This document shows, in pieces, positions 1 through 64,000 of a DNA stretch of 64,000 nucleotides. Position numbers and translations under genes: made by a program. The stretch is from positions 1,798,001 to 1,862,000 of the forward strand of contig NZ_CABPSK010000001.1 in the NCBI RefSeq assembly GCF_902459645.1, written 5' to 3'. The notes under the pieces are model-generated. The model searched no databases, was not told where the DNA came from, and saw only the letters and a list, made by a program, of their open reading frames with translations. How positions within the stretch are numbered: the stretch's first letter is position 1; every line of letters starts with the position of its first letter. This DNA comes from Pandoraea pneumonica (lineage in GTDB: Bacteria > Pseudomonadota > Gammaproteobacteria > Burkholderiales > Burkholderiaceae).

Positions 1-1109
1 CCCACCGTCGGCAGCGGCATACGCGCGGGCAGGCGCTGACCGCCCAGCGTGATGGGCAGCAGTGGCACAGCGGTGTGTTCGCCCTCGTCCGTGACCAGAT
101 CGCCCAGCCCCCCGCTCGCCTGCAAGTGCGGGTCGTCAAACAGCGACTGGGGCGTGACGATCGGGGCGAACGGCAGACCGTGGCGCTCGAACGCCGCCGA
201 CAGATAATCGGCGTCGTAGCCTTGCACCATTTCACGAAGCAGCGGCATCAGCCAGTCGCGCGCGAGCACACGATCGTTGTTGGTCGCAAGCCGCGCGTCG
301 TCGGCCAAATCCTGCCGCCCGAACACGTCGCAGAAGATGCGCCACTGCGTATCGCTCACGACGGCAAGAAATATCTGTACGCCGTCGCGCGCCGTGAACA
401 CATCGTAGATGCCCCATGCCGACACACGTGCGGGCATCGGCGCGGGCGCCACGCCGGTCACGGCGTACTGCTGCATATGCTGGGCTGCGAGCAACACGCA
501 ATTCTCGAAGAGCGCACCCTGCACCTCCTGCCCGCGTCCCGTCGTCTTGCGCTCGTACAGCGCCGCCATCGCGGCCAGTGCGCCGAATACGCCGCCCATG
601 ATGTCGTTGACCGACGTCCCCGCGCGCAACGGCTGCCCCGGTGGCCCCGTCATATACGCCAGCCCGGCCATCATCTGCACCACTTCGTCGAGCGCCGTAC
701 GCGTGGCATACGGCCCCGGCAAAAACCCCTTGAGCGAGACATAGACGAGTGCCGGGTTAAGCCGCGCGAGCGTTGCGTAGTCGAGGCCGATCTGACGCAT
801 GCGTCCCGGCTTGAAGTTTTCGGTCAGCACGTCGGCCGTACCGACCAGCCGAAGCAGCAACTCCCGCCCTTCCGGGCGCGTGACATCCACGGCCAAACTG
901 CGCTTATTTCGATTGAACGTGCGGAAGAACCCCGCACCGGTGCCGAGCAATCGCCGCGTAGCGTCGCCGCCCACCGGCTCGACTTTGATGACATCGGCCC
1001 CGAGATCGCCCAGCACCATGCCGCACGTCGGCCCCATCACCATATGAGAGAACTCCACCACGCGGATGCCCTGCAACGGCATTGGCGTCGCGCGAACTGC
1101 GTCCTGCAT
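1..1109 (-). CDS. CaiB/BaiF-family CoA-transferase (3' end outside the window)
   Basis: The minus strand from 1109 leftwards is an open frame of about 369 codons with no stop before the window edge. Its product begins MQDAVRATPMPLQGIRVVEF and continues with the class III CoA-transferase pattern: an early GADVIKVE motif, then RNKRSLAVD, then a DVLTENFKPG segment carrying the region where these enzymes usually have their Asp or Glu nucleophile. Such enzymes move CoA between carboxylic acids and are normally about 400 residues, so roughly 30 C-terminal residues are missing here. An AGGAGG ribosome site sits 8 bases before the ATG. It follows the aconitase-family gene by 53 bases on the same strand, so the two are probably co-transcribed and act on one substrate as free acid and thioester. 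The substrate cannot be read from sequence. Confidence 0.9.
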   Translation of the reverse strand, partial: MQDAVRATPMPLQGIRVVEFSHMVMGPTCGMVLGDLGADVIKVEPVGGDATRRLLGTGAGFFRTFNRNKRSLAVDVTRPEGRELLLRLVGTADVLTENFKPGRMRQIGLDYATLARLNPALVYVSLKGFLPGPYATRTALDEVVQMMAGLAYMTGPPGQPLRAGTSVNDIMGGVFGALAAMAALYERKTTGRGQEVQGALFENCVLLAAQHMQQYAVTGVAPAPMPARVSAWGIYDVFTARDGVQIFLAVVSDTQWRIFCDVFGRQDLADDARLATNNDRVLARDWLMPLLREMVQGYDADYLSAAFERHGLPFAPIVTPQSLFDDPHLQASGGLGDLVTDEGEHTAVPLLPITLGGQRLPARMPLPTV

Positions 1110-1162
1110 GTGCTGCCCTCCTCTGCTGCCTCGCACATCGCTCACGGTGTGCGACGCAATGG

Positions 1163-3220
1163 CTAGCGCGCTGGTAAGTGCCCGCCCGCCGCATGGTTCG
1201 ATGCGAGGCGTGACGGCGGAACGCCGCGCGCGTCGCGTTGTAATTGATCGAAACTGACGATGTAGCCGGCCAGCGCGCTCGCCGCCACGGTCGCGGGACT
1301 GCCGAGCCACATCTGCCCCGGGCCGGAACGCCCCGGGAAATTCCGGTTCTGCGCGCTAATCACCACATCGCTCGCGCAACTCGACGCGCCCGGCCCTGCG
1401 TTCACGCAGGCACCGCACCCCGGCGCCAGCAGCGTGACACCTGCCGCTTCGAACACGCGGGTGTAGCCCTGCGACTCGCACCACGCACGCACGTCCTCGC
1501 TGCCGTACTGCAAGTAGAAGCGCACGCCATCGGCCACATGCATGCCGCGCGAGAGCCCCCACGCGAGCACGTCGTGACAAGCCCGCAGGTCGTCGCGTTT
1601 GCTGCCCGTGCAAGAGCCCCCGTAAGCAATGTCGATGCGCACAGGCGCAGCCAACGAGGCGAGCGCCACGCCATTGCCCGGGTCTCCGGGGCTCGCCACC
1701 ATCGCGCCAACGCGCGTGCAGTCGATCTCGATCACATGGGCATACGACGCCTGGGCATCGTTCGTCATCCAAGGCTCCAGCGTCATTTGCACGCCACGAC
1801 GCTCTTGTAAATAGCGCACGGTTTCGGCATCGGGCACCACAATGCCGGTCAGGCCGCCGATCTCGGCCACCATGTTGGTCAGTGTGGCGCGCTCGTCGGT
1901 CGACAGATGCGCCACCGCTTCACCGGCGAATTCGATGATTTGACCGATGGCACGGCCGTCGCGAATGTAGGGCAGATGCAAAACGTGTAGTGCGAGGTCC
2001 TTTGCACTCACGCCTGCCGGTAATTTCGCGCGCAACTGCACGAGGCACGTGCCCGGCATGGCCAGACGTGCATCGCCGGTCAGCCACGCGTTAGCCATCT
2101 CGGTCGCGCCGACGCCGAACGCAAACGCGCCGATCGCACCGCAGTGCGGGGTGTGCGAATCGGTGCCGACGACGACTTGTCCCGGTAGTGCATAGCGTTC
2201 GAGCATGACCGCATGGCAGATGCCTTCCGAGCCGCCGCCCGGAATGCGACCGTGCAAACGCAATCCGTGACGGGCGCAGAACTCACGCTGCACCGCGCCG
2301 AGCTGATGCGCGGCCTCGATCAACGCGGGCGGACGGCCGCTGCCGGTTGTGGCATCGAGATGCGTCAAATGATCTTCAAAGCAGAGAATCGACGCCGGGT
2401 CGTGCAATGGCGGCATGGCGTCGGCCACATCATTCGTGTCACCCGCTGTTTCGCCCACCGTGTCGAACGCGTGATGCAGAAAACTCACCGCCATCGGCGT
2501 GACGTATTCGTGGGAAAAGCGCCAGTCGGCTGGCACGAACACGGCGTCGCCCGCCCGTACGCGGGGCACGCCAAGCGCACGCGCGATGATCTTCTCGCCA
2601 TAAGTCATCGGGCCGGGTGCATGCGCGGGACGCGGCGGCACCACTTCCGCTGCCAGCCTACGGCGCGTGTAACCGAACAACCCGCCGCTGCGCACGATGG
2701 CTTCGCCAAGCGAATCGCAGTCTTCCAGGAATGCTTCGACCGGAACATCCTCGCCTGCGAGCAGACGCTCGACCACATGTTGATCGGTCGACATCAGCAG
2801 GCCGAGGTTCTGGCAGTTCTGCGCGTAGATCCGTTCGAAACTATCGGCCACGACGATGCGGATGCCCGCGCACCATTCGGCAAACGGGCTCGCCTCGCGC
2901 GACGACCCCTTGCCCCGCCGCATGCCCGATACCGACAACGCGAAGCCGCCCGAGCGCACCGCTTTCGGCGTGACGGGAAACACGCCCGCCGGATCGCCGT
3001 CGATGGCACTGCATCGCAATCCAACATAAACGTAGTCGCCCAACGTCTCGTCGAACGTGAGGCAAGCCCATGCGGGCGTCATCTCGTCGGTGGATATCTG
3101 ATCGCGCAGTGTGCCTGCGTCGGCGCGCACGAGATTCTCGCCAGCCAGTTGCCGCGTCATGGCCTCGGCGCTGTCGCTCAACCAAAGCACACGTCCGTTC
3201 AGTCGCACAGTGGTTTGCAT
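1163..3220 (-). CDS. Aconitase/isopropylmalate-dehydratase superfamily hydratase, swivel domain first
   Basis: A 685-residue Fe-S hydro-lyase of the aconitase superfamily. The order of domains is unusual: a swivel-like domain comes first (GKGSSREASPFAEWC near residues 105-119) and the three-part catalytic region follows. Cluster ligands are visible as Cys in GGSCTG and the CxxC pair in GCGACVN; GTDSHTPHCG is the typical substrate and cluster loop. Enzymes of this family isomerise hydroxy-acids through dehydration and rehydration. I chose the ATG at 3220 because AGGAG lies 8 bases upstream; an in-frame ATG at 3298 has no such site. Neighbours are a CoA-transferase downstream and a solute-binding protein and LysR regulator upstream, all on the same strand, which points to catabolism of an imported di- or tricarboxylic acid. 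It is neither ordinary AcnA (domain order 1-2-3-swivel) nor AcnB (no HEAT-like domain). Confidence 0.85.
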   Translation of the reverse strand: MQTTVRLNGRVLWLSDSAEAMTRQLAGENLVRADAGTLRDQISTDEMTPAWACLTFDETLGDYVYVGLRCSAIDGDPAGVFPVTPKAVRSGGFALSVSGMRRGKGSSREASPFAEWCAGIRIVVADSFERIYAQNCQNLGLLMSTDQHVVERLLAGEDVPVEAFLEDCDSLGEAIVRSGGLFGYTRRRLAAEVVPPRPAHAPGPMTYGEKIIARALGVPRVRAGDAVFVPADWRFSHEYVTPMAVSFLHHAFDTVGETAGDTNDVADAMPPLHDPASILCFEDHLTHLDATTGSGRPPALIEAAHQLGAVQREFCARHGLRLHGRIPGGGSEGICHAVMLERYALPGQVVVGTDSHTPHCGAIGAFAFGVGATEMANAWLTGDARLAMPGTCLVQLRAKLPAGVSAKDLALHVLHLPYIRDGRAIGQIIEFAGEAVAHLSTDERATLTNMVAEIGGLTGIVVPDAETVRYLQERRGVQMTLEPWMTNDAQASYAHVIEIDCTRVGAMVASPGDPGNGVALASLAAPVRIDIAYGGSCTGSKRDDLRACHDVLAWGLSRGMHVADGVRFYLQYGSEDVRAWCESQGYTRVFEAAGVTLLAPGCGACVNAGPGASSCASDVVISAQNRNFPGRSGPGQMWLGSPATVAASALAGYIVSFDQLQRDARGVPPSRLASNHAAGGHLPAR

Positions 3221-3359
3221 GTGATCGCTCCTGGAATGGTCCCGCATCGGGTCACCCGTTCGGATCGCAAGTTCCGTGCCCAAGTTGGCGCACGGCAACG
3301 TAGCGGCGGCTGAATTTCGAGGGCTTCACGTCTAAACACGCGTTTGTGAGAGGGCTGGT

Positions 3360-4436
3360 TCAGGGGTACTGGCGATTAGCCTGCGTGGCGAAGGTATTCG
3401 TCCACGTGTCGCCCAAACGAATCTGTGCAGGCTTCACCTCCGGCGTGAACGACGCCAGCGCACGCAGCGCCGTGGCCGGGCCATCGGCTGGCATCATGCC
3501 GTCGGGCGAAAACGCTTCACGGCAGTTGGCAAACGCCTTCAGATACAGCGTCTTGTCGCCCAGCAAATACGGTTCCGGCACCGTCTTGAGCAGTTCGGCG
3601 GCGGAGGCGTGTTGCAGCCACTTGTCGGCGCGCACGATCGCATTGGCGAGTGCCTGCACAGTACGCGGGTTCTTCTGAATAAAGCTCTGCGGCGCGTACA
3701 TCACCGCCGCTGGCATGGGGCCGCCGAACATGGCGCGCGTGCCTGCTTGCGTGCGCGTATCGATAAGCACCTTGATGTCGCCCGACTCCTGAAGCAGCGT
3801 CATCATCGGGTCGACGTTGGACACCGCGTCGACCTGCCCGCCGCGCGCAGCCGCCACCACCGTGGCGTTGGTGCCGACCCCGACGATCGAGACATCCGAC
3901 GGTTTGAGACCCGCTTTCGCGAGGGCCACGTTCACCAGCATGTGGGTGCTGGAACCGGGCGCACTCACGCCGATACGCATGCCTTTCAAGTCCTTGACCG
4001 CCTTCACGTCGTTGCTATGACTCTTCACCACGCCGAGCACTAGCTGCGGCGCGGCACCAAGGACAACGAACGATTGGTACGTCAGCCCTTTGGTTTGCAT
4101 CAACAACGTGTGTTCGAACGCGCCGGTGCCGATATCGGCACTGCCACCGACCACGGCTTGCAGCGCTTTCGAGCCGCCCGCGAAGTCGTCGATGGTGACG
4201 TCTAGCCCTTCGTCCTTGAAGTAGCCGAGTTGTTCGGCAATGGTCAGCGGCAAGTAATACAGCCCGGGCTTGCCGCCCACGGCGATGGTGATTTTGGGTT
4301 TTTCCAGCGGCTGGGCAGGGGCGGCGCGGGCCGGGCCACTTAGGCTCAAGGCCACAAAACCGAGCGCCATCAGCGCAAGTACGAGGATCAGACGGCCCAA
4401 TACATCGCGCACGCGGCGCGCTTCACTCTGTGTCAT
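3360..4436 (-). CDS. NMT1/TauA-type ABC transporter substrate-binding protein
   Basis: A 358-residue secreted protein. Residues 1 to about 38 have a charged start, a long hydrophobic core and an Ala-rich cleavage site (GPARAAPAQ). The mature part starts KITIAVGG and then follows the NMT1/SsuA/TauA layout: GYFKDEGLDVTIDDF, a GGSADIGTGAFE segment, and MRIGVSAPGSSTH in the second lobe. These periplasmic proteins feed small organic acids, sulfonates or pyrimidines to an ABC importer. GGAGGA lies 9 bases before the ATG. No permease or ATPase gene is next to it inside the window; partners may lie beyond position 1 or elsewhere. It sits between a LysR gene and the hydratase gene on the same strand, so it probably captures the substrate of that pathway. 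Confidence 0.88.
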   Translation of the reverse strand: MTQSEARRVRDVLGRLILVLALMALGFVALSLSGPARAAPAQPLEKPKITIAVGGKPGLYYLPLTIAEQLGYFKDEGLDVTIDDFAGGSKALQAVVGGSADIGTGAFEHTLLMQTKGLTYQSFVVLGAAPQLVLGVVKSHSNDVKAVKDLKGMRIGVSAPGSSTHMLVNVALAKAGLKPSDVSIVGVGTNATVVAAARGGQVDAVSNVDPMMTLLQESGDIKVLIDTRTQAGTRAMFGGPMPAAVMYAPQSFIQKNPRTVQALANAIVRADKWLQHASAAELLKTVPEPYLLGDKTLYLKAFANCREAFSPDGMMPADGPATALRALASFTPEVKPAQIRLGDTWTNTFATQANRQYP

Positions 4437-4569
4437 CGCGGGTCTCCTCCCGTGGGGTCGGGATGCAGGCGCGCTCCGGCTCGTCGGCCAGAATCGCTAT
4501 CGGCTCCCAGAGCATCCGCCGCCGCAGGGACGGCGACAAGTTGTGTTTCGGCATGCCAGACATCGCGGT

Positions 4570-5490
4570 TCACGATGCTTCGTTGTTCCCGCGCGCGCAC
4601 AAATGGTCCACCAGCATGCGCGACGCCACTGGTAGCGCGTCGTAACGCCGCACACAAACGATGAGCCGCCGCTGCGCCCAACTGTCGGTCAGCGGCACGA
4701 CGCGCAGCGCCTCGCCGTCGGTCACCTGCGAGTAGATACCCACGGCTTCGCGCGGCGCCACGGCCAAACCGAGATTGGCGCGCACCATGCGGCACACGGC
4801 TTCGAAGGTTGAAACGTGAATGCGGAATTTGACCGTCTTGCCCTGCTCGGCGGCGAGGCGGCGCAACACGGTGTACATGGCGCTGTCGGGATGCACGCCG
4901 ATATGGTCGAAATCGAGCGTGTCGGTGAAGGCCAATTCGGTGGCACCGGCGAGACAGTGTTCGCGGTGCAGCACCGCCACGATCTGATCGTGACGATAGG
5001 GGAAGACTTCGACGTCGCGGGTGTCCACCGCGTCCCAGCAGATGCCGATATCGGTCGCCCCTTCGGCCACCCCGCGCACCACTTGCGCACTGGTGTGTTC
5101 TTCGAGATCGACCTTCACGCCTTCGTGGCGGCGCAGGAACGCGCCAAGTTCGTCGGGCAGGGTTTCGACGATCGACGACACGTTGGCAAAAATGCGGATG
5201 TGGCCGCGCACACCACTCGTGTATTCCGAGAGGTCGCCCTGCATCTTCTCTAGACTGCGCAGGACGTTGCGGGCGTGATGGAGCAGCGCTTCACCGGCCG
5301 GGGTGGCGCGCACGCCCCACTTATGGCGTTGCAGCAGCGCGGAGCCCACCAGCGACTCGAGGTCGTTGATACGCTTGCTGACTGCCGACGGGGCAATGAA
5401 TTCGCGCTCTGCGGCGCGCGCAATGCTGCTTTCCTCGCAAACGGCAACGAACAGACGCAGCGATACCAGATCGATCCGCCAAAGCGCCAT
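4570..5490 (-). CDS. LysR-family transcriptional regulator
   Basis: A 306-residue LysR-type regulator. The N-terminal 60 residues form the winged helix-turn-helix (LRLFVAVCEESSIARAAEREF, then PSAVSKRINDLE), followed by a linker helix and a type 2 periplasmic-binding-like effector domain. The start was set at the ATG at 5490, which has GGGAG upstream and places LWRIDLVSLRLF at the very N-terminus as usual; the frame stays open to 5583 but that extension looks non-coding. The gene lies upstream of, and on the same strand as, the binding protein, hydratase and CoA-transferase genes. It is probably their regulator, although the commoner LysR layout is divergent. The 133 bases between it and the next gene leave room for a separate promoter. 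Confidence 0.92.
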   Translation of the reverse strand: MALWRIDLVSLRLFVAVCEESSIARAAEREFIAPSAVSKRINDLESLVGSALLQRHKWGVRATPAGEALLHHARNVLRSLEKMQGDLSEYTSGVRGHIRIFANVSSIVETLPDELGAFLRRHEGVKVDLEEHTSAQVVRGVAEGATDIGICWDAVDTRDVEVFPYRHDQIVAVLHREHCLAGATELAFTDTLDFDHIGVHPDSAMYTVLRRLAAEQGKTVKFRIHVSTFEAVCRMVRANLGLAVAPREAVGIYSQVTDGEALRVVPLTDSWAQRRLIVCVRRYDALPVASRMLVDHLCARGNNEAS

Positions 5491-6003
5491 GCCAGTCTCC
5501 CGAAGGCACTGCATTGACAGCGATTGTGCGACGCGAGGGGTAAAAATGCCACTTCGGCACCCGGTCCCCCGCTTCGACGGCACATGAAAACAACACTGTA
5601 ACGAGACAACAGCGCCCGACGCCGCTCACACGTCGAAGGCGAACGGCGGGTCAGCCAGGGGGAAGGAAGGCGCACCGACATGGCGCGAAACTGACAACGG
5701 TTGCGATAGGTTGCGACAGTCCGCCGGACGTCTTGCGTCCGTCTCGACAAGCCGGTGTCGGTCCCTCCCAGGTGCCGCTACCGCATCGCCCCCGCCACCA
5801 GTACGGCACTCCAGCCGCCGTCTGCGCTATTGAACGATGCCTCAGGCGGCGGTGCCGACGCCATGGCCATGAACAGCCAACATTTGCAAATGACGATCGC
5901 AATCATTTTGTTGACGCTCAATATCCCCGGTAACGTTGCCGGGTCTGATTCGACTATAGTGCGGCGCTATCGCAGGGGCAACCGATAAACGTTTCAGAAT
6001 TTT
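5491..6003. other. Intergenic region without a convincing gene
   Basis: About 510 bases between the LysR start codon and the stop of the permease gene. The short open frames here lack ribosome sites and recognisable domains. Near 5881 the base composition turns A+T richer and contains a perfect 12-base palindrome CATTTGCAAATG (5881-5892). It overlaps an inverted AAATGA/TCATTT pair (about 5887-5907) weakly resembling a Fur site, and TTGACG follows at 5911. The segment 5930-5945 (CCGGTAACGTTGCCGG) is a near-palindrome without a T-run. I cannot assign a transcript to any of these. Confidence 0.4.
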
Positions 6004-7716
6004 TCAAGTGCGTCGGGCGATCGCACGCGCCAGCACCAGCACTGGCAGCAAACCGACGGCGACGAGGGTGAGTGCGGGCACGGCCGCCTCGGCTAGACGC
6101 TCATCGGCCGCCAGGTGGCTGGTGACCACGGCGAGCGTGTCCATATTGAAGGGGCGCAGCGCGAGGGTCGCTGGTAGCTCTTTCATCACGTCGACGAAGA
6201 CGAGCAGTGCCGCCGTCATCACGCTGCCGCGCAACAGCGGCAGATGCACCCGCCGCAGCATCGCCCAGCCCCCCACCCCGAGACTGCGCGAACTGGCATC
6301 GAGGTTGGGCGAGATTCTGGCGAACCCCGCCTCGACGCTTTGCAGCGCCGCTGGCAGGAATCGCACGAGGTAGGCATAGATCAGCACGCCCGCCGTTCCC
6401 GCCAGCACGAGGCCATCGGCACCGAAGAGGCCGCCGAGCCAGGTATCGAGCCGCAGCACGGGGGTCAGAATGCCCAGCGCGATCACAGCGCCCGGAATCG
6501 CGTAGCCCACGCCGACGAGGCGTACGGCGGCGCGCGTGGCGCGCCCCGGTGCCTGCCGCTGCGCGTAGCCCAGCACGACCGCGAACACGCTAGCCACGAG
6601 CGCCGCCGCCCCGGCGAGCCGCACCGTGTTGTAGACCCATTCGCCGTAGCGCGACCACGGCACTTGATCGAGTTCGGCAACGGCCAGCCGCAGCATGATG
6701 AGCGCAGGCAACACAAAGCCGATGACGAGCGGCACCGCGCAGACGAGCGTCGCCAGCCATGCTCGGCTGCCTTTGAGCGCCGTGCGGCGCGTGGTGGCAG
6801 GTGCGCGGCCCGGTGCACCGTAGTAGCGCAGGCGAGCGCGCCCGCGCGCTTCGAGCGTCAGCAGCACCAGCACGGCGGCCAGCAGACAGACCGAAAGCTG
6901 CGCGGCGGCGACACGATCACCCATCGACAGCCACGCGCGGTAGATCCCCGTCGTGAACGTCGGCACGCCGAAGTAGGCGACGGCACCGTAATCGGCGAGC
7001 GTCTCCATCAACACGAGGGCGACGGCTGCCACCAGTGCCGGACGTGCCAACGGCAGCGCCACGCGCCAGAACGCCTGCCACGGCGAGCAGCCCAGCGTGC
7101 GCGCCGCCTCGAAGAACCGTTGGCTGTGTTCGAGGAAAGCGGTGCGGGCGAGCAAATAGACATACGGATAGAACGCCCCGGCGAAAACCCATGCCGCGCC
7201 ATACCACGAGCGAATTTCCGGGAACGCGGTCAGGCGGTCGACACCCAGCAGCCGTCGCAACGCGCTTTGCACGGGGCCGGAGAACTGAAGGAAGTCGGTA
7301 TAGGCGTAAGCGGTCACGTAGGCGGGCATGGCGAGCGGCAAAATCAGCGCCCATGCCAGTACGCGACGCCCCGGGAAGGCGTAATTCACGACGAGCCAGG
7401 CGCTTGCCACGCCCATGACCAGCACGCCGACGGCCACCGCGAGCGAGATACGTAGCGAATTCAACGCGTACTCAGGCAAGACCGTGTCGAGCATGTGCAC
7501 GAGAATGGCGCGCGTGTCGGCATCCCCGGCCCCCAGCGCGGCCACGATGCCGAACATCGGCACCAGCACGATCAGCGCCGGTAACCAGGCGGCCAGCCGC
7601 CACAGCCATGCCCGATGGCGATGGCGGAAGCGGGCGGTGGGGGCGGCGATAGGTGCCCGCCCTTTGTCCGTCGGAACAAGATCGGTAGCGGCGCTCGGCG
7701 GGGGCGTCGAAGGCAT
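6004..7716 (-). CDS. ABC transporter permease, Fbp/ferric-iron type (two fused permease halves)
   Basis: A 570-residue inner-membrane protein with about twelve hydrophobic spans and two binding-protein-dependent permease domains in one chain, as in FbpB/SfuB and ThiP. Each half carries an EAA-type loop that contacts the ATPase (around EAARTLGCSPWQAFWRVALPL in the first half and SSRSLGVGGWAMLRRVHLPL in the second). Its length and the 402-residue ATPase encoded divergently fit the ferric iron (FbpABC) group better than thiamine uptake, but polyamine or phosphonate uptake cannot be excluded. The two genes are head to head, separated by 245 bases, and no periplasmic binding protein gene lies nearby. 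The ATG at 7716 has only a weak ribosome site, so the start is slightly uncertain. Confidence 0.87.
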   Translation of the reverse strand: MPSTPPPSAATDLVPTDKGRAPIAAPTARFRHRHRAWLWRLAAWLPALIVLVPMFGIVAALGAGDADTRAILVHMLDTVLPEYALNSLRISLAVAVGVLVMGVASAWLVVNYAFPGRRVLAWALILPLAMPAYVTAYAYTDFLQFSGPVQSALRRLLGVDRLTAFPEIRSWYGAAWVFAGAFYPYVYLLARTAFLEHSQRFFEAARTLGCSPWQAFWRVALPLARPALVAAVALVLMETLADYGAVAYFGVPTFTTGIYRAWLSMGDRVAAAQLSVCLLAAVLVLLTLEARGRARLRYYGAPGRAPATTRRTALKGSRAWLATLVCAVPLVIGFVLPALIMLRLAVAELDQVPWSRYGEWVYNTVRLAGAAALVASVFAVVLGYAQRQAPGRATRAAVRLVGVGYAIPGAVIALGILTPVLRLDTWLGGLFGADGLVLAGTAGVLIYAYLVRFLPAALQSVEAGFARISPNLDASSRSLGVGGWAMLRRVHLPLLRGSVMTAALLVFVDVMKELPATLALRPFNMDTLAVVTSHLAADERLAEAAVPALTLVAVGLLPVLVLARAIARRT

Positions 7717-7835
7717 CGAGGGAATCGGAATCGGTGGTCGGCAGACGGGTCAATCGGCAGGCGGCGCGTCTCGGAAACACCCGGCAGACACCCCGCGAGG
7801 GAACCGGAAGACGTTCTCCGGTCTAAACGTGTTGT

Positions 7836-7856
7836 AAATTATACGCATTCGCAATC
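7836..7856 (-). promoter_or_regulatory. Possible promoter/operator between divergent permease and ATPase genes
   Basis: On the minus strand the segment contains a perfect -10 hexamer TATAAT (7838-7843) directed at the permease gene; the -35 region is poor. It overlaps TTGCGAATGCG, loosely like part of a Fur-type site, which would suit an iron transporter. This is inference from a short A+T-rich stretch in a G+C-rich background. Confidence 0.3.
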
Positions 7857-7961
7857 GCGTCTCTGACGCGCGGTGGTTCGGAAAGTGCCCGGCGCGCCTA
7901 TTTTCCTGCCGACTTTTCCATCAACGCCTGCACCGACCGCAAGTAACCTTCCTGCCCCCTC

Positions 7962-9170
7962 ATGTCCCTGCCCTACCTTCTGCTCGACCACATCACCGTC
8001 ACGTACGACACCGCCGGACACGCTCACACAGCGGTGCGCGATCTGTCGCTGTCGCTCGCGCGCGGCGAAATCGGTTGTCTGCTCGGGCCGTCGGGTTGCG
8101 GCAAGACGACGGTACTGCGAGCGGTTTGCGGCTTCGAGCCCCTGGGCGGCGGGCGCATCGTGCTCGACGGCCATGAAGTCGCCAACGCCCAAAGCAGCGA
8201 ACCGCCTGAGCGGCGTCATGTCGGCGTGGTGTTTCAGGATTACGCGTTGTTCCCGCATCTGAATGTGGCGCAGAACATCGGCTTCGGCATCTCGCGCATG
8301 CCGCGCGGCGAACGGGAGGCTCGTGTGGAAGACCTCGCCGAGCGTGTCGGCTTAGCGGGGGCGCTGCGCAAGTATCCGCATGAACTCTCGGGCGGACAGC
8401 AGCAACGCGTGGCACTGGCGCGGGCGCTGGCACCGTCGCCCGCACTGTTGCTGCTCGACGAACCGTTCTCAAATCTGGATCTCGACCTGCGCGAGCGACT
8501 CGCCGTGGAAGTGCGCGAGATCATCCGTGCGAGCGGCGCTACCGCCATCCTCGTTACGCACGATCAACACGAAGCCTTCGCCATGGCCGACAGGATCGGC
8601 GTGATGCATGCGGGTGCCATCGCCCAATGGTCGCCCGCCCGCGACTTGTGGCAGGCACCGGCCAACCGCGTCGTCGCCGACTTCATCGGACGTGGCGCGC
8701 TGGTGCCGGGCACCTTTCGTTCGCATGGCCCGAAAGCGGATAAGAACAGCGACGTTGGGGGGGATGGCGTGCGTGATGGTGCGCATGACGGTGCACGTGA
8801 CGGGGCAGACAGCCACGGCGGCAGTATCGCCCTCGAGCTAGGAGAAATCGCGGCGTCGCCAGCGCTGGCCACCCAATTGCTGCGCGCGGCGTCCGGCGAG
8901 ACACCCACCAGTGTCGACGTACTGCTGCGGGCCGACGACATCACGCACGATCCGGCGAGTCCGTTCGAGGCCACGCTCGTGCGGCGCGCGTTTCGAGGCA
9001 GCGATCAGCTCTACACGCTGCGCCTCGCCTCGGGCCACGAAGTCATCGCCCGTGTCGACGGCGAATTGACCCATGAAGCGGGTGAGCGGGTCGGCCTGCG
9101 GCTGACGGTTCGGCACCCTGTCGCCTTCGCGGCGGCCACTTCTCGGACGCCGTCACCCGGAGGCTGGTAA
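7962..9170 (+). CDS. ABC transporter ATP-binding protein, FbpC type
   Basis: A 402-residue ATPase subunit of an importer. Visible motifs are Walker [10 protein letters not shown] (about 44-52), Q-loop [10 protein letters not shown], signature [15 protein letters not shown], Walker [13 protein letters not shown] and the switch His in VTHDQHEAF. After about residue 235 comes a TOBE-like regulatory domain, with a low-complexity Asp/Gly/His insert around residues 262-290 that the domain does not need. It should power the two-domain permease encoded on the opposite strand. The gene ends 23 bases before thyA but is functionally unrelated to it. Confidence 0.9.
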
Positions 9171-9193
9171 AATCCGCCAAAACGGATGGACTT

Positions 9194-9988
9194 ATGAAAC
9201 AGTACCTCGACTTCATGCGCCATGTGCTCGACCATGGCACCGAAAAGACTGACCGCACCGGTACGGGCACGCGCTCGGTCTTCGGCTATCAGATGCGCTT
9301 CGACCTGCAAGCCGGTTTCCCGCTCGTCACGACTAAAAAGGTGCACACCAAGTCCATCGTGCACGAACTGCTGTGGTTCCTTCAGGGCAGCACGAACGTG
9401 CGCTACCTTCAGGAAAACGGCGTGTCGATCTGGAATGAATGGGCCGACGCGGACGGCGAACTCGGCCCGGTCTACGGCGCGCAATGGCGCTCGTGGCCCA
9501 CGCCGGACGGTAGCCATATCGACCAGATTTCGCAGCTCGTCGACCAAATTCGCAAGAACCCGGACTCGCGCCGCCTGATCGTCTCGGCGTGGAACGTGAG
9601 CGAGATTCCGCGCATGGCCCTGCCGCCCTGCCACGCGTTCTTCCAGTTCTATGTGGCCGATGGCAAGCTCTCGTGCCAGTTGTATCAGCGCAGCGCCGAT
9701 ATCTTCCTCGGCGTGCCGTTCAACATTGCGAGCTACGCGTTGCTCACGCACATGATGGCGCAGCAAACCGGGCTGGAAGTAGGCGACTTCATCTGGACCG
9801 GCGGCGACTGCCATCTGTACAACAACCACCTCGAACAGGTGCAAACGCAACTCGCCCGCGAGCCGTTCCCGCTGCCGAAGCTCGAAATCTCGCGCAAGCC
9901 GGACTCCATCTTCGATTACCGCTACGAAGATTTCCACATCGTCGGGTACGAAGCGCATCCGCATATCAAGGCCCCCGTCGCCGTATGA
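9194..9988 (+). CDS. thyA: Thymidylate synthase
   Basis: A 264-residue protein, the same length as the E. coli enzyme. It converts dUMP and methylene-tetrahydrofolate to dTMP and dihydrofolate in the cytoplasm. The nucleophile is Cys146 in [11 protein letters not shown]; the folate and dUMP contacts are visible as DRTGTGT at the N-terminus, RRLIVSAWN, and the GDCHLYNNH segment. GGATGG precedes the ATG. The stop codon overlaps the start of folA (ATGA), so the enzyme that makes dihydrofolate is translationally coupled to the one that recycles it. Confidence 0.98.
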
Positions 9989-10473
9989 CCCTGTTGACTC
10001 TCGTGGTTGCCCTCGCCGAAAACGGCGTGATCGGGCGTGACAATCAATTGCCGTGGCGTCTGCCGGAAGACCTGGCGCACTTCAAACGCACCACGCTCGG
10101 CAAGCCGGTCGTGATGGGCCGTAAGACGTACGATTCCATCGGCCGTCCGCTGCCGGGACGCCGCAACATCGTTGTCTCGCGCAATGCCGATTTGAAGATC
10201 GAGGGATGTGAAGTCGCAGGTTCGCTGATCGACGCAATGCGGTTGTGTGTCGGCGTCGACGAGATTTGCCTGATTGGCGGTGCGCAGTTGTATGCCGAAG
10301 CGTTGCCGAGCGCAGACAAGGTCATCGTCACGGAAATCGCGAAGGCGTTCGAAGGCGATGCGCATTTCCCGGCATTGCCCGCCGGACAGTGGCGCGAGAC
10401 CGCACGCGAAACGCACCACTCGCCCGCACCGAACGACTTCAATTACGCGTTCGTGACTTACGAGCGGGTCTGA
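9985..10473 (+). CDS. folA: Dihydrofolate reductase
   Basis: A 162-residue NADPH-dependent enzyme that reduces dihydrofolate to tetrahydrofolate and is the target of trimethoprim. Motifs are the N-terminal [22 protein letters not shown] with the active-site acidic residue, [18 protein letters not shown] for NADPH, and [11 protein letters not shown]. The start at 9985 overlaps the thyA stop by four bases, which makes the shorter frame clear; an upstream in-frame extension would lie inside thyA. It converges on the diguanylate cyclase gene, with 27 bases between the two stops. Confidence 0.98.
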
Positions 10474-10500
10474 ATCCGCTTATTTCCTCTAAGCAAGCCA

Positions 10501-11946
10501 TCACGCGCTAAGGTTGCTACGCGGCGTGTCGATGGCTTCGCTCTGTCTCCCATCACTCCCAGCGCCACTAACCTCGGTCGCCGCCACATGAATGCGGTCG
10601 CGCCCCAGACGCTTGGCCGCGTAGAGCGCTTCATCGGCTAAGGCAATCAGCCGCTCCGCCGTGTCGCTGGCGTCTCCCGCTGTCGGCACGTGCGTCGCGC
10701 ACCCGACACTCACCGTCACGTAGCCCATCGGCCCCGGTCCCGGCCGTGCCAGCGCCCGCACGCTTTCCGTCACGCGTGTCGCGACGAACTGGGCGCCGTT
10801 CACATTGGTGTCCGGCAGCACAATCACGAACTCCTCGCCGCCATAGCGCGCCACCAGATCGGTCGGACGATGCGTCGCCCGCATCAGCGCTACGGCCACA
10901 CTCTCCAAACACTCGTCACCCACCGGGTGACCGTAGAGATCGTTGTATTTCTTGAAGTGATCGACGTCGATCATCAGCAGCGACAACGGCCGTGCCGTGC
11001 GGCGAGCCAGTTCGAAATCGTGGGGAAAGCGCTCGTTGAAATAACGCCGGTTGAAGATGCCGGTCAGCGCATCGCGATTGCTGTATTCGATCAGGCGCAA
11101 GTGGGCGCGCGTGAGCTCGCGATACAGCCGTGTCACCTCCCACACCAGCACGCACACCAGCAGCCCCGGTGCCGACATGCTGAACAGGCGCGCCAGATAC
11201 CAGCCGAGCGAGAACCGCACCGTGCTCATCAGGCTGAGCAGCGTATCGGTGACGCACGCCAGCACCGCCAACGCGACCCAGACGTCGAGCGCGGTGCGCA
11301 GGCGGCCCAGCGACAACACGCCCCCGAGCGCCACGAGATTGAGCAATAGCAAGACGAGCGCGGCACCGCTGTCGGAGAAGTCGCCGGGGGCTGTAGCCGG
11401 GGCCAGCGCGGGCGGCAGCGGCACGGCCAGCGCCGTCAGACACAGCAGTGCCGCGACGATGAGCGGCAGGCCGACGAACATCCACGTCGCCCGCCCTGGC
11501 GACGGCAATTGCGTAATCGACTGCGGCGTGAACAGACGCCGCGCGATCATGGCGACGAGTACCAAAATCGGGAACCCGGCATGCCAGAACACCCAAATCC
11601 AGCCAGCCGTACTCGGTCGCGCCCCGAACAAGCCCTCTGGCGAAAACAGCCCCGGATAGGTGAGCAGTTGCATGGCCACCGTCAGCGCGGCAAATGCATA
11701 GGCACCGGCGAGCAGTCCGTAGACCGGCAATCGGCTGACTTGAAATTGGCCCGCGAGAAGAAACGCGACGATGGTCGCGGTGGTGAATACGGTCAGGCCG
11801 CACATCGGCAGGAACGGGGCGACCGGCGGCAAGGGCGAAGTCGCCTGCGGGGCCGCCAGCACAAGTGCACAGAGTATGAGGAGCGCCAGGCAGCCAGCGA
11901 ACGCTAGTTGCGTACGCGACGCGCGCTCCATAAGGAAGCCGTCCAT
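10501..11946 (-). CDS. Membrane-bound diguanylate cyclase (MASE-type sensor plus GGDEF domain)
   Basis: A 481-residue protein. Residues 1 to about 285 contain some eight hydrophobic helices resembling a MASE-type membrane sensor; residues about 300-455 are a GGDEF domain that makes cyclic di-GMP from GTP. The catalytic signature is GGEEF, an active variant. An RxxD inhibitory site (RPTD) sits five residues before it, so product inhibition is expected. DALTGIFNRRYF and the DVDHFKKYND metal/GTP motif are intact. There are two possible starts (11946 and 11931), neither with a strong ribosome site. No EAL partner is nearby, and the sensed signal is unknown. Confidence 0.93.
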   Translation of the reverse strand: MDGFLMERASRTQLAFAGCLALLILCALVLAAPQATSPLPPVAPFLPMCGLTVFTTATIVAFLLAGQFQVSRLPVYGLLAGAYAFAALTVAMQLLTYPGLFSPEGLFGARPSTAGWIWVFWHAGFPILVLVAMIARRLFTPQSITQLPSPGRATWMFVGLPLIVAALLCLTALAVPLPPALAPATAPGDFSDSGAALVLLLLNLVALGGVLSLGRLRTALDVWVALAVLACVTDTLLSLMSTVRFSLGWYLARLFSMSAPGLLVCVLVWEVTRLYRELTRAHLRLIEYSNRDALTGIFNRRYFNERFPHDFELARRTARPLSLLMIDVDHFKKYNDLYGHPVGDECLESVAVALMRATHRPTDLVARYGGEEFVIVLPDTNVNGAQFVATRVTESVRALARPGPGPMGYVTVSVGCATHVPTAGDASDTAERLIALADEALYAAKRLGRDRIHVAATEVSGAGSDGRQSEAIDTPRSNLSA

Positions 11947-12276
11947 GAGTTTCCCTTCCGCCCTTGCATGCGTCGTTTGCGAATCGCGTGGGAACGACCG
12001 CTGCGACGCCGTGTTCGAGAGATCCCGTCTCGCCGGGCAAGACCGAATCTACGCAGCATGCACCAATTCCCGCTGGCTGCCAATTGGTCAAGCTTACGGG
12101 CGGTTAGGCGGTGTGGCGCGAGTCGGCGCGCAGGGGCGAAGCGCGACCACGCGCGCTGGCAACCGTCCGCGCAAAAAAACGGCACTGCCCGGTGATCGGG
12201 TCAGTGCCGCTTGTTGGCTGCCTAATGAATGCTTGATGGCTGCTTGAGGCCGCCGGGCAATCGCTAGGCGCTGGCA
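11947..12276. other. Intergenic region between diguanylate cyclase and livF
   Basis: Apart from the strong minus-strand terminator at 12173-12209 and the upstream region of the diguanylate cyclase gene, I see no gene here. Short frames on both strands have no ribosome site or domain. Confidence 0.5.
12173..12209 (-). terminator. Rho-independent terminator of the liv operon
   Basis: Read on the minus strand, CGGCACTG pairs perfectly with CAGTGCCG, with an inner CCCG/CGGG stem, followed by a run of seven T. It lies about 70 bases after the livF stop and ends the livKHMGF transcript. Confidence 0.9.
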
Positions 12277-12986
<710 letters not shown>

Positions 12987-12990
<4 letters not shown>

Positions 12991-13787
12991 ACCTTGTCCT
13001 CCCCGCTGGCCGCCAGCGCGGCGATGTCCTCATCGTCATCGCGGCCCAGATAGGCCTCGATCACCTGCGGGTTGTTTTTAATCTCGTCCGGGTTCCCTTC
13101 GGCGATGATGCGGCCGAAGTTCAGCACGGCGATGCGCTCGCACAGGCCCATCACGAAGCGCATGTCGTGCTCGATCATGAAGATCGTGTAACCGCGCGCC
13201 TTGATGTTCTCGATCTCGCTCATGAGATCGACCTTCTCGCCCGTGTTCATACCAGCCACCGGCTCGTCGAGCAGCAACAGCTTCGGCTCGGTCGCCAGCG
13301 CGCGCGCCAGTTCGAGCTTGCGCTGATCGCCGTACGAGAGGTTGTCGGCAATGTCGTACGCCTTGTGATCGAGCTTCACCCACGAGAGCAACTCGTGCGC
13401 ACGTTCACGCGAGCGCTTCTCCATGTCGCGAAAGCCCGGCAGAGAGAGCAGCAAACCGGCCGGCCCATACGTGAGATGGCGATGCATCCCCACCACCACG
13501 TTCTCGATCAGCGTCATCTCCTTGAAGATGCGGATGTTCTGGAACGTGCGGGCAATGCCGCGTTGCGTAATCTTGTGCGGCTTCTCGCCCACCAGACTCA
13601 CGCCATCGAACGTGATGCTGCCGCCCGTGGGGGCCAGCAGACCGGTGATCAGGTTGAACACCGTCGTCTTGCCGGCGCCGTTCGGGCCGATCAGCCCGAA
13701 GATGGTGCCCTGCGGCACCTCGATATTGACGTCCTGCAACACGTGCAGACCGCCGAATCGCTTGGAAATATTAGTCAGCTTGAGCAT
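12987..13787 (-). CDS. livG: Branched-chain amino acid ABC transporter ATPase
   Basis: A 266-residue ATPase of the LivG group. It has Walker A GPNGAGKTTVFN, the RTFQNIRIFKEMTLIENV Q-loop segment, signature LSYGDQRKLELARAL (LivG proteins use LSYG in place of LSGG), Walker B LLLLDEPVAGMN and the switch His in MIEHDMRFVM. It partners LivF. A short acidic tail (residues about 248-266) follows the usual LivG end. It is fourth in the operon, 18 bases after livM. Confidence 0.95.
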
Positions 13788-13805
13788 GTCGTGTCCCCTG
13801 TCCGG

Positions 13806-14681
13806 TTACGTGGAAGAGGCCGAACGCGTCTTGCCGGAACGGAACCACCGGCGAAAACGTGCGGGGTCCCAAATGCCCTTGGGCAGGAACAACACGATCA
13901 GCACCAGAATCAGGCCGTTGACCACCAGACGGAAATCGTTGAACGCGCGCAGCATCTCCGGCAACAGCGTCAGAATCGTGCTGCCGAGCACCGGGCCCAC
14001 CAGACCGTTGATACCGCCGAGAATGGCCATCGTCAAAATCTCGACGCCACGGTCGAAGCCGTACTCGTTCGGGCCGATGAAGAACGTCAGATGGGCATTG
14101 AGCGCCCCGGCCAGACCGGCCAGCACCGCGCCCAGCACGAACGCCAGCATCTTGTAGCCAGTGACGTTGATGCCCATGAGGCCCGCTGCCGTCTCATCTT
14201 CCTTGATGGCTTCGAACGCACGGCCGATCTTCGAGCGGCGCAGGCGCCACAGCACGACCAGCGTGATCACCACGGCCGCGGCCACGTGCCACCACTGCGT
14301 GAGTTGCGGAATGCCGTTCAGGCCCAGCGCACCACCGGTGAGGTCTTCGGTATTGAGGATCAGCACGCGCACCACTTCGCCGAAGCCAAGCGTGGCCATC
14401 GCCAGATACACGCCCGACAGACGCAGCGTCGGCTTGCCGATGATGAACGCGATCAACGCCGGTGCCGCCATGCCGCCAGCGAGCGACACCGCGAACGGCA
14501 TCTCGTAGTTCATCGTCAGCAGTGCCGCCGTGTAAGCGCCAATGCCCATGAATGCGGCGTTGGCCATCGCGAGCATGCCGCACGAGAGCGTGAGGTAAAT
14601 CGACAGCGCCAGCAGCGCATTGGTGCCCAACGTCAGCACCAAATTGCTGTACACCGCCCAGAAATTATTGAACCAGTCCAT
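13806..14681 (-). CDS. livM: Branched-chain amino acid ABC transporter permease
   Basis: A 291-residue inner-membrane protein with eight or more hydrophobic helices. LivM hallmarks are LSCGMLAMANAAFMGIGAY near the N-terminus and GRAFEAIKEDETAAGLMGINV, the loop that contacts the ATPases. It forms the channel with LivH. It starts 13 bases after livH and is followed closely by livG. Confidence 0.94.
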   Translation of the reverse strand: MDWFNNFWAVYSNLVLTLGTNALLALSIYLTLSCGMLAMANAAFMGIGAYTAALLTMNYEMPFAVSLAGGMAAPALIAFIIGKPTLRLSGVYLAMATLGFGEVVRVLILNTEDLTGGALGLNGIPQLTQWWHVAAAVVITLVVLWRLRRSKIGRAFEAIKEDETAAGLMGINVTGYKMLAFVLGAVLAGLAGALNAHLTFFIGPNEYGFDRGVEILTMAILGGINGLVGPVLGSTILTLLPEMLRAFNDFRLVVNGLILVLIVLFLPKGIWDPARFRRWFRSGKTRSASST

Positions 14682-14694
14682 TGCGCCCCCGTAA

Positions 14695-15576
14695 TTACGC
14701 TTTGCGTTCGAGCACTTTGCCGAACAACCCCTGCGGACGCACCAGCAGGATCAGGAACAACAAGCCGAACGCCACGGCGTCGCGCATGTTCGAGCCGATG
14801 TATGCCACCGACATCACTTCGGCGAAGCCGAGGAACAGGCCGCCGATCATGGCACCGCGAATGTCGCCCATGCCGCCCAGAATGATCACCGCGATGCCCT
14901 TATGCAGCATCGGCTGGCCCATCAACGGGAACACGGCGTTCGAGTACAAACCGATCAGCACGCCCGCCATCCCGCCCAACCCGGCAGCGGCAAACGACGT
15001 GGCCAGAAACAAGCCCTCGACGTTGATACCCAGCAGGTAAGCGGCCTTCGGCGACTCGGCGATCGCGCGCAATGCGCGGCCCAGTTGCGTCTTCTTGATG
15101 GTGGCGATGAGCAGCGCCATCAGGGCGAACGAGACGAAGATGATCACCAGTTCCAGCACGGTCATGTGCACGCCAGCCACTGTGAGGGTGTCTTGCGGGA
15201 CCAATTCGTACGGGAAGCGCAGGTTCTCTGCACCGAAAATGCCCTGAATACCGTTGTTGAGCAGAATGCCCACGCCGATGGTGGCGATCATCGGAATCAG
15301 GTGAGGCGCGCCGCGTTTGCGCAACGGTTTGAGCACGAGCACGTCGATGAGCAGCCCGAGCAAACCGCTGACGATCACCGCCGTGATGATGGCCGCCCAC
15401 AGCGGCAAATGCAGACGTGCGACAGCCTGAAGGGCGGCGTACGCGCCGACCATGAAGACCGCGCCGTGCGAGAGATTGATGACGCCGAGAATGCCGAACA
15501 CGAGTGTGAACCCGAGCGCGAACAAGGCGTACACGCACCCGAGGGAGAGCGCGTTGACGAGTTGCTGTTCCAGCAT
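14695..15576 (-). CDS. livH: Branched-chain amino acid ABC transporter permease
   Basis: A 293-residue permease with about eight hydrophobic helices. LivH features include NALSLGCVYALFALGFTLVFG at the N-terminus and GRALRAIAESPKAAYLLGIN, the ATPase-contact loop. I placed the start at the ATG at 15576 because MLEQQLVNALSLG matches the usual LivH beginning; the frame stays open to 15630, but the added residues look non-coding. It is separated from livK by 130 bases that hold a strong hairpin. Confidence 0.93.
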   Translation of the reverse strand: MLEQQLVNALSLGCVYALFALGFTLVFGILGVINLSHGAVFMVGAYAALQAVARLHLPLWAAIITAVIVSGLLGLLIDVLVLKPLRKRGAPHLIPMIATIGVGILLNNGIQGIFGAENLRFPYELVPQDTLTVAGVHMTVLELVIIFVSFALMALLIATIKKTQLGRALRAIAESPKAAYLLGINVEGLFLATSFAAAGLGGMAGVLIGLYSNAVFPLMGQPMLHKGIAVIILGGMGDIRGAMIGGLFLGFAEVMSVAYIGSNMRDAVAFGLLFLILLVRPQGLFGKVLERKA

Positions 15577-15645
15577 GGTGTGTATTCCAGCCTGAGGGAC
15601 GAAGACGCGTGCCGTGAGGGGGCGCGGCATGCGCCAGAAACGCCG

Positions 15646-15677
15646 ATGGGCGTAGCGCCTTTCGGCCCTACGCCCAT
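15646..15677 (-). terminator. Intercistronic stem-loop between livK and livH
   Basis: ATGGGCGTAG and CTACGCCCAT form a perfect 10-base-pair stem with a 12-base loop, 30 bases after the livK stop. No long T-run follows, so it probably causes partial termination or protects the 3' end of livK mRNA. Either would raise binding protein over membrane subunits. Confidence 0.6.
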
Positions 15678-15706
15678 GCGGACTTCTTCAAGTACTGCCG
15701 GGCTGC

Positions 15707-16858
15707 TTACTTCTCGATGACGTACTTGCCGCCCTTCGTCACGCTGACGATCGGCGCTTGCTTGGCGTCATAGCCGGCCGGCTTGCCGTTCTTGCCCATG
15801 GCCTGACGGAACGCGAAAGCGCCGGTCGCGCCGTCGTGCGTCACGCTCGGCAGCGCATCGCGCAGTGCCTTACGATCCGCTTCCAGATTGCCCGAAATCT
15901 TCACGTTCTTGAGCGCGCCAGCGGCGATGTACATCGCGTCGTACGCTTGTGCCGCGAACTGGTCCGGCGACACCGAGTACTTCGCCTTGTAAGCGGCGAT
16001 GAACTTGGTATTGGCCGACGTGTTGTTCTCGATCGACCACGGGCTACCCACCCACAGGCCGTCCGAGCTGCCCTTGGCCAGATCGAACACCTTGACCGAG
16101 TTCATACCGTTGCCGCCGATAAACGGCACGTTGATACCCAGTTGACGGGCTTGCACCATGATCGGTGCGCCTTCGGCGATCAACGCCGACAGCACAATGG
16201 CGTCCGGGTTGCTGGCCTTGATCTTCGTGAGCTGGGCCTTGAAGTCCACGTCGCCCTTGGCGAACGTCTCGGTCGTCGTGACCGGAATCTTCAGGTCTTC
16301 CAGCGCCTTCTTGAAGTTGTCGTAGCCGCTCTTGGTGAACACGTCGTCATTGCCGTAAAGCACTGCGACCTTCTTGATGCCCGCGTGCTTGGCCGCGACC
16401 TTGATGGTCTCCGGCAGCACGTCGGCTTCGGTCACCGAGTTACGGAAGACGTAGTCGCCGATCGACGTAATGCCGTCAGCCGTATTCGACGTGCCGAAGG
16501 CCACCGTCTTGCCCTGCTGCGCGATCGGGTCGGCAGCCTGTGCCGAATTCGACAGCGTGGGGCCGAACACCATCAGCACCTTGTCCTGGAAGATCAACTT
16601 CTTGAAAACGTTGATCGCTTCTTCCTTCTTGCCCTGCTCGTCTTCGACTTGCAGCACAAGCTTGTTGCCGTTCACGCCGCCAGCGGCATTGATCTCGTCA
16701 GCCGCGAGCTGGAAACCGTTCTTGATGGCTGCGCCATACTGCGCAGCGCCGCCCGACAGCGCCTCGGCCACGCCGATTTTCAGATCGGCTGCGTGGGCCG
16801 CAGCCACCATCCCCGTGGCGACGAGTGCGGCCAGCAACTTGGTCATGGTGCTTTTCAT
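15707..16858 (-). CDS. livK: Branched-chain amino acid ABC transporter substrate-binding protein
   Basis: A 383-residue periplasmic protein. Its signal peptide ends at AAAHA, before ADLKIGVAEALSG. The type 1 periplasmic-binding fold is clear from LAADEINAAGGVNGNKL, VFGPTLSNSAQAADPIAQQGKTVAFGTSNTA and VAVLYGNDDVFTKSGYDNFKKAL. It captures branched-chain or related amino acids and delivers them to LivHMGF. GGAGGAAG precedes the ATG. It is the first gene of the operon; an inverted repeat at 16945-16962 lies about 90 bases upstream of its start. I use livK because the order matches livKHMGF; the exact ligand is not shown by the sequence. Confidence 0.94.
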   Translation of the reverse strand: MKSTMTKLLAALVATGMVAAAHAADLKIGVAEALSGGAAQYGAAIKNGFQLAADEINAAGGVNGNKLVLQVEDEQGKKEEAINVFKKLIFQDKVLMVFGPTLSNSAQAADPIAQQGKTVAFGTSNTADGITSIGDYVFRNSVTEADVLPETIKVAAKHAGIKKVAVLYGNDDVFTKSGYDNFKKALEDLKIPVTTTETFAKGDVDFKAQLTKIKASNPDAIVLSALIAEGAPIMVQARQLGINVPFIGGNGMNSVKVFDLAKGSSDGLWVGSPWSIENNTSANTKFIAAYKAKYSVSPDQFAAQAYDAMYIAAGALKNVKISGNLEADRKALRDALPSVTHDGATGAFAFRQAMGKNGKPAGYDAKQAPIVSVTKGGKYVIEK

Positions 16859-16944
16859 GAGTGCTCTTCCTCCAATACCTAGTCTCTAGTTATGAGAAGG
16901 CGCGCCTTGTGAGCGCGCCCATTACCCTAACTACCGTATCCGTT

Positions 16945-16962
16945 CTTAAACCGTGGTTTAAG
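16945..16962. promoter_or_regulatory. Palindromic operator candidate upstream of livK
   Basis: CTTAAACC-GT-GGTTTAAG is an inverted repeat with perfect 8-base arms. It lies in the A+T-richer upstream region of livK. Its position suits a repressor or activator of the liv operon, but I do not recognise the cognate family. Confidence 0.5.
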
Positions 16963-17024
16963 AAAACCCCTAAGGATAACGCAAACTATCGCGAACGGGC
17001 ATGGCAATTGGGCTTTTGCCCCGC

Positions 17025-17060
17025 TCTGGCGCATAAATGCAACGCGTTTGTGGCGCCAGA
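17025..17060 (-). terminator. Stem-loop downstream of pmbA
   Basis: TCTGGCGC (17025-17032) and GCGCCAGA (17053-17060) are perfect arms enclosing a 20-base loop with its own AACGCGTT palindrome. It begins 17 bases after the pmbA stop and has no T-run. It may end or stabilise the pmbA mRNA before the livK promoter region. Confidence 0.4.
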
Positions 17061-17076
17061 TTGAGATTTCGCAGCA

Positions 17077-18435
17077 TCAATGACCAGCAATGGTCATTTG
17101 TTCAATCAGGATTGACCCGACCTCTTTCGTGCCGCGCACGAGCGTGTCGGCGCCGATGGCGACAATCTGACGGAACATGTCGTTCAGGTTGCCCGCCAGC
17201 GTGATTTCCTCGACCGGATACTGAATTTCGCCATTTTCGACCCAGAAACCCGACGCACCGCGCGAGTAATCGCCGGTCACGTAGTTCACGCCCTGCCCCA
17301 TCAGTTCCGTGACGAGGAGGCCCGTGCCGAGCTTGCGCAGCATGGCGCGGAAATCGTCGGTCGGCGCGGTGAGCTTGCTGTACATGCGCAGGTTGTGCGA
17401 GCCACCGGCGTTACCGGTCGTCTGCATGCCGAGCTTGCGGGCCGAGTACGTCGAGAGGAAGTAGCCCTGCACCACGCCGTCGGTCACCACATCGCGGGCG
17501 CGGGTCTTCACGCCTTCCTCGTCGTACGGGGCGCTGCCCATGGCACGCGGCACGTGTGGGTCTTCATGAATACCCACGTGATCGGCAAATACCGGCTTGC
17601 CGAGCGTATCCACAAGGAACGTGGCTTTGCGATACAGCGCACCGCCGCTCACGCCTTGTACGAAAGCGCCCAGCAGACCGGCGGCGAGCGGTGCCTCGAA
17701 CAGCACCGCGCACTTGCGCGTCGAGAGCTTGCGGGCGTGCAGGCGCGCCAAAGCGCGTTCGGCGGCATAGCGACCCACGGCTTCCGGCGAGGCCAGATCT
17801 TCGGCGGCACGCTTGGAGGTGTACCAATCGTCGCGTTGCATATGGCTGCCCGAGCCCGCGATGGGCGAGACCGACAGGTAATGGCGCGAATACGGGTAAC
17901 CGGACAGGAAGCCGCGCGTCGTGCCGAGCATGAATTGCGAATGCTGGGCGGAGACGCTCGCGCCTTCGGAGTTCTTGATGAGCGGGCTGACGTCCAGCGC
18001 GCTCTTCTCCGCGCGGCGGGCCAGTTCGACCGCGTCGTCGGCGGTGATACGCCACGGGTGGAACAGCGACAGATCCTGCGGGTTCGTCTCGAGCAGTTCC
18101 GTTTCGGCGAGACCGGCGCAGTCGTCCTCGGCGGTGAAGCGGGCAATGTTGAAAGCGGCGTCGACCGTGTCGTGCAGCGCCTTGCGGGAGAAATCCGACG
18201 TGCTGGCGTTGCCACGGCGCTGGCCGATGAACACCGAGACGCCGACGAGCTTGTCGCGGTTGCGCTCGATGGTCTCGACCTTGCCGCGCCGCACCGAGAC
18301 CGACAGGCCGTCGCCCTCGGAAATTTCGGCAGCCGCGTCGGTAGCGCCGAGCGAACGGGCGTATTGCAGTACGTCGCTGACGATTTCCTTGAGTTGGTCC
18401 TGGGTATGCGTGAAGTGCTGGGTCGCTTGGGACAT
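17077..18435 (-). CDS. pmbA: Metalloprotease PmbA (TldE), partner of TldD
   Basis: A 452-residue member of the PmbA/TldD peptidase family. In E. coli the TldD/PmbA pair degrades unfolded peptides and matures microcin B17. Family features: SVSVRRGKVETIERNRDK near the N-terminus, GFLSGYPYSRHYLSVSP, and the C-terminal TTGNAGGSHNLRM, GVNYVTGDYSRGASGFWVENGEI and AGNLNDMF blocks. As in other PmbA proteins I do not see the HExxxH zinc site that TldD carries. It is divergent from yjgA, the same pairing as in E. coli. TldD is not encoded in the window. Confidence 0.96.
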   Translation of the reverse strand: MSQATQHFTHTQDQLKEIVSDVLQYARSLGATDAAAEISEGDGLSVSVRRGKVETIERNRDKLVGVSVFIGQRRGNASTSDFSRKALHDTVDAAFNIARFTAEDDCAGLAETELLETNPQDLSLFHPWRITADDAVELARRAEKSALDVSPLIKNSEGASVSAQHSQFMLGTTRGFLSGYPYSRHYLSVSPIAGSGSHMQRDDWYTSKRAAEDLASPEAVGRYAAERALARLHARKLSTRKCAVLFEAPLAAGLLGAFVQGVSGGALYRKATFLVDTLGKPVFADHVGIHEDPHVPRAMGSAPYDEEGVKTRARDVVTDGVVQGYFLSTYSARKLGMQTTGNAGGSHNLRMYSKLTAPTDDFRAMLRKLGTGLLVTELMGQGVNYVTGDYSRGASGFWVENGEIQYPVEEITLAGNLNDMFRQIVAIGADTLVRGTKEVGSILIEQMTIAGH

Positions 18436-18514
18436 CGGCGCGATTGGGTCAGTGGCTAAATAGGAACCGCCATCTTAGCGCGACTTGCGCGCCGTCGTAT
18501 GCGGTGGCTGCAAC

Positions 18515-18543
18515 TATTTGGACGGCGTTCGCCGCGTTACAAT
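18515..18543 (+). promoter_or_regulatory. Promoter candidate for yjgA-mog, possibly leaderless
   Basis: TACAAT at 18538-18543 is a good -10 box; TATTTG 17 bases upstream is a modest -35. A start about seven bases downstream would fall at the yjgA ATG (18551). No ribosome site precedes that ATG. Confidence 0.45.
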
Positions 18544-18550
18544 AGCGCCC

Positions 18551-19156
18551 ATGACGCAAAATCCCCGCAACAACCACACCGCCGAACCCGAGTCTCTCTA
18601 CGATGGCCCGAGCAAATCCCAGCGCAAGCGCGAATCGCATGCGTTGCAGGATCTAGGCGCTGAACTGGTCAACCTGTCCAAGGACGCGCTGGCGCGCGTG
18701 CCGATGTCCGAAAAACTCGATCAAGCCGTGCGTGACTGCCGCAAGATCACCGCCCACGAGGGCCGCCGCCGCCAGATGCAGTACGTCGGGAAGGTCATGC
18801 GCTCGCTCGATGAGTCGGAAGTCGAGGCGATTCAACGCGCGCTCGACGTGATCAAGGGGGTCTCGAAGGCCGAAACCGCCAAGCTCCACGCCCTGGAGCG
18901 CTGGCGCGACCGCCTGATCGCCAAGGACGAGGCCCTGACGGAACTGCTCGCGCAGCACCCGGACGTCGACGGCCAGCACCTTCGCACCCTCATTCGTAAC
19001 GCGCGCCGCGAGCAAGCCGCTCAGAAGCCGCCAAAGGCATTCCGCGAGCTGTTTCAGGCGCTCAAGGATCTGCTGGGCACCGGCGCTAGCAACGAAAACT
19101 CGGACGACGCCGAAGACGACCTGCCGGAATTCCCAGTGCGTGAGGACGATCGATGA
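18551..19156 (+). CDS. yjgA: Ribosome-associated protein YjgA (DUF615)
   Basis: A 201-residue highly charged protein of the DUF615/YjgA family, which associates with large-subunit assembly intermediates. Family blocks: [36 protein letters not shown] and the C-terminal helical [25 protein letters not shown]. An acidic tail closes the protein. The ATG at 18551 was preferred over an upstream in-frame ATG at 18485 because the family begins here. It overlaps mog by four bases (ATGA) and is divergent from pmbA. Confidence 0.95.
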
Positions 19157-19773
19157 TCGCGCGCGCGCATCCGGACGAATTGCGCGTCGGGTTGGTCTCG
19201 ATCAGCGACCGTGCCAGCCAAGGGACCTATGAGGATCAGGGCATCCCGGCATTGCAGGCCTGGCTCGGCAGCGCCCTGACGTCCCCGTGGGTGGCCGAAA
19301 CCCGCTTGATTCCCGACGATGCGCAGGGCATCACGGCCACGCTGATCGAACTCGTCGACACGATGCAGTGCGATCTGGTGCTCACCACTGGGGGCACCGG
19401 CCCGTCGCGGCGCGACGTGACCCCCGAAGCCACGTTGCAGGCCGGCACGAAGGAAATGCCGGGGTTCGGCGAGCAAATGCGCCAGATCAGCCTGCGCTTC
19501 GTGCCCACGGCGATTCTGTCGCGTCAGGTGGCCGTCATCCGCGAAACGCCGGCCCACGCTGCGTTGATCATCAATCTGCCGGGGCAGCCCAAGTCGATCA
19601 AGGAAACGCTGGAAGGACTGCGCGACGCCGACGGCAAATCTGTTGTGCCTGGCATTTTCGCCGCTGTGCCCTACTGCATCGATCTGATCGGTGGACCGTA
19701 TATCGAAACCGACGACACCGTGTGCAAGGCATTCCGTCCGAAATCGGCGATTCGTGCGCCGAAGCCTGCGTGA
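19153..19773 (+). CDS. mog: Molybdopterin adenylyltransferase
   Basis: A 206-residue MoaB/Mog-fold enzyme that adenylylates molybdopterin before molybdate insertion. Signature segments: [14 protein letters not shown] at the N-terminus, [20 protein letters not shown] for nucleotide and pterin binding, and [16 protein letters not shown] near the C-terminus, which distinguish Mog from MoaB. It overlaps the yjgA stop by four bases, so the two are co-translated although their roles differ. A bidirectional terminator follows 73 bases later. Confidence 0.94.
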
Positions 19774-19846
19774 GATGAGACACACGGACAACGCAGGCGA
19801 TGGGCTTGCGTCCTTCGCCTTTGCCGCTTCGTCGTAACCTTCAATG

Positions 19847-19874
19847 AAAAACGCCAGCATCTTGCTGGCGTTTT
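19847..19874. terminator. Bidirectional terminator between mog and orn
   Basis: ACGCCAGCA and TGCTGGCGT pair perfectly over a short CTT-type loop, flanked by four or more A on the left and four T on the right. It can serve both the convergent mog and orn transcripts. Confidence 0.92.
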
Positions 19875-19905
19875 CGTTTGGCTCACGGGGCTTGATCGAC
19901 CGAAC

Positions 19906-20529
19906 TTAGGCGGCGGCGTCGCTACCCGGCACCGTCGTCTTCAGGAAGTGCTCGCGGTAATACACGAGCTCGTCGATCGATTCGTGAATGTCGGCCAGCG
20001 CCGTATGCGCGGCGCGCTTGCTGAAACCCTTGTAGACCGTGGGCTCCCAGCGGCGGCACAACTCTTTGAGCGTGCTGACGTCGAGATTGCGGTAGTGGAA
20101 AAACGCTTCGAGCTTCGGCATGTAACGCGCCATGAAGCGGCGGTCCTGACAAATCGAATTGCCGCACATCGGCGACTTGTTGGGCGGGACGTACTGCGAC
20201 AGAAACTCGATCAGTTGCGCCTCGGCCGAGGCTTCGTCGACCGTCGACGCCTTCACGCGGTCGATCAGCCCCGAACGGCCGTGGGTGCCCTTGTTCCAGT
20301 CGTCCATGCCGTCGAGCACGGCGTCGGACTGGTGAATCGCGAAAACCGGGCCTTCGATGCGACGCGTCAAGGCCGAATCGGTGACCACGACGGCAACTTC
20401 GATGATTCGGTCGCTATCGGGCTGCAAACCGGTCATTTCCATATCGAGCCAGACCAGATTGAACTCGGCACGCGCGAGCGTCGTTTCGCCTTCGGCAGAT
20501 GCGGAATTTTGGGATGGAATGGCAGACAT
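19906..20529 (-). CDS. orn: Oligoribonuclease
   Basis: A 207-residue DEDD-family 3'-5' exonuclease that degrades two-residue RNAs, including pGpG from cyclic di-GMP turnover. The catalytic acidic residues lie in [11 protein letters not shown], in the D of the [14 protein letters not shown] neighbourhood, and in [14 protein letters not shown] at the C-terminus. The start was set at the ATG at 20529 (MSAIPSQNS); the frame remains open to 20775, but that extension overlaps the M48 gene and its promoter. A Ser/Ala-rich leader of about 20 residues precedes the conserved core. No clear ribosome site is visible. Confidence 0.95.
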
Positions 20530-20595
20530 GATCGGAAGACTCTGTAAAACGCGTCGGTAGGCGACCGGTAAGGCGCCTGGCCGGTCGAAAGAACT

Positions 20596-20601
20596 TATAA
20601 T
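20596..20601 (+). promoter_or_regulatory. -10 box of the M48 protease-rsgA transcript
   Basis: A perfect TATAAT lies 30 bases before the protease ATG; the -35 region is weak. Confidence 0.45.
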
Positions 20602-20631
20602 TCTCGCATACTTCAGATTCCTCTTAGGCGC

Positions 20632-21879
20632 ATGTTCACTTATCTCTTCGTGATCTTCCTGCTGGCCATGGTCATGACCAAGCTGTGGCTGGCGGCCCGC
20701 CAGATCCGCCATGTGGTTGCCCATCGTGCCGCTGTCCCCGAGCGTTTCGCCGGCACGATCACACTGACCGATCACCAGCGCGCGGCCGACTACACGGTGG
20801 CGCGCACGCGGCTCGGCATGGCCGAAATCTTTGCGCAGGCGGTGCTGCTCGTCGCCCTCACCCTGCTCGGCGGCCTGAACCTGCTACATATCGGCATCAC
20901 CGAATGGCTGGGCGAAGGCTACGTCGCGCAGATCGCGCTGATCGGCGCAGTGCTGCTCATCTCCGGCCTCGTGGATCTGCCGTTCACGTACGTGCGCCAG
21001 TTTGTGATCGAACAACGGTTCGGGTTCAATCGCATGTCGATTGGCCTGTTTATCGTCGATCTGATCAAAGGCACCGCCATCGGCGTCGTGCTGGGCCTGC
21101 CGCTGCTGTTCGTGGTTTTGTGGCTGATGGAGCGCGCCGGGCCGATGTGGTGGCTGTACACGTGGGTGGTGTGGGTGGCGTTCAATCTATTCGTCCAATT
21201 CATCTTCCCGCACGTTATCGCGCCAATGTTCAACAAGTTCGAACCGCTTACGGATGTTTCGCTGGCCCAGCGCATCGAAGGACTGATGCAGCGCTGCGGC
21301 TTCGCAGCACGCGGGCTGTTTGTCATGGACGGCTCGAAGCGCTCCGCGCACGGTAACGCCTACTTCAGCGGGTTTGGGCGTGCAAAGCGCATCGTATTCT
21401 TCGACACGCTGATCGAGCGCCTGTCGCCGGAAGAAATCGAGGCGGTACTCGCGCACGAGTTGGGTCACTTCAAACGCCGTCATATCACCAAGCGTCTCGC
21501 GGTCGCGTTCGCACTCTCGCTCGCCTTCCTCGCCCTGCTCGGCTGGCTTGCCGGGCGCACTTGGTTCTATACAGAGCTTGGCGTCCTCCCGTCGATGACG
21601 GGCAGCAACAATGCGTTAGCGCTGGTGCTCTTCTTCTTGGTACTGCCGGTCTTTGGTTTCTTCGCCAGCCCACTAAGCAGCCTGACGTCGCGCAAGCACG
21701 AGTTCGAAGCCGACGCCTTCGCCGCCAGCCAAACGCAGGCGAGCGACCTCGTCAACGCGCTGGTTAAGCTTTATCAGGACAACGCCTCGACGCTCACACC
21801 CGACCCTGTCTACACCGCGTTCTACTACTCGCACCCGCCCGCCTCGCAGCGCATCGACCGACTGCTGGGGCACGCATGA
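20632..21879 (+). CDS. M48 family (Ste24/CAAX prenyl protease 1-like) membrane metalloprotease
   Basis: A 415-residue zinc metalloprotease with seven or so membrane helices. The zinc motif HELGH is at residues 275-279, and the third ligand is the Glu in HEFEADAFA near residue 360. The N-terminal half matches the Ste24 layout (a helix pair, then [21 protein letters not shown]), unlike the shorter HtpX. Such enzymes probably take part in membrane protein quality control; bacterial substrates are poorly known. The stop overlaps the rsgA start by four bases. Confidence 0.93.
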
Positions 21880-22817
21880 AGCGCAGTTCGAAAGTGAAAG
21901 CGGCACCGGCCGCCACGCCCGCAGAAGCCCGTCGCCTCGGCCGAGTCGCCGCCGCGCATGGACGTCACTACGTGGTGGAAGCCGATGACGGGGAAACCGT
22001 CCTGTGTTTCCCCCGCGGCAAGAAAAGCGAAATTGCCGTGGGCGACGAAGTGGCTTGGGCGCGTACCGGCGATCAGGGCGTGATCGAGGAGATTCTGCCG
22101 CGACGTAATCTGCTGTATCGCTCGGACCAGTTCAAAAGCAAACTGTTTGCGTCGAACATCGATCAGTTGGTGATCATGCTCGGGACCGAACCGTACTTCA
22201 GCGAAGATTTGCTCGGCCGAGCGCTCGTCGCTGCCGAGGCGAATGAACTGCACCCGCTCGTCGTGCTCAACAAGACGGACGTTGTCGCGGCTTTGCCAGC
22301 CGCACGCGAACGCTTGGCGCCCTATCGGGCGTTGGGCTACGAAGTGCTGGAACTGTCGGTGCGCGCCGATCCTGAGGCGGCCAAGGCAATGCTCTTGCCG
22401 CGCCTGGCACATAAGGCGTCGCTGCTGTTGGGACAGTCTGGCATGGGGAAATCGAGCCTTGTGAACCTGCTCGTACCCAATGCAGATGCCGCTACGCGCG
22501 AGATCTCCACCGTGCTGAATTCCGGCAAGCACACGACGACGTTTACTCGTATCTTCCATCTGCCAGAAGGCGGGCTGCTGATCGACTCACCGGGGTTTCA
22601 GGAATTCGGTCTTCACCACCTCAAGGAAGGCGTGTTGGAGCGTGCCTTCCCGGAGTTTCGCCCGCTGCTCACCGGCTGCCGGTTCTACAACTGCCACCAC
22701 CTGAAAGAGCCGGGCTGCGCCATTCTCGAAGCCGTGGCCGATGGGCGAATCTCCGAACAGCGTCACGCGCTCTATGCGCAACTGGTGCACGAGTCGGAGC
22801 AGGAAATCCCGTACTGA
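21876..22817 (+). CDS. rsgA: Small ribosomal subunit biogenesis GTPase RsgA
   Basis: A 313-residue circularly permuted GTPase that checks late 30S assembly. An OB-fold domain comes first (about 18-80). GTPase motifs then appear in permuted order: G4 NKTD (132-135), G1 GQSGMGKSS (186-194), G3 DSPG (237-240). A C-terminal zinc module uses Cys268, Cys273, a His of the HH pair and Cys281. The enzyme acts in the cytoplasm on 30S subunits. It starts within the protease stop codon region (ATGA) and is followed by a strong bidirectional terminator. Confidence 0.97.
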
Positions 22818-22846
22818 TTCGGGTGGCCTGTTAGCTCGTGAGAAAC

Positions 22847-22875
22847 AAAAAACCCCGCTTTTGCGGGGTTTTTTT
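22847..22875. terminator. Bidirectional terminator between rsgA and the CobD-like gene
   Basis: ACCCCGC and GCGGGGT form a perfect stem with a TTTT loop, flanked by an A-run and seven T. It serves both convergent transcripts. Confidence 0.95.
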
Positions 22876-22893
22876 GTTTCGTTCTGCCGGGAA

Positions 22894-23832
22894 TCAACCG
22901 AGCCAGACAGCCAGCGTCAGCAGCAAGAGCAGCAGCATCCACAGCAAGACGGCACGCCATACCAGCCCGACTGCCGCCTGAAGCGTACGCGGCGTGCATT
23001 CGCCACCGACCGGCAGCACCGCATCGTCACCTTGATTCAAGGCATCGACACTCGAAACCTCAGCCAACGGCCCAGTCAGCCGCGCGCCCAACGCGCCACT
23101 ACCGGCGGCGAGCAAAATGCCTTCGTTCTCGTTCGGCCACTGCTTGGCGTAGTGCCGCCAAGCGTAAATGGCGTCTTCGAAATTGCCCACGATGGCGAAG
23201 CCCACGGCCGTCATGCGTGCGGGCACCCAGTCGATCACGTAGAACGCCTTACGCGCAAACGAACCAAATGCCGGACTGCGGTCAGGTGCGGGCTCGGTCC
23301 AGCGACGCGACAGATATTCTGCGAGACGGTACAGCACAGCGCCCGCCGGGCCAATCGGAATCAGGAACCAGAAGAACACGCCGAAAACGTGGCGGTGCGA
23401 CGCGATGACCGCTTGCAGCAGCGTGTGCCGCACGATCTCGTCCACTGGCATGTCGACCGTATCGATACCGATCCACTGGCGGAGAATTTCGCGCGCTTCG
23501 TTGACGTTGTCGTTGTTGAGCGCGACGTGAATGTCAGTGAAATAGTGGCTGAACTGCCGAAAACCCATCGTCAGATAGACGATCAACACGTTCCACGCAA
23601 AGCCCAACAGGATATTCACCCGCATGAGCAGGTAATAGATCACCCCGACCACCAACACGAACGGCACCACAACGACCAGCCATGCCAGCACGCCGTGCCG
23701 AGGTTGCCCGGCATCGAACGATTGCGAAGTGTGTGTCGCGTGGGAGCGGATCAGGTTGTAGATCGGGTTTTGCGTGGAGAGCGCACGCACCTGCTCGAGG
23801 ATCAGCGCGAGGAGTACCGAAAAGAATGTCAT
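22894..23832 (-). CDS. CobD/CbiB-family (AmpE-like) membrane protein
   Basis: A 312-residue polytopic protein of the CobD/CbiB superfamily. It has a leading hydrophobic helix (TFFSVLLALILEQ), two helices around residues 50-100, the VNEAREILRQWIGIDT segment that resembles the CbiB cytoplasmic loop, and a last helix rich in Leu at the C-terminus. True CbiB attaches aminopropanol during cobalamin synthesis, but no other cobalamin gene is in this window. A housekeeping or AmpE-like role is equally possible. The ATG at 23832 is preferred; the frame stays open to 23937, but the extra residues lack family features. It shares its strand with the Nudix gene upstream, 134 bases away. Confidence 0.82.
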   Translation of the reverse strand: MTFFSVLLALILEQVRALSTQNPIYNLIRSHATHTSQSFDAGQPRHGVLAWLVVVVPFVLVVGVIYYLLMRVNILLGFAWNVLIVYLTMGFRQFSHYFTDIHVALNNDNVNEAREILRQWIGIDTVDMPVDEIVRHTLLQAVIASHRHVFGVFFWFLIPIGPAGAVLYRLAEYLSRRWTEPAPDRSPAFGSFARKAFYVIDWVPARMTAVGFAIVGNFEDAIYAWRHYAKQWPNENEGILLAAGSGALGARLTGPLAEVSSVDALNQGDDAVLPVGGECTPRTLQAAVGLVWRAVLLWMLLLLLLTLAVWLG

Positions 23833-23966
23833 GCGTGCGATCGGGTCACCGGACGGAATGACGTAACGATAGCACAGCTTCTCGCGAATGCCCGTGCCAC
23901 GCGCCTTCGCGACGCGTGCAATGCCAATTTCGCGCACACAAATTGCGCGACCTTGTGGCTGACGCG

Positions 23967-24653
23967 TCAGGCTCGCAGCAGTTGATAGAAGTTGCGCAGC
24001 ATACCGGCCGTCGCCCCCCAGATGAAATACTCGCCGCCGGCCGGTCGCGGATACGGCATGGCATAGAAGCGCCGTTCCCCAACTTGATAGTTGAAGACAC
24101 GAATCTGGTGGTGCGCCGGGTTCATCAGGAAGTCGAGTGGGACTTCAAAGATCTCGTCGACTTCGCCCGCATCGGCGACGAGCTCGACAGGTGGCCTGAC
24201 CAAGCCCACCACCGGCGCGACTCGGAAACCGGTGCCGGTGACATAGTCGGGTAGCCGCCCGATCACTTCGACCGCGCCGGAGTCGAGCCCAATCTCCTCA
24301 CGCGATTCGCGCAACGCCGTCGCGATGGGTGTCGGATCGTCGGGCTCACGACTGCCGCCCGGGAAACTCACTTGTCCGGCGTGCGTGCTCAGATGCTGGG
24401 TGCGTTGCGTCAGCAGCACCGTCGTGCCGTGCGGCCGCATGACCAAGGGAACCAGCACAGCAGCAGCACGTGGGGTGAAAAGCGGCGGTGAGACAACTTC
24501 GATGGCACCCGCATCGGGGGTCCAGATAGGTGGACGGGCGAGGCGATCGCGCAGCGCCATCGGGGTCAGCCGATCTGCCGGCACCGCGGGCTCACCCTCG
24601 CCCGTCGAGACGATGGGTAACGCTTCGGGATGCAGGATCAGAGGTGGCGCCAC
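23967..24653 (-). CDS. CoA pyrophosphatase, Nudix hydrolase family
   Basis: A 228-residue Nudix hydrolase. The Nudix box spans about residues 100-123, ending in RESREEIGL; the usual Glu six residues after the first Gly is Asp here. Just before it is the CoA-specific motif (LLTQRTQHLSTHAGQVSFPGG, residues 80-100), which assigns it to the NudL/PCD1 group that splits CoA or acyl-CoA to phosphopantetheine and ADP. A variable N-terminal region of about 60 residues precedes the domain. It lies between rplS and the CobD-like gene on the same strand. Confidence 0.92.
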   Translation of the reverse strand: MAPPLILHPEALPIVSTGEGEPAVPADRLTPMALRDRLARPPIWTPDAGAIEVVSPPLFTPRAAAVLVPLVMRPHGTTVLLTQRTQHLSTHAGQVSFPGGSREPDDPTPIATALRESREEIGLDSGAVEVIGRLPDYVTGTGFRVAPVVGLVRPPVELVADAGEVDEIFEVPLDFLMNPAHHQIRVFNYQVGERRFYAMPYPRPAGGEYFIWGATAGMLRNFYQLLRA

Positions 24654-24781
24654 GTAGGCCTTTGCACGATGAATAACTTCGCTATTTTACCGGGGAAGCG
24701 TCGACTTCGTATCCGGGAAGAAAAAGCTGCTTCAGGGGGTAATTCACGCGATGCGACGTTGGTGCGGCACCGCCACATACG

Positions 24782-24809
24782 AAAAAAGCACCCCGAAGGG
24801 GTGCTTTTT
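24782..24809. terminator. Terminator of the rpsP-rimM-trmD-rplS operon
   Basis: AGCACCCC and GGGGTGCT form a perfect stem with a GAA loop, with six A on one side and five T on the other. It lies 56 bases after the rplS stop. Confidence 0.95.
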
Positions 24810-24865
24810 CCATGCGGCTTTTGCTATGCCCGGCCACGAGGTCGCCGGGTATGGCAGCGTCCGAC

Positions 24866-25252
24866 TTACTCGGCAGCGACGGTCTTGCTCTTGTACGTGA
24901 GCTTTTCCTTGATACGTGCCGACTTGCCCGAACGCTCACGCAGGTAGTACAGCTTGGCGCGACGAACGTCACCACGACGCTTGACTTCGATGCTGGCGAT
25001 CAGCGGCGAGTACGTCTGGAACGTACGCTCAACGCCTTCACCCGACGAAATCTTGCGCACGATGAACGCCGAGTTCAGGCCACGGTTACGCTTGGCGATC
25101 ACGACGCCTTCGTAAGCCTGCACACGCTTGCGGGTACCTTCAACCACGTTCACGTTAACGATCACGGTATCGCCCGGGGCGAATTCGGGGATCGTCTTGC
25201 TCGTGGTCAAACGCGCGATTTCTTCTTGCTCGATCTGTGCGATCAGATTCAT
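24866..25252 (-). CDS. rplS: 50S ribosomal protein L19
   Basis: A 128-residue ribosomal protein at the 30S-50S interface. Conserved blocks are [29 protein letters not shown]-type [28 protein letters not shown] and [27 protein letters not shown]. It is the last gene of the four-gene operon, 101 bases after trmD. A short Lys/Ala tail extends beyond the core, as in other betaproteobacteria. Confidence 0.98.
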
Positions 25253-25353
25253 TTACAACTCCTTGTGCCATCGTATCGGCGTTCTACCGGCATGCCGGCC
25301 CCGACAGAGGATGGGTTCAAACCGAATGCCGCCCCCATGGCGACACCCTTTGC

Positions 25354-26124
25354 CTACTTCGCCGACGAATCGGCGGCGAGGCTTGCCAGCCATGCCTCAT
25401 CGGCACGACTGAGCAATCCGTTGGCACGCGCGCTCTCGATCATATCGGGACGCTTGCGCCAGGTATTGGTCAACGCCTCGCGGCGCCGCCACTTTTCAAT
25501 CTCGGCGTGGTGCCCACCCAGCAGTACGTCGGGCACGCGCACACCTTCGTATTCTTCAGGCCGCGTGTAGTGCGGGCAGTCGAGCAAGCCATTCACGAAG
25601 CTGTCTTGCTCGGCCGACTGCGAGTCATTCAACACGCCAGGCAGCAGTCGAATCAGCGAGTCCATCAGCGCCATCGCGGGCAATTCGCCCCCCGACAACA
25701 CAAAATCGCCGACGCTGACTTCCTCGTCCACGACACGATCAACCAGACGCTGGTCGATGGCCTCGTAACGTCCGCACAGCAGAATCAGACCCTGCTCCTG
25801 CTCACGCAATTCCGTCACCCGGCGATGGGTCAGCGGCTTGCCTTGCGGAGACATCAACAGCACACGCCCACGTGCAACACCGGCTTGCGCCTGTGCGGCT
25901 TTCGCGGCAGCGATCGCGTCTTCTAGCGGCTTGGCGAGCATGACCATGCCCGGCCCACCGCCATACGGACGATCGTCGACCGTACGGTAGTTGTTGTGCG
26001 TGAAATCACGCGGATTCCAAAACCGCAGGTCGTAACGCGACTGCTTGAGTGCCCGGCTGGTAACGCCCCAGTCGGTCAGTGCCCGAAACATCTCGGGAAA
26101 TAGCGTGACGACGTCAAACTGCAT
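25354..26124 (-). CDS. trmD: tRNA (guanine-37-N1)-methyltransferase
   Basis: A 256-residue SPOUT-class enzyme that methylates G37 next to the anticodon and prevents frameshifting. N-terminal [13 protein letters not shown] and [12 protein letters not shown], the knot segment [12 protein letters not shown] and [17 protein letters not shown] are all present, as is the [13 protein letters not shown] region. The ATG at 26124 gives the normal length; the frame extends upstream to 26157 without homology. It follows rimM by 61 bases in the conserved operon. Confidence 0.98.
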
Positions 26125-26185
26125 CAGGCCGGTTCCGTCCAGAGGTGCCCAGGCCAAATTTGTCCGGGGCGGTCATTCGGTCATC

Positions 26186-26836
26186 TCAGTAATCGAGACC
26201 CCAATCAGCCACAATGCGCCCCGCCTCGGTATCGACGGTCTGCACATACTGGCCAACGAAGGGAATCAGGCGCTCGGCGGTCTTCGCCGGTTTGCCATCA
26301 GCCGCCGGTACCTCATAGGCCACTCGCAACACGGTATGCACCCCGTTGTCGAGCAAACCGACGACCGTACCGAGCGATTCGTCCTGGAGATTCGTTACCT
26401 GAGCGCCGATGAGGTCGACCCAGTAAAACTCGTCTTCGTCAGCCGTTGGAAACGCACTGCGCGGCACCCAAACTTGCAACCCTTTGAGCGCTTCGGCGGC
26501 CGTGCGGCTGTCGCTGCCGCGCAATTGCGCGACGACGGTGCCGGAGTGTCCCCGGCTTTGCAGCACTTTCGCCTTGGTATAAGTCGAGTCGCCGGGACGC
26601 TGGAGATACCAGCTATCGGCAGACAGCAAACCTCCGCCGTCGCCCCCGTGCGGCTGCACCTTGATCCAGCCGCGAATGCCGTACGCGTCACCGATATAGC
26701 CAAGTTCGACGAGATCGTCGGGCACTTCGGTGACAGGTGCGAGCACCTGCGCCGCGCTCGTGCCAGCGGCACCTCGCGCGTCAGCACCGATTTTCAGCGG
26801 TACCCGCGCACGTGCGGGTCGAGCGTTACGAACCAT
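26186..26836 (-). CDS. rimM: Ribosome maturation factor RimM
   Basis: A protein of about 216 residues needed for 30S head maturation. The N-terminal RimM domain is shown by LVELGYIGDAYGIRGWIKVQPH, and the PRC-barrel by EFYWVDLIGAQVTNL and the C-terminal RLIPFVGQYVQTVD. A basic, Ala-rich leader of about 35 residues precedes the core. The start is uncertain: ATG at 26836 is used, but an in-frame GTG at 26863 would add nine residues. Neither has a strong ribosome site. It stands in the standard rpsP-rimM-trmD-rplS order. Confidence 0.94.
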   Translation of the reverse strand: MVRNARPARARVPLKIGADARGAAGTSAAQVLAPVTEVPDDLVELGYIGDAYGIRGWIKVQPHGGDGGGLLSADSWYLQRPGDSTYTKAKVLQSRGHSGTVVAQLRGSDSRTAAEALKGLQVWVPRSAFPTADEDEFYWVDLIGAQVTNLQDESLGTVVGLLDNGVHTVLRVAYEVPAADGKPAKTAERLIPFVGQYVQTVDTEAGRIVADWGLDY

Positions 26837-26963
26837 GCCAATCCAACGTTGAGACGAACACACGGCGCTGCCTGCTCCAGATCACTCCGGAACAGGCAGC
26901 GCCGTTCAATTCTTATGCCATCGGAAACCCGACAGCAATGCGTACTGCTTGATCAGCAAAAGC

Positions 26964-27215
26964 TTAGGCAGCAGCCTTCGGAGCTTGCTTGATCAGGCGA
27001 GCCACGGTCGGCGACAGTTGTGCGCCAACGCCTTGCCAGTAGGTCAGACGGTCTTGAGCGATGCGCAGACCTTCCGTGCCTTCAGCGGCGACCGGGTTGT
27101 AGAAGCCAATACGCTCGATAAAGCGGCCATCGCGGCGATTACGCGAATCGGTAGCAACGATGTTGTAGAACGGGCGCTTCTTCGCGCCGCCGCGAGCCAG
27201 GCGGATAACGACCAT
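26964..27215 (-). CDS. rpsP: 30S ribosomal protein S16
   Basis: An 83-residue ribosomal protein that supports 30S assembly. It reads [20 protein letters not shown] with the family's [14 protein letters not shown] block, and it has a normal Ala/Lys-rich end. It is the first gene of the operon and has a good promoter 44-72 bases upstream of the start. It is divergent from the sugar dehydrogenase-like gene. Confidence 0.98.
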
Positions 27216-27258
27216 AATAAATCCTTGAATCCAGAAGTGTTCGGACAGAAAACGCGTG

Positions 27259-27287
27259 ATTATAGCGCAAAAACCTCGTCAAAACAA
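27259..27287 (-). promoter_or_regulatory. Promoter of the rpsP operon
   Basis: On the minus strand TTGTTT (27282-27287) and a perfect TATAAT (27259-27264) are 17 bases apart. Position and direction fit rpsP. Confidence 0.75.
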
Positions 27288-27413
27288 ACACATCCCGTGA
27301 AGCCGTCGAGATCGCGCCGTGCCCCGCCCCCATTGCGCCGGGCGCACGACACCGCCGACGCACCTCGCCGCTGGTCTACAATGCTCGCATCCTGTGCGAG
27401 AAGCGAGTCCGGC

Positions 27414-28619
27414 ATGCGACGATTTTCCGATGGATGGCAGTACGCGCCCTGGCGATACCGGCCAACAAGGCCCGCCCAGGCGCTCTCCCGATTCAGCCCG
27501 CTCGCACGGCGCTTGCTCTACCTGCTCACCGGCCTCCTGGCACTCGCCCCCACCTTGGCCCGGGCGCGCGACGCGCTCCCTATCGAGCGGCTCGTACTCC
27601 CCCCGGGCTTCTACGTCGAAGTCCTCTCCGATCAGCTTCCCGGCGCACGCGGCATGGTCCTTGGCCCTAAGGGGACACTGTTTGTCGGCAGTCGCGGCGA
27701 AGGTAACGTCTATGCGATCACACTCGACCCGTCGCGCGCCTATGCAGCGAAAGTGCGAACTATCGCATCGGGCCTGAATATGCCGGTCGGTGTCGCCATG
27801 CGCGATGGCGCCCTATATATATCAGCGGTCTCGCGCATCCTGCGGCTCGACAACATCGAAGACCGGCTGGACAACCCAGGCCAGCCCACGGTCGTCTACG
27901 CCAAACTCCCGGCGGAAACCCACCATGGCTGGCGTTACATCGCATTCGGCCCCGATCAGCGCTTGTACGTCGGTGTCGGCGCGCCGTGCAACGTATGCAA
28001 ACGCGATGAAAACCGCTACGCCATGATCGGCAGCATGAAACCGGACGGCAGTGACTGGCGCGTCGTAGCCCGCGGAGTGCGCAACACCGTCGGTTTCGAC
28101 TGGCAGCCGGGCACCAATACGTTGTGGTTTACCGACAACGGCCGCGACATGATGGGTGACGACGTCCCGGACGACAAACTTAACCGTCTCACACGCGCCG
28201 GTGAGCACTTCGGCTTCCCTTATTGCCATGCAGGCGACGTTCCCGACCCCGACTTCGGCCGCGAAAAATCCTGCACTTCATTCACACCACCGATGGCGAA
28301 GCTTGGCGCTCACGTTGCCGCCCTCGGCATGCGCTTCTATACAGGCAAGCAATTCCCCGAGGAGTATCGCGGCAACATTTTCATTGCAGAACACGGCTCC
28401 TGGAACCGATCCCGCAAAGTCGGATATCGCGTCGTGCGCGTCGTACTCGATGCCAAAAACAACGTGGTCAAGCAAGACGTCTTCGCACAGGGCTGGCTCG
28501 GCGCCGACGAATCGGTCTGGGGCCGCCCCGTCGATCTCCTGACACTGCCCGATGGCTCGCTACTCATCAGCGACGATTACGCCGGTGCCATCTACCGCAT
28601 CACATACCGCAAACCGTAG
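27414..28619 (+). CDS. PQQ-dependent sugar (L-sorbosone-type) dehydrogenase-like protein
   Basis: A 401-residue six-bladed propeller protein of the soluble glucose/sorbosone dehydrogenase family. After an Arg-rich leader and a hydrophobic helix (LLYLLTGLLALAPTLARA, about residues 36-53) comes LPPGFYVEVLSDQLPGARGMVLGPKGTLFVGSR-type sequence, then ETHHGWRYIAFGPDQRLYVGVGAPCNVC with the group's paired Cys, and EHGSWNRSRKVGYRVV. The enzyme would oxidise a sugar or aldehyde in the periplasm using PQQ; the substrate is unknown. A TACAAT box at 27376-27381 favours the ATG at 27414 over an in-frame ATG at 27381. It is divergent from rpsP and has no clear partner gene. Confidence 0.85.
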   Translation: MRRFSDGWQYAPWRYRPTRPAQALSRFSPLARRLLYLLTGLLALAPTLARARDALPIERLVLPPGFYVEVLSDQLPGARGMVLGPKGTLFVGSRGEGNVYAITLDPSRAYAAKVRTIASGLNMPVGVAMRDGALYISAVSRILRLDNIEDRLDNPGQPTVVYAKLPAETHHGWRYIAFGPDQRLYVGVGAPCNVCKRDENRYAMIGSMKPDGSDWRVVARGVRNTVGFDWQPGTNTLWFTDNGRDMMGDDVPDDKLNRLTRAGEHFGFPYCHAGDVPDPDFGREKSCTSFTPPMAKLGAHVAALGMRFYTGKQFPEEYRGNIFIAEHGSWNRSRKVGYRVVRVVLDAKNNVVKQDVFAQGWLGADESVWGRPVDLLTLPDGSLLISDDYAGAIYRITYRKP

Positions 28620-28814
28620 GGGCCTGCGATGCCGACTCGACAACCACTGGCGCCCCCATTCAGCGTGCGCCGCAGCGTCAAGAAAGGAACTGACTTGACC
28701 TCCTATCGGTCAACATCCCACGGTATTCACGGCTACGCCCGGGCGTATCACCACCTGCCCCGCGTGACATTTGCGCCGTCCCTGCCCTCTCCCTCACTCC
28801 GCTGACACAAGATC

Positions 28815-29627
28815 ATGACCCAACGTCTACCCTCCTCGTTTGCCTCGTATCTCGCGATGTTGCTCGTGCCCGCCGCCCTGCTTGCCGGTTGTGCTGCACC
28901 GTCCGGAGGCGGTGCCAACCCTTCGGCGACCACCGATAGCAACGCACCCGCCGCGGCGACTGCGCCCGCCGACATTATCGGCACCTGGCAGTTGGTCCGC
29001 TGGGAAGGCGCCGGCGATATTCCGAGCCTGCCCGAAGGACGCGTGATCAATCTGACCTTCAACGACAAGGGCGCCTTCTCGGGCACCGGCGGATGCAACC
29101 GCATTTTTGGTCAGTACACGGTCGGCCCGGCGAACGGGCAAGTCACGCTGCAAGCGCCTGCCTCGACACGCATGGCCTGCCCCGACTCGATGGCGTTCGA
29201 AGATCGCTATCTCAAGACACTGCCGCGCGTCTCGCGCTTCGAGCGTCGCGACACGCAACTGATTCTGAGTGCCCCGGGCGGCGAGACGCTCACGTATGCG
29301 TCGCAAACGCTGCTCAATCGACCGATCGCTGGCACCAGTGGCGCTGTCGGTACGAGCAAAACGGAAGATCGCGTGCTGGATGTCGACTCGCAAATGGCCG
29401 ACTGCGTGGGCGTGGGTCCGCGTAAGTGTCTGCGCGTACGTAACGCCGACGATTCGGGCAAAGCCCCGTGGGAACTCTGGTACGCGCACATCGATGGCTT
29501 CGACTGGAAGCCCGGCGTAGAATACCGCGTGAAAATTCACGGCGAGCCTGTCGACAACCCGCCCGCCGACGCTTCGAGCATGCGGTGGACGCTGGTCGAA
29601 GTCATTCGTCAAACGCCCACCCGATAA
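28815..29627 (+). CDS. META and DUF4377 domain lipoprotein
   Basis: A 270-residue predicted lipoprotein. The lipobox is LLAGC, with Cys26 as the lipidated residue. After a Ser/Ala/Pro-rich linker, a META domain runs from about 53 to 155 (IIGTWQLVRWEG, FNDKGAFSGTGGCNRIFGQY, MACPDSMAFEDRYLKTLPRV). A DUF4377 domain follows from about 180 to 265 (VGPRKCLRVR, PWELWYAHIDGFDWKPGVEYRVKI). META proteins such as HslJ have been linked to heat or drug tolerance; the biochemical role is unknown. It lies 9 bases before the TM2 gene and may be co-transcribed. Confidence 0.87.
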   Translation: MTQRLPSSFASYLAMLLVPAALLAGCAAPSGGGANPSATTDSNAPAAATAPADIIGTWQLVRWEGAGDIPSLPEGRVINLTFNDKGAFSGTGGCNRIFGQYTVGPANGQVTLQAPASTRMACPDSMAFEDRYLKTLPRVSRFERRDTQLILSAPGGETLTYASQTLLNRPIAGTSGAVGTSKTEDRVLDVDSQMADCVGVGPRKCLRVRNADDSGKAPWELWYAHIDGFDWKPGVEYRVKIHGEPVDNPPADASSMRWTLVEVIRQTPTR

Positions 29628-29636
29628 CCGTTCCTG

Positions 29637-30086
29637 ATGAGCGCTCTCACCCACAAATCCAAGACCCTGACCGCCGGCCTGGCGATGTTGTTCGGCACGC
29701 TCGGCCTGCATCGCTTCTATCTCTACGGCTTGCGCGACCCGTTCGGTTGGGCGCACATCGTAGGCTCGGCCTGCGGCGTCGCCGGTTGGGGGTTGTTGGT
29801 GACGAGCGACCTCAGTTCCACCGCGGGCTGGGTGCTCACGATTCTGGGTGCGATTTCGCTGTTCTCGGCGTTTCTCGCAGCCATCGTCTATGGCCTTCGC
29901 CCTGATGAGCGTTGGGACCAGCAGTTCAACCCCGGCGCGACGGGCCGCTCGCGCTCGGGTTGGACCGCGGTGATCATCGTGAGCGTGTCGCTCTTCGTCG
30001 GCGCCATGCTCATGATGGTCGGTTTCGCCGTCGCGTTTCAGACGTACTTCGAGACGCACGACACGCCGAATCGCTTGTCGCAGTAA
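29637..30086 (+). CDS. TM2-domain membrane protein
   Basis: A 149-residue inner-membrane protein with four hydrophobic segments. The N-terminal part has the TM2 pattern (KSKTLTAGLAMLFGTLGLHRFYLYGLRDPFGWAHI), which is widespread and of unknown function. The C-terminal half adds two more helices around a short polar loop. It lies between the META lipoprotein gene and the DUF2520 gene on the same strand. Confidence 0.8.
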   Translation: MSALTHKSKTLTAGLAMLFGTLGLHRFYLYGLRDPFGWAHIVGSACGVAGWGLLVTSDLSSTAGWVLTILGAISLFSAFLAAIVYGLRPDERWDQQFNPGATGRSRSGWTAVIIVSVSLFVGAMLMMVGFAVAFQTYFETHDTPNRLSQ

Positions 30087-30113
30087 GCCCATCCCCATCG
30101 GCACGATACCGCT

Positions 30114-31055
30114 GTGAACCCAGTAAACACCAAGGCCCAGAACGATCAACGCCCGACACTGGGCTTTATCGGCGCTGGGCGCGTTGCCACAGCCCTGTCG
30201 CTCGCGGCCACGCGTGCCGGATACAACGTCACAGCGGTCGCCAGCCGAAGCGCAAACACTGCCAAAGCCCTCGCCGCCCAACTCCCGCAGTGCCACACGA
30301 TTGCGGTCGCAGGAGCAGGCGATGCGAACGCCGTTTTCGACCACGCCGACCTGGTCTTCTTGACGGTGCCCGACGACGCCCTCGCGATGTGCGCGGACAA
30401 TCTCTCGCCGTCGGCCTCGCAGGCGCTGGTGCATTGCAGCGGCGCTTCCGAAGTCGAGTTGCTTCGTCCCGCGGCAAAACGCGGCGCGCAGATTGGCGGC
30501 TTCCATCCGCTCTTCTTGTTTGCCGGACTCGCCGATGACGCTACCCGCATGGCAGGCAGCGCCATCACGATAGAAGCCGAGCCTTCGCTCGCACTGACCC
30601 TTCGCACGCTGGCCGACGACATTGGCTGCCGACCGCTCGAGATTCCGGCAGGAGAGCGCATGCGATATCACGCCGGCGCCAATTACGCCGCGAGCTTTCT
30701 GCTCTGCGCGCTGGAAGAAGCCACTGAACTTTGGCGCGCCATCGGCATGCCCGAGGACGATGCCCAAGCCGCCATGTGGCCGCTCGTGATGGGCACGCTC
30801 ACTGCTGCACGCGAGCGTGGGCTCTCGGGCGCATTGGCAGGTCCCGTGTCGCGCGGCGACGCCGGTATCGTCACCCGTCACACCGAAGCCCTTGCCAACA
30901 TGGGGGGGAATCACGCCACGCTGTACGCGTTGCTGACGCTGCGCGCGATTCGCCTCGCCCGGCAACGCCCCAATGCGGACGATGCGGCACTCGATGCCAT
31001 CGCCCGCGCCATCGCCCCCTACGTGCCGCCGGTCGCGCCTAAAGACGCGCCGTAG
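30114..31055 (+). CDS. Rossmann-like and DUF2520 domain protein
   Basis: A 313-residue protein. Its N-terminal Rossmann-like fold has the dinucleotide motif GFIGAGRVATAL, then VASRSANTAKALAAQL and ADLVFLTVPDDAL. The C-terminal DUF2520 helical domain includes HYAGANYAASFLLCALEEA-like sequence and GPVSRGDAGIVTRHTEAL. The layout resembles 6-phosphogluconate- and pyrroline-reductase-like dehydrogenases, so NAD(P) binding is likely; the substrate is unknown. The start is GTG at 30114, 27 bases after the TM2 gene. Confidence 0.85.
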   Translation: MNPVNTKAQNDQRPTLGFIGAGRVATALSLAATRAGYNVTAVASRSANTAKALAAQLPQCHTIAVAGAGDANAVFDHADLVFLTVPDDALAMCADNLSPSASQALVHCSGASEVELLRPAAKRGAQIGGFHPLFLFAGLADDATRMAGSAITIEAEPSLALTLRTLADDIGCRPLEIPAGERMRYHAGANYAASFLLCALEEATELWRAIGMPEDDAQAAMWPLVMGTLTAARERGLSGALAGPVSRGDAGIVTRHTEALANMGGNHATLYALLTLRAIRLARQRPNADDAALDAIARAIAPYVPPVAPKDAP

Positions 31056-31187
31056 CCATGCACCCGGGCAACGGGTGAGCCAATTGCCCCACACGTCAGC
31101 CCAAGCATTCCAAGCCGCCCAAGCGCGCCAAGCACTAGATAGCGCCCCGCCGTATCCGCTGCCAGTCATCTTTGCCTCTCGCTCAAA

Positions 31188-31211
31188 TACTGTATAAAAA
31201 CACAGTATAAT
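31188..31211 (+). promoter_or_regulatory. LexA (SOS) box overlapping the promoter of the radical SAM gene
   Basis: TACTGTATAAAAACACAGTA at 31188-31207 has the CTGT-N8-ACAG core intact and closely matches the E. coli SOS-box consensus. A perfect -10 box TATAAT (31206-31211) overlaps its right end, so bound LexA would block RNA polymerase. It lies 67 bases before the proposed start of the radical SAM gene. Confidence 0.85.
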
Positions 31212-31273
31212 GACAAGCATTCCCCGTGGATGCCCTTCGGCAGGCGTCCGGACTGCAAGCAAGGAGACTGGCT

Positions 31274-32455
31274 ATGGCTTCGTCATTCGCGCCGCCCCCG
31301 TCCCGCCGTGGCCGAGGCGCTGTTGCCAACCTAGAATCACGCTTTTCCGAGTTTCGCCGCGAAGTCGACGAGACCCGCCATGAATCGGACATGGCCCACG
31401 AAACCGAGGTCAAATTCGTTACGCAGGTGGCGTTGGAAACGGCGCGCACGATCATTTCGCGGAACACATCGTCCGACATTCCTTTCGACCGCTCCATCAA
31501 CCCGTATCGCGGCTGCGAGCATGGCTGTACGTATTGTTTCGCGCGCCCCACGCATGCTTATCTTGGGCTTTCGCCGGGGCTCGACTTCGAAACGCGTCTG
31601 TATGCCAAGACCAACGCCGCCGAGCGACTCGATGCCGAGCTACGCAAACGGGGGTATCAGCCCGCGTTGCTGGCCTTAGGCGCGAACACCGATCCCTATC
31701 AGCCGATCGAGCGTGAGTACGGCATTACGCGCAGCGTGCTTGAGGTGCTTGAACGGTTCGGTCACCCCGTGGGGATCACGACAAAATCGGCGCTGGTGAC
31801 GCGCGACATCGACATCCTGTCGCGCATGGCGCAACGCGGCCTCGCGCGCGTATTCATTTCAGTGGGAACGCTCGACGCGGAAATTGCCCGCAAGATGGAA
31901 CCCCGCGCCAACACGCCGCCAAAGCGCATCGAAGCCATTCACAAACTCACACAGGCGGGCATTCCGACGGGCGTTATCGTCGCGCCGATCGTGCCGGCGC
32001 TGACCGATTTCGATATCGAACGGGTATTGACGACCGCAGCCCAGGCCGGTGCAACGTATGCGTCCTATACGATGCTGCGTTTGCCGCGCGAGGTGCACGA
32101 CGTATTCGTCGAATGGCTGGAAACGCATTACCCAATGCGTGCGCGTCACGTCATGAGCCTGATCGAACAGGTTCGCGACGGCAAACACAACAGCGCCGAG
32201 TTCGGCACGAGAATGCGCGGGACGGGGCTGCATGCCGAACTCATCCGGCAGCGCTTTTTGCTAGCGGCCCGCAAGCTGGGGTTGAATCAGGCTCGCCCAC
32301 CGCTTCGCAACGACCATTTCAGGGTGCCCGATCGCCCGGAAACGCCGCAGGGCTCCCCCGGCGGCTCGCACCAACAAAACCGCGCACGGCAGACCGGGGC
32401 AGACGCAGCCGACACCATAAATGGCAAAGTCGATCCGCAGATGCCACTTTTTTAA
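31274..32455 (+). CDS. PA0069-family radical SAM protein, probably SOS-regulated
   Basis: A 393-residue radical SAM protein. The Fe-S ligands are Cys81, Cys85 and Cys88 in YRGCEHGCTYCFARPTH. The barrel continues with LALGANTDPYQPIEREYGITR and ARVFISVGTLD; this group is distantly related to spore photoproduct lyase (SplB). A basic Ser/Pro-rich leader precedes it and a polar tail follows. I chose ATG 31274, which has AAGGAG 8 bases upstream, over a GTG at 31226. Its LexA box implies a DNA damage role, in line with PA0069 of Pseudomonas aeruginosa, recalled as part of the LexA regulon. The reaction catalysed is unknown. Confidence 0.9.
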   Translation: MASSFAPPPSRRGRGAVANLESRFSEFRREVDETRHESDMAHETEVKFVTQVALETARTIISRNTSSDIPFDRSINPYRGCEHGCTYCFARPTHAYLGLSPGLDFETRLYAKTNAAERLDAELRKRGYQPALLALGANTDPYQPIEREYGITRSVLEVLERFGHPVGITTKSALVTRDIDILSRMAQRGLARVFISVGTLDAEIARKMEPRANTPPKRIEAIHKLTQAGIPTGVIVAPIVPALTDFDIERVLTTAAQAGATYASYTMLRLPREVHDVFVEWLETHYPMRARHVMSLIEQVRDGKHNSAEFGTRMRGTGLHAELIRQRFLLAARKLGLNQARPPLRNDHFRVPDRPETPQGSPGGSHQQNRARQTGADAADTINGKVDPQMPLF

Positions 32456-32474
32456 GCAAACAACACCCTCAAAC

Positions 32475-32963
32475 TCACTCTTCGACGTAGACCGTCAGCG
32501 TCTCTTTGATCTCTTCCATCACGACGTAACTCTTGGACTGCACGGCGCCCGGCAGCTGCAACAAGATGTCGCCCAACAGCTTCCGGTATTCCGACATCTC
32601 GCGAATACGCGCCTTGATTAGGTAGTCGAAGTCGCCCGAGATGAGATGGCACTCCATCACCTCGGGAATTCGCAGCACTTCGCGACGGAACTGATCGAAC
32701 ATGTTCCCCGACTTGTGATCGAGCGTGATCTCGACAAACACGAGCAGCGCCGCCCCCAATGCCGCCGGATTTACGCGCGCGAAGTAACCCATGATCACGC
32801 CGTCGCGTTCCATGCGTTTCACGCGCTCGATGCACGGCGTGATCGACAACCCCACCTGCTCCGACAGGTCTTTCATCGACATTCGACCGTCTTGCTGAAG
32901 CAACGTGAGGATGCGCCGGTCGAGCCGATCGAGCGTCCGAATCGATTGCTGCTGCACTCTCAT
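32475..32963 (-). CDS. Lrp/AsnC-family transcriptional regulator next to dadA
   Basis: A 162-residue Lrp-type regulator. It has an N-terminal helix-turn-helix (LDRLDRRILTLLQQDGRMSMKDLSEQVGLS) and a RAM ligand-binding domain (GDFDYLIKARI near residue 110). The ATG at 32963 was preferred over the one at 32993 because AGGA lies 7 bases before it. It is divergent from dadA across 104 bases. Lrp-type proteins at this position usually sense alanine or leucine and activate dadA, so it is probably the local alanine catabolism switch. Confidence 0.93.
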   Translation of the reverse strand: MRVQQQSIRTLDRLDRRILTLLQQDGRMSMKDLSEQVGLSITPCIERVKRMERDGVIMGYFARVNPAALGAALLVFVEITLDHKSGNMFDQFRREVLRIPEVMECHLISGDFDYLIKARIREMSEYRKLLGDILLQLPGAVQSKSYVVMEEIKETLTVYVEE

Positions 32964-33067
32964 GATTTTTTCCTGAATTCGACTGATATTCATTAACTAA
33001 ACCTAGCAATCCGAGAATAGCATGCGAATAAATACTGCATAACTACGGATTTACAGGAGTCCACGCA

Positions 33068-34354
33068 ATGAAGGTCATCGTTCTCGGCAGCGGCGTCATC
33101 GGCGTTACTAGCGCCTACTACCTGGCAAAGGCCGGGCACGACGTCACGGTGCTCGACCGCCAGGCAGGTCCGGCGCTTGAGACCAGCTTCGGCAACGCCG
33201 GCCAGATTTCGCCGGGCTACGCGTCGCCGTGGGCCGCGCCGGGCATTCCGACCAAGGCCATCAAGTGGCTGTTCCAGAAGCATGCGCCGCTCGCCATTCG
33301 TCCGGACGGCTCGCTCACGCAGCTCAAGTGGCTCTATCAAATGCTGCGCAACTGCACGCCGGAGCGCTACACCGTCAACAAGGAACGTATGGTGCGCATT
33401 GCGGAATACAGCCGCGATTGCTTCCGAGCCCTGCGCGCCGAGACGGGCATCGCCTATGAGGGCCGTCAGGCCGGCACGCTGCAACTGTTCCGTACCGAAG
33501 AGCAACTGGCCAACGCAGCACGTGACATCGCCGTGCTCGAAGAAGCGGGCGTGCCGTTCGAACTGCTGGACCGCACTGCGCTCGCCAGCGCTGAACCGGC
33601 CCTGGCGGCTGTTGCGCATAAGCTCACGGGCGGCCTGCGCCTGCCGAACGACGAGACTGGCGACTGCCAGCTCTTCACGACGCGTTTGGCTGCGATGGCC
33701 GAAGCGCTGGGCGTGAAGTTCCGCTACGACATGCCGATCGACGGCCTGCAAGTGGTCGGTGACAAGATTGAAGGCGTGGTCTGCGCTGGCATGATGCAGC
33801 GCGCCGACGCCTATGTGGTGGCCCTCGGCTCCTTCTCGACGCCGTTCCTGCGCGGCATCGTCGACATCCCGGTCTACCCGCTCAAGGGTTACTCGATCAC
33901 AGTACCGATCGTCGACGCCGAACGCGCCCCGGTCTCGACCGTGCTCGACGAAACGTACAAGATTGCCGTCACGCGTTTCGACGACCGTATCCGCGTTGGC
34001 GGCATGGCGGAAGTCGTCGGCTACAACAAGACTCTCAACCCGGCACGCCGCGCCACGCTCGAAATGGTCGTCAACGACCTGTACCCCGGTGCGGGCAATA
34101 CGGCCGAAGCGTCGTTCTGGACGGGCCTGCGCCCGATGACGCCGGACGGCACGCCGATCGTCGGTGCCACGGCCTTGCGCAATCTCTTCCTGAATACGGG
34201 CCACGGCACACTGGGCTGGACGATGTCCTGCGGCTCCGGCCAGTTGCTGGCCGACCTGATGTCGGGCCGCCGGCCCGCCATTCTGTCCGACGATCTGTCG
34301 GTGGCGCGCTACAGTGGCGCCCCTGACGCGCAGGCCCAACCGGCCTTCGCCTGA
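33068..34354 (+). CDS. dadA: D-amino acid dehydrogenase
   Basis: A 428-residue FAD-dependent enzyme that oxidises D-alanine and other D-amino acids, passing electrons to the respiratory chain at the inner membrane. The FAD motif GSGVIG is at residues 8-13; the N-terminal [20 protein letters not shown] and C-terminal [22 protein letters not shown] blocks are typical. An AGGAG site precedes the ATG. A terminator follows directly. The usual partner dadX (alanine racemase) is absent here, and ald lies downstream instead. Confidence 0.96.
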
Positions 34355-34361
34355 TGCATCG

Positions 34362-34386
34362 AACGGCACCTTCGGGTGCCGTTTTT
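34362..34386 (+). terminator. Terminator of dadA
   Basis: ACGGCACC and GGTGCCGT form a perfect stem with a TTCG-type tetraloop, followed by five T. It separates dadA from ald. Confidence 0.92.
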
Positions 34387-34517
34387 GTTTGGGGATTCAC
34401 ATCGACAAGCACGGTGTGAACAACGATGAGACGCGACACACGAATGCCGCGCCCGCCCCGCCTGATGACTGGTTCGATAGCGTTTATTTGCCGTCACATC
34501 ACAACAGGAGACACATC

Positions 34518-35651
34518 ATGAAAATCGGCGTACCGAAGGAGATCAAGAACCACGAATACCGCGTAGGCATGACGCCCGCAGCCGTACGCGAAGTGGTGGC
34601 ACGCGGGCACGAGGTATGGATCGAAACGCAGGCAGGTGCGGGCATCGGCATGGACGATACGGTCTACACCGCTGCCGGAGCACGTATCGCCGCCAGTGCC
34701 GCCGAAGTCTTCGACCGTGCCGAGCTGATCGTCAAGGTCAAAGAGCCCCAGGCGGTCGAACGCGCCCGTCTGCGCGCGCATCACACACTCTTCACTTATC
34801 TGCACCTCGCGCCCGATCCTGAACAAACGCGCGATCTCCTCAAGAGCGGTGCCACCTGCATCGCCTATGAAACCGTAACGTCTGCCACTGGCGGACTGCC
34901 GCTGCTCGCCCCGATGTCCGAAGTCGCCGGGCGGATGTCGATTCAGGCCGGTGCAACGGCGCTTGAAAAGGCGCATGGCGGGCTTGGCTTGCTGCTCTCT
35001 GGGGTGCCCGGCGTAGAAGCCGGTAAGGTCTTGATTCTCGGCGGCGGGGTCGTCGGGACCAACGCGGCAACGGTCGCTGTCGGCATCGGTGCACAGGTGA
35101 CGATCATCGACAAATCGGTCGATGCCCTGCGCCGCCTGAGCGCGCAGTTTGGCGGCCGCGTGCAGACCGTGTACTCAACACAGCACGCCATCGAGCAACA
35201 TCTGCGCGAGGCCGATCTCGTCATCGGCGGCGTGCTGATTCCTGGGGCGGCTGCACCGAAGCTGATCACCCGCGAGATGCTCGGCATCATGCGCAAAGGC
35301 GCCGTCATTGTGGACGTGGCGATCGATCAGGGCGGCTGTTGCGAGACATCGCGTCCGACGACGCATGCCGACCCCGTCTACGTCGTCGATGGCGTCGTGC
35401 ATTACTGCGTCGCGAACATGCCGGGTGGCGTGCCGCGAACGTCGACCTTCGCGCTCAACAACGTCACGCTGCCGTTCATCCTGCAATTGGCTGAACACGG
35501 TCCGGTAGCCGCGATGCGGGCCGACGCGCATCTCCTCGCGGGGCTGAACGTGGCACGCGGCATGGTGACGAATCGCGGCGTCGCCGAAGCACTCGGCCTG
35601 CCCTATCACGACCCGCACGCCGTATTGGCCAACCTTCCGGCCGCGGCCTAA
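34518..35651 (+). CDS. ald: Alanine dehydrogenase
   Basis: A 377-residue NAD-dependent enzyme that interconverts L-alanine and pyruvate plus ammonia. The start is the ATG at 34518 with GGAG 8 bases upstream ([20 protein letters not shown] is the normal beginning). Key regions: KVKEPQ with the pyruvate-binding Lys, the FTYLHLA segment with the catalytic His, [10 protein letters not shown] for NAD, and [18 protein letters not shown]. It may supply pyruvate from L-alanine while dadA handles the D-isomer. It is separated from dadA by a terminator, so it likely has its own promoter in 34387-34517. Confidence 0.96.
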
Positions 35652-35727
35652 AGCACCAAAAGTCCGGCACTAGTAGACCGACTAATCAGCCGTCACCAAC
35701 CGGCCAAGCCCCATAGGCCAACACCAA

Positions 35728-35753
35728 GGGTCCGGATATCACCATCCGGACCC
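35728..35753. terminator. Hairpin between convergent ald and RND pump genes
   Basis: GGGTCCGGAT and ATCCGGACCC form a perfect 10-base-pair stem with a six-base loop. It has no T-run on either side but sits between two converging stops, as a bidirectional terminator would. Confidence 0.55.
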
Positions 35754-35769
35754 ACCTCCCCCTCCCGCC

Positions 35770-38700
35770 TCACGGCGCACCGCCCTCACCTTTCGCCTCC
35801 TTGCGCCGCCGATACCACTGACTTGCCCGGTCGAGATACAGATACACCACTGGCGTCGTAAACAACGTGAGCGCTTGCGAGAGCAGCAAGCCGCCGACCA
35901 TCGCGTACCCCAGCGGACGCCGCAACTCCGACCCCGCCCCCGTACCCAGCATCAACGGCAAGCCCGCAAGCAACGCACACATCGTGGTCATCATGATCGG
36001 ACGAAAGCGCAGCAGACACGCCTGATAAATCGACTCCTCCGGCGAGAGCCCCTTCTCGCGCTCCGCAGTCAACGCGAAGTCGACCATCATGATCCCGTTC
36101 TTCTTGACGATCCCGATCAGCAAAATGATGCCGATCAGCGCAATCACGCTCAGATCGTGCCCGCCGATCATCAGAATCAGCAACGCGCCTACGCCAGCGG
36201 ACGGCAGCGTGGACAAGATCGTAAGCGGATGAATGTAACTCTCGTATAGCAGCCCGAGCACGATATAGACCGCAATCAGCGCCGCCAGAATCAAATACGG
36301 CTGCGTCGCCAGCGAATCCCGGAACGCCTGCGCCGTGCCTTGAAACGTGCCATTGAGCGAGAGGGGCAAATTCATTTCGGCCTGCGTGCGCCGAATCGCG
36401 TCGACGGCCTCACCGAGCGAGACGCCCGGTGCCAGATTGAACGACAGCGTCACCGCCGGAAACTGGCTCTGGTGGCTGATCAACAGGTAATTGGTCTTGC
36501 TGCGATCCACGTAGACGAACGTCGAGAGCGGCACACGTTGCCCGGTGATCGGTGAGTTGAGATAAAGCTTATCGAGTAGCGACGGGTCAGCCTGCAACGC
36601 GGGCGTGACTTCCATGATGACGTGATAGCTGTTGATCTGCGTGAAGTACTGCGCGATCTGCCGCTGTCCGATCGCGTCGTAAAGCGTCGCTTCGATGACC
36701 GCAGGCGAGATACCGAAGCTCGACGCGCGATCCCGATCGATGGTCAGCGTCGCCGTGGGCGCATTGCTTTGCTGATCGGTCGCGAGATCAGTGAGTTGCG
36801 GCAGCTTGCGCAAACGCTCCAACAGCCTCGGCGCGTAGATATTCAGTTCGTTGATATCGGCGTCGGTCAGCGTGTATTGATACTGCGTGCGCGCCAAACG
36901 CCCGCCGACATTGATGTCCTGCCCCGCTTGCAGGAACAAATTGATCCCTTCGAGTTGCGCGAGTTTAGGCCGCAGGCGCGCGATCACCTGGTCGGCGGAA
37001 AGCGTGCGTCCGGCCGATTTCGGTTTGAGGTTGATGTAGAAATTTGCCGTGTTCGCCGTGTTGTTCCCGGTGTTGGCCACGAAGCTCAGCACGTCCGGGT
37101 CTTGACGCACCACATCGGCCACGCGCACCACGCGCTGGCTCATCAGTTGGAACGAGGTGTCCTGCGACGACTCCGCGAAGCCGAACACAAACCCCGTGTC
37201 CTGCTGCGGGAAGAAGCCCTTCGGAATCACCACGTACAACAACGCGGTCAGCGCAACCGTGGCGATGAACACGAGCAGCGTGATGAACTGGTGCTCGAGC
37301 ACGACGTGCAGCCCGCGCCGATAGCTCTCCTGCATATGCGTGAAACCGGTCTCGAACCATCGATACAGACGGCCGTGCTGCACTTTCGACGCGTCGCGCA
37401 AGAACCGCGAACACAGCATCGGCGTGAGCGTGAGCGAGACGATGACCGAAATCGCAATGGTCAGCGTCACCGTAATGGCGAACTCCCGGAACAGCCGCCC
37501 CACAATGCCGCCCATCAGCAGCAACGGGATGAACACGGCGACCAGCGACACCGAAATCGACACGATGGTGAACCCAATTTCGGCCGCCCCGCGATATGCC
37601 GCTTCCATCGGTGCCATGCCGTCTTCGACGTGGCGATAGATGTTCTCGAGCATCACGATGGCATCGTCCACGACGAACCCGACCGAGATCGTGAGCGCCA
37701 TTAGCGACAGGTTATCGAGGCTGAAGCCGATGCCGTACATCACGGCGGCGGTCCCCATCATCGCGAGCGGCACCGTCACGGCCGGAATGAGTGTGGCGGG
37801 CAAATTCCGCAGGAAGAGGAAGATCACCAGCACCACGAGCACACCGGTGAGCACCAGCGTGAACTCCACGTCCTCGACCGACGCCCGGATGGTTTGCGTG
37901 CGGTCGGTCAGCACGTTGACCTCGACTGCGGGGGGAATCGATGCCTGCAAACGCGGCAGTGCCGCCTTGATGCGCTCGACGGTCGCGATCACGTTCGCGC
38001 CCGGCTGCTTGGTCACCGCGAGAAACACCGAGCGCCCGCTCTTGAGCGGCTCGCTCTCCGGCATAGCCGCGCCGCGATAGGCCCAGCCAGCGAAGCGGGC
38101 ATTTTCCGGTCCGGCCACCGCCTGTCCTAAATCGCGCACGCGAACCGGAGCGCCATTTCGATACGCGACGATCACATCGTTCCAACGCACCGGATCGAGC
38201 AACTGGCCGTTGTCGTAGACCGTCACGCTCTGCCGAGGGCCGTCGAAACTGCCTTTCGGTGTGTTGACCGTTGCGCTGCCCAGCGCGGCGCGCACGGTTT
38301 CGAGATCCAGCCCGAGCGCCGCCACCTTGTCGGGATCGAGCTGCACCCGGATTGCCGGTTTTTGCGTACCGCCGATGTTCACCAGCCCAACGCCGTCAAT
38401 TTGCGAAATTTGCTGCGCGAGGATGTTGTCGGCGTAGTCGTTCACGACCGTGAGCGGCAAGGTATCCGACTTGACCGACATCAGCATGATCGGCGAGTCG
38501 GCCGGATTCACCTTGCGGTAGGTCGGCGGGCTGGGCAAATTGCTCGGCAACTGGCCACCGGCCGCATTGATGGCCGCCTGCACGTCGACTGCGGCGGCGT
38601 CGATATTACGGTTCAGATCGAATTGCAGCGTGATCGATGTGGCGCCGAGGGCGCTCGTCGAGGTCATCTGCGTGAGTCCCGCAATCAGCGAGAACTGCCG

Positions 38701-38904
38701 CTCCAGCGGAGTCGCCACATTCGACGCCATGGTCGATGGGTCGGCCCCTGGCAATGTGACGGAGACCTGAATGGTCGGGAAATCGACCTGGGGCAGCGGC
38801 GCGACCGGCAGAAGCGGCCACGCGGCCACGCCCACGAGAAAGAGCGCCGCCGCCAGCAGCGAGGTGCCGATCGGTCGTTTGATAAAGGCGGCGGAAATGG
38901 ACAT
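35770..38904 (-). CDS. RND efflux pump inner-membrane subunit (MdtB/MdtC-like)
   Basis: A 1044-residue pump of the hydrophobe/amphiphile efflux RND family, with the expected twelve helices and two large periplasmic loops. It begins SISAAFIKRPIGTSLLAAALFL. The proton-relay Asp pair is visible in GFVVDDAIVMLEN in the fourth helix. The closest named relatives by pattern are MdtB, MdtC and MuxB/MuxC. Only one pump gene is present, unlike the MdtB-MdtC pair. It follows the adaptor gene by three bases, so they share a transcript. No outer-membrane channel gene is next to it. Substrates cannot be read from the sequence. Confidence 0.93.
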   Translation of the reverse strand: MSISAAFIKRPIGTSLLAAALFLVGVAAWPLLPVAPLPQVDFPTIQVSVTLPGADPSTMASNVATPLERQFSLIAGLTQMTSTSALGATSITLQFDLNRNIDAAAVDVQAAINAAGGQLPSNLPSPPTYRKVNPADSPIMLMSVKSDTLPLTVVNDYADNILAQQISQIDGVGLVNIGGTQKPAIRVQLDPDKVAALGLDLETVRAALGSATVNTPKGSFDGPRQSVTVYDNGQLLDPVRWNDVIVAYRNGAPVRVRDLGQAVAGPENARFAGWAYRGAAMPESEPLKSGRSVFLAVTKQPGANVIATVERIKAALPRLQASIPPAVEVNVLTDRTQTIRASVEDVEFTLVLTGVLVVLVIFLFLRNLPATLIPAVTVPLAMMGTAAVMYGIGFSLDNLSLMALTISVGFVVDDAIVMLENIYRHVEDGMAPMEAAYRGAAEIGFTIVSISVSLVAVFIPLLLMGGIVGRLFREFAITVTLTIAISVIVSLTLTPMLCSRFLRDASKVQHGRLYRWFETGFTHMQESYRRGLHVVLEHQFITLLVFIATVALTALLYVVIPKGFFPQQDTGFVFGFAESSQDTSFQLMSQRVVRVADVVRQDPDVLSFVANTGNNTANTANFYINLKPKSAGRTLSADQVIARLRPKLAQLEGINLFLQAGQDINVGGRLARTQYQYTLTDADINELNIYAPRLLERLRKLPQLTDLATDQQSNAPTATLTIDRDRASSFGISPAVIEATLYDAIGQRQIAQYFTQINSYHVIMEVTPALQADPSLLDKLYLNSPITGQRVPLSTFVYVDRSKTNYLLISHQSQFPAVTLSFNLAPGVSLGEAVDAIRRTQAEMNLPLSLNGTFQGTAQAFRDSLATQPYLILAALIAVYIVLGLLYESYIHPLTILSTLPSAGVGALLILMIGGHDLSVIALIGIILLIGIVKKNGIMMVDFALTAEREKGLSPEESIYQACLLRFRPIMMTTMCALLAGLPLMLGTGAGSELRRPLGYAMVGGLLLSQALTLFTTPVVYLYLDRASQWYRRRKEAKGEGGAP

Positions 38905-38907
38905 GGG

Positions 38908-40191
38908 CTATTTGGCCGCCGGTGTCCCGCTGGCAGGCGTGGCCGGGGCGGCTGACGTTGCTGCGCTTGCACTCGCTCCGCTGCCCGCACCGCCAGTCGC
39001 ACCGCCAGCGGCCCCGCGCGCCTCCACCACGGCCACACCGGGCCGCAGCTTGAGCTGCCCTTCCACGACTACACGGGCGCCCGGTGCCAAACCGCTTTCG
39101 ATGATGGTGCGATTGCCCTGTGTGATGCCCACCTTCACCGGCTGCACGGCCGCGCGGCCATCGCTGCCCACCACATACACATAAGTCCCGTTCGGCCCGC
39201 TTTGAATGACCGAGTTATCGAGCGCTATCGCCTGCGCCATCACGCCCAGCGTGAGCCGCGCATTGACATACTGCCCCGGCCAGAGGCGGTGATCGGCATT
39301 GGCGAAGGTCGCTTTCAATTGCACCGTGCCGCTGGTGTTGTCGATCTGGTTATTGATCAGCGTGAGTTTCCCCGAGGCCAATTGCTCAGTGCCCGTGCGC
39401 GGGAAGACATCGACTGCCAGCCCCTGACTCCCGGCGGCCTGCATGGCGGCATTCACGCGCCCGACGGCTTCTTCCGGCAGCGTGAATAAGACGGTAATCG
39501 GATCGATCTGATTGACGATAACGATGCCGTTGGCGTCGGCGGCGTGCACGATGTTCCCGACGTCGACCAGCCGCACGCCGGTGCGTCCTGTCACTGGCGA
39601 GCGAATCGTCGTGTAGTCGAGTTGCACGGCGGCATAGTCGATCTGCGCTTGGTCGGTCATCACCGCCGCTTCCAACTGCTTGACGAGTGCGGCCTGTGTA
39701 TCCGCCTGCTGCTGTGGCGACGCGCCTTGGGCGGCCAATGTTTGGTAGCGCTTGAGATCGACGCGTGCGTTGACCAGTTGGGCCTGGTCGCGGGCCTTGG
39801 TCGCGCGTGCTTGCTCCAGTTGGGCGCGGTAGGGTCGCGGATCGATTTGCACGAGCAAATCGCCAGCCTTCACGTCCTGCCCTTCCTGGAAAGCGATGCG
39901 CTCGATCTGGCCATCGACCCGCACCCGTACGGTCACCGAAGTGGTGGCCTGCACCGTACCGATACCTAATACGTAGCGCGGCAGATCGCGCGCCGACGCA
40001 ATGGCCGTAATCACAGCGACAGGCGGCGGTGGGGGCGCAGGGGGTGGCTTGCGATTGGCGATCCATCGCCAGACGAGGAGCGCGACGATCGCCAGCAGCA
40101 CCAGCACCAGCCAGCGCCAATGGCGAGACCGCCGGTGCGGTCCGGGGGGCGGAGCGGCAGCGGCGCTGTCTTGCGCCGTGGTGTGCGTCAT
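38908..40191 (-). CDS. RND efflux periplasmic adaptor (MdtA-like membrane fusion protein)
   Basis: A 427-residue membrane fusion protein. An N-terminal anchor helix (WLVLVLLAIVALLVWRWIA) is followed by a Pro-rich stretch and the biotinyl-lipoyl halves (GQIERIAFQEGQDVKAGDLLVQIDPRPY and IRSPVTGRTGVRLVDVGNIV). Between them is a helical hairpin near residues 120-175. The C-terminal 30 residues are Ala/Gly/Ser-rich. The start was set at the ATG at 40191, with GGAGG just upstream. It bridges the RND pump encoded next to an outer-membrane channel that is not in this window. Confidence 0.93.
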   Translation of the reverse strand: MTHTTAQDSAAAAPPPGPHRRSRHWRWLVLVLLAIVALLVWRWIANRKPPPAPPPPPVAVITAIASARDLPRYVLGIGTVQATTSVTVRVRVDGQIERIAFQEGQDVKAGDLLVQIDPRPYRAQLEQARATKARDQAQLVNARVDLKRYQTLAAQGASPQQQADTQAALVKQLEAAVMTDQAQIDYAAVQLDYTTIRSPVTGRTGVRLVDVGNIVHAADANGIVIVNQIDPITVLFTLPEEAVGRVNAAMQAAGSQGLAVDVFPRTGTEQLASGKLTLINNQIDNTSGTVQLKATFANADHRLWPGQYVNARLTLGVMAQAIALDNSVIQSGPNGTYVYVVGSDGRAAVQPVKVGITQGNRTIIESGLAPGARVVVEGQLKLRPGVAVVEARGAAGGATGGAGSGASASAATSAAPATPASGTPAAK

Positions 40192-40718
40192 GGCGCCTCC
40201 GTGCGGAGTCCGATCCAAAACGGCCGGGCGTCTGCCGTCATTGGGCCGGGCGCCTTGCCGGCCCCACAGCCTAGACGGCAAACACGAATCGTCCCACCGG
40301 GTACACGGAGAGACGTGCCCCCGAGTGTGGCGTATCTGCCGGGGGCTCGCAGTCGGCGTTTTCCCTGCCCGGACCGGCTTGCCAGATAGCCGCCACCTCA
40401 CGGACAGCATCGCGCCATGGTGCCGTCATCCAAGGCCGACGGCGAGCGGCAATGCGTCAAAACGCCCGTTTCACACCACTCGGGACCGGATTCAAAGGGT
40501 ATCGACGGCCTGCCGACCCAGCCCAGCGTCCCCTGCCTGCCGATCGGCCATTGGTGCGCTGCAAAGTCGCGCCACGCTTGGCGCTTTGGACATGGGCGCA
40601 CTCACTTCGTTATACTTGCCCCATCTCGACGGCACCCGCCGGCCCCTGCCCGGTCGATGGGCACGCGCCGCCGCCCGGCATCCTGCCTGCGCAAGCCGTC
40701 AACGTCTGTGACTTATCG
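40192..40718. other. Intergenic region between the efflux operon and ubiG
   Basis: About 530 bases hold the upstream regions of two divergent transcripts. The short open frames have no ribosome sites or recognisable domains. The only clear signal is the plus-strand promoter candidate at 40586-40616. No divergent regulator gene for the pump is present, although one is often found in this position. Confidence 0.5.
40586..40616 (+). promoter_or_regulatory. Promoter candidate for ubiG-gph
   Basis: TTGGAC (40586-40591) and TATACT (40611-40616) are 19 bases apart on the plus strand, ending about 100 bases before the ubiG ATG. The spacing is slightly long. Confidence 0.45.
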
Positions 40719-41414
40719 ATGAACGCCGACCCCCAAGAACTCAACAAATTCAGTGAACTGGCCCACCGCTGGTGGGACCCGCACAGCGAATTCAAGCCGC
40801 TGCACGAAATCAACCCGTTGCGTCTCGACTGGATCGAGCAGCACGTACCATTGCAAGGCAAGCGCGTACTCGACGTCGGCTGCGGCGGCGGCATCCTGAC
40901 CGAATCGATGGCGCGTCAGGGCGCACGTGTCAAAGGCATCGACCTCTCGAAGAAAGCCCTCGGCGTGGCCGATCTGCACAGCCTCGAAGCTGGTCTGCCG
41001 ATCGAGTACGAAGAGATTGCGGCTGAAGAGCTCGCCGTACGCGAAGCCGGTACGTACGATGTCGTGACCTGCATGGAAATGCTCGAACACGTGCCCTCGC
41101 CGGCCTCGATCGTCGCGGCCTGCGCCACGCTCGTCAAACCGGGGGGCCATGTGTTCTTCTCGACCCTGAACCGGAATCCGAAGGCATGGCTGCTGGCCGT
41201 GGTCGGTGCGGAGTACGTACTGCGCATGCTGCCGCGCGGCACGCATGACTACGCCAAGTTCATTCGCCCGTCGGAACTCGCCTCTTATACGCGGGCGAGC
41301 GGCCTGGCGGTGCGCGATATGCGCGGCTTGACGTACAACCCGCTGAACAAGCGTTACGCGATCAATCGCGATACCGACGTCAACTACATGATCGCGTGCA
41401 CGCGCGATGCCTGA
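40719..41414 (+). CDS. ubiG: Ubiquinone biosynthesis O-methyltransferase
   Basis: A 231-residue SAM-dependent methyltransferase that performs both O-methylations of ubiquinone synthesis. The N-terminal [30 protein letters not shown] is diagnostic of UbiG. The SAM motif is [16 protein letters not shown] (about residues 50-65), followed by the EMLEHVPSP segment and the membrane-interacting [10 protein letters not shown] region. The start is the ATG at 40719, where the family begins; the frame is open further upstream. The last eight bases overlap gph. Confidence 0.96.
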
Positions 41415-42156
41415 TATGTTCGAGCCCCCTGCGCGCACCACTCTCGCCGCCAACGCCGACAACATCGGCGATAGCGCCTCGCGCCTGCTGGGCGGCGATG
41501 TGCGCGCCGTGCTGTTCGACCTCGATGGCACTCTCGCCGACACGGCACCCGACCTCGTCGCGGCAGTCAACAAGGTGCGCACCGACCGCGGCTTGCCGCC
41601 CGGACCGTACGAAGCGCTGCGTCTGCAAGCGTCGCATGGCGCGCGTGGATTGATTGGCAGTGCCTTCGGCGTCACGCCGGACGACGCGGCCTTCCCCGCC
41701 TTGCGCGATGCCTTTCTCGCCAATTACGAAGCCGCGCTGTGCGTGCAAAGCCGCCTCTTCGACGGTGTGCCCGAACTGCTCGCGGCATTGACCGAAAACG
41801 GTATCCCTTGGGGCATCGTGACGAACAAGGCGGCATGGCTCACCAATCCGCTCGTCAAGCTGATAGGTCTGAGCGAGACGGCCGCTTGTGTCGTCTCAGG
41901 CGATACCACGCCGCATAGCAAGCCGCACCCCGCACCGTTGTTGTATGCGGCGGAATGCATAGGCATTGCGCCGGCGCACATCGTGTACGTCGGCGACGAC
42001 CTGCGCGACATTCAGGCAGGTAAGGCGGCTGGCATGGCGACGATTGCGGCGGCCTATGGTTATTGCGGCGACACCCTTGCGCCTGCCGAATGGCAGGCCG
42101 ATGCTGTCGTCGAACGCGCGGGCGCGATCGCCCCGCTGGTGATGTCTCGGGCCTAA
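41407..42156 (+). CDS. gph: Phosphoglycolate phosphatase
   Basis: A 249-residue HAD-superfamily phosphatase. Motif I is [16 protein letters not shown] with the nucleophile Asp, motif II the Thr in IVTNK, and motifs III/IV the Lys near HSKPHPAP and [18 protein letters not shown]. The group removes phosphate from 2-phosphoglycolate made during DNA repair. In this lineage ubiG-gph order is common, and some relatives act as N-acetylmuramic acid 6-phosphatase (MupP), so this reaction is a real alternative. A 30-residue leader precedes motif I. Confidence 0.85.
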
Positions 42157-42277
42157 CCGCTCAGGAACGTCATCTGCCGGACCGGGGGCGCTGCCGCAGC
42201 ACGCCCGGCCCGGATCTATTCCGCCGCGCACAACGGTGGCGTGGCGTGTGCTTCACTGGCTGCTTACGGGAGACCGC

Positions 42278-45200
42278 ATGGCCGAGCAAGCGAACGATCG
42301 CAAACCTACTCCAGACACCCCCCCGGGCAATAATCGCCTGCAACAGGGACTCGCGCGCGCGCAAGCGCTCGGCCGCGATCCCAACGTTCGACGACGCGCG
42401 CGCAAGACAGGTCTGTGGACCGTCGGCGTGCTGGCCGTGTTCGGCGTCGTGGGTTACTTCACTGTGCCGGCGGTGCTCAAGCATTACGCCATCGAGAAGC
42501 TGTCGACGTATCTCGAACGGCCGGTGAGCGTTGGCGACGTCAGCTTCAATCCATACACGCTGCGCCTCGACCTCCATCAGGTGCACATCGGCGACAAGAC
42601 GCCGGGGCAGCCGTTCGTGGATGTCGGCCTGTTGCGCGTGAATGCGTCGTGGGGCTCGGTGTTCCGCCTCGCCCCCATCGTCGACGAACTGTACGTCGAT
42701 ACGCCGGTCGTCAACATCGTGCGCACGGCCCCGCAGCGCTTCAATTTCTCGGACATCATCGATAAGGCCACGTCCGGGCCGCCGTCGCCGGAGCCGTCCA
42801 AGCCGGCGCGCTTTGCGCTGAACAATGTGCAGATCAAGAACGGCACAATCCGGTTCGACGACACCGTGCAGAACGAAAAGCACGTGGTCGACAATCTGCA
42901 AGTCGGTGTGCCGTTCATCGCAAACCTGCCTGCCGACACCGACATCTTTGTTCAGCCGTTGTTACAGGCCTCGATCGACGGTTCGCCGCTCAATATCTCG
43001 GGGCAGACCAAGCCTTTTGCCGATTCGCTCGAATCGACGGTCGATATCAAGCTCGACCGCCTCGACGTGCCCAAGTATCTCGGGTACTCGCCCATGACGG
43101 TGCCCGCGAAAATCAAAAGCGCCGCCGTGAGCACCGACCTGAAACTGCGCTTCACCCGCGACAAGGACGGCAGCAACCACGTCGGCCTGACGGGCACGGC
43201 CACACTGGCCGATGCGGTTGTCGTCGAGCCCGACGGCGCGCCGATCATCGCCGTGAAGCAAGTGGACGTGAAGCTCGGCAAAGTCGAGCCGCTGGACAAC
43301 GTCTATCACATCGACAGCGTGCGAATCGATGGTCTCGATCAGCAAGTGACGTTGCAAAAGGATGGCTCGCTGAACGTGGAGAAGGCGTTGTCGCCGCAGC
43401 GCACCGCCATCAAGGCCGTGGGCCGCGCAGTCGGCGAAGCGGCGGCCTCTCCGCAGGCGAGCGAGGCTGCCAAAGCGGCACCGAAGGTTGCCGCCGAACA
43501 GACGGCGCAAGCCGCAACACCGGCGTCGGCGGCGGCTGCCGCCCAGGCGAAGGCCGCTGCCGCTGCACAGCCGACACCGCTCGACTTGCAGGTGGGCGAA
43601 GTCTCGATCGTCAACAGCAAAGCGCGCTTTACCGACGCACGGGGTGCCAAACCCGCGAGTGTCGCGTTGGAGAACATTCAAATCGGTGTGAAGCAGTTCT
43701 CGACGCTCGGCAAGGAGCCCGCCACGTATGACGCGTCCATCGGCGTGCAAAGCGGGGGCACGCTCAAGGCGCAGGGTCAGTTCAGCTTGCCCGCGTATAA
43801 CGCCAGCGGCGATCTCGATGCTGATGCGATTGCACTTGCACCCTTGCTGCCATTGGCCCAAGGCGCACTGGCGGGCGACTTGAAGAGCGGCACCGTCGGC
43901 CTGCAAGCGAAGTTCAGTGCCGCGTTCTCGCCGGACAAGCAGCCGAACGTTCAAATTTCGCCCGCCACGGCCACGCTCGACAAGATCGAGTGGTTGACCG
44001 GCATCAAAGGCGATGCCCCGCTGAAACTTGCCCACGCGCAGGCCAAGCTCTCGCGCTTCGATCTCGGCGCGCAGCAAGCGGTGCTCGACGAGTTGACGGT
44101 CACCGGGCTGGACGTTGCGGCGCGGCGCGATAAGGACGGCAAGATCAACCTGATGGCGCTCACGGGGAACGGCCAGCCGAAGACGGCCGCTGCGGCCAGT
44201 GGGTCTGGGCGCGGCATCAACGCGCGCGTGGGGACCGAGCGTGGCCGTCGCACGTCGGCAAAGCCAGCAGCGTCGAAAACCGCGCAAGCCAATGGCTGGC
44301 AGTGGCAGGTCGGCAAGGTTTCGCTCGAGAACGCGAGCATTTCGCTCGAAGATCGCGCCGTCAAAGGCCGCCCGATCAGTGCGAAGTTCGCACCGTTGAA
44401 TGTCCGGGTGCAAGGGGCGTCGCAAGACATGGGCAAGCCGTTGCAGCTTGAAGTCAACGGCACGCTTAACAAGAAGGGCTCGCTCAACGCGACCGGCAGC
44501 ATTACACCGCAGCCCATCTCCGGCGATCTTCAGATCAAGACGCAGCAACTCGATTTAGCCGCATTCGACTCGTACATCAGTGACGAGTTGAACGCGAGCA
44601 TCGCAAGCGCCCTGCTCTCGAGTAATGGCCGCGCCACGTTTGCGATGAAGGGCGACACGCCGCAAGCCACGTACCGAGGCGACGCCACGTTGGGCAACGT
44701 TCGTTTGCTCGACAAGGTGACGGCGGATGACTTCATGCGCTGGAACGCGCTGTCCGTGCAGCAGATCAACATGGCGGTGGGCAGCGGCAAGCCCAACGTG
44801 CAATTGGGCAGCGTGGCGCTGTCGCGCTTCTACGCACGTTTGATCATCAATGCCAACGGGCGGCTGAATCTGGCCGATGTGGTCGGTAACAAGGAAACAG
44901 CACCGCGCTCGCTCACGCGCGCCAACACCGGCGTGCCGCTCGATGGCAGCTCGGCGAGTGCCGCGGCGGCCAAACCGCCGCTCGATGCCGCGGCCTCGGC
45001 CGTTGAGGCGGGTCAGCCCACCGAAGTCGAGAAGAAGGAGCAGAAGCCGGGCCAGACGACGGCCGAGCGCGGGCCGGGCTACGGCACGGGCAAGGCGTTG
45101 CCGGCAGACGTTCATATCGGACGGATTACGCTGCAAGGCGGCAACATCAACTTCACCGACAACTTCGTCAAACCGAATTACACGGCCAATCTGACCGATA

Positions 45201-46291
45201 TCGGCGGGCGCATCGGCGCGTTCGGCACAGCAACGACAGAGCCTGCCGACGTGGCGTTGCAGGGCAAGGTCAACCGCAACGCGCCGATCGACATCTCGGG
45301 CAAGATCAATCCGCTGGCCCCGATGGCGTTTGTCGATCTGAGCGCGAAGGCAGACGGTATCGAGTTGACCAATCTCACACCGTACTCCACCAAGTACGCG
45401 GGGTATCCGATCGAGAAGGGCAAGCTCACGGTGGATGTGCACTACTCGCTCGATCAAGCCAAGCTGACCGCCAACAATCACATCTTTATCGATCAGTTGA
45501 CGTTCGGCGACCGCGTGGAGAGCCCGACGGCAACGAACTTGCCGGTGCGATTGGCGGTTTCGCTGCTGAAGAACTCGCGTGGCGAGATCGACGTGAACAT
45601 TCCGATATCCGGTTCGCTCGAAGATCCGCAGTTCAGCTTGGGCGGGGTGATTTTCCGGGCGTTCGTGAATCTGATCGTCAAGGCGGCGACGGCGCCGTTC
45701 AGCTTGCTGGCGTCGGCGTTTGGCGGTGGGGATCAGGAGTTGGGCTATGTGGAATTTGCACCAGGTAGCGCCCGTTTGACGCCGGAAGACGAGAAGCGGC
45801 TTGATACGTTGGTCAAGGCGTTGAAGGATCGTCCGTCGCTCAAGCTCGATATCGTGGGCCGCGTCGATCCGGCGAAGGATACTGACGGGCTGCGTGAAGT
45901 GGCGGTCGACCGTGCGATCAAGGCGCAGAAGGTCAAGTCGATGGTGGGTCGCGGCGAGAGTATCGACGTGGACTCCGTGAAGGTAAGTCCGGAGGAGCGC
46001 AGCAAGTATTTGACGGCGGCCTACAAGGCGGCGGACTTTGCGAAGCCGCGCAACATGATCGGCTTTTCGAAGTCGTTGCCCGACGACGAAATGGAGAAGC
46101 TCATGGAGACGAACATCAAGGTGGGCGACGACGATTTGAGGGCGCTGGCTGAACGGCGTGCGCAGCGAGTACGCACGTGGCTTGACGGCAAGATCGAGTC
46201 GGACCGGATGTTCGTGGTGGCCCCCAAGCTCACGGCGGATGGCATCAAGGACAAGGGGGCGACGACGCGGGTCGACTTCGCACTCAAGTAG
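42278..46291 (+). CDS. Large DUF748 (AsmA-like) envelope protein with C-terminal OmpA-like region
   Basis: A 1337-residue protein. One N-terminal membrane anchor (about residues 46-68) is followed by AsmA/DUF748 repeats with the telling phrase YLERPVSVGDVSFNPYTLRLDL; the rest would be periplasmic. DUF748 proteins are relatives of AsmA and TamB, long beta-rich proteins thought to bridge the envelope and move lipids. An Ala-rich linker spans about residues 388-434, and a second low-complexity stretch lies near 890-940. From about residue 1155, LGYVEFAPGSARLTPEDEKRLDTLVKAL and GRVDP resemble an OmpA-type peptidoglycan-binding domain, though altered. The start with GGGAG upstream is the ATG at 42278; a GTG at 42236 is less likely. 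Confidence 0.88.
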   Translation: MAEQANDRKPTPDTPPGNNRLQQGLARAQALGRDPNVRRRARKTGLWTVGVLAVFGVVGYFTVPAVLKHYAIEKLSTYLERPVSVGDVSFNPYTLRLDLHQVHIGDKTPGQPFVDVGLLRVNASWGSVFRLAPIVDELYVDTPVVNIVRTAPQRFNFSDIIDKATSGPPSPEPSKPARFALNNVQIKNGTIRFDDTVQNEKHVVDNLQVGVPFIANLPADTDIFVQPLLQASIDGSPLNISGQTKPFADSLESTVDIKLDRLDVPKYLGYSPMTVPAKIKSAAVSTDLKLRFTRDKDGSNHVGLTGTATLADAVVVEPDGAPIIAVKQVDVKLGKVEPLDNVYHIDSVRIDGLDQQVTLQKDGSLNVEKALSPQRTAIKAVGRAVGEAAASPQASEAAKAAPKVAAEQTAQAATPASAAAAAQAKAAAAAQPTPLDLQVGEVSIVNSKARFTDARGAKPASVALENIQIGVKQFSTLGKEPATYDASIGVQSGGTLKAQGQFSLPAYNASGDLDADAIALAPLLPLAQGALAGDLKSGTVGLQAKFSAAFSPDKQPNVQISPATATLDKIEWLTGIKGDAPLKLAHAQAKLSRFDLGAQQAVLDELTVTGLDVAARRDKDGKINLMALTGNGQPKTAAAASGSGRGINARVGTERGRRTSAKPAASKTAQANGWQWQVGKVSLENASISLEDRAVKGRPISAKFAPLNVRVQGASQDMGKPLQLEVNGTLNKKGSLNATGSITPQPISGDLQIKTQQLDLAAFDSYISDELNASIASALLSSNGRATFAMKGDTPQATYRGDATLGNVRLLDKVTADDFMRWNALSVQQINMAVGSGKPNVQLGSVALSRFYARLIINANGRLNLADVVGNKETAPRSLTRANTGVPLDGSSASAAAAKPPLDAAASAVEAGQPTEVEKKEQKPGQTTAERGPGYGTGKALPADVHIGRITLQGGNINFTDNFVKPNYTANLTDIGGRIGAFGTATTEPADVALQGKVNRNAPIDISGKINPLAPMAFVDLSAKADGIELTNLTPYSTKYAGYPIEKGKLTVDVHYSLDQAKLTANNHIFIDQLTFGDRVESPTATNLPVRLAVSLLKNSRGEIDVNIPISGSLEDPQFSLGGVIFRAFVNLIVKAATAPFSLLASAFGGGDQELGYVEFAPGSARLTPEDEKRLDTLVKALKDRPSLKLDIVGRVDPAKDTDGLREVAVDRAIKAQKVKSMVGRGESIDVDSVKVSPEERSKYLTAAYKAADFAKPRNMIGFSKSLPDDEMEKLMETNIKVGDDDLRALAERRAQRVRTWLDGKIESDRMFVVAPKLTADGIKDKGATTRVDFALK

Positions 46292-46302
46292 GGCATTTGT
46301 GT

Positions 46303-46308
46303 CATAAT
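46303..46308 (+). promoter_or_regulatory. -10 box of ssrA
   Basis: CATAAT lies 14 bases before the mature tmRNA 5' end, which suits a start a few bases before the processing site. The -35 region is weak. Confidence 0.45.
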
Positions 46309-46321
46309 CCGTTTCACCACT

Positions 46322-46680
46322 GGGGCCGACATGGTTTCGACGTGGGTAGCGAAGCGATTCAGGGCATACCGAGGACCCGTCACCTCGTTAATCAATGGGA
46401 AAATTAGTAACTGCAAACGATAACTCGTACGCACTGGCTGCCTAAGGGCGCCTGCCTCGCACTAGCTCTCTGACGGGCTAGGGTAGCAATACCTCGCGAG
46501 GTCATTTACGTCAGATAATCTCCGGTGGTGCCATGGCGCTGGAGCCGAAAATTAAGTGGATCGCTGTTGCGTAGCGTGTTCGTCCGCGACAAAACAGTTA
46601 AATCAAATGACTGAACTAAGTATGTAGAACTGGTCGTAGAGTACTTGCGGACGCGGGTTCGATCCCCGCCGGCTCCACCA
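46322..46680 (+). ncRNA. ssrA: Transfer-messenger RNA (tmRNA, SsrA)
   Basis: A 359-base RNA that rescues stalled ribosomes with SmpB. The 5' end GGGGCCGACATGGTTTCGAC and the 3' end GGTTCGATCCCCGCCGGCTCC plus ACCA form the alanyl tRNA-like domain; GGGGCCG pairs with CGGCTCC with one G-U pair, the one that alanyl-tRNA synthetase recognises. The tag frame at 46413-46445 encodes ANDNSYALAA followed by TAA, ending in the ALAA degron for ClpXP and related proteases. Pseudoknot-like segments follow. A terminator lies 45 bases downstream. Confidence 0.98.
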
Positions 46681-46724
46681 ACACATAGAGCATCGACGGC
46701 AACGGCTGATGTTCGGATCGATTG

Positions 46725-46752
46725 AAAAACGGACCTTCGGGTCCGTTTTTTT
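46725..46752 (+). terminator. Terminator of ssrA
   Basis: ACGGACC and GGTCCGT form a perfect stem with a TTCG tetraloop, followed by seven T. Confidence 0.95.
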
Positions 46753-46840
46753 ATGCTCCGTCACGCCGAATCCCTCGCCTTGTCCTAGTTTCAAAGGACA
46801 CGTACGCTGCGGGGTACCGTCCAATCGCCCAGAAGAACGC

Positions 46841-47494
46841 ATGAACCCACCTCTTCCTTCCAACGCTTCCCATGAAGTGGACGCGATCGTCTTTGACCTA
46901 GGCAATGTGTTGATTCGATGGGATCCACGCAACCTATATCGGAAGATATTCGGCTCAGACGTGGCGGCAATGGAGCAATTCCTAGCGGATGTCTGCAACA
47001 CCGAATGGAACGAGCAACAGGACTGCGGCCGTCCGTGGAAGGATGCGATTGACGACGCGGTTGCCCGTCACCCGAAGCATGAAGCCAATATCAGGGCCTA
47101 CTTCGAGCGCTGGTCCGAAATGATCCCCGGTGATATTGCAGGCACGGTCGACATTTTGAAACAACTGCGCAGCCTCGATATCCGGCTTTTAGCACTGACG
47201 AACTGGTCCGCCGAAACCTTCCCTATTGCACAAGAGCGCTTCCCATTTCTGGGCTGGTTTGAAGGCATCGTGGTATCCGGCCGCGAACGGATGATGAAGC
47301 CTGATCCGGCAATCTTCCGCCTGCTAATCGAACGCCATCAACTTCGACCAGCAACAACGGCATTCATTGATGACAGCCTTCGTAACGTGCATGCCGCCGA
47401 CCACGAGGGGTTGCTCGGCATTCATTTCACGAGCCCCGACAACCTGCGAACTCAACTGAAAGCATTGGGCGTTCCGCTCTCGGAAGCCGCCTGA
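46841..47494 (+). CDS. HAD-superfamily phosphatase, YihX-like
   Basis: A 217-residue HAD hydrolase. Motif I reads IVFDLGNVLIRWD: the usual second Asp (DxD) is Gly, as in YihX, the alpha-glucose-1-phosphate phosphatase group. Motif II is LALTNWS, motif III has Lys in MKPDPAIF, and motif IV is AFIDDSLRNV. A helical cap lies between about residues 35 and 90. The start at 46841 has AGAAGA upstream; the frame is open from 46709, but that part overlaps the ssrA terminator. The natural substrate is unknown. No operon partner is apparent. Confidence 0.88.
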   Translation: MNPPLPSNASHEVDAIVFDLGNVLIRWDPRNLYRKIFGSDVAAMEQFLADVCNTEWNEQQDCGRPWKDAIDDAVARHPKHEANIRAYFERWSEMIPGDIAGTVDILKQLRSLDIRLLALTNWSAETFPIAQERFPFLGWFEGIVVSGRERMMKPDPAIFRLLIERHQLRPATTAFIDDSLRNVHAADHEGLLGIHFTSPDNLRTQLKALGVPLSEAA

Positions 47495-47619
47495 AACGCG
47501 GCCCCTTTTTTCGGGCCTCGATCTGCGCCGAACGTGGCCGCACATTCTGGCTTTGAAAGCGCGTGGGCTGCGTTGGAAGCCTCGTCGAATTCAAGGTTTG
47601 CCAATTCTGCGTTCGCCCG

Positions 47620-48198
47620 TCACCCGCGCTGTTGAACAATGAACAGCGTCACTGCCACTAGGGCCGGGCACACGGTCAGCAGTGTGCCGATGATCCAGCG
47701 CGTTTGCGACATCATCATCTGACTCATCGCCTGAAATCCAGTGTGCATCTCTGAGCGCAACGCCTTGGAATCAGCGTGCATTTCCGAACGCACAGTTTTG
47801 AACTCGGCGTGAACAGCCTTGAACTCGGTGTGCATTTCACCGCGAACCGATTCCAGCCCAGCATGCATTTCACCGCGAACCGATTCCAACCCAGCATGCA
47901 TCTCACCGCGAACCGATTCCAACCCAGCATGCATCTCAGCACGAACGGCCTTGAATTCCCCATGCATCTCGGTACGCATGGCCTTGAACTCACCATGCAT
48001 CTCGGTACGCACGGCCTTGAACTCACCGTGCATCTCGGTACGCACGGCCTTGAACTCACTATGCATTTCACCGCGCAGTGAACCAACTTGGTCATGGATA
48101 TCGACACGCACCGAACCAATCTCCCGCTCGAGATCGGCTTTGGTGCATAACGTCGGCAGCACCGCCTCGATGCGTGCAACACGTTTGGCTAAGGCCAT
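47620..48198 (-). CDS. Repeat-built coiled-coil protein with a C-terminal membrane anchor
   Basis: A 192-residue protein. Residues 1-42 are a basic/helical head; residues 43-152 are a chain of near-identical 11-residue repeats of the form xEMHxEFKAVR or xEMHAGLESVR (with one 7-residue step after unit eight). The tail is one hydrophobic helix (about 168-187) ending in QQRG, so it is tail-anchored. An 11-residue period is a hendecad coiled coil, suggesting an oligomeric stalk projecting from the membrane. I do not recognise a named family; short proteins of this shape are common in this group and of unknown role. The ATG at 48198 has AGAGGAA upstream; the frame is open to 48294. It is unrelated to its neighbours. 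Confidence 0.8.
   Translation of the reverse strand: MALAKRVARIEAVLPTLCTKADLEREIGSVRVDIHDQVGSLRGEMHSEFKAVRTEMHGEFKAVRTEMHGEFKAMRTEMHGEFKAVRAEMHAGLESVRGEMHAGLESVRGEMHAGLESVRGEMHTEFKAVHAEFKTVRSEMHADSKALRSEMHTGFQAMSQMMMSQTRWIIGTLLTVCPALVAVTLFIVQQRG
47743..48072 (-). repeat. 33-bp tandem repeat array inside the coiled-coil gene
   Basis: Ten units of about 33 bases, each coding for 11 residues, in two nucleotide subtypes: one for EFKAVRTEMHG (four nearly identical copies) and one for GLESVRGEMHA (three nearly identical copies). The high DNA identity within each subtype points to recent copy number change by slippage or unequal exchange. Confidence 0.85.
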
Positions 48199-48524
48199 TG
48201 GTGCATTTCCTCTCGGCCCGCCGCCTCCGCACTCGGTGTCGCGCAGCGACATTCGGAAAAGGGGAAGGGGGAGTTTACGGAGTGTTCCCATCATTATTTC
48301 GATTCCGGCCAGTACAGCCTTCGCTCGCCTCGATATCTGGATACGCTGAAAGTCACCCCGTCAGGCTTGTAGCAACGGCCTTAACGCACATTTGCCCTGC
48401 CACCGACTGACGGCGTTTCAATACCGTATCGCAGAAAACCACAGCGTTGCAGCTGCGTACCACGCCAGCGCCTCCCCCAACCGCCCATCTCTCAAACGTC
48501 GCTCACACGCCCCACACGCGTCAC
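48199..48524. other. Intergenic region with no visible gene
   Basis: Between the coiled-coil gene start and the amidase stop, both on the minus strand. I see no ribosome site, domain or clear terminator. It must hold the coiled-coil gene promoter. Confidence 0.4.
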
Positions 48525-49604
48525 TCAGCGCGCCTTGCCCGCATCCAACCCGAGAAACGGAAACGGCACCGACGGTTTGAACGCCGCAGACACCTCGCCG
48601 CTAAACGTATTGCGCTGGTCGCGCCCAAGATCGAGCTTGCGCACCTGCGCGCCCGCAGAGAAATCGAGCTTCTTCAGGTCCACCCAGAACGTGTTCGGTG
48701 TTAGTGCCGATTCGAAGAAATAAAGCATGCGCTTGTGATCGACCACCGTACGCCAACGCGTCGACGAGATATTCGGTTCGCCCGGCGTCGTGATGCCGAA
48801 CGGCACCGACACATTGCGAATCACGCTGAACACGCTTGCCAGCGCCTCGACCGGATCTTCGCTCTTTGGAATCGCATTGATGTAGAACGACGCCCGCGCA
48901 AACCGATCCGACGAGCGATTCGTCCCCGGCAGGAATGTCGTGCCGCCGATCTGCGTCCAGTATTGATTGAGCGCCAGTTGCTCGTCGAACGTCGGCGAGT
49001 TCGTCATGACCTGATACCGCCGGCCGTGATGAATCACCTGCTGCCCATTGATGTATTCGACGATGGCGCTGTCGCCGGTGGCATCCGACATCGCCAAATG
49101 CAACGTCGTGATCCGCTGCTCGCCCGGCACGTTGTCCGTCACGATCGTGAAGGGCTCCTTCTCGAGCGCCGTCACCGCCTCGTCCACCGTCGCGAAATTG
49201 TCGAGGACATATTGCGCCCACGCCGCAATCGTCAGCCCCGGGCGCGAATCTTTGTCGAACCTCGGATACTGCGACTCCGCCAACCAGAGCAGCTGCGCCG
49301 ACAGCCCCTTCTCGTTGACGCCGTCGGTCGTCGACACATCGTATCCGGTGGCGACCACACTCCCATATTTCGCCGTCCAGCGAATCGAGTTGGGCCCGGC
49401 CTCCCCCGTTCTGGCAATGCCGCGCGGCAACACATAGAGATTGGTCGCCACGTCGACCTTCCAGTCCATAGAGCGCGCCGTAATGACGTCGTCATTGGCC
49501 CCCAGATAAACGACGCGAGTGCAAGCCAGTGACGAGAGCGGCGCCAGTGCAAGCGTCGCGGCGGCAACGAGACACGGTAGAGTCTTGGCAAACTTACGAG
49601 ACAT
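48525..49604 (-). CDS. Secreted Ntn-type linear amide hydrolase (choloylglycine hydrolase/penicillin V acylase family)
   Basis: A 359-residue exported amidase. A signal peptide ends at LSSLA, and cleavage there would expose Cys28 (CTRVVYLG), the N-terminal nucleophile of this family. Conserved partners are visible: Arg44 and Asp47 in TARSMDW, and the Asn and Arg of the NSPTFDEQLALNQYW and DRFARASFY segments. Family members cleave bile salts, penicillin V or N-acyl-homoserine lactones. Gram-negative members more often act on long-chain acyl-homoserine lactones, which is inference here. It ends with an Arg/Lys-rich tail. Neighbours give no clue. Confidence 0.88.
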   Translation of the reverse strand: MSRKFAKTLPCLVAAATLALAPLSSLACTRVVYLGANDDVITARSMDWKVDVATNLYVLPRGIARTGEAGPNSIRWTAKYGSVVATGYDVSTTDGVNEKGLSAQLLWLAESQYPRFDKDSRPGLTIAAWAQYVLDNFATVDEAVTALEKEPFTIVTDNVPGEQRITTLHLAMSDATGDSAIVEYINGQQVIHHGRRYQVMTNSPTFDEQLALNQYWTQIGGTTFLPGTNRSSDRFARASFYINAIPKSEDPVEALASVFSVIRNVSVPFGITTPGEPNISSTRWRTVVDHKRMLYFFESALTPNTFWVDLKKLDFSAGAQVRKLDLGRDQRNTFSGEVSAAFKPSVPFPFLGLDAGKAR

Positions 49605-49719
49605 GACAGCACCTCATGTGAGCGCGAAAACCACAGGAGCCGTCAGTATAACGACGCAGTTTTATCGAGACGCAAGCGCCAACCCAAGCCACCACCGTCC
49701 GCCGAATCAGTCCGTCAAG

Positions 49720-50319
49720 TCAGTCCACCAAAATCGGATACAGCGACGCGACAAGCAGCGCTGCGGCCACACCGTTGAAGATTCGCACTGAGCGGGCATC
49801 GGTCAGCACGCGCCGCATGGCGACACCGAAGCCAGCCCACAAACCGATACATGGCGCCCCCAAGATGCCGTAGATCACCGCGAGCATCACCACGTCAGGC
49901 AAATTAGCGCCGTTCGGCAAATAGGTGCTGATTGCGCCCACCGCCATCACCCAAGCTTTCGGATTGACCCACTGAAATGCCGCAGCGCCCAAAAACCCCA
50001 TCGGCCGAGCCCGCTCGCGACGCTCGTCGTCCATCGGACCAGAGCGCGCCAAATGCCACGCCAACCACAACAAATAGGCCGCGCCGACATACTTCAGCAC
50101 CGAGTGAATGACGGGAAACTTAACGAAGACCGAATGCAAGCCCGTGCCCGTGAGAAACACCATGAAGGCAAAGCCACAGGCAATACCGGCCAGATGCGGC
50201 AGCGTGCGCAGAAAGCCGTAATTCAGGCCCGAAGCCAGCACCATCATGTTGTTGGGGCCGGGGGTCACCAGCGTGATGACCGCGAAAGCGCAGAAGGCGA
50301 GCAATTGTTCAGTCGTCAT
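49720..50319 (-). CDS. LysE-family amino acid exporter
   Basis: A 199-residue inner-membrane protein with about six helices. The LysE/RhtB signature is visible as FAVITLVTPGPNNMMVLASGLNYG at the start, and WVNPKAWVMAVGAIST in the middle. Such carriers export amino acids or derivatives such as cysteine pathway intermediates (EamB/RhtB). The start at ATG 50319 matches the family; the frame continues upstream to 50493 but overlaps non-coding sequence. It is divergent from the LysR gene at 50594 across 274 bases, a common regulator-exporter layout. Confidence 0.9.
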   Translation of the reverse strand: MTTEQLLAFCAFAVITLVTPGPNNMMVLASGLNYGFLRTLPHLAGIACGFAFMVFLTGTGLHSVFVKFPVIHSVLKYVGAAYLLWLAWHLARSGPMDDERRERARPMGFLGAAAFQWVNPKAWVMAVGAISTYLPNGANLPDVVMLAVIYGILGAPCIGLWAGFGVAMRRVLTDARSVRIFNGVAAALLVASLYPILVD

Positions 50320-50593
50320 AATCGAATACGGTTTGATGCGGGACAGCCAAGCGCCGCCCGGAATTTCGGTCAGACAGCATAGGCAGTGCGCCGCCGCGAG
50401 GCCCGGTACAGTTCGCCAAAACCAGACAGGCCTGTACTGGCCGCCAGCCATGACAGTTCGCCGCCAGACACACAGCCTGATCACACACGACACGCGGCAT
50501 CATGCGAAAATCGACGCCATCCGAAGCCCATCGAACGTCCCGCCCAAGCGCGCGATACCCTCACGCATGCGGGCTGATGAAAGACGCCTAGCC

Positions 50594-51496
50594 ATGCCGC
50601 CTCGCCTGCCCCCGCTCTCCGCCCTGCGCTTGTTCGAAGCCGCCGGACGCCATCAAAGCTTCAAGCGCGCCGCCGCTGAACTGCATCTCACGCCCAGCGC
50701 AGTGAGCCACGGCATCGTCGGGTTGGAGCAGTCACTCGGCATCGCCCTCTTCGCGCGCTCGCCGCAAGGGCTCTCGCTCACACCAGAAGGCGTCGACTAT
50801 CTCGCCTACGTGACCGAAGCCTTTTCGTTACTCATGACAGGCACGCGCCGCCTGCCGACCCGCGACACCGCCCGCGCCATCGCACTCACCTGCGCACCGA
50901 CGCTCGCCTCACGCTGGCTACTGCCGCGCCTGCATCGCTTCACCCAACGCATGCCGGACGTGGACGTCACGCTCGACACCTCGCGTCGGCAGGTCGGCTT
51001 CCCCACCGACGGCTTCGATTTCGCCATTCGCTTGTCCCGCGCACCAGTCGCCGCTGACACCTGGCACCGGTTGTTCGGCGAGCAGTTTCTTCCGGTATGC
51101 AGTCCGGCTTATCGAGCCGAACACGCGGATGCGCACGGCAACATCGACTTGCAAGTCGTGACCCGAATTCACGTGAGTAGCGCGAGTGAAGACTGGCAAG
51201 GATGGATCGAAGGTGCCGGTATCGACGACTTCGACGCGCGCGGCGGCCTGAGCTTCGATAGCATCCAGTTGGCGTTCGACGCCGCCATCATGGGCCTCGG
51301 CGTCGTCATCGGGCGGCGCCCACTGGTCGACGAATACCTAGCGAGCGGTGCCCTCGTGCCTGCCCACGATGTCACCACGACCTCCCAAGGCGCCTACTGG
51401 CTGATTTGTGCGGACGACATCGAACCGCACCCCGCATGCGTCGCGTTTCGCGACTGGGTCATCGCAGAAGCCGCCGACGCCGCGCGATTGCCATAA
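50594..51496 (+). CDS. LysR-family (GcvA-like) transcriptional regulator
   Basis: A 300-residue regulator of the GcvA branch: PPLSALRLFEAAGRHQSFKRAAAELHLTPSAVSHGI is the diagnostic helix-turn-helix, and the effector domain includes GFDFAIRLSRAP. The ATG at 50594 gives the canonical start; the frame is open further upstream. It lies between the divergent LysE exporter and a co-directional MFS gene; a T-N11-A type palindrome before the MFS gene (51508-51522) suggests a target there. The ribosome site is weak. Confidence 0.91.
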   Translation: MPPRLPPLSALRLFEAAGRHQSFKRAAAELHLTPSAVSHGIVGLEQSLGIALFARSPQGLSLTPEGVDYLAYVTEAFSLLMTGTRRLPTRDTARAIALTCAPTLASRWLLPRLHRFTQRMPDVDVTLDTSRRQVGFPTDGFDFAIRLSRAPVAADTWHRLFGEQFLPVCSPAYRAEHADAHGNIDLQVVTRIHVSSASEDWQGWIEGAGIDDFDARGGLSFDSIQLAFDAAIMGLGVVIGRRPLVDEYLASGALVPAHDVTTTSQGAYWLICADDIEPHPACVAFRDWVIAEAADAARLP

Positions 51497-51507
51497 ACGC
51501 CTCACAG

Positions 51508-51522
51508 GTGAATTAAATTCAC
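51508..51522. promoter_or_regulatory. LysR-type operator candidate upstream of the MFS gene
   Basis: GTGAAT-TAA-ATTCAC is an inverted repeat containing the T-N11-A pattern typical of LysR sites. It lies 11 bases after the GcvA-like gene and 72 bases before the MFS start. Confidence 0.5.
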
Positions 51523-51594
51523 TCGCAGCTTCGCATTACTCCTTTGCCAGACGGCGATGGCGTTGCGAAACTACGGTGAGGAGGATTCACCACC

Positions 51595-52872
51595 ATGACA
51601 CAAACCGCATCACCCTCACCCTCGCTGCAAGGCCGCGTTACGCTCATCATTCTGGCCGGCGCGCTCGTGTTGAGTGCCGCCATGGGCACCCGGCAGACGT
51701 TCGGGCTTTTCATCAATCCGTTTTCGTACGATCGCGGCGTTCCGGTCACGCTGGTCGCCTTTGCCATTGCCCTCCACAACCTCGTATGGGGATTTGCGCA
51801 GCCGTTCGCGGGCGCGATGGCCGACCGTCACGGGCCTGCACCGGTGGTCGCCTTCGGTGCCTTCGCCTTTGCGGGCGGACTCGCCATGGCGGCCCTGGCG
51901 CCGTCGGGCATGTGGCTGGTGATCGGACTCGGCGTGCTAGTCGGGCTAGGCATCAGTTGCACAACCTTCGGTGTGGTGCTGCCCGCCGTCAGCCGTGCCG
52001 TGGCCCCCGAGAAACGCACCATGGCGATGGGGCTCGTGAGCGCCGGTGGCTCGCTTGGGCAGGTGGCGTTAGTGCCGGTTGCCCAAGGCTTGCGTCAGAG
52101 CTTCGGCGTGTCGACGTCGCTGTTCGTGCTCGCGCTGATCCTGTGCTGCGCCGCGCCGCTCGGCCTCTTCATGACGCTGAACCGGCGCAAGGCGACAGCG
52201 GCCACGCCCGCCACCCCAGCAACCCGCCAGCACAACGACGGTGAACATGTCTCCCTGCGAGAAGTGCTGCATCAGGCTCGCAGCCATCGCGGCTTTCAGT
52301 TGCTCACGCTCGGTTTCTTCACCTGCGGATTTCAACTCGCGTTCATCGCCACCCACCTGCCCGGCTATCTGCTGATGTGCCACATGCCGATCGGGCTTGG
52401 CGCCACCGCGCTCGCCCTGATCGGCCTGTTCAACATGCTGGGTAGTTGGGCGTGCGGCTGGCTTGGCGGACGCTATCGACAACATCACGTGCTCGGCTGG
52501 TTGTATCTGATTCGGGGCGGTGCCATCGCCTTGTTCTTCTTGTTGCCGAAGTCCGATACGAGCGTCGTGATCTTCGCGGCAGTGATGGGGCTGACGTGGC
52601 TGGGCACGGTGCCGCTCACGAGCGGTCTGGTCGCGAAGGTGTTCGGCGCGCGTCACTTGGGCACGCTCTTCGGTGTGTGCTTCATGAGCCATCAGGTCGG
52701 CTCGTTCCTCGGCGCGTGGCTCGGGGGTTACGTGCTGGATGTCACGGGTTCGTACAACCTCGTCTGGGCCGCCACGGCCATTCTCGGTGCTGTGGCTGCG
52801 GCGCTGCACTTTCCGATCGACGACGCAAGCGTCGTGCCGCCGATGCGTCAGCCCGTACCGGCGGGCGCCTGA
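51595..52872 (+). CDS. MFS transporter
   Basis: A 425-residue twelve-helix carrier of the major facilitator superfamily. The loop after helix 2 reads GAMADRHGPAPV, matching the MFS GxxxDRxG motif. Its layout resembles the oxalate/formate antiporter-like and monocarboxylate group. GAGGAGG precedes the ATG by 9 bases. It follows a LysR gene and may be its target. The substrate is unknown. A central loop near residues 195-212 is rich in Ala and Thr. Confidence 0.88.
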   Translation: MTQTASPSPSLQGRVTLIILAGALVLSAAMGTRQTFGLFINPFSYDRGVPVTLVAFAIALHNLVWGFAQPFAGAMADRHGPAPVVAFGAFAFAGGLAMAALAPSGMWLVIGLGVLVGLGISCTTFGVVLPAVSRAVAPEKRTMAMGLVSAGGSLGQVALVPVAQGLRQSFGVSTSLFVLALILCCAAPLGLFMTLNRRKATAATPATPATRQHNDGEHVSLREVLHQARSHRGFQLLTLGFFTCGFQLAFIATHLPGYLLMCHMPIGLGATALALIGLFNMLGSWACGWLGGRYRQHHVLGWLYLIRGGAIALFFLLPKSDTSVVIFAAVMGLTWLGTVPLTSGLVAKVFGARHLGTLFGVCFMSHQVGSFLGAWLGGYVLDVTGSYNLVWAATAILGAVAAALHFPIDDASVVPPMRQPVPAGA

Positions 52873-52888
52873 CTTCCACGGGGTAGCG

Positions 52889-52952
52889 CGCCGGGACGGC
52901 TCTTCCCCCCGACAGCACGCGAACGCCTACGTGTGCGGGGGCCGTCCCGGCG
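52889..52952 (+). terminator. Long inverted repeat downstream of the MFS gene
   Basis: CGCCGGGACGGC (52889-52900) and GCCGTCCCGGCG (52941-52952) are perfect 12-base arms. The 40-base interior adds CCCC/GGGG and GCAC/GTGC pairs. It begins 17 bases after the MFS stop and has no T-run; it may stop transcription or be a structured RNA element. Confidence 0.5.
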
Positions 52953-52962
52953 GCAGGCCGTC

Positions 52963-52979
52963 ATTACCTCCGAGGTAAT
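52963..52979. promoter_or_regulatory. Operator candidate upstream of the alpha/beta hydrolase gene
   Basis: ATTACCTC-C-GAGGTAAT is a perfect inverted repeat with 8-base arms, 79 bases before the hydrolase start. The form is typical of sites for small dimeric repressors such as HxlR-, MarR- or TetR-type proteins. No such regulator gene is in the window. Confidence 0.6.
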
Positions 52980-53057
52980 CGACGGTGCGCACTGCGCTCG
53001 CGAGAATGGCTTCACGTTCTGCCGGATCCCCCGGCACGGCCCTTGTGGAGCCTGACC

Positions 53058-53930
53058 ATGTTGACCCGCCTGTCGCTGACTTCGAACACGCCCACCGCCC
53101 CGATCACGTCCACCGGTTACGTCGCAGGCAGCGACGGCACCGCCCTCTTCTGCCGCGACTGGGGCCATGGCAAGCCGGTCGTATTTCTCTCCGGATGGAC
53201 CCTCGCCAGCGACATCTGGGCCTACCAGATGACAGCGTTGGCCAACGACGGCTTTCGCTGCGTAGCTTTCGACCGGCGCGCCCACGGCCGCTCGGCCGAC
53301 ACCGGACGCGGCTACGACTACGACACGCTGGCCGACGATCTCCACGCCGTCTTGCAGGCGCTCGATCTGACTGGCGTCACGCTCGTCGGGCATTCGTTCG
53401 GAGGGGGCGAAATCGTGCGCTATCTCACGCGTCACGGCACGAAGCGCGTCTCGCGCATCGTTTTCGTGTCACCGGCTGCGACGCCCTATCTCGTCAAGAC
53501 TGCCGACAACCCGACCGGTGTCGATCCGCAACTCTTCTACGATTCACTCGACGAGATGCTCACCTCGTTTCCGGACTGGATCGAGCGGCGCGCCGAACCC
53601 TACTTTGCACCGGGCACGTCGCAGGCTGTCGTTCGCTGGACGTCGGACCTGATGCTGCGCACATCGCTCGACGCCGCAGCCGCACTCAATCGCGTGCAGA
53701 CCTCGACCGACTTCCGGTCCGAGATGGCTGCGCTCGACATACCGGCGCTGGTATTACATGGGGATTGCGACGCGAGCGCGCCGCTAGAGGTGACCGGTCG
53801 CCCGACCGCGGAAGCGATTGCCGGGGCGGTCCTCAAGGTCTACGAGGGCGGCACGCATGGCATGTACTTCAATCAAGCCGCGCGTCTCACCGACGACATT
53901 CGTGCGTTTGCGAATGGTCGGACGGCATGA
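53058..53930 (+). CDS. Alpha/beta hydrolase (chloroperoxidase/arylesterase-like)
   Basis: A 290-residue alpha/beta hydrolase. The nucleophile elbow is GHSFGGG with Ser113; the acidic residue is probably in LHGDCDASAP, and the His in GTHGMYF. The oxyanion region is FLSGWTLASDIWAYQM, and AFDRRAHGRS is the strand-4 pattern of the non-haem chloroperoxidase/arylesterase group. The start at 53058 has GGAG upstream; a TTG at 53043 is in frame but less likely. It lies downstream of a palindromic operator candidate, so it may be inducible by a reactive compound. Confidence 0.88.
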   Translation: MLTRLSLTSNTPTAPITSTGYVAGSDGTALFCRDWGHGKPVVFLSGWTLASDIWAYQMTALANDGFRCVAFDRRAHGRSADTGRGYDYDTLADDLHAVLQALDLTGVTLVGHSFGGGEIVRYLTRHGTKRVSRIVFVSPAATPYLVKTADNPTGVDPQLFYDSLDEMLTSFPDWIERRAEPYFAPGTSQAVVRWTSDLMLRTSLDAAAALNRVQTSTDFRSEMAALDIPALVLHGDCDASAPLEVTGRPTAEAIAGAVLKVYEGGTHGMYFNQAARLTDDIRAFANGRTA

Positions 53931-53939
53931 GGGCATGCA

Positions 53940-54407
53940 TTACAAACGGTGAGAATTCGCCAATCGAAAGATCTTCGTCCAGCGTTGCGCGAGCGCGCGG
54001 TTCGTCATGGGCACAACCCATTGCGGCTGCGCGTTGTGGGCAAGTTCGAGCACTAACGTCCAGCGCCCGTTCTCCGTCACCGGGTGCGCGGACGTCACGT
54101 CGGAGAACACAAAGCGCGAGGTGTTCTCGCCAACGCGAATCGTGCCCATCTTGCGATCGGCGTCGAGCTTGAGCGCGCCCCACGCCCCTTCGATACTCAC
54201 GACACGCTCACCGTTACGCCGCACGCCATGCACCGCGCGATAGCGACGAACGGCATCGACAACGAGCCAAACGACGATCAGCACGCAGACCGCAATCGTG
54301 GCCACTGCCGCCAGCGTGCCGAAACGCATCGCGACCGCGCCATACAGCCGCACGGCCCCGTAGACGATGCCCGCCAACACCACGAGCCCTAGAAGAATGA
54401 ACGGCAC
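53940..54407 (-). CDS. Small inner-membrane protein of unknown function
   Basis: A 155-residue protein. Two hydrophobic helices (about residues 3-22 and 30-52) are followed by a basic loop and a C-terminal soluble part rich in beta-strand-like sequence (ERVVSIEGAWGALKLD, GRWTLVLELAHN). The start is GTG at 54407 with GGAGG five bases upstream. I recognise no family. Its stop is only 10 bases from the hydrolase stop, on the opposite strand, so the two converge without an obvious terminator. Confidence 0.7.
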   Translation of the reverse strand: MPFILLGLVVLAGIVYGAVRLYGAVAMRFGTLAAVATIAVCVLIVVWLVVDAVRRYRAVHGVRRNGERVVSIEGAWGALKLDADRKMGTIRVGENTSRFVFSDVTSAHPVTENGRWTLVLELAHNAQPQWVVPMTNRALAQRWTKIFRLANSHRL

Positions 54408-54460
54408 AACAACCTCCTGCGTTCCACAACATCGGTTCGCGCCCTAAGCCATCGCGCGAT

Positions 54461-54496
54461 AAAAAAGCCCTGCCAGCAACACCGCCCGGCAGGGCT
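54461..54496 (-). terminator. Terminator of the dehydrogenase operon
   Basis: On the minus strand AGCCCTGCC and GGCAGGGCT form a 9-base-pair stem followed by six T. It lies 72 bases after the cytochrome c gene stop. Confidence 0.92.
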
Positions 54497-54567
54497 ACAT
54501 TTCACCACAGGCGCATGGCGCTCGCCCGCCAGCACGAGCGCCACCACACCTTCACATCATCACGGCA

Positions 54568-55968
54568 TCAACGCGTGGGCTGCGGCGCGGCCCCCACGTC
54601 CTTGCGCACCTTGGCCACTTGCGCCGCCGTCACAGCAGGCGCCGTATTGCCCCAGCTAGTGCGCACAAACGTCAGCACATCGGCCACGTCCTGATCGGTC
54701 AGACGATCGTCGAAGCCCGGCATGGCGTAGTGCGTCGGTGCCGATTTCGTCGACGGCATTTCGGCACCGCGCAGCACGATATGGATCAGCGATGTCGGAT
54801 CGGCCGAGTTCACCGTCGAACTGAGCGCCAGCGTCGGGAAGGTCTGCGAATAGCCCTTGCCCGTACTGCGGTGGCAAGCCGCGCAGTTATCGATGAACGT
54901 CAACGCCCCATTGCTCTTATCGGACCCGGCGCGCAATGCCTTGGCCGCCGTCTCGTCGTACGCGAGCGCCTTGGCGTTCGGATCGACGGGTTTGAGCGTC
55001 TTCAGGTATTTCGCAATGGCCGAGAGGTCGTCGTCGCTCATGTACTGCGCGCTGTGCTGCACCACGTCCGTCATGCCGCCGAACGCTGCGGAATGATCGT
55101 TGCGCCCGCCTTTGAGGAACGCCGTGATATCGCCTTCGCTCCAGTTGCCCAGACCGTCGGTCACGTCGCCGCGCAGGTTCTTCGCGAGGAAGTTATCGAC
55201 CACCCCGCCCGAGAGGAACGCGGTGCTGTCGTCGGTCAGCGCCTTCTCCTGCAATGCGACACCTCGCGGGGTGTGACATGCGCTGCAATGGCCCAGCCCT
55301 TCGACGAGATAGCGACCGCGCGAAATCGGGTCGTTATCGGTCGATGCGGCGTCAGCTACGACGGCCGGTGCGAACATCTTGCGCCAGATCGACAACGGCC
55401 AGCGCATCGACATCGGCCACGGAATGTCCGTTGCCTTGTTCGCCTGCGCGACCGGCTGCACGCCCGACATGAAGTACGCGTAGAGCGCCTTCACATCCGC
55501 CGGACGCACCTTCGCGTACGACGTGTACGGCATGGCCGGATACAGCGTCGAGCCGTTCTTCGCAATGCCGTGACGCACGGCTTGATCGAAGTCTTCGAGA
55601 CTGTAGTTGCCGATACCGGTGTCCTTGTCCGGCGTGATGTTGGTCGAGTAGATCGTGCCGATCGGCGACGCGATCGGCAATCCGCCCGCAAACGGCTTGC
55701 CCTTCGGCGCGGTGTGACACGCGGCGCAATCGCCCACGCGCGCCAGATACTCACCTTGCTTGATGAGCTGCGCCTGCGGGTCGTTGGCCGCCGGTGCCGC
55801 AGCCATCGCCGCGGGTGCGTCCGGGGCTGGAGCATTAGCGGAAGCCGGTGCCGACGCGGGCGCGGCAACGTCCTGCGCCCACGCATCGAGGGCGACGAGT
55901 GCGCCGAGCGTCAGCGAGCCTGCGGCGAGCACCAGAGCAGAGCGCTTGAACATGGATTTTCGGATCAT
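54568..55968 (-). CDS. Triheme cytochrome c subunit of a membrane dehydrogenase
   Basis: A 466-residue exported cytochrome. A signal peptide (about 1-31, ending in DAWAQ) and an Ala/Pro-rich linker precede three heme c sites: CAACH (81-85), CSACH (228-232) and CAACH (362-366). The pattern is that of the cytochrome subunit of gluconate 2-dehydrogenase, aldehyde/alcohol dehydrogenase and FAD-glucose dehydrogenase. It passes electrons from the flavin subunit to the quinone pool at the periplasmic side. It is third in the operon, 11 bases after the flavoprotein gene. Confidence 0.93.
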   Translation of the reverse strand: MIRKSMFKRSALVLAAGSLTLGALVALDAWAQDVAAPASAPASANAPAPDAPAAMAAAPAANDPQAQLIKQGEYLARVGDCAACHTAPKGKPFAGGLPIASPIGTIYSTNITPDKDTGIGNYSLEDFDQAVRHGIAKNGSTLYPAMPYTSYAKVRPADVKALYAYFMSGVQPVAQANKATDIPWPMSMRWPLSIWRKMFAPAVVADAASTDNDPISRGRYLVEGLGHCSACHTPRGVALQEKALTDDSTAFLSGGVVDNFLAKNLRGDVTDGLGNWSEGDITAFLKGGRNDHSAAFGGMTDVVQHSAQYMSDDDLSAIAKYLKTLKPVDPNAKALAYDETAAKALRAGSDKSNGALTFIDNCAACHRSTGKGYSQTFPTLALSSTVNSADPTSLIHIVLRGAEMPSTKSAPTHYAMPGFDDRLTDQDVADVLTFVRTSWGNTAPAVTAAQVAKVRKDVGAAPQPTR

Positions 55969-55979
55969 GGTCGCTCTCC

Positions 55980-57755
55980 TCAGGCCTGCACCAGCGGGCC
56001 GGCGTTCTTGAGGTACTGCTCGCGAATCGCCTTCGCAGACCAGTACGCCAGCGCCGCCACCACGCCCGTCGGGTTATAGCCCATGTTCTGCGGGAAAGCC
56101 GAGGCCCCCATGACGAACACGTTCGACACGTCCCAGCTTTGCAGATACCGGTTCACCACGCTGTTCGACGGGTTCGTCCCCATGATGGCGCCGCCGGTCG
56201 TGTGCGTGCTCTGGTAGACGCGCGTGTCGTAGTGGCTGCCCTTCTTGCGAATCGCCCGGAACACCTTCTCAGGGTTCATCGCCCGGCCCACTTCCTCCAT
56301 GCGGTCGCCCATGTAGCCGAGCATGTTGTATTCGTTGTCGTGCCAGTCGAAGGTCATGCGCAGCAGCGGAATGCCGTACGCATCCTTATACGTCGGATCG
56401 AGATCGAGATAAGCATCTTGATACGACATGACCGAGCCCGAAATGCCGATGGTCATGTAACGCTGATACGCGTCCGCGATCCCGGCCTTCCACTTGCTGC
56501 CCCACGACGGCGTGCCCGGCACGGTCGGGGTCATCTTGATCGGGCGCCCGCCGTAGCGGATGTGACGAATGCTCGCACCGCCGAGGAAGCCCAGCGGGCC
56601 GTGATCGAACTGGTCGCCGTTGAGGTCGTCCATCGACACCCCGCCCGCGCCCGTGCCAACGAACGGGTTCAACTGCGTGCCCTTGGGCAGCAGCACGTTG
56701 ACCGCGCCATTCATCTGGTACGCATAGTTCTTGCCGACCACACCCTCGCCCGTCTTCGGATCGTAGGGCTTGCCGATGCCCGAGAGCAGCAGCAGCCGCA
56801 CGTTGTGCATCTGATACGCGGCCATGATCACGATATCGGCCGGTTGCTCGACCTCGCGGCCTTGCGCGTCGATGTACGTCACGCCCGTGGCCTTCTTGCC
56901 GTCGCTATCGAGATTGACCTTGGTGACGTACGAGTGCGTACGCAATTCGAAATTCGGCTTCTTGAGCAGCACCGGCAGGATGGTGGTCTGCGGCGAGGCC
57001 TTCGAATACATGTAGCAGCCGTAGTTCTCGCAGAAGCCGCAGAAGTTGCACGGCCCGAGGCGCACGCCGTACGGGTTGGTATAAGGCTGCGAGGTATTCG
57101 CCGCCGGCGCCGGATACGGATTGAAACCGACGTCGCGGGCCGCCTTCTCGAACAGCGTCGCGCCGTAGGTGTTTTGCAGCGGCGGCGTCGGAAACTCGCT
57201 GGAGCGTGCACCTTCGCGCGGGTTACCGCCGGGCACGATCTTGCCGTTCAAATTCCCTGCCTTGCCCGAGGTGCCGAACACCTTTTCGGCAAAGTCGAAA
57301 TGCGGCTCCAGTTCTTCGTAGCTCACGCCGAAGTCCTGAATCGTCATGCCCTCGGGGATGAACTTCTTGCCGTAGCGCTCTTCGTAATGGCTGCGCAGTT
57401 TGAGCTCTTCGGGAAGGATGCGGTAGTGCATGCCGTTCCAGTGAAAGCCTGCACCGCCCACGCCGTTGCCCAGCAGGAACGAGCCGTTCTGCCGATACGG
57501 CACGGCGAGGTCGTCCGGTGCATGGCGAATCGTGACGGTTTCGCGGGCCAGTTCCTGAAACAGCTTGCCGCGCACCGAGTATTCGAGCTCGTCGATGACC
57601 TTCGGGTACTGCGCATCGGTGGGGGTGTCGCGCATCGCGCCACGCTCGAGCGCCACCACGTTCAGCCCGGCATCGGTGAGTTCCTGGCCGAGAATCGCCC
57701 CGGTCCAGCCGAAGCCCACGATGACGGCGTCGACCTTATCTTTCTTGATCGCCAT
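55980..57755 (-). CDS. GMC-family FAD dehydrogenase, gluconate/glucose dehydrogenase large subunit type
   Basis: A 591-residue flavoprotein. The FAD dinucleotide motif is VIVGFGWTG (12-19), and GNGVGGAGFHWNG is the family's flavin-contact block. Four cysteines at 236, 239, 242 and 247 (CNFCGFCENYGC) probably bind a 3Fe-4S or similar cluster between flavin and heme. The C-terminal HTTGGAIMGTNPSNSVVN carries the catalytic His and Asn region. It has no signal peptide and probably crosses the membrane together with the Tat-targeted small subunit. Gene order (small, flavin, cytochrome) matches the Burkholderia cepacia FAD-glucose dehydrogenase complex; gluconate or another polyol is also possible. 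Confidence 0.93.
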   Translation of the reverse strand: MAIKKDKVDAVIVGFGWTGAILGQELTDAGLNVVALERGAMRDTPTDAQYPKVIDELEYSVRGKLFQELARETVTIRHAPDDLAVPYRQNGSFLLGNGVGGAGFHWNGMHYRILPEELKLRSHYEERYGKKFIPEGMTIQDFGVSYEELEPHFDFAEKVFGTSGKAGNLNGKIVPGGNPREGARSSEFPTPPLQNTYGATLFEKAARDVGFNPYPAPAANTSQPYTNPYGVRLGPCNFCGFCENYGCYMYSKASPQTTILPVLLKKPNFELRTHSYVTKVNLDSDGKKATGVTYIDAQGREVEQPADIVIMAAYQMHNVRLLLLSGIGKPYDPKTGEGVVGKNYAYQMNGAVNVLLPKGTQLNPFVGTGAGGVSMDDLNGDQFDHGPLGFLGGASIRHIRYGGRPIKMTPTVPGTPSWGSKWKAGIADAYQRYMTIGISGSVMSYQDAYLDLDPTYKDAYGIPLLRMTFDWHDNEYNMLGYMGDRMEEVGRAMNPEKVFRAIRKKGSHYDTRVYQSTHTTGGAIMGTNPSNSVVNRYLQSWDVSNVFVMGASAFPQNMGYNPTGVVAALAYWSAKAIREQYLKNAGPLVQA

Positions 57756-57758
57756 GGC

Positions 57759-58481
57759 TTAACCCCGCTTTCCGGAAATCGACACAGGCCCGTACGGGTA
57801 CTTGACGTTGGGTTGGTCGGCCCAGTCCATGAAGTCGGCGCGTGCGCCGGGAAAGCCCACGAGCTTCCAGCCCACCATGTCCTTGTTGCCCCCGTGAATC
57901 GGGTCGGACAGGAAGCCTTCCTTGGTGTTGGCCAGCAGATACGAGAAGAAAGTGCGCGCAGGCACGCTGTCGAACTCGACCTTGGCGTGTTCCATATCGC
58001 CGAGCACCGTCTCTTGCGTCGCGTGATCGAGGTCGGCAAATGCCTTGTTGTACTGCTTCTTGCAGTACGCGTCGCACGCGGCGATGCCGTGGCGATAGAT
58101 GTCGCGCGGGGCAAGACTGAGTTGATAGCCCAACTCGGGCGGCTGATCCGTATGGAACGGGCCCTGCATATACCAGAGCTTGCCGTGGCCAAACGGCGTT
58201 TCCATCTGACGGTCGATGAACTGCGGCACGTCGGCTTGCAACGCGCCGGGTCCGAGATCGTCCGCAGGAATCAGACGGTCGACGGCAGCACTGACGAAGC
58301 GCCACTCGTCGGCGGTGAAGTACTTGGGCTCGTAGGGGGTGTTCGAAGCAGCGGGCGTAGCAGGCTTGTCGCTGCTACAGGCGGACTGAGTGAGTGTCGC
58401 ACCGGTGGCGAGTGTCGTGGCAGGCACGATCGCCAGCACCTGACGCAAGAAGCGCCGGCGCGGTTCCTTGTCCTGTGACAT
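57759..58481 (-). CDS. Gluconate 2-dehydrogenase subunit 3-family protein (Tat-exported)
   Basis: A 240-residue small subunit. It starts with a twin-arginine signal (RRRFLRQVLAIVPATTLATG) followed by a hydrophobic stretch and a Cys (SACSS) that may be a lipid site. The body has the subunit 3 pattern YFTADEWRFVSAAVDRLIPADD, then LGYQLSLAPRDIYRHGI. It would chaperone the flavoprotein through the Tat system. It is first in the operon, and a TTGCCA-17-TAGAAT promoter lies 115 bases upstream. The next gene starts three bases after its stop. Confidence 0.92.
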   Translation of the reverse strand: MSQDKEPRRRFLRQVLAIVPATTLATGATLTQSACSSDKPATPAASNTPYEPKYFTADEWRFVSAAVDRLIPADDLGPGALQADVPQFIDRQMETPFGHGKLWYMQGPFHTDQPPELGYQLSLAPRDIYRHGIAACDAYCKKQYNKAFADLDHATQETVLGDMEHAKVEFDSVPARTFFSYLLANTKEGFLSDPIHGGNKDMVGWKLVGFPGARADFMDWADQPNVKYPYGPVSISGKRG

Positions 58482-58595
58482 GGAGTTCTCCGTTTTTGTG
58501 GGGACGAATCACGCATGACAGTCAAGCGGTGGCTCGCCATGCGTGAAGAAAACCTGACAGGCTATTCACCTCGCGTAGCGCTTATGACGCGGGTC

Positions 58596-58624
58596 ATTCT
58601 ACCCACAAGCTACGTACATGGCAA
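58596..58624 (-). promoter_or_regulatory. Promoter of the dehydrogenase operon
   Basis: On the minus strand TTGCCA (58619-58624) and TAGAAT (58596-58601) are separated by exactly 17 bases and point to the small subunit gene. Confidence 0.7.
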
Positions 58625-58636
58625 AGCAAGAGACTA

Positions 58637-58653
58637 TTGCGCAAAACGCGCAA
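58637..58653. promoter_or_regulatory. Inverted repeat just upstream of the dehydrogenase promoter
   Basis: TTGCGC-AAAAC-GCGCAA has perfect 6-base arms and ends 13 bases upstream of the -35 box, a suitable place for an activator. Confidence 0.45.
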
Positions 58654-58714
58654 CATATTGATTAGAAAGGCTTGCAAATAATTAAAATATTTACTATTAC
58701 GCGCGAGGAACGTG

Positions 58715-58743
58715 TTTTGCGCCGCGAAACATGCGGCGCTTTT
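58715..58743 (+). terminator. T-flanked hairpin in the dehydrogenase upstream region
   Basis: GCGCCGC and GCGGCGC form a perfect 7-base-pair stem over GAAACAT, with TTTT on both sides in the plus direction. No plus-strand gene ends here, so the transcript it serves is unclear. Confidence 0.4.
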
Positions 58744-58768
58744 ACACACAATGGTGTCGCAAAAATGA

Positions 58769-58800
58769 CAACGCGCGCCGGGTTGGGCGCGCGTTGTTTT
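58769..58800. terminator. Terminator candidate downstream of the 672-residue protein gene
   Basis: CAACGCGCGCC and GGCGCGCGTTG pair over 11 bases with a six-base loop. On the minus strand TCA then five T follow, suiting the gene ending at 58848; on the plus strand TTTT follows. Confidence 0.6.
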
Positions 58801-58847
58801 GCGAGATGTGAGATCTCAACCGAACTTATCGAGACTGCCGAATCGCG

Positions 58848-60866
58848 TTACGGCGCTACTCGAATGCCGCCGTTCATGCCGCGTTTTGATGCCGGGACGA
58901 CCAGCGCTTTATAGGCAACATCGACTGGGTCGACACGCTGCACCGCCGCTAGCATGCACTGCGGAAGATCATCGCCCGACTGGCACCGATTGAGCTCCTC
59001 GAACAAGGCTTCACTGAAATCGCTCCAAACCATCGCCGATGCCACGTCCTTAATTCGCTTCTGCAAAGGACCGGCGGCAATGGTTTCGGCCCAGTCTCGC
59101 AGCACTTCCAGACGAATCGCGATCGCGCAGATCACAGATTTTCCTGGGGAGTACGACGGTTCGATTTCATCCAGCGTGCGCTCGAACCCAACGCGCCGCT
59201 GCCCTGTCGTCGTATTTAACGGATCCGCCTTGGCCTGCAACAGATTCGTCGCAATGCGGCAAGCCCGTGCGGCGATCTCTTTCGCCCGAGCCGATTCGGG
59301 ATCAAATGACGATTCGAGGGTTTGCACAATCTCGTCCCGCGTCGGCGTGTTGTCCCAAACAGCGGCAAGAGGTTCACACCAAGCCGAAATCCATTCGTGC
59401 GTCTCGCGCTGCTCCGTCGAAAGCTGCCCTTTGACCAGATGGCCAAAGCGGTCGTCAGGCGGCAGGGATGACTTGCGTAACGGTGGTGCCGGGGGTGTCT
59501 TGCGTCGCGGCGATGGCGGCTCGGCCAAACGCTCGTCGGAACCGATGCTGGAACTGCTTTCACCGCCGTCTGGATGCTCCATCTCAAAGCCGTATTCCAC
59601 CTTATGCACTTGGGTCTGACTTTTGCCGAACGACGTCATGTCGTATCGGTCTGCCTCGGGCAGGTCGTTGCCGTCGGTACTCCAACGTCGCACACGGAGG
59701 TCATTCGCCAGCAACTCTGGTGTCGATTGACGCCTTTCCGGCCACGCCCCAAAAGCTGCAACCGCTTCGTCTTCGAACTGCTCGTCATCGGGCAGCAGGC
59801 GTACCGGGTCGGGCACGTCGTGCCGGTCGTACCTATCGTCAAGGGCTTTCAACAGCGATTCCGCCTCATCCTTCTGGCGCATGAGGTCGCGTGCGCGTGC
59901 CAGCACCCATTGCTTGCCATGACCATCGCCTTCATACGCCGACGCATCGACACTAAGGAAACTGTTGCCCGGACAACCGAAGCCTCGCTCGCGTAACGTG
60001 TCCAATGTGACGGTGGCAGATGCCGGCAGGCCGAGCAACAACGCGAGACTGGCAGCCTCACTCCGCGCTCGCCGTTGCTTGCTATCCAATACGGAGTGCG
60101 TCGTTGCGGGCTTAAGCACGTACTGATCGCCCCGGCGCGCCAATCGCAACGGCACCGACGCCCCGCCTTTTAGGCGCTCTCGTTGCGCAACGGACGTCAA
60201 CTCGTTGAGCACCTTGACCTCGGCGAGCTCGCGATCGAGCATGGCCAGCCGGTTGCCTAACGAGATATGTGTCGTTTTGCGTGTCGCATCGCAAAGCTTG
60301 GTCAAATGTTGCCGAATTCGCTCGCCCTCGCCCCGGCTTTCGGCATCCCCGGCTTGTGTCCCCCGCGCATCGGCGGCGCTCGCCGCCTGGCGCAATGCAC
60401 CGATGGCATCTAACTGAACGCGATACGCGCCCATGCCGAACCCGCGCAAATGCGTCGTGTTGGCAGGCTTGTTTTTGCTCGCGTCGAGCAGCGTGTTACG
60501 GCGTTCGGCTTCAAACATCCGTACCCCGCTCTCGAAACGTATGACGCTATCGCGCCATGCACCGACTGCGTCGCGGACCGTGTTCGATACGAACGCATCG
60601 GCTTTGACGTCCTCCGCAGCCTTGCATTGCGCGCTGCTCGCTTTTGCCCACTCGCAAAACGGAACGCAAACGTTACCTTGCGGCGTGCGATACGTTCGCT
60701 CCGGGTACCGGGACCACGCCTTGCCCAGCGCCTTCGACGGCAGTTGAACGACGGCACTGAAGTCTCCGGCCAACGAATCGCAATCGTCGAACGGGCGTTG
60801 CACATGCCGCAACAAGACGGGGGTCGATGCGCTGGGCTGCCCGGCACGCGATAAGCGTTCACTCAT
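58848..60866 (-). CDS. Protein of unknown family with effector-like features
   Basis: A 672-residue soluble protein with no signal peptide or membrane helix; I do not recognise its family. AAGGAG lies 8 bases before the ATG. The N-terminus is polar and Ser-rich. Residues about 235-285 (PLRLARRGDQYVLKP, then RSEAASLALLLGLP) vaguely recall the Lys/Glu pair of the N-lobe of atypical kinases such as HipA, but no clear catalytic loop follows. Near 449-471 is a Pro-rich stretch with PxxPxR and KxxPxxP patterns, the form bound by eukaryotic SH3 domains, next to an acidic Ser-rich patch. The C-terminal 190 residues look helical. The gene stands alone. A host-directed effector is possible; I see no secretion gene nearby and no hrpII box. 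Confidence 0.6.
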   Translation of the reverse strand: MSERLSRAGQPSASTPVLLRHVQRPFDDCDSLAGDFSAVVQLPSKALGKAWSRYPERTYRTPQGNVCVPFCEWAKASSAQCKAAEDVKADAFVSNTVRDAVGAWRDSVIRFESGVRMFEAERRNTLLDASKNKPANTTHLRGFGMGAYRVQLDAIGALRQAASAADARGTQAGDAESRGEGERIRQHLTKLCDATRKTTHISLGNRLAMLDRELAEVKVLNELTSVAQRERLKGGASVPLRLARRGDQYVLKPATTHSVLDSKQRRARSEAASLALLLGLPASATVTLDTLRERGFGCPGNSFLSVDASAYEGDGHGKQWVLARARDLMRQKDEAESLLKALDDRYDRHDVPDPVRLLPDDEQFEDEAVAAFGAWPERRQSTPELLANDLRVRRWSTDGNDLPEADRYDMTSFGKSQTQVHKVEYGFEMEHPDGGESSSSIGSDERLAEPPSPRRKTPPAPPLRKSSLPPDDRFGHLVKGQLSTEQRETHEWISAWCEPLAAVWDNTPTRDEIVQTLESSFDPESARAKEIAARACRIATNLLQAKADPLNTTTGQRRVGFERTLDEIEPSYSPGKSVICAIAIRLEVLRDWAETIAAGPLQKRIKDVASAMVWSDFSEALFEELNRCQSGDDLPQCMLAAVQRVDPVDVAYKALVVPASKRGMNGGIRVAP

Positions 60867-61004
60867 GAATAAGTCTCCTTGTCATCCGACCGAAGGGCCG
60901 TCATGGCACGGGAGACTAAATGTCTTCGCAAGCGCGGAATATCGTCTCAGGCCGCGGACTTCTGTATTGCGGAAGCCCGGGAGGTAACACCTTAGGACAA
61001 GCGC

Positions 61005-61026
61005 GGCGGCGCGTAGATACGCCGCC
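61005..61026 (-). terminator. Hairpin downstream of the XRE-type regulator gene
   Basis: GGCGGCG (61005-61011) and CGCCGCC (61020-61026) pair around a short loop that itself contains CGTA/TACG. It begins 13 bases after the regulator stop and lacks a T-run. Confidence 0.35.
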
Positions 61027-61038
61027 GGATTACGTCGA

Positions 61039-62097
61039 TCAGAACCGGGCGAGCAACTGACTCAGCAGCGCCGCCCCTTCTTTGCCTTTGGCGGAATCGG
61101 CCCAAAGCCGGTCGATCATCGCGCGGTACATGCCCACGCCGTCGGGCGACGTGGTGATCGTGGCAATCCCGGTGCGCAGGTTCGGCAACTCACCGAGCCG
61201 GAACGGCGATACCGCGACGTACGCCTCGCCCTCCGCTTCGAAGATCTGAAACGACTCGTTGGGCATGTTGTCGCTCACGATGCCGATCTGCACGCCCGAC
61301 GTATCCGCTTCGAGAAACTCGATGATGCGCATCACTTCGCGGCGCGCCGCCATCTTGCGCTCCAGTTGCACGCCCGGTGGCAAGCCCAGCCGCCCAACCA
61401 GCCCGTGATGCAGAAACTGCTCGATCTGACGCAGCCCGATCAGGCTCGTGACTGCCAGACGATGCCGCGAAAAACTCGCTTTACGCTCTTGCAGAATGCC
61501 CAGCACCCGGTCGATCGTCGTGGCCCAGTGCTTGTCGGCGAGTCGCGGCGGAATGCTCTCTTCGAGCATATGACGCAACCACACGTCGTAATCGCTCGAC
61601 GTCAGCAAAAAGGAAATCGGGTCGAAATGCGCGACGATGCGCTCGGAACGGCCCTCCAACTGACGCATGCGCTCGAAGTAGCTCACCGCCGAGTCGTGAT
61701 ATTCCACTTCCACACCCAGCAGGTTTGCCAGCGACACCCCTAACAACGCCGCCAGCCGCTCCAGTGTGTCGATCTTCACGATCTCGCCGCGTTCGAGCTT
61801 GTAGATGGCCGCGCGCGAAATGTCGAGCCGCTCGGCAACGTCCTCACTGCGCAGTTCGGCCGCCAGCCGGTAGGCGCGCAGGCGTTCGCCAATCGCTCGA
61901 AAATTGAAGCGCGCGCCTCTTGGCGCCCGGGATGTCGTCGCAGATCGGTTCAAATCTCCCCCTGTTGGAATTCGTCGCTGCCGCACGCGCGCTCGCGCCC
62001 CGCGACATCGTGCCGGGATTATACCGACGCCCTCCGCCCGCGCACTCTCCCCGCCCGACTTCCCGCACTCATCGTCTCTCGCCATCTCACGCCACAT
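61039..62097 (-). CDS. XRE-type helix-turn-helix regulator with a large C-terminal domain
   Basis: Up to 352 residues. A Cro/C1-type helix-turn-helix lies at about 70-125 (AIGERLRAYRLAAELRSEDVAERL, then SRAAIYKLERGEIVKIDTLERLAALLGV). A large C-terminal domain of about 220 residues follows, of a kind I do not recognise. The N-terminal 60 residues are polar, Arg-rich and probably not translated. An in-frame TTG at 61953 with AGGGGG four bases upstream would give 304 residues, and a TATAAT at 62018-62023 on the minus strand fits that start. A GTCTA-N6-TAGAC palindrome lies 14 bases upstream of the first ATG, and two more lie near 63.5 and 63.85 kb, so this is the likely protein that binds them, possibly controlling itself. 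It is divergent from the porin gene. Confidence 0.85.
   Translation of the reverse strand: MWREMARDDECGKSGGESARAEGVGIIPARCRGARARVRQRRIPTGGDLNRSATTSRAPRGARFNFRAIGERLRAYRLAAELRSEDVAERLDISRAAIYKLERGEIVKIDTLERLAALLGVSLANLLGVEVEYHDSAVSYFERMRQLEGRSERIVAHFDPISFLLTSSDYDVWLRHMLEESIPPRLADKHWATTIDRVLGILQERKASFSRHRLAVTSLIGLRQIEQFLHHGLVGRLGLPPGVQLERKMAARREVMRIIEFLEADTSGVQIGIVSDNMPNESFQIFEAEGEAYVAVSPFRLGELPNLRTGIATITTSPDGVGMYRAMIDRLWADSAKGKEGAALLSQLLARF
62018..62023 (-). promoter_or_regulatory. Possible -10 box inside the longest reading of the XRE-type gene
   Basis: A perfect TATAAT on the minus strand, preceded by GG but with a poor -35. If used, translation would start downstream, for example at TTG 61953. 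Confidence 0.35.
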
Positions 62098-62110
62098 TAT
62101 TTTTCCGATT

Positions 62111-62126
62111 GTCTATTTTTTTAGAC
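62111..62126. promoter_or_regulatory. Operator copy 1, form GTCTA-N6-TAGAC
   Basis: GTCTATTTTTTTAGAC. The outer arms equal those of the two copies at 63468 and 63847. It lies between the XRE-type regulator and the porin gene, so it may serve either or both. Confidence 0.65.
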
Positions 62127-62269
62127 ATCGGCACGATGCCGTGCAGGTCTGCCCCACACCACGGGAATGGCCGGAACAAATTGATGTTCAGCGCAATTTT
62201 GGGGATGACCGGGCACGCGGGCAGTGATAGCCTGCGCGCCGTCCAGAAATTTGTACACATAACGAGGGA

Positions 62270-63325
62270 ATGATGAAAACCTGGCACAAGGTGGCTGGCG
62301 CCGCCGCATTGGGCGCGGCAACGCTCGCAACGACGGCCCATGCGCAGTCGAGCGTGAGCTTCTACGGTTTGGCCGACGCCTATGTCGGCTCGGTGAAGAA
62401 CCCGGGCGGGCAAGCCGCGGTCGTGCAGCAAGGCGGCGGCATGACCACGTCGTATTGGGGCATGGCCGGTACGGAAGATCTGGGCGGCGGCAACAGCGCG
62501 CTCTTCGTGCTCGAGAGCTATTTCCAGCCGAACAACGGCACCTACGGCCGTTTTGCTGGCGACAGCTTCTTCTCGCGCAACGCCTACGTCGGCCTGTCGA
62601 ACACCACCGCCGGTACGCTGCGGCTCGGACGCATCACCACGCCGCTGTATCTGGCGACGATCCAGTTCAACCCGTTCAACAACTCGTACACGTTCTCGCC
62701 GATGATCTTCCACACCTACAAGGGTCTGGGGACGCAAGGCGTGGTGGGCGACTCGGCATGGAACAACGCCATCGCGTACACGTCGCCGAGTTATGCAGGC
62801 TTGGCCGGCACGCTGATCTACGCCACGGGTAACAGCGCAACGGACCACAGCGCCAAGAAGTGGGGCGCCGCCCTCACGTATGGCAACGGCCCGTTCGGCG
62901 TGGCGGTGAACTATCAATACGTGAACTTCAGCAACACCGCGGGAGACTTCGGTACGCAGTTGCCTGGCGTGACGGGGCTTGCCAACCAGAACACGGCACA
63001 GATCGGCCTCTCGTACGACTTCACCGTCGTGAAGCTGTTTGCGCAGTACATGCTCGTCGCCAGTCAGGCGGCCAGTGGCAATTTCCACAGCAACACGGGG
63101 CAGTTCGGCGCCTCGGTGCCGCTCGGTCGCGGCAGCGTGCTCGCGTCGGTCGCCTACACCGGCTCGAACGGCTCGGGCGACAACCAGCGCCGCACCACGT
63201 GGGCACTCGGCTACGACTACCCGCTCTCCAAGCGCACCGACATTTACGCCGCCTACAAGTACGATCACATGAGCGACTTGTCGACCGGCCAGACGTACGG
63301 CGCCGGCCTGCGAATGAAGTTCTAA
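62270..63325 (+). CDS. Gram-negative trimeric porin (Burkholderiales type)
   Basis: A 351-residue outer-membrane porin. The signal peptide ends at TTAHA before QSSVSFYGLADAYV, the classic first strand. Then comes YWGMAGTEDLGGGNSALFVLE, the first-turn motif of this family, and the C-terminal strand ends in Phe (GAGLRMKF), which is needed for BAM-dependent insertion. The 16-strand barrel lets small solutes cross. Two ATGs are adjacent (62270 and 62273); the second has better spacing from GAGG. Operator copy 1 lies 144 bases upstream, between this gene and the divergent regulator. Confidence 0.95.
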   Translation: MMKTWHKVAGAAALGAATLATTAHAQSSVSFYGLADAYVGSVKNPGGQAAVVQQGGGMTTSYWGMAGTEDLGGGNSALFVLESYFQPNNGTYGRFAGDSFFSRNAYVGLSNTTAGTLRLGRITTPLYLATIQFNPFNNSYTFSPMIFHTYKGLGTQGVVGDSAWNNAIAYTSPSYAGLAGTLIYATGNSATDHSAKKWGAALTYGNGPFGVAVNYQYVNFSNTAGDFGTQLPGVTGLANQNTAQIGLSYDFTVVKLFAQYMLVASQAASGNFHSNTGQFGASVPLGRGSVLASVAYTGSNGSGDNQRRTTWALGYDYPLSKRTDIYAAYKYDHMSDLSTGQTYGAGLRMKF

Positions 63326-63366
63326 GCCTTATCAGACGTTATCGGGTGTGCCCCCGCACACTCGCC

Positions 63367-63406
63367 CTGCGCGACGGTATCCCCCGCTACAACCGCCGTC
63401 GCGCAG
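63367..63406 (+). terminator. Stem-loop downstream of the porin gene
   Basis: CTGCGCGACGG (63367-63377) and CCGTCGCGCAG (63396-63406) are perfect 11-base arms 42 bases after the porin stop. The T-run is poor (TCCTTCG). Confidence 0.55.
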
Positions 63407-63467
63407 TCCTTCGACTCAGGGTTTGACCCAATAATTTTCACCTTGCCGGACCCCTTGGGTTCGTTTA

Positions 63468-63483
63468 GTCTAAATATTTAGAC
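63468..63483. promoter_or_regulatory. Operator copy 2, perfect 16-bp palindrome
   Basis: GTCTAAATATTTAGAC is fully self-complementary and lies 4 bases before the ribosome site of the small gene at 63498. It probably covers the transcription start. Confidence 0.8.
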
Positions 63484-63497
63484 AAATGGAGCGCATG

Positions 63498-63821
63498 ATG
63501 GATCTGAAGCTTGCTTGTGCCTGGTTGCAGCGCGACACGGTTGGTTTGTCCGACATCGAAGACTTCGCCGAGCGCTGCCTGAACGCGTCGCGCACCCCCA
63601 CGCGTGAATCGGCTGCGCTGCTGTTGCTCGCGCAGGCGGCACAGGCTTTTGCAGAAAGGCAGTCCGGCATTGCGACGAGCAGCGAAACGTTGCAGGCGTT
63701 TCTCACCCGCAGCAAAGCCTCCGCCACCATGCTGCGCGAGGCCGCCGACGCGTCCGACGCCCACTTTCTCGCCACCCTCAACGACTTCGCTGCGCAGTTC
63801 ACCAGCGATGTCTATGTGTGA
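63498..63821 (+). CDS. Small helical protein of unknown function under a palindromic operator
   Basis: A 107-residue soluble protein that looks wholly helical and acidic to neutral, with repeated Ala/Leu-rich amphipathic stretches (AALLLLAQAAQAFAE, SSETLQAFLTRSKASATML). I do not recognise a family. The start is set at the second of two adjacent in-frame ATGs near the ribosome site, with GGAG six bases upstream; an ATG at 63486 overlaps that site. Identical 16-base palindromes lie just before (63468) and just after it (63847). The next gene starts 130 bases downstream. Confidence 0.72.
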   Translation: MDLKLACAWLQRDTVGLSDIEDFAERCLNASRTPTRESAALLLLAQAAQAFAERQSGIATSSETLQAFLTRSKASATMLREAADASDAHFLATLNDFAAQFTSDVYV

Positions 63822-63846
63822 GTCGAGGCATTTTTTTCTCGCATTC

Positions 63847-63862
63847 GTCTAAATATTTAGAC
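63847..63862. promoter_or_regulatory. Operator copy 3, identical to copy 2
   Basis: GTCTAAATATTTAGAC, 25 bases after the stop of the small gene and 89 bases before the next start. It lies in a promoter-like A+T-rich patch. Confidence 0.8.
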
Positions 63863-63951
63863 AATTTGACGATGACTGGCGGTAGTGGCGGCGGCGCGGC
63901 CTTGCGCTTGCAGGCGCATTCGATCACTCGCCGCCCCCACAGGACACGACC

Positions 63952-64000
63952 ATGGAAGTCAACCTGAACACCCCGAGCGCACAGCGCACGGCTGCCGCAC
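63952..64000 (+). CDS. Start of a coding region cut by the window edge
   Basis: ATG at 63952 with AGGA seven or eight bases upstream opens a frame reading MEVNLNTPSAQRTAAA to the end of the window. It follows operator copy 3 by 89 bases on the plus strand. Sixteen residues are too few to assign a family. Confidence 0.5.
   Translation, partial: MEVNLNTPSAQRTAAA

Follow-up and report, generated by a model that had tools for sequence, protein, structure and literature searches.

Clostridium (Zymobacterium) oroticum degrades orotate via dihydroorotate and carbamoyl-aspartate to aspartate. The same steps are predicted from the genes of the Pandoraea pneumonica locus described here, but this locus belongs to the Proteobacteria and brings with it a porin, MFS uptake, and a dedicated XRE-type regulator. 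The class 1B enzyme of C. oroticum is represented in PMC10395836 by a table entry and the title of a reference. Compared with solved class 1B dihydroorotate dehydrogenases (PDB 1ep1–1ep3), the PyrD encoded here scored above the family cut-offs and has 1ep1 among its closest solved relatives, whereas it lies in a catabolic-looking operon with a transporter and a carbamoylase, is paired with a divergent PyrK-like subunit, and shares its genome with a class 2 PyrD. Among described regulators, ComR, PlcR, and PrgX carry repeat domains as their C-terminal part, and TrmB regulators have a winged-helix DNA-binding domain. The regulator of this locus resembles ComR/PlcR/PrgX-type XRE repressors in its N-terminal Cro/C1-type helix-turn-helix (HTH), its palindromic sites, and the overlap of operator and promoter (here at site 2), but its C-terminal part is modeled as a PLD-like alpha/beta fold in place of the repeats. 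It also differs from TrmB-type sugar-sensing regulators, as its DNA-binding domain is of the Cro/C1 type and not a winged helix.

We propose, with a probability of roughly 0.7, that the locus is a regulator–operator regulon for pyrimidine-acid catabolism, with an XRE repressor, an orotate-type inducer, and an orotate-to-aspartate route. A one-component regulator acting through operators over a catabolic operon is ordinary as a kind. The regulator family, sensor fold, operator, and orotate-type regulon appear undescribed in the open literature searched. That search (subscription papers, preprints, and regulon databases lay outside it) returned no description of the regulator, its sites, or an orotate-type operon, and the regulator has no name in NCBIfam, in line with an earlier suggestion from the sequence (hereafter, the preliminary description) that the system is uncharacterized.

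The window analyzed here is a stretch of 64,000 nucleotides; positions past 64,000 continue its numbering on the same contig (window position = L005 position + 57000). Reading the window sequence, we found GTCTATTTTTTTAGAC at 62111–62126 (operator 1, between regulator and porin) and GTCTAAATATTTAGAC at both 63468–63483 (operator 2) and 63847–63862 (operator 3, upstream of the transporter operon), none of them assigned to a strand and all exactly as the preliminary description had given them. At up to one arm mismatch, these three sites were the only matches to GTCTA-N6-TAGAC in the window; 100 dinucleotide shuffles of the window gave a mean of 0.28 matches at the same tolerance, and 1 of the 100 reached three. 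The exact motif occurred at four places in the whole genome (5,845,078 bases), three of which are operators 1–3, while the fourth lies in the phnG–phnF intergenic region and has a centre that is not A/T-only. When an A/T-only centre was required and one mismatch allowed, nothing beyond operators 1–3 was matched genome-wide. The motif is thus not common in the genome, and the earlier judgment that the 16-mer was unlikely to recur by chance is upheld by both the shuffles and the genomic count.

A+T-rich palindromes are known to occur in intergenic DNA, and a terminator-like stem at 63447–63463 stops 5 bp short of site 2, with its T tail entering the site; one could hence regard the palindromes as chance, or as a dispersed repeat, hairpin, or terminator unconnected with regulation. 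This is hardly credible, since no dispersal was seen (three linked copies among four in the genome), the sites are kept between genera near start codons, and site 2 sits at a fixed promoter spacing. Moreover, L005 4900–7000 contained a single terminator-like site, whereas shuffles averaged 2.1. Conservation in the genus and the upstream motif scoring, both given below, already contradict this reading, and we rejected it.

Rightward from the XRE-type regulator gene (304 aa; 61039–61953, minus strand), which runs leftward, sites and genes alternate: site 1 is followed by a porin gene, site 2 by a small gene, and site 3 by an MFS transporter gene. The preliminary description had placed the palindromes beside a regulator gene, a small gene, and a further gene of which it saw the start; these neighbors are present, but the outer-membrane porin gene beside site 1 (351 aa; 62270–63325, plus strand; PF13609 Porin_4, 172.9 bits, cut-off 27) had gone unnamed. 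The further gene encodes the MFS transporter (419 aa; 63952–65211, plus strand), of which only 63952–64000 is inside the window. As had been anticipated, the system continues past 64 kb: on the same contig, and beyond the window, follow a PyrK-like gene (65208–66089), a class 1B pyrD (66082–67071), and then an N-carbamoyl-amino-acid hydrolase (carbamoylase) gene (67185–68456), assigned from families and PDB relatives. The transporter gene overlaps the PyrK-like gene, which in turn overlaps pyrD.

PyrD exceeded the cut-offs of NF005574 (368.7 bits, cut-off 269) and TIGR01037 (312.3, cut-off 270), whereas its score against the dihydropyrimidine dehydrogenase PreA model NF006183 (130.2 bits) was under the cut-off of 335. 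Its segment NISCPN aligns to the NISCPN of the class 1B structures 1ep1 and 5ue9; the Cys of the N(I/L)SCPN segment is an active-site residue in class 1B dihydroorotate dehydrogenase PyrD. The partner protein contains the PF10418 Fe-S domain (48.6 bits, cut-off 23.9), but we name it PyrK-like only, because its best score against the NCBIfam PyrK equivalogs (123.8) was far under the cut-off of 314. The carbamoylase belongs to the TIGR01879 hydantoinase/carbamoylase family amidases (260.4 bits, cut-off 204); it was under the cut-off for the allantoate deiminase AllC model TIGR03176 (183.3 versus 597.75), and several related models also matched it below cut-off. The genome separately encodes a class 2 PyrD (444 bits, above cut-off), so the 1B enzyme is not required for biosynthesis. 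The Pandoraea operon contains no dihydroorotase gene, and the single PyrC of the genome is located elsewhere.

The regulator probably starts at a TTG codon with GGGGGAG just 5′, judging from the sequence and from where homology begins. It matched Pfam HTH_31 (47.1 bits, cut-off 27) and HTH_3 (43.5, cut-off 23), and both families were matched (counted at E ≤ 1) in 57 of 57 regulators in an alignment of the window protein and 56 others from the best 80 of 102 loci. Its AlphaFold2 model (mean pLDDT 89.6) models as an N-terminal XRE HTH (approximately residues 16–82) followed by a C-terminal PLD/TrmB-like fold (approximately residues 82–303), and a fold search matched XRE repressors such as ComR, PlcR, and PrgX over the HTH. 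HxKxxxxD is the catalytic motif of PLD superfamily enzymes; a relaxed form of this HKD pattern was absent from 46 of the 57 regulators, including the window protein, and occurred once in each of the other 11. Pfam DUF5753 was matched weakly in 15 of the 57 (best E 1.4e-4) and may be regarded as an unconfirmed lead for the C-terminal domain. Against the phage RstR repressor model NF041951, the regulator scored 30.8, below the cut-off of 80, and at E ≤ 1e-10 NCBIfam gave no family for any of the 57 regulators.

We investigated the distribution of the locus within the genus. The full-length regulator was found in 28 of the 32 Pandoraea genomes examined, including the genome of the window, and the surrounding DNA of all 28 was compared. 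In 25 of them, the porin, small gene, MFS, pyrK, pyrD, and carbamoylase genes occurred together with all three sites. Across these 25 loci, the arms of site 1 were exact in 14 and carried one change in 11, those of site 3 were exact in 24 and carried one change in the remaining locus, and site 2 was the identical 16-mer in every locus, whereas its flanking bases vary more in the alignment. At L067 (identical with L042), site 3 reads GTCTAGAAATTTAGAC; it was missed in one neighborhood survey because an A/T-only centre was required there. In P. cepalis, P. eparura, and P. terrae, the regulator is intact and the operon and sites are absent. None of the seven genus genomes without the operon has a full-length PyrK; five of the seven contain no A/T-centred site even at one mismatch, and the other two contain one 1-mismatch match each, on a contig differing from that of the regulator. 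Among 10 chosen pairs (L056 was not picked up), dN/dS of the orphan regulators was 0.07 for P. cepalis–P. eparura, 0.12–0.13 for either against P. terrae, and 0.06–0.13 for the three against the window regulator, compared with 0.02–0.04 between operon-bearing species. On these ratios, the three orphan regulators are still under purifying selection and may therefore have another target.

To look past the genus, we scanned 84,980 named species genomes for the regulator and retained the 80 best of 102 confirmed loci, comprising 18 from Pandoraea and 62 others. The latter came from Burkholderia, Paraburkholderia, Trinickia, Caballeronia, Cupriavidus, Pigmentiphaga, Pseudomonas, Bradyrhizobium, Pseudolabrys, Methylobacterium, and other genera, and several homologous loci end at contig ends. 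In an order-wide sample, the regulator was found at E ≤ 1e-25 in 14 of 399 genomes, including that of the window, so its distribution is patchy. Among the best 80 of 102 loci, pyrK and pyrD were both found no more than 10 kb from the regulator in 15 of the 18 Pandoraea loci and 46 of the 62 others. At least one of pyrK, pyrD, and dihydroorotase was near the regulator in 51 of the 62 non-Pandoraea loci, a carbamoylase accompanied pyrK and pyrD in 37, and all four genes were together in 12, one of them (L108) on the strength of a 32% dihydroorotase match alone. We labeled TctC and UbiD by visual inspection, and likewise dihydroorotase for the L065 query; the family check was confined to the dihydroorotase of the Paraburkholderia phenoliruptrix locus (L081). 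That protein matched TIGR00856 at 437.6 bits (cut-off 293), making the orotate-to-aspartate enzyme set complete there.

Five Burkholderia and Paraburkholderia loci have an extra site past the operon, which in L081 and L083 is flanked by a SLOG-family-like gene and a Rieske oxygenase gene (families scanned for L083). The substrate may consequently not be plain orotate, or its range may be wider. One may then consider that the same regulator and sites serve another cyclic ureide or a substituted pyrimidine acid (e.g., a methylated one or a hydantoin), orotate then being no more than an intermediate. Such a substrate would suit the oxygenase gene and its upstream site, the UbiD-like genes (labeled by eye) that stand beside dihydroorotase in six of the seven loci having them, the Pandoraea operon devoid of dihydroorotase, and a carbamoylase that several related models match below cut-off, so that its specificity could differ. 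We nonetheless regard this alternative as unlikely, because PyrD is above the dihydroorotate dehydrogenase cut-offs and far below that of PreA, the Paraburkholderia locus holds a dihydroorotase above its own cut-off, and the fourfold enzyme set recurs at the 12 loci mentioned above. Our preferred reading remains that these genes probably serve the uptake and degradation of orotate in Pandoraea and a number of related bacteria.

We then asked how far the motif travels with the regulator. The Pandoraea motif was scored unchanged, at up to 2 mismatches in 16, in 350-bp regions upstream of regulon genes in 61 of the 62 non-Pandoraea loci (L100, cut by a contig end, was left out), against 59 permuted palindromic arms as controls; all loci were from the best 80 of 102. 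Burkholderiaceae loci had 26 upstream sites in 10 of 10 loci (permuted arms: mean 0.15, max 3), Pigmentiphaga-type loci had 13 in 7 of 7 (mean 0.02, max 1), and Pseudomonas loci had 40 in 10 of 10 (mean 1.14, max 32). The high Pseudomonas controls were GTATC (32 sites) and TGTCA (27 sites): the former is that genus's own variant, GTATC-N6-TAGAC, and the latter, judged by eye, is the same sites shifted by one base. The 31 most distant loci yielded three motif sites in three loci (permuted arms: mean 0.25, max 9), fewer than the permuted control GTATC (nine sites in six loci), so either the site has drifted there or the association fails. Three Cupriavidus-type loci without the operon gave no motif sites (permuted arms: mean 0.02, max 1); in Cupriavidus-type loci, GTCTC-N6-GAGAC separates the regulator from a TctC-like gene.

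A broader consensus, GTMTM-N6-KAKAC, picked after the loci had been seen, matched 60 times in 42 kb of upstream sequence versus 15 times in 1.11 Mb elsewhere, and 29 letter permutations of it gave two or fewer upstream matches. In the same best 80 of 102 loci, it was not recognized upstream in 32 of the 62 non-Pandoraea loci, and was found nowhere on the strand scanned in 17 of the 46 non-Pandoraea loci with pyrK and pyrD. An inverted-repeat search beside a 45% homolog (L065) revealed no clear operator by eye. The positional bias of the motif and its presence beside orthologous regulators, which the preliminary description had made decisive for its proposal, thus hold in the genus and nearer relatives, and less so among the most distant homologs.

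These 17 loci, like the regulators kept without sites in three Pandoraea species, could mean that another transcription factor binds the palindromes and that the XRE gene is a mere neighbor. Against this, the regulator, operon, and site are linked in several families, and diverged regulators have diverged sites (Pseudomonas GTATC-N6-TAGAC and Cupriavidus GTCTC-N6-GAGAC), which makes such a bystander role very unlikely. The comparative evidence instead supports the adjacent XRE-type protein as the likeliest binder of the candidate operators. Likewise, rarity, genus conservation, and linkage in relatives favor the earlier notion of a small dedicated regulon with an XRE-type binder.

A predicted core promoter of the small gene, TTGCCG-17 bp-TAGTCT (63443–63471, plus strand), has its −10 element overlapping operator 2. 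TTG at −25 and TA at −2 relative to site 2 were found in 24 of the 25 Pandoraea loci, and the same spacing at 18 sites in 16 non-Pandoraea loci, including those of Burkholderia, Paraburkholderia, Trinickia, Caballeronia, and Pigmentiphaga (93 motif-like places in 63 loci were scanned, with the −25/−2 offset picked after the alignment had been seen). Because the operator starts inside the −10 at a fixed spacing, the bound protein would cover the −10 and the likely transcription start, suggesting that the regulator probably represses at the core promoter of the small gene. This spacing was absent at Pandoraea sites 1 and 3 and at every Pseudomonas site, so repression at sites 1 and 3 is less clear. 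A sigma-70 consensus scan of L005 4900–7000 gave no promoters, and was silent at the site-2 promoter because TAGTCT is too far from TATAAT. The weak −10, the missing operator-on-−10 geometry at sites 1 and 3, and the position of site 1 upstream of both divergent genes would also suit a protein that uses genuine operators but activates, or acts as a ligand-dependent switch, instead of repressing. We consider this quite unlikely, as the fixed arrangement in 24 of the 25 Pandoraea and 16 other loci fits steric repression.

The preliminary description had also suggested autoregulation, which is not borne out in this genome. The probable −10 of the regulator's own promoter (TATAAT; 62018–62023, minus strand), as read from the sequence, is approximately 90 bp from site 1, which itself lies 158 bp from the likely TTG start, and ATTATA occurs in a like context in L062, L063, and L064, three genomes without sites. 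Autoregulation is therefore unsupported in Pandoraea, and site 1 fits the porin better than the regulator. In Pseudomonas, each of the 10 loci has a site near the extrapolated start of the regulator (57–73 bp upstream in seven and −6 to 17 bp in three), making autoregulation plausible there.

Under the repressor reading, we infer the following course of events. A dimer of the XRE-type protein would bind GTCTA-N6-TAGAC; at site 2, it would block RNA polymerase at the overlapped −10, and the porin and the transporter operon would probably be silenced in like manner from sites 1 and 3. Orotate most likely, or else dihydroorotate or N-carbamoyl-aspartate, would bind the PLD/TrmB-like C-terminal domain and cause release from DNA, after which the compound would enter the induced cells by way of the porin and the MFS symporter. 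PyrD/PyrK, acting as a class 1B NAD-linked dihydroorotate dehydrogenase in reverse, would then reduce orotate to dihydroorotate. The ring would be opened by dihydroorotase, which is locus-encoded in several relatives and whose role in P. pneumonica would have to be served by the single PyrC, and the carbamoylase would yield aspartate along with CO2 and ammonia.

If this is right, the locus would give orotate use in soil bacteria and opportunists a genetic basis, with its regulator, operator, and transporter, assign a function to a regulator family unnamed in NCBIfam, predict an inducible expression system, and offer diverged regulator–operator pairs for the study of DNA choice by XRE proteins. 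More tentatively, and at somewhat less than even odds, a single undescribed repressor class, in which an XRE domain is joined to a catalytically dead PLD/TrmB-like sensor for orotate or dihydroorotate, may control the complete orotate-to-aspartate route across beta-, gamma-, and alphaproteobacteria. Its operator would drift together with the regulator, the half-sites changing from GTCTA to GTATC or GTCTC, and the small helical protein would be a new regulon member. In that case, the diverged half-sites would form a natural series for reading XRE recognition.

The small gene (63498–63821, plus strand) encodes a predicted all-helical protein of approximately 107 aa; its start at 63498 was placed by comparison with homologs, and the open reading frame opens at 63486. 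Homologs with 42–83% identity were found in Pandoraea, Burkholderia, Paraburkholderia, Trinickia, and Caballeronia, and the alignment comprised the window protein and 14 of 24 listed sequences (L091, among the 24, is a fragment). No Pfam family was above cut-off for the window protein, and a family search with 15 members returned 10 families, each in two or fewer of the 15 and at E 0.0068 or worse. Its model (pLDDT 87.8) matched no PDB fold at E ≤ 0.001. On its gene neighborhoods, the small protein recurs consistently as a member of the regulon in Burkholderiaceae; in L087, L088, and L090, where the genes are arranged differently, its gene still adjoins a site of its own.

The sequence GTCTAGTCGTATAGAC was found in the phnG–phnF intergenic stretch of the P. 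pneumonica genome (L007, the region around the fourth genomic GTCTA-N6-TAGAC match, 4463-4478; G000 C2:942462-942477). Among the matches listed, the same letters occurred in many genomes of the genus, at a single place in each. This identical recurrence makes GTCTAGTCGTATAGAC look like a separate conserved operator, perhaps one belonging to PhnF.

In two Burkholderia/Paraburkholderia loci with regulator homologs (L083, about 1483-3544; L081, about 379-2419), a further operator-like site lies in the interval that separates a Rieske oxygenase gene from a gene of the SLOG family, and it would extend the regulon in these bacteria. In the Cupriavidus-type loci L093-L095, GTCTC-N6-GAGAC lies in the gap separating the regulator homolog and a TctC-like gene, and the loci contain no pyrK or pyrD.

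Within Pandoraea, P. cepalis, P. eparura, and P. terrae (L079, L080, and L082) carry an intact and constrained regulator copy, with the operon and sites absent. For the 672-aa ORF in the window (58848-60866, minus strand), searches of Pfam and NCBIfam returned zero matches.

Distant regulator homologs (L065, L120, L125, L131, and L134) adjoin pyrK, pyrD, and a dihydroorotase-like gene, accompanied by UbiD-like and/or TctC-like genes. These last two labels were assigned by eye. The five loci would represent a differently equipped version of the pathway.
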